Shown piece by piece: positions 1 through 5,526 of a stretch of DNA of 5,526 nucleotides. The position numbers and the translations under genes were made by a program. The stretch is from an uncultured Veillonella sp. Its GTDB lineage: Bacteria > Bacillota > Negativicutes > Veillonellales > Veillonellaceae. Within the stretch, counting starts at the first letter, position 1; each line of letters opens with the position of its first letter. The stretch covers positions 1 through 5,526 of the forward strand of contig CAKQBP010000101.1 of NCBI GenBank assembly GCA_934216375.1. Direction: 5' to 3'. The notes below the pieces were generated by a model that was given only the letters and a program-made list of their open reading frames with translations, did not search any database and had not been told where the DNA came from.

Positions 1-790
1 GATTGGAGCTGAGGAAACCTATGAAGAAGATCTCACAGAGGGCCGTGCTATCGAATTAGAATTTAGGTACTTTGCAAACCGTTTATCGAAACGGCTTCGG
101 AGACGTAGCCTTTATGGGCATACTGTATCTATCAAGGTTCGGTATGATGATTTCACTACCGTATCACGGCAGAAGCGGCTAGATACGCCATCAGATTATG
201 AGCATGTATTTTTTGAAACTGCGCTGCTCTTATGGAATAAGCTCATGCAAGATAAAACGAGTAAGAATCCGAAAGGTACAAAGAAAGACGTAGAAGCACT
301 AGGGGCAACTATGAAAGTGAAATCTACTGATTTTAGATATAGTAGTTCTAAAGATAATCGTTCTAACCATATTGGTTCTAAATATAGTAGTTCCAGTGAG
401 ATTACTTTTATGGATCCGCCGGGTCCTATCCGTTTATTAGGCCTTACTGTGAGTGGTCTCGATGAGAAGGTTCCTATGCAGGACAGTCTCTTTGAATCCC
501 AACAGGATAAAACAGAGGATAAGCTATCTAGTGTGTTAGACTCCTTAGAGTCTAAATTTGGTGAAACCGCTGTCATGAGTGGGGCGTTATGGCAACGCTT
601 TCACGGAGACAATGGAATACGCAGAAAACGGTCAGAGTTGAAAGCGGCAGTGGATGCACAGCCTGATCAAGAGGATGGGGAGTCTATTAATGTTGATGTA
701 GTCTCAACTAAAGAGGCTAATCGGTCTACAATTGCAGATACACACCCATCTATTGAAGGACCTAAAAAGACCGTCAAAAAGGACTTATAA
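1..790 (+). CDS. dinB: DNA polymerase IV (Y-family translesion polymerase), 3' part only
   Basis: This is the C-terminal 262 codons of a gene whose start lies left of the window; the frame runs from base 2 to the TAA at 788-790. The first 80 or so residues read as the little-finger (polymerase-associated) domain of Y-family polymerases: RLSKRLRRRSLYGHTVSIKV, then RYDDFTTVSR, then FFETALLLWNKL. After an interruption the domain resumes at base 425 with PIRLLGLTVSGL, which is typical of DinB. The QDSLF at 479-493 matches the beta-clamp binding motif (QLSLF type), and KFGETAVMSGAL is the usual DinB ending. The protein would copy past damaged template bases at the replication fork while tethered to the clamp. 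Two things are odd. About 58 hydrophilic, Ser/Lys-rich residues sit between WNKL and PIRLLG, where most homologues have a very short linker. A charged tail of about 60 residues follows the normal end. The polymerase core with its catalytic acidic residues is outside the window. Confidence 0.9.
   Translation, partial: IGAEETYEEDLTEGRAIELEFRYFANRLSKRLRRRSLYGHTVSIKVRYDDFTTVSRQKRLDTPSDYEHVFFETALLLWNKLMQDKTSKNPKGTKKDVEALGATMKVKSTDFRYSSSKDNRSNHIGSKYSSSSEITFMDPPGPIRLLGLTVSGLDEKVPMQDSLFESQQDKTEDKLSSVLDSLESKFGETAVMSGALWQRFHGDNGIRRKRSELKAAVDAQPDQEDGESINVDVVSTKEANRSTIADTHPSIEGPKKTVKKDL
337..393 (+). repeat. 12-bp in-frame direct repeat inside the dinB insertion
   Basis: ATATAGTAGTTC occurs at 337-348 and again at 382-393, 45 bp (15 codons) apart and in the same reading frame, giving the repeated peptide (R/K)YSSS. 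It lies within the extra segment of the little-finger domain, so that segment may have grown by short tandem duplication. Confidence 0.6.
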
Positions 791-827
791 AGATTATATT
801 GAATACTTTCGCTAATATAATTATTCG

Positions 828-836
828 TGTTACAAT
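828..836 (+). promoter_or_regulatory. Extended -10 promoter for the small gene at 879
   Basis: TGTTACAAT (TGn followed by a 5/6 match to TATAAT) lies between the dinB stop and the next gene and would start RNA near 843. The best -35 at 17-bp spacing is poor (TTCGCT, 808-813), which is usual for extended -10 promoters. A second TATAAT at 816-821 is an alternative. An in-frame ATG at 837 falls inside this promoter zone, which argues against it as the translation start. Confidence 0.5.
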
Positions 837-878
837 ATGGGTGTAGTGTTAATAAATTACCGCAAGAGAGGTATAGAT

Positions 879-1163
879 ATGAGTTTATTTCGTGTGGCCA
901 TTCATTATGGCGTAAACAGCAATGGTTTCTTGTCCTATGATACAGAAACAAAAACAGTGTCCGTAGATTTACCTGAACAAGAGTGGGTTGATAAGGTAAT
1001 CGCTTACTTAAATAATGAACATGCTATCGAGCATGCTACAGGTCTTGATACGTATGAACGATTGACCGTAAAACCATTAGAATCTTTGGATAACTTTAAA
1101 TTAGCTTTGACACGCATGTGGGAAGCAATCGACGTACAAGTCGACTGGAGTCGTCCGGCATAA
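879..1163 (+). CDS. Small protein of unknown function (94 aa)
   Basis: I do not recognise this family. The start at 879 is chosen because GAGAGG at 866-871 is a good ribosome binding site 7 nt upstream; the in-frame ATG at 837 has no such site and lies in the promoter. The 94-residue product begins MSLFRVAIHYGVNSNG, has no signal peptide or membrane segment, is acidic, and looks like a small mixed alpha/beta cytosolic protein. A likely helix is WVDKVIAYLNNEH, and the C-terminus is Trp-rich (MWEAIDVQVDWSRPA). It has its own promoter and a strong terminator directly behind it, so it is probably monocistronic despite following dinB by only 88 bp. Codon use and the clear start and stop signals support a real gene. 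No function can be assigned. Confidence 0.75.
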   Translation: MSLFRVAIHYGVNSNGFLSYDTETKTVSVDLPEQEWVDKVIAYLNNEHAIEHATGLDTYERLTVKPLESLDNFKLALTRMWEAIDVQVDWSRPA

Positions 1164-1171
1164 ATTGAATG

Positions 1172-1216
1172 AAAGCACCTTGTGATCTACACGTTGGTAG
1201 AAGCAAGGTGTTTTTT
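1172..1216 (+). terminator. Rho-independent terminator after the 94-aa gene
   Basis: CACCTTG (1176-1182) pairs perfectly with CAAGGTG (1204-1210). An inner helix, TCTAC with GTAGA, shortens the loop, and a run of six T follows at 1211-1216. It begins 9 nt after the TAA stop. Confidence 0.88.
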
Positions 1217-1334
1217 GTTTTGCTCAGGTTGGGAAGTAGACGTATGTAAGTATAACTAGTATATACAATACTGTGAATTCTCATTTATGCTTTACAAATG
1301 ATATCGTGTATACAAGATTTATAAAGGTTTAGGG
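1217..1334. other. Intergenic stretch before the catalase promoter
   Basis: This is the upstream part of a 268-bp gap between the terminator at 1216 and the catalase start at 1485. It is AT-rich, and I see no open frame with a ribosome binding site and no convincing hairpin or promoter. The rest of the gap holds the catalase promoter, operator and leader listed separately. Confidence 0.5.
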
Positions 1335-1363
1335 TTGTTCTGTTAAAAAATTTGTGCTATTCT
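1335..1363 (+). promoter_or_regulatory. Catalase gene promoter
   Basis: TTGTTC (1335-1340), a 17-bp spacer, then TATTCT (1358-1363) preceded by TGC (1355-1357), an extended -10. RNA would start near 1370, giving a leader of about 115 nt before the ATG at 1485. The match is moderate, but the spacing and the palindrome just downstream fit well. Confidence 0.55.
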
Positions 1364-1378
1364 AATTACATATTAATG

Positions 1379-1391
1379 GATAATAATTATC
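1379..1391. promoter_or_regulatory. Fur/PerR-type operator in the catalase control region
   Basis: GATAATAATTATC is a 6-1-6 inverted repeat, the core of the 7-1-7 TGATAATnATTATCA operator recognised by Fur-family regulators. It sits about 10 to 20 nt after the predicted transcription start, where a bound repressor would block transcription. In Firmicutes, PerR represses katA through such boxes and releases them when peroxide oxidises its metal site. Whether this one is read by PerR, Fur or another family member cannot be told from sequence. Confidence 0.6.
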
Positions 1392-1439
1392 TGTTAATAA
1401 TTTTTATTGTAATTGAGATATATGATTTAAAAATTATGT

Positions 1440-1454
1440 AAAGTAAATTACTTT
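1440..1454. promoter_or_regulatory. Second 7-1-7 palindrome in the catalase leader
   Basis: AAAGTAA at 1440-1446 and TTACTTT at 1448-1454 form a perfect inverted repeat around one central A, with the same 7-1-7 geometry as Fur-family sites but a different half-site. It lies 31 nt before the ATG. It could be a second operator or, with only one loop base, merely a DNA palindrome rather than an RNA hairpin. The role is inferred from geometry alone. Confidence 0.35.
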
Positions 1455-1484
1455 CATTTTGATCTCTAAGTAGGAGTTTGTAAC

Positions 1485-2948
1485 ATGAATAATGAAAAGA
1501 AACTAACAACCGCCTTTGGCGCTCCCGTACCAGATAATCGCAACTCTGCTACAGCAGGTAAACGTGGTCCTGTATTGATGCAAGATGTTTGGCTCATGGA
1601 GAAATTAGCTCATTTTGAGCGCGAAGTGATTCCTGAACGCCGTATGCATGCTAAAGGATCCGGTGCATTTGGTACTTTCACAGTAACCAATGACATTACA
1701 AAATATACGAAAGCAAAAATTTTCTCTGAAGTAGGCAAGCAAACGCCGTTATTCGTGCGTTTCTCCACCGTTGCCGGTGAGCGTGGTGCGGCCGATGCAG
1801 AACGCGACATTCGTGGCTTTGCTGTAAAATTTTATACGGAAGAAGGAAACTGGGACCTCGTAGGTAACAATACACCGGTATTCTTTATCCGCGATCCATT
1901 GCAATTTCCTGATTTGAACCGCGCTGTAAAACGGAATCCGAAAACAAATCTTCGCGATGCGACAGCAAACTGGGACTTCTGGACTAGCTTGCCAGAGGCG
2001 ATTCACCAAGTAACAATTGTCATGAGTGACCGTGGTATTCCTAAATCCTACCGCACAATGCATGGCTTTGGCAGTCATACATACAGTCTTATCAACGAAG
2101 ACGATGAGCGCGTATGGGTTAAATTTCATTGGGTTTGCCAACAGCCGATTGAAAATCTTTCCGACGCTGAGGCGGCTAATGTGGTAGCTAATGACCGTGA
2201 AAGTCACCAACGTGATCTCTTTGAGGCTATTGAAAAAGGCGATTTCCCTAAATGGAAATTATGCATCCAAGTGATGACCGAAGAGCAAGCTAACAATATG
2301 CCATACAATCCATTCGATTTAACAAAAGTATGGTATCATGACGAATTCCCATTGATTGAAGTTGGTGTGATGGAACTTAATCGCAATCCAGAAAATTATT
2401 TCCAAGATGTAGAACAAGCGGCCTTTGCACCGACTACAATTATTCCGGGTATCTCTTTCTCTCCTGATAGAATGCTTCAAGGTCGTTTGTTCTCTTATGC
2501 CGATGCGCAACGCTATCGTCTAGGGGCAAATTATTATCAAATCCCTGTTAATGCCGCTAAATGCCCTGTAAATATCTATCATCGCGATGGTCAAGGGCGT
2601 ATAGATGGAAACCATGGGTCTACAATTGGCTACGCTCCTAATAGCTTTGGTGAATGGGCTGAACAACCAGAATTTAAAAATCCTCCTCTCAATGTATCTG
2701 GTCCAGCTTACCAATATGACTTCTATGAAGACGACTCTGACTTCTTTACACAACCAGGTAAATTGTTCCGCCTCATGAGCCCTGAACAACAACAAGCATT
2801 GTTTGATAACACCGCAGCGGCTATGAATGGTGTACCTGATTTTATCAAAGAACGTCATGCAAAACATTGCTACCAATGTGATCCAGCTTATGGTGAAGGC
2901 GTTGCTAAAGCATTGGGTATGGACATTGACTTTAGTGATGTAAAATAA
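1485..2948 (+). CDS. katA: Monofunctional heme catalase, small-subunit clade 3 type
   Basis: The 487-residue product breaks hydrogen peroxide down to water and oxygen in the cytoplasm as a heme tetramer. The distal catalytic His is His55 in [12 protein letters not shown], the distal Asn is Asn128 in [13 protein letters not shown], and the proximal heme ligand is Tyr338 in [14 protein letters not shown]. The length and the lack of a C-terminal flavodoxin-like domain place it in the small-subunit group, typically NADPH-binding. The start is set by TAGGAG at 1471-1476, 8 nt before the ATG, and the protein begins in the usual way ([18 protein letters not shown]). No frameshift or missing active-site residue is seen. 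It stands alone with its own promoter and a Fur/PerR-like operator, consistent with induction by peroxide. In a mostly anaerobic lineage such as Veillonella, where catalase is patchy, it could be an acquired or selectively kept gene; that part is inference. Confidence 0.96.
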
Positions 2949-3133
2949 GGGAATACATCCTATTTAAACAACAGAAAAGACAGTTAATCTAAACAAGACT
3001 AACGATTGAAAAGAACTTTCTTAACTAATAACTCTCTTACACTTATATAAAATACAAATCTATAAAAAATCTAAATTCACACAAAAGTTTTATACACTGA
3101 TACCAATTATCTTATAAACAAATAAAACCCTTT
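2949..3133. other. AT-rich gap after katA
   Basis: Part of a 354-bp gap between katA and the phosphatase gene. It is very AT-rich with many stop codons in all frames, and I find no gene, no clear promoter and no strong hairpin before the terminator at 3134. It probably serves as a long katA 3' untranslated region. Confidence 0.5.
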
Positions 3134-3197
3134 AAAGGGCCTTTGCTAATCACATCTAAGTTAAGAATCATCAAAGATGTGTAGCAAGGGCCCTTTT
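3134..3197 (+). terminator. Long-stem terminator between katA and the phosphatase gene
   Basis: The arm at 3134-3156 (starts AAAGGGCC, ends CACATC) pairs with 3176-3196 (starts GATGTG, ends GGGCCCTTT) over about 20 bp, with one mismatch and a 2-nt bulge, and ends in TTTT. It lies 185 nt beyond the katA stop. The left arm is preceded by A- and T-rich sequence, so some activity on the other strand is possible. Confidence 0.8.
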
Positions 3198-3234
3198 ACT
3201 GTGTTAAAATATACAAATTTCAGAAGAATTTTAG

Positions 3235-3240
3235 TATAAT
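3235..3240 (+). promoter_or_regulatory. Likely -10 element for the phosphatase gene
   Basis: A perfect TATAAT lies 63 nt before the ATG. At 17-bp spacing the -35 would be TACAAA (3212-3217), a weak match, so this call rests mostly on the -10. The 3241-3302 leader holds two copies of GTTATATG but no obvious operator. AGGAGG at 3292-3297 is the ribosome binding site, 5 nt before the start. Confidence 0.4.
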
Positions 3241-3302
3241 TATGTAGAGTTATATGATGTATTAAAGTTGCACGTAATGTTATATGTGAATAGGAGGCAA
3301 TT

Positions 3303-4319
3303 ATGAAATCTAGTAGTTTGGCATGGTATGTGGCGGTGGCTTGCATTGGAGGAAGCCTTTGTGTGGGTTCTGTAGTACAGGCGAATTCTCCAGAGACGGT
3401 GAAAGTAAATAGCCCTGTTTCTGCTGCTGTTGTAACGCAGGCTCAACCAGCTCAACCTGTTACTGTTACAGCAGCTAAGAATGATGTAGCTAGTGCTGCA
3501 GCAAATAATACAGTAGCTAATAATGCGGTAGTTAATAGTGAATCGGCGAATGATGCGGCAACACAGGTTGAACAGGCAGCACTCAAGCAAAAGCAGCAGT
3601 ACCAAGCTGACACAGAGACGATGGGGCTGTTATGGATGCGCACCTCTGCGGAGTACAGAGCGCTGGCGTATCAAGGGTATAATGTGGCAATGAATGCCGT
3701 TAAGATGGCCGTTACTGATCCATCTCATCAAAGAAAACCTTTAGCTATCGTTCTTGATGCGGACGAAACTGTAGTGGATAATACCAAGTTGATGGGTGAA
3801 AGTATAGCAAACGGTAATGGTCGTTTTGATGCTCCTTGGTGGCGTCAAGCCGTGCATCAAGGAAAATCGCAAGCCATGCCTGGAGCCGTTGAATTTTTAA
3901 ATGAAGTTCATAAACAAGGGGTAGAAATCTTCTATGTTTCAAATCGCTACGCACCTGTAAACCTTGACGTAACGATACAGAATTTTAAAGAACTAGGATT
4001 CCCATCTGTTGATAAAGACCATGTACTACTATTCGAAAAAGACTCTGACAAACAACCTCGCTTTGATATGATTGCCAAAAAATATTATGTCGTTGTATAC
4101 ATGGGCGATAACGCCGGTGATTTTCCAATCGGTACAAAAGGCAAGACTTTAGCTGAAAGAAATGGCATCATCGATGCTCATAAAGAAGACTTTGGTACTA
4201 CCTTTGTCGTATTCCCAAACCCTGCCTATGGATCTTGGGTAAGTGCATTGGCAAAAGGCTATCAAAACCTCAGCCCAGAAGAACAAAAACAAGTGAATAA
4301 CCAATACCTACAACAATAA
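3303..4319 (+). CDS. Secreted HAD-superfamily acid phosphatase / 5'-nucleotidase, e(P4) (class C) family
   Basis: The 338-residue protein has the four HAD IIIB signatures: LDADETVVDN with nucleophile Asp152 and Asp154, FYVSNR with Ser213, a lysine region FEKDSDKQPR (Lys246 or Lys250), and MGDNAGDF with Asp269 and Asp273. Family members are Mg-dependent phosphatases outside the cytoplasm that remove phosphate from nucleotides such as NMN, releasing nucleosides for uptake. Residues 1-27 form a signal peptide (hydrophobic AWYVAVACIGG, cleavage after VQA). The Cys residues at 14 and 20 do not sit in a good lipobox, so despite the family name it may not be a lipoprotein. Residues 28-95 are a low-complexity Ala/Val/Asn/Gln linker, after which the core begins near QYQADTETMGLLWMRTSAEY. 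AGGAGG 5 nt before the ATG fixes the start. The gene is alone in its unit. Substrate is not predictable. Confidence 0.9.
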   Translation: MKSSSLAWYVAVACIGGSLCVGSVVQANSPETVKVNSPVSAAVVTQAQPAQPVTVTAAKNDVASAAANNTVANNAVVNSESANDAATQVEQAALKQKQQYQADTETMGLLWMRTSAEYRALAYQGYNVAMNAVKMAVTDPSHQRKPLAIVLDADETVVDNTKLMGESIANGNGRFDAPWWRQAVHQGKSQAMPGAVEFLNEVHKQGVEIFYVSNRYAPVNLDVTIQNFKELGFPSVDKDHVLLFEKDSDKQPRFDMIAKKYYVVVYMGDNAGDFPIGTKGKTLAERNGIIDAHKEDFGTTFVVFPNPAYGSWVSALAKGYQNLSPEEQKQVNNQYLQQ

Positions 4320-4334
4320 GTTTATAAGTGACGA

Positions 4335-4398
4335 CTATAGCAATTAGCTATTAACCAATGTTTATAACAATGAGCTAATAACTGCTATCTATAGCAAT
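4335..4398. repeat. Direct repeats flanking an inverted repeat behind the phosphatase gene
   Basis: CTATAGCAAT occurs at 4335-4344 and 4389-4398. Between them, ATAGCA plus ATTAGCT on the left (from 4337) can pair with AGCTAAT plus TGCTAT on the right (to 4388), with a short bulge. There is no T-run, so it is at best a weak or factor-dependent terminator. It could also be a remnant of a small inserted element. Confidence 0.4.
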
Positions 4399-4407
4399 AA
4401 GGACGCC

Positions 4408-4437
4408 TTGCGTATACTTTATTAAAAACGATATAAT
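4408..4437 (+). promoter_or_regulatory. Promoter of the tRNA-Arg / guide-RNA unit
   Basis: TTGCGT (4408-4413), an 18-bp spacer and a perfect TATAAT (4432-4437). RNA would begin near 4444, only about 5 nt before the tRNA 5' end, a typical tRNA promoter position. No further promoter is seen before the terminator at 4596-4623, so this one probably drives both RNAs. Confidence 0.65.
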
Positions 4438-4448
4438 AAAGTGTACAT

Positions 4449-4525
4449 GCGTCTATAGCTCAACCGGACAGAGCGTCAGTTTCCTAAACTGTAGGTTGGG
4501 GGTTCGATTCCCTCTAGGCGCACCA
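4449..4525 (+). tRNA. tRNA-Arg (anticodon CCU, reads AGG)
   Basis: All arms fold. The acceptor GCGTCTA pairs with TAGGCGC (one G-U), followed by discriminator A and an encoded CCA at 4523-4525. The D stem is GCTC/GAGC. The anticodon arm TCAGT/ACTGT surrounds TTCCTAA, placing CCT at 4483-4485. The variable loop is AGGTT, and the T arm GGGGG/CCCTC has loop TTCGATT. The outermost anticodon-stem pair is T-T (4476/4492), a small irregularity. It decodes the rare AGG codon. The tRNA is followed without any gap or terminator by the guide-like RNA at 4526. Confidence 0.95.
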
Positions 4526-4623
4526 GTAGGATAGAGCTGCAGTTTCGCCTTAATACTCGTAAGAATCTATTAAGGTAGGGCCTTGTGCCGAAATCAAAGG
4601 ACACAATTTATTTGTGTCCTTTT
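4526..4623 (+). ncRNA. Putative natural single-guide RNA (fused crRNA-like and tracrRNA-like RNA)
   Basis: In order: 21 nt between the tRNA CCA and the scaffold (4526-4546, ending GCTGCAGTTTC) that could serve as guide; a repeat-like strand GCCTTAATACTC (4547-4558); a GTAA tetraloop (4559-4562); an anti-repeat GAATCTATTAAGGT (4563-4576); a nexus GGC-CTTGT-GCC (4579-4589); the linker GAAATCA; and a terminator hairpin. The eight-pair lower stem, the AC versus ATCT bulge and the nexus match the repeat:tracrRNA duplex of the array next door. Positions 4562-4596 align ungapped to tracrRNA 4789-4823 with 27 of 35 identical, all differences being transitions. Four pairs are changed on both strands with pairing kept. 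This is the architecture of engineered single-guide RNAs for Staphylococcus aureus-type Cas9 (from memory). A role in Cas9-guided repression, as for S. pyogenes long-form tracrRNA, is inferred. It could instead be a decaying tracrRNA copy, though the covariation argues against that. Confidence 0.8.
4596..4623 (+). terminator. Terminator of the tRNA / guide-RNA unit
   Basis: AAAGGACACAA (4596-4606) pairs perfectly with TTGTGTCCTTT (4612-4622) around a 5-nt loop, ending in TTTT (4620-4623). It occupies the place of the 3' hairpin of a guide-RNA scaffold, directly after the linker shared with the tracrRNA, so it may act both as terminator and as a Cas9-bound stem-loop. Confidence 0.85.
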
Positions 4624-4728
4624 CCTCTTTATTCTTATTAGAATTCTACTATTAATAGAAAAATAATAGGGTTATTATAGTTGTTTGATTAAAGATAAAA
4701 CAAATTGATGAATAAAAATTAGAAAGTA
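4624..4728. other. AT-rich spacer between the two small-RNA units
   Basis: No gene is visible. Two overlapping-type palindromes, TAGAATTCTA and CTATTAATAG, lie near 4640-4660. They could be protein sites or chance features of very AT-rich DNA. The tracrRNA promoter starts at 4729. Confidence 0.4.
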
Positions 4729-4757
4729 TTGACATATAAGTAATACTGATATATTAT
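4729..4757 (+). promoter_or_regulatory. tracrRNA promoter
   Basis: A perfect TTGACA (4729-4734), an ideal 17-bp spacer and TATTAT (4752-4757, 5/6). RNA would start near A4764, immediately before the anti-repeat at 4766. This is the strongest promoter seen in the window. Confidence 0.85.
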
Positions 4758-4763
4758 GTAATT

Positions 4764-4893
4764 AGATTTTACCATAGCGAAAGGTTACAGAATCTACTAA
4801 AATAAGACTTTATGTCGAAATCACTACTATCAAGTAGTTATTAACAATAGTATATGTAAATTTTGTTAGTAGTACATATTACTAATGTTTTTT
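4764..4893 (+). ncRNA. tracrRNA of the type II CRISPR system
   Basis: The trans-acting RNA pairs with the repeats of pre-crRNA so that RNase III can cut the duplex, and then holds the crRNA in Cas9. Bases 4766-4803 are an anti-repeat to the 36-nt array repeat: TTTTA, CATAGCGAAA, TTACAGA and ACTAAAA match exactly, G4783, G4784 and T4803 form G-U pairs, and ATCT at 4792-4795 forms the bulge. The nexus GAC-TTTAT-GTC (4806-4816) follows, then a 6-bp hairpin ACTACT/AGTAGT (4823-4838). An AT-rich hairpin with TTTTTT ends it near 4893; readthrough would extend it to 4936. The CAGAATCTACTAAAA segment and the nexus spacing closely resemble S. aureus Cas9 tracrRNA as I remember it. It lies upstream of the array on the same strand. 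Confidence 0.93.
4848..4893 (+). terminator. First, AT-rich terminator of the tracrRNA
   Basis: TAGTATATGTA (4848-4858) pairs with 4873-4884 with a single bulged base and a 14-nt loop; TTTTTT follows at 4888-4893. A shorter alternative stem TTAGTA/TACTAA (4866-4885) competes. The low GC content suggests it may leak, which would explain the stronger terminator just behind it. Confidence 0.6.
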
Positions 4894-4905
4894 GTGTGGA
4901 ATTTT

Positions 4906-4936
4906 GAGCACAGGTCTTATGATCTGTGCTCTTTTT
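4906..4936 (+). terminator. Second, strong terminator between tracrRNA and array
   Basis: GAGCACAGGTC (4906-4916) pairs with GATCTGTGCTC (4921-4931), 11 pairs including one G-U, with loop TTAT and then TTTTT (4932-4936). It would stop tracrRNA readthrough into the CRISPR array, so the array should need its own transcription start. Confidence 0.88.
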
Positions 4937-4942
4937 GTTATT

Positions 4943-4978
4943 GATTTATTATAGCGAAAAGCTACAAAAGTGCTTAAC
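4943..4978. repeat. Inverted degenerate CRISPR repeat (leader anti-repeat)
   Basis: This 36-nt stretch resembles the reverse complement of the array repeat: TTTAT, ATAGCGAAAA, TACA and a final AAC are shared. In RNA, 4945-4961 could form 17 continuous pairs with the 3' half of a repeat, including two G-U pairs. It ends 12 nt before the first repeat. It also resembles the tracrRNA anti-repeat at 4766-4803. It could act as a cis hairpin arm or be an inactive remnant. Confidence 0.65.
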
Positions 4979-4990
4979 TTCGTTGTTGAG

Positions 4991-5526
4991 GTTTTAGTAC
5001 TCTGTAATTTTTCGCTATGATAAAACCATTAGAGCCACGTGCTAGGAAGCTCTATGGTTTTAGTACTCTGTAATTTTTCGCTATGATAAAACGGTTTTTA
5101 GAACACACCTCGCTAGTTGCGGGTTTTAGTACTCTGTAATTTTTCGCTATGATAAAACCTCGTAGGGGCGAATTCACCAAGCAGCTTGGTTTTAGTACTC
5201 TGTAATTTTTCGCTATGATAAAACGTATAAGTAGAAGCAAATACCATTCCGTTAGTTTTAGTACTCTGTAATTTTTCGCTATGATAAAACCTATCGCCAT
5301 TGATAAGACTGTTCGCCAGAGTTTTAGTACTCTGTAATTTTTCGCTATGATAAAACGTAGAGCAGGAAAGGTGCCCCTTATGATTAGTTTTAGTACTCTG
5401 TAATTTTTCGCTATGATAAAACAATACTGTTGTATGGTCGTTTAACACGTTAGTTTTAGTACTCTGTAATTTTTCGCTATGATAAAACTCATCCTTACCT
5501 CTCTCTAAACTATCATTAGTTTTAGT
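4991..5526 (+). CRISPR. Type II CRISPR array, eight complete repeats plus a partial ninth
   Basis: The 36-nt repeats begin at 4991, 5057, 5123, 5189, 5255, 5321, 5387 and 5453, and a ninth starts at 5519 and is cut by the window edge. Each begins GTTTTAGTACTCTG and ends CTATGATAAAAC. All eight complete copies look identical, and all eight spacers are exactly 30 nt and differ from each other. The GTTTTAG start and the matching tracrRNA upstream show a type II (Cas9) system read on the + strand, with the leader on the left, so the newest spacers should be at 5027 onward. The first part of the repeat matches my memory of the S. aureus Cas9 repeat. No cas gene is present here; cas9 and any adaptation genes are expected to the right or elsewhere. 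No spacer has an obvious match within the window. Confidence 0.99.

What the first reader, a model, noticed from the sequence alone, without database searches (positions are those of the whole stretch)
4526..4623. A natural single-guide RNA scaffold encoded beside a Cas9-type CRISPR array
Sequence: GCCTTAATACTC, a GTAA tetraloop and GAATCTATTAAGGT fold as a fused repeat:anti-repeat, followed by a nexus hairpin, a linker and a 3' hairpin. The 4562-4596 segment aligns ungapped to tracrRNA 4789-4823 (27/35 identical, eight transitions). Four pairs differ on both strands with pairing kept: two T-A to C-G and one G-C to A-T in the lower stem, and A-T to G-C in the nexus. The AC/ATCT bulge and the GAAATCA linker are kept. 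Knowledge: engineered single-guide RNAs have this layout, and S. pyogenes long-form tracrRNA is a natural example that represses the cas promoter. Inference: this is a dedicated, separately encoded single-guide RNA, probably regulatory.
Basis: partly seen in the sequence, partly recalled or inferred. Interest (0 to 1): 0.95.

Follow-up and report, generated by a model that had tools for sequence, protein, structure and literature searches.

The report
tRNA-fused Cas9 guide guarding its locus
In this Veillonella DNA a tRNA gene runs straight into a predicted natural single-guide RNA for Cas9, whose guide stretch closely matches the ordinary version of that same tRNA gene in related species but not the altered copy beside it, so it would likely make Cas9 cut DNA that brings the ordinary version back and thereby protect the CRISPR locus from being replaced.

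Summary
The scaffold is real: window 4547-4623 folds as fused repeat:anti-repeat, nexus, linker and terminator-like hairpin (z -4.8), with compensatory changes against the tracrRNA, and scaffold to linker is 47/49 conserved in V. parvula SKV38 while the following gap is 67/97. The 21 nt between the CCA end of tRNA-Arg(CCU) and the scaffold (4526-4546) match the D-arm to anticodon of the ordinary tRNA-Arg(CCU) gene with 1-2 mismatches in 7 of 8 Veillonella genomes carrying that allele. The tRNA copy fused to it mismatches the guide at 6 of 21 positions, two in the seed. The target's flank CTAA, in the anticodon loop, fits NTAR, the PAM I infer from four spacers. SKV38 carries the same unit before tracrRNA, array, cas9, cas1, cas2 and csn2, and has no other site within 3 mismatches of the guide's 19-nt core. 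Best reading: a tRNA-processed natural sgRNA that turns Cas9 against the unaltered haplotype of its own site, with the altered tRNA as antidote, in a naturally competent species. RNA, Cas9 loading and cleavage are untested; no perfectly matching target was found; altered tRNAs also occur in four genomes without this Cas9.

The parts
4408..4437 (+). likely promoter of tRNA-Arg and sgRNA (TTGCGT, 18 nt, TATAAT)
   Evidence: read from the sequence by eye; same bases upstream of the tRNA in L001-L004; not reported by the consensus scan
4449..4525 (+). tRNA-Arg (anticodon CCT), altered allele with encoded CCA; would escape the guide (6 of 21 mismatches, two in the seed; pair 27-43 is T/T)
   Evidence: ARAGORN, Rfam RF00005 66 bits, allele table
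4526..4546 (+). 21-nt guide GTAGGATAGAGCTGCAGTTTC; 1 mismatch to native tRNA-Arg(CCT) in six relatives
   Evidence: conserved 20 of 21 in SKV38
4547..4576 (+). fused repeat:anti-repeat duplex, 9 bp + 2 bp with GTAA tetraloop and C/ATC internal loop
   Evidence: tetraloop is GTGA in SKV38
4579..4589 (+). nexus hairpin GGC-CTTGT-GCC
4590..4596 (+). linker GAAATCA, identical to the tracrRNA linker
4596..4623 (+). 3' hairpin with T-rich tail, terminator-like; likely end of the tRNA-sgRNA transcript
4729..4757 (+). tracrRNA promoter-like site TTGACA-17-TATTAT
   Evidence: 11 of 12 consensus matches
4764..4935 (+). tracrRNA (start inferred; anti-repeat, nexus, linker 4764-4818; terminator-like 4906-4931)
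   Evidence: I1-I9 inverted repeats, terminator, covariance model hit at the same place in SKV38
4945..4969 (+). anti-repeat-like copy in the leader, could pair with the first repeat
   Evidence: D5, I10; similar stretches before the first repeat in L144 and L146, by eye
4991..5526 (+). type II CRISPR array, 36-nt repeats, 30-nt spacers (8 repeats + a partial one in the window)
   Evidence: D1, spacers

Best explanation
The tRNA-Arg(CCU) gene and a predicted natural single-guide RNA form one unit whose 21-nt guide closely matches the native tRNA-Arg(CCU) allele of related Veillonella but not the altered tRNA copy it is fused to, so the unit would likely direct Cas9 to cut the native allele and spare its own. 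Proposed steps: (1, inferred) one transcript from the tRNA promoter ends at the 4596-4622 hairpin. (2, inferred) tRNA 3' maturation after CCA frees an RNA whose 5' end is base 1 of a 21-nt guide, as in engineered tRNA-gRNA units. (3, inferred from the shared scaffold) the Cas9 of the locus loads it without crRNA or tracrRNA. (4, predicted) the target is the native tRNA gene with PAM C35-T36-A37-A38 inside the anticodon loop, a PAM that the target can hardly lose without losing its anticodon. (5, inferred) when transformation or recombination would replace the CRISPR haplotype by the native one, or leave mixed chromosome copies, Cas9 cuts the native copy; the altered tRNA is the antidote. The unit thus works as a toxin-antidote guard (addiction and allele exclusion) of the CRISPR-Cas9 island, in the logic of synthetic cleave-and-rescue elements.
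For: Shown: window guide against native alleles 20/21 in 6 genomes, 19/21 in G004, 18/21 in G010; against altered alleles 15/21 in 5 genomes and the window (the gene was at hand in 13 of 14 genomes). The guide begins directly after CCA and abuts the scaffold. Identity to SKV38: tRNA 76/77, guide 20/21, scaffold to linker 47/49, following gap 67/97; scaffold differences lie in loops only, and GTAA to GTGA keeps a GNRA loop. PAM: 5 distinct protospacers of 4 spacers with an intact 12-nt PAM-proximal end carry NTAR, 5 of 5 (base rate 4.06%), and the tRNA flank CTAA fits; it was not used to derive the motif, but I had seen it before. SKV38 holds cas9 (1064 aa), cas1, cas2 and csn2 behind the same array, with RuvC and HNH motifs in the alignment to solved Cas9 structures (residue roles recalled). 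No other site within 3 mismatches of the 19-mer in SKV38. Each of the 13 genomes gave one full-length tRNA-Arg(CCT) match; the lesser hits checked, 4 loci, are anticodon CCG. SKV38 is naturally competent, and genomic DNA is its best substrate (PMC5397411, passages). Pair 27-43 is missing in 6 of 6 altered rows and present (G-C or G-T) in 8 of 8 native rows.
Against: No perfect target: every native allele differs from the window guide at one base or more, mostly at position 9 from the PAM, and 0 of 380 Negativicutes genomes hold the exact 25-mer. Altered alleles also occur in 4 genomes without this sgRNA or this Cas9 (G012 has a different, larger Cas9), and they differ from native ones outside the protospacer too (T-arm, variable loop), so immunity need not be why they arose. 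Seed bases may pair with the linker in the free RNA. The NTAR motif rests on four spacers; of the 24 weaker protospacer rows only 3 fit it, and a 1-mismatch S38_14 row has ATTG. Only two instances of the unit are known (window, SKV38). No RNA or cleavage data.
Confidence: 0.57

Rival explanations
1. Autoregulation as in tracr-L: the sgRNA guides Cas9 to bind without cutting, at its own tRNA-sgRNA gene (partial match) or another host site, and tunes expression.
For: Natural sgRNAs of this use are known in S. pyogenes (PMC11417352, passages). The guide keeps a 7-nt PAM-proximal match and the CTAA flank at its own tRNA.
Against: Two adjacent seed mismatches (8, 9) and four distal ones at its own tRNA; no other site within 3 mismatches of the 19-mer in SKV38 (the reversed control pattern gave 2); in a looser scan of the window and of 21 kb around the SKV38 locus, limited to NTA flanks, only its own tRNA and one 6-mismatch site at L001:5748, away from the cas genes. 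The guide fits the native allele over 20 bases, more than the 11 used by tracr-L.
Confidence: 0.1
2. Ordinary immunity: the guide is a fixed, spacer-like guide against mobile elements or phages that carry or integrate into native tRNA-Arg(CCU).
For: The locus behind this tRNA holds different cassettes in different genomes, and G006 keeps a cut native tRNA 3' part behind one.
Against: 0 exact matches of a 19-nt part of the guide in the IMG/VR collection; elements entering at the anticodon loop usually carry the 3' part of the tRNA, not the D-arm targeted here (recalled).
Confidence: 0.12
3. Relic: a recombination scar left a piece of the native tRNA behind the altered tRNA, next to a decayed tracrRNA copy; nothing is made or used.
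For: A tRNA remnant does occur at this place in G006. Only two instances of the unit are known.
Against: Guide and scaffold stay 95-96% identical while the next 97 columns are 69%; the scaffold changes are in loops; full pairing with compensatory changes; working guide length and PAM fit.
Confidence: 0.1
4. The sgRNA is a decoy or anti-CRISPR RNA that occupies Cas9, brought in by a mobile element.
For: A phage-encoded tracrRNA with an inactivated Cas9 is described in a review (PMC11656645, passages).
Against: It carries a guide with a recognisable target, sits beside the array in both instances, and 0 viral contigs match a degenerate scaffold pattern.
Confidence: 0.04

Closest known systems
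tracr-L, long tracrRNA of Streptococcus pyogenes type II-A
   Same: natural single RNA that joins guide, repeat:anti-repeat and nexus for Cas9
   Different: tracr-L is an isoform of tracrRNA that represses the cas promoter through 11 matching bases; here a gene behind a tRNA, 21-nt guide, best match is the native allele of that tRNA
CreTA / CreA guards of type I CRISPR-Cas
   Same: a guide RNA outside the array that would make the CRISPR-Cas locus hard to lose; a rare arginine tRNA is involved in both
   Different: CreA directs Cascade to repress an RNA toxin that uses up tRNA-Arg(UCU); here Cas9 itself would be the toxin and the altered tRNA gene the antidote; no toxin RNA was recognised here
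Delocalized (homing) crRNAs of CRISPR-associated transposons I-F and V-K
   Same: off-array guide aimed at a conserved site at or near a tRNA gene where the element sits
   Different: RNA-guided transposon insertion; here an intact-looking Cas9 nuclease, no transposase seen in the SKV38 island frames listed, and an altered copy of the target carried along
Cleave-and-Rescue / toxin-antidote gene drives (engineered)
   Same: Cas9 plus guide against the wild-type allele, linked to an altered copy that resists cutting
   Different: engineered; here natural and bacterial, target is a tRNA gene, rescue copy is upstream in the same unit
Engineered polycistronic tRNA-gRNA units
   Same: guide RNA fused directly behind a tRNA end
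   Different: natural; guide meaning tied to the tRNA itself (comparison recalled, no call)

Membership tests
Natural Cas9 single-guide RNA | fused repeat:anti-repeat, nexus and linker homologous to the tracrRNA of the same locus | tested here: met
Natural Cas9 single-guide RNA | guide of working length directly 5' of the scaffold | tested here: met
   21 nt between CCA and scaffold
Natural Cas9 single-guide RNA | PAM-flanked matching target | tested here: inconclusive
   native tRNA targets with 1-3 mismatches and CTAA, which fits the inferred NTAR; no perfect target in the data held
Natural Cas9 single-guide RNA | RNA is made and bound by Cas9 | not testable with these tools
   no expression data
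tracr-L autoregulator | guide targets the cas promoter | tested here: not met
tracr-L autoregulator | isoform of the tracrRNA gene | tested here: not met
   own place at 4526-4623; tracrRNA at 4764-4935 with its own promoter-like site
CreTA module | degenerate repeats of a type I system with a toxin RNA beside them | tested here: not met
   type II-A locus in SKV38; no frame of 60 aa or more and no Rfam family at E 1 or below between tRNA and array; an unknown toxin RNA is not excluded
Cleave-and-rescue logic | guide matches the unaltered allele and mismatches the linked copy | tested here: met
   window guide 1-3, SKV38 guide 2-4 mismatches to native, 6 to altered
Cleave-and-rescue logic | native allele is cut and the linked copy rescues | not testable with these tools
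   needs experiment
Type II-A CRISPR-Cas | cas9, cas1, cas2, csn2 next to array and tracrRNA | tested here: met
   in SKV38 (csn2 only by PADLOC, E 2.5e-07, none in NCBIfam or Pfam); the window ends inside the array

The most novel reading that the evidence does not exclude
A natural bacterial gene drive: Cas9 with the tRNA-born sgRNA cuts the native tRNA-Arg(CCU) gene in cells or chromosome copies that lack the island, the break is repaired from the island copy, and the island with its uncuttable tRNA spreads through competent Veillonella populations. Altered tRNA alleles in strains without this Cas9 would be resistance alleles or footprints of past drives; G006 even keeps a native tRNA 3' part that begins at the exact predicted Cas9 cut position.
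Probability: 0.25. Interest if true: 0.97.

Novelty: new variant of a known kind. Interest (0 to 1): 0.9.

Why it matters
The natural single-guide RNA that I found described, tracr-L, represses cas genes. A guide welded to a tRNA and aimed at the normal allele of that tRNA would be a natural toxin-antidote use of Cas9, showing how CRISPR loci can hold their place in competent bacteria. It would give a natural precedent for cleave-and-rescue gene drives, a natural tRNA-guide processing unit, and an explanation for altered tRNA alleles at a defence hotspot. The core claim can be tested with one in vitro cleavage assay and one deletion.

Tried and rejected
Spacer targets in GenBank phages: 101 records, best E-value 2, 80-95% identity over short pieces, no Veillonella in the organism tally; dropped as chance. 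Plasmid search with tRNA+sgRNA: 86 records, none covering 80% of the query; the 10 listed match the tRNA part only. IMG/VR scans for a 19-nt guide part, a 23-nt part of one SKV38 spacer and a degenerate scaffold: none. An isolated repeat-like piece near the larger Cas9 of G012 and G013 (L151, L152), noted at first as possibly tracr-L-like, reads by eye as the anti-repeat of their tracrRNA; withdrawn. My first spacer parse cut four bases off most spacers (21 SKV38 spacers); one search replaced it, with 18 SKV38 and 7 window spacers, and drops three irregular ones that one search had listed. I considered that the altered tRNA arose only for immunity; not provable, since the alleles differ over much of the gene.

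Full report
WHAT THE WINDOW IS. The 5526 bases carry a Y-family polymerase C-terminus, a catalase, an HAD IIIB acid phosphatase, tRNA-Arg(CCT) 4449-4525, the finding, a tracrRNA with promoter-like site and terminator and a CRISPR array that runs off the end. The same locus was found in Veillonella parvula SKV38 (L001, one of 4 loci), 97% identical over tRNA plus sgRNA. There the array is followed by cas9 (1064 aa), cas1, cas2 and a Csn2 (Csn2 is seen by PADLOC only), so this is a type II-A system. The Cas9 matches solved Cas9 structures over residues 2-1057; the RuvC and HNH motifs are present in the part of the alignment printed (residue roles recalled). The window itself does not reach cas9.

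OBSERVATION. The 77-nt scaffold has a 9-bp lower stem, a C/ATC internal loop, a 2-bp upper stem with a GNRA loop, a 3-bp nexus with a 5-nt loop, the 7-nt linker GAAATCA shared with the tracrRNA, and a terminator-like hairpin. Against SKV38 the scaffold differs in the tetraloop, in the nexus loop and by one base of the terminator loop. Identity is 76/77 for the tRNA, 20/21 for the guide, 47/49 for scaffold to linker and 67/97 for the gap that follows. The same alignment counts 21/28 for the terminator hairpin, because it places the one-base gap further 3'; one search shows a single deleted base. This pattern speaks for selection on an RNA.

THE GUIDE. Position 4526 is the base right after the encoded CCA. 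The 21 bases 4526-4546 match the tRNA-Arg(CCT) gene of relatives from the D-arm to C34. I compared the window and SKV38 guides with the 13 tRNA-Arg(CCT) genes found in 14 Veillonella species genomes (G005 gave only a CCG tRNA) and with the window itself. The native allele (8 of 13) has 1 mismatch to the window guide in 6 genomes, 2 in G004 and 3 in G010; the SKV38 guide has 2, 2 and 4. The altered allele (5 of 13, and the window) has 6 mismatches to either guide, at positions 21, 20, 19, 15, 9 and 8 from the PAM side. The native stretch with at most one mismatch over 25 bases is in 14 of 380 Negativicutes genomes (7 Veillonella, 7 others of the family), so it is probably the ancestral form; each of the 14 has exactly one mismatch to the guide-plus-flank pattern. 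In SKV38 the only site within 3 mismatches of the 19-nt core is the guide itself (reversed control 2). A looser local scan limited to NTA flanks shows its own tRNA and one 6-mismatch site at L001:5748, none at the cas genes.

PAM. I scanned 25 spacers (18 SKV38, 7 window) against 1.34 Mb of held loci without this array: 29 distinct rows at up to 8 mismatches. Five rows from four spacers have no mismatch in the 12 PAM-proximal bases: TTAACA (S38_1), ATAGGC and ATAAGC (S38_18), TTAGCA (S38_14), TTAACA (S38_6). All five are NTAR. Of the 24 weaker rows 3 fit (TTAAAT for W_6 in SKV38, TTAGTA, GTAATC); among those that do not are ATTGCC (S38_14, one mismatch, in the seed), CATACT and TCTAAC. NTAR occurs at 4.06% of positions in 22 phage loci. 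The native tRNA target is followed by CTAAAC, which fits; I had seen this flank before I read the motif, so the fit is not blind. CTAA is the anticodon loop itself, so an escape tRNA must change its seed, and the altered alleles do: bases 26-27 are changed, and pair 27-43 is lost in 6 of 6 altered rows and kept, as G-C (6) or G-T (2), in 8 of 8 native rows.

HOW IT WOULD WORK. Shown by sequence: tRNA, guide, scaffold and terminator-like hairpin in one unit, guide close to the native allele, altered copy in cis. Inferred: co-transcription (no promoter-like site between tRNA and guide, though that scan also misses the likely tRNA promoter), release by tRNA 3' processing, Cas9 loading, cutting. 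SKV38 is naturally competent, and genomic DNA is the preferred substrate (PMC5397411, passages), so replacement of this locus by DNA of relatives is a realistic event. The island lies exactly behind the tRNA: homology of SKV38 with L002-L004 stops at the tRNA end and resumes at 18563; L002 and L004 have in between one long gene that looks by eye like a YadA-type adhesin. A cell that swaps the island for the native haplotype would still hold Cas9-sgRNA and would be cut.

ALTERED ALLELES WITHOUT THIS Cas9. G006, G009, G012 and G014 have the altered tRNA but no sgRNA and no Cas9 of this kind; G012 has a different, larger Cas9. Behind the tRNA lie an MmeI-type restriction gene (G006, G014), a type I restriction system (G009) or a 181-aa gene without Pfam match (G012). 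So the altered tRNA goes with several cassettes and need not have arisen against the guide. In G006 the native tRNA 3' part remains 4.3 kb downstream and starts at index 33, which is the predicted Cas9 cut (3 bp from CTAA) and also a usual integrase crossover place (recalled). Undecided.

RARITY. The covariance model found the sgRNA in 1 of 380 Negativicutes genomes and in no further one of 398 genomes drawn from the phylum (SKV38 is in both sets); the only other hits in the class lie at the tracrRNAs of SKV38, G024 and G043 (strict filters lose weak matches). Cas9 of this kind at E 1e-90 or better: 3 of 380. For G024 and G043 the model gave no tRNA-fused copy, and the stretches fetched hold no tRNA (G024) or one tRNA-Pro (G043).

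LITERATURE. tracr-L is described in PMC11417352 (passages); CreTA in PMC12737573 (passages) and in PMC9458426 and PMC8501985 (listing and abstract start); delocalized crRNAs of CASTs in PMC11656645 (passages); cleave-and-rescue in PMC7951863 (listing and abstract start). I saw no report of a natural sgRNA aimed at a tRNA gene in the rows listed by searches; these cover open-licence papers only and show only the top rows.

VERDICT. Natural sgRNA: very likely (about 0.85, untested). Target native tRNA-Arg(CCU): likely (about 0.8).

Noticed in passing
L150 (G006) 7165-7209 and 11544-11620: A native tRNA-Arg 3' part starting at index 33 lies 4.3 kb from an altered full tRNA-Arg, with an MmeI-type restriction gene between; the junction equals the predicted Cas9 cut and the anticodon loop.
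   Followed up: partly
L144 (G024), minus strand near 7158: A shortened tracrRNA-like piece (anti-repeat end, nexus) behind a TTGACT/TAGTAT promoter-like site (by eye) directly upstream of cas9, in addition to the full tracrRNA near 1500.
   Followed up: no
window 4945-4969; L144 and L146 leaders: An anti-repeat-like copy sits in the leader before the first repeat in three related loci and could form a leader-repeat hairpin, as reported for Cas13 arrays (PMC13187072, abstract start in the listing only).
   Followed up: no
G001:C1:480055-480088 (L064): Window spacer W_6 matches the SKV38 chromosome with 4 mismatches and a TTAA flank.
   Followed up: no
window 4298-4401: A diverged repeat of period 27 between phosphatase and tRNA, about 80 bases of which are absent from SKV38.
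   Followed up: no
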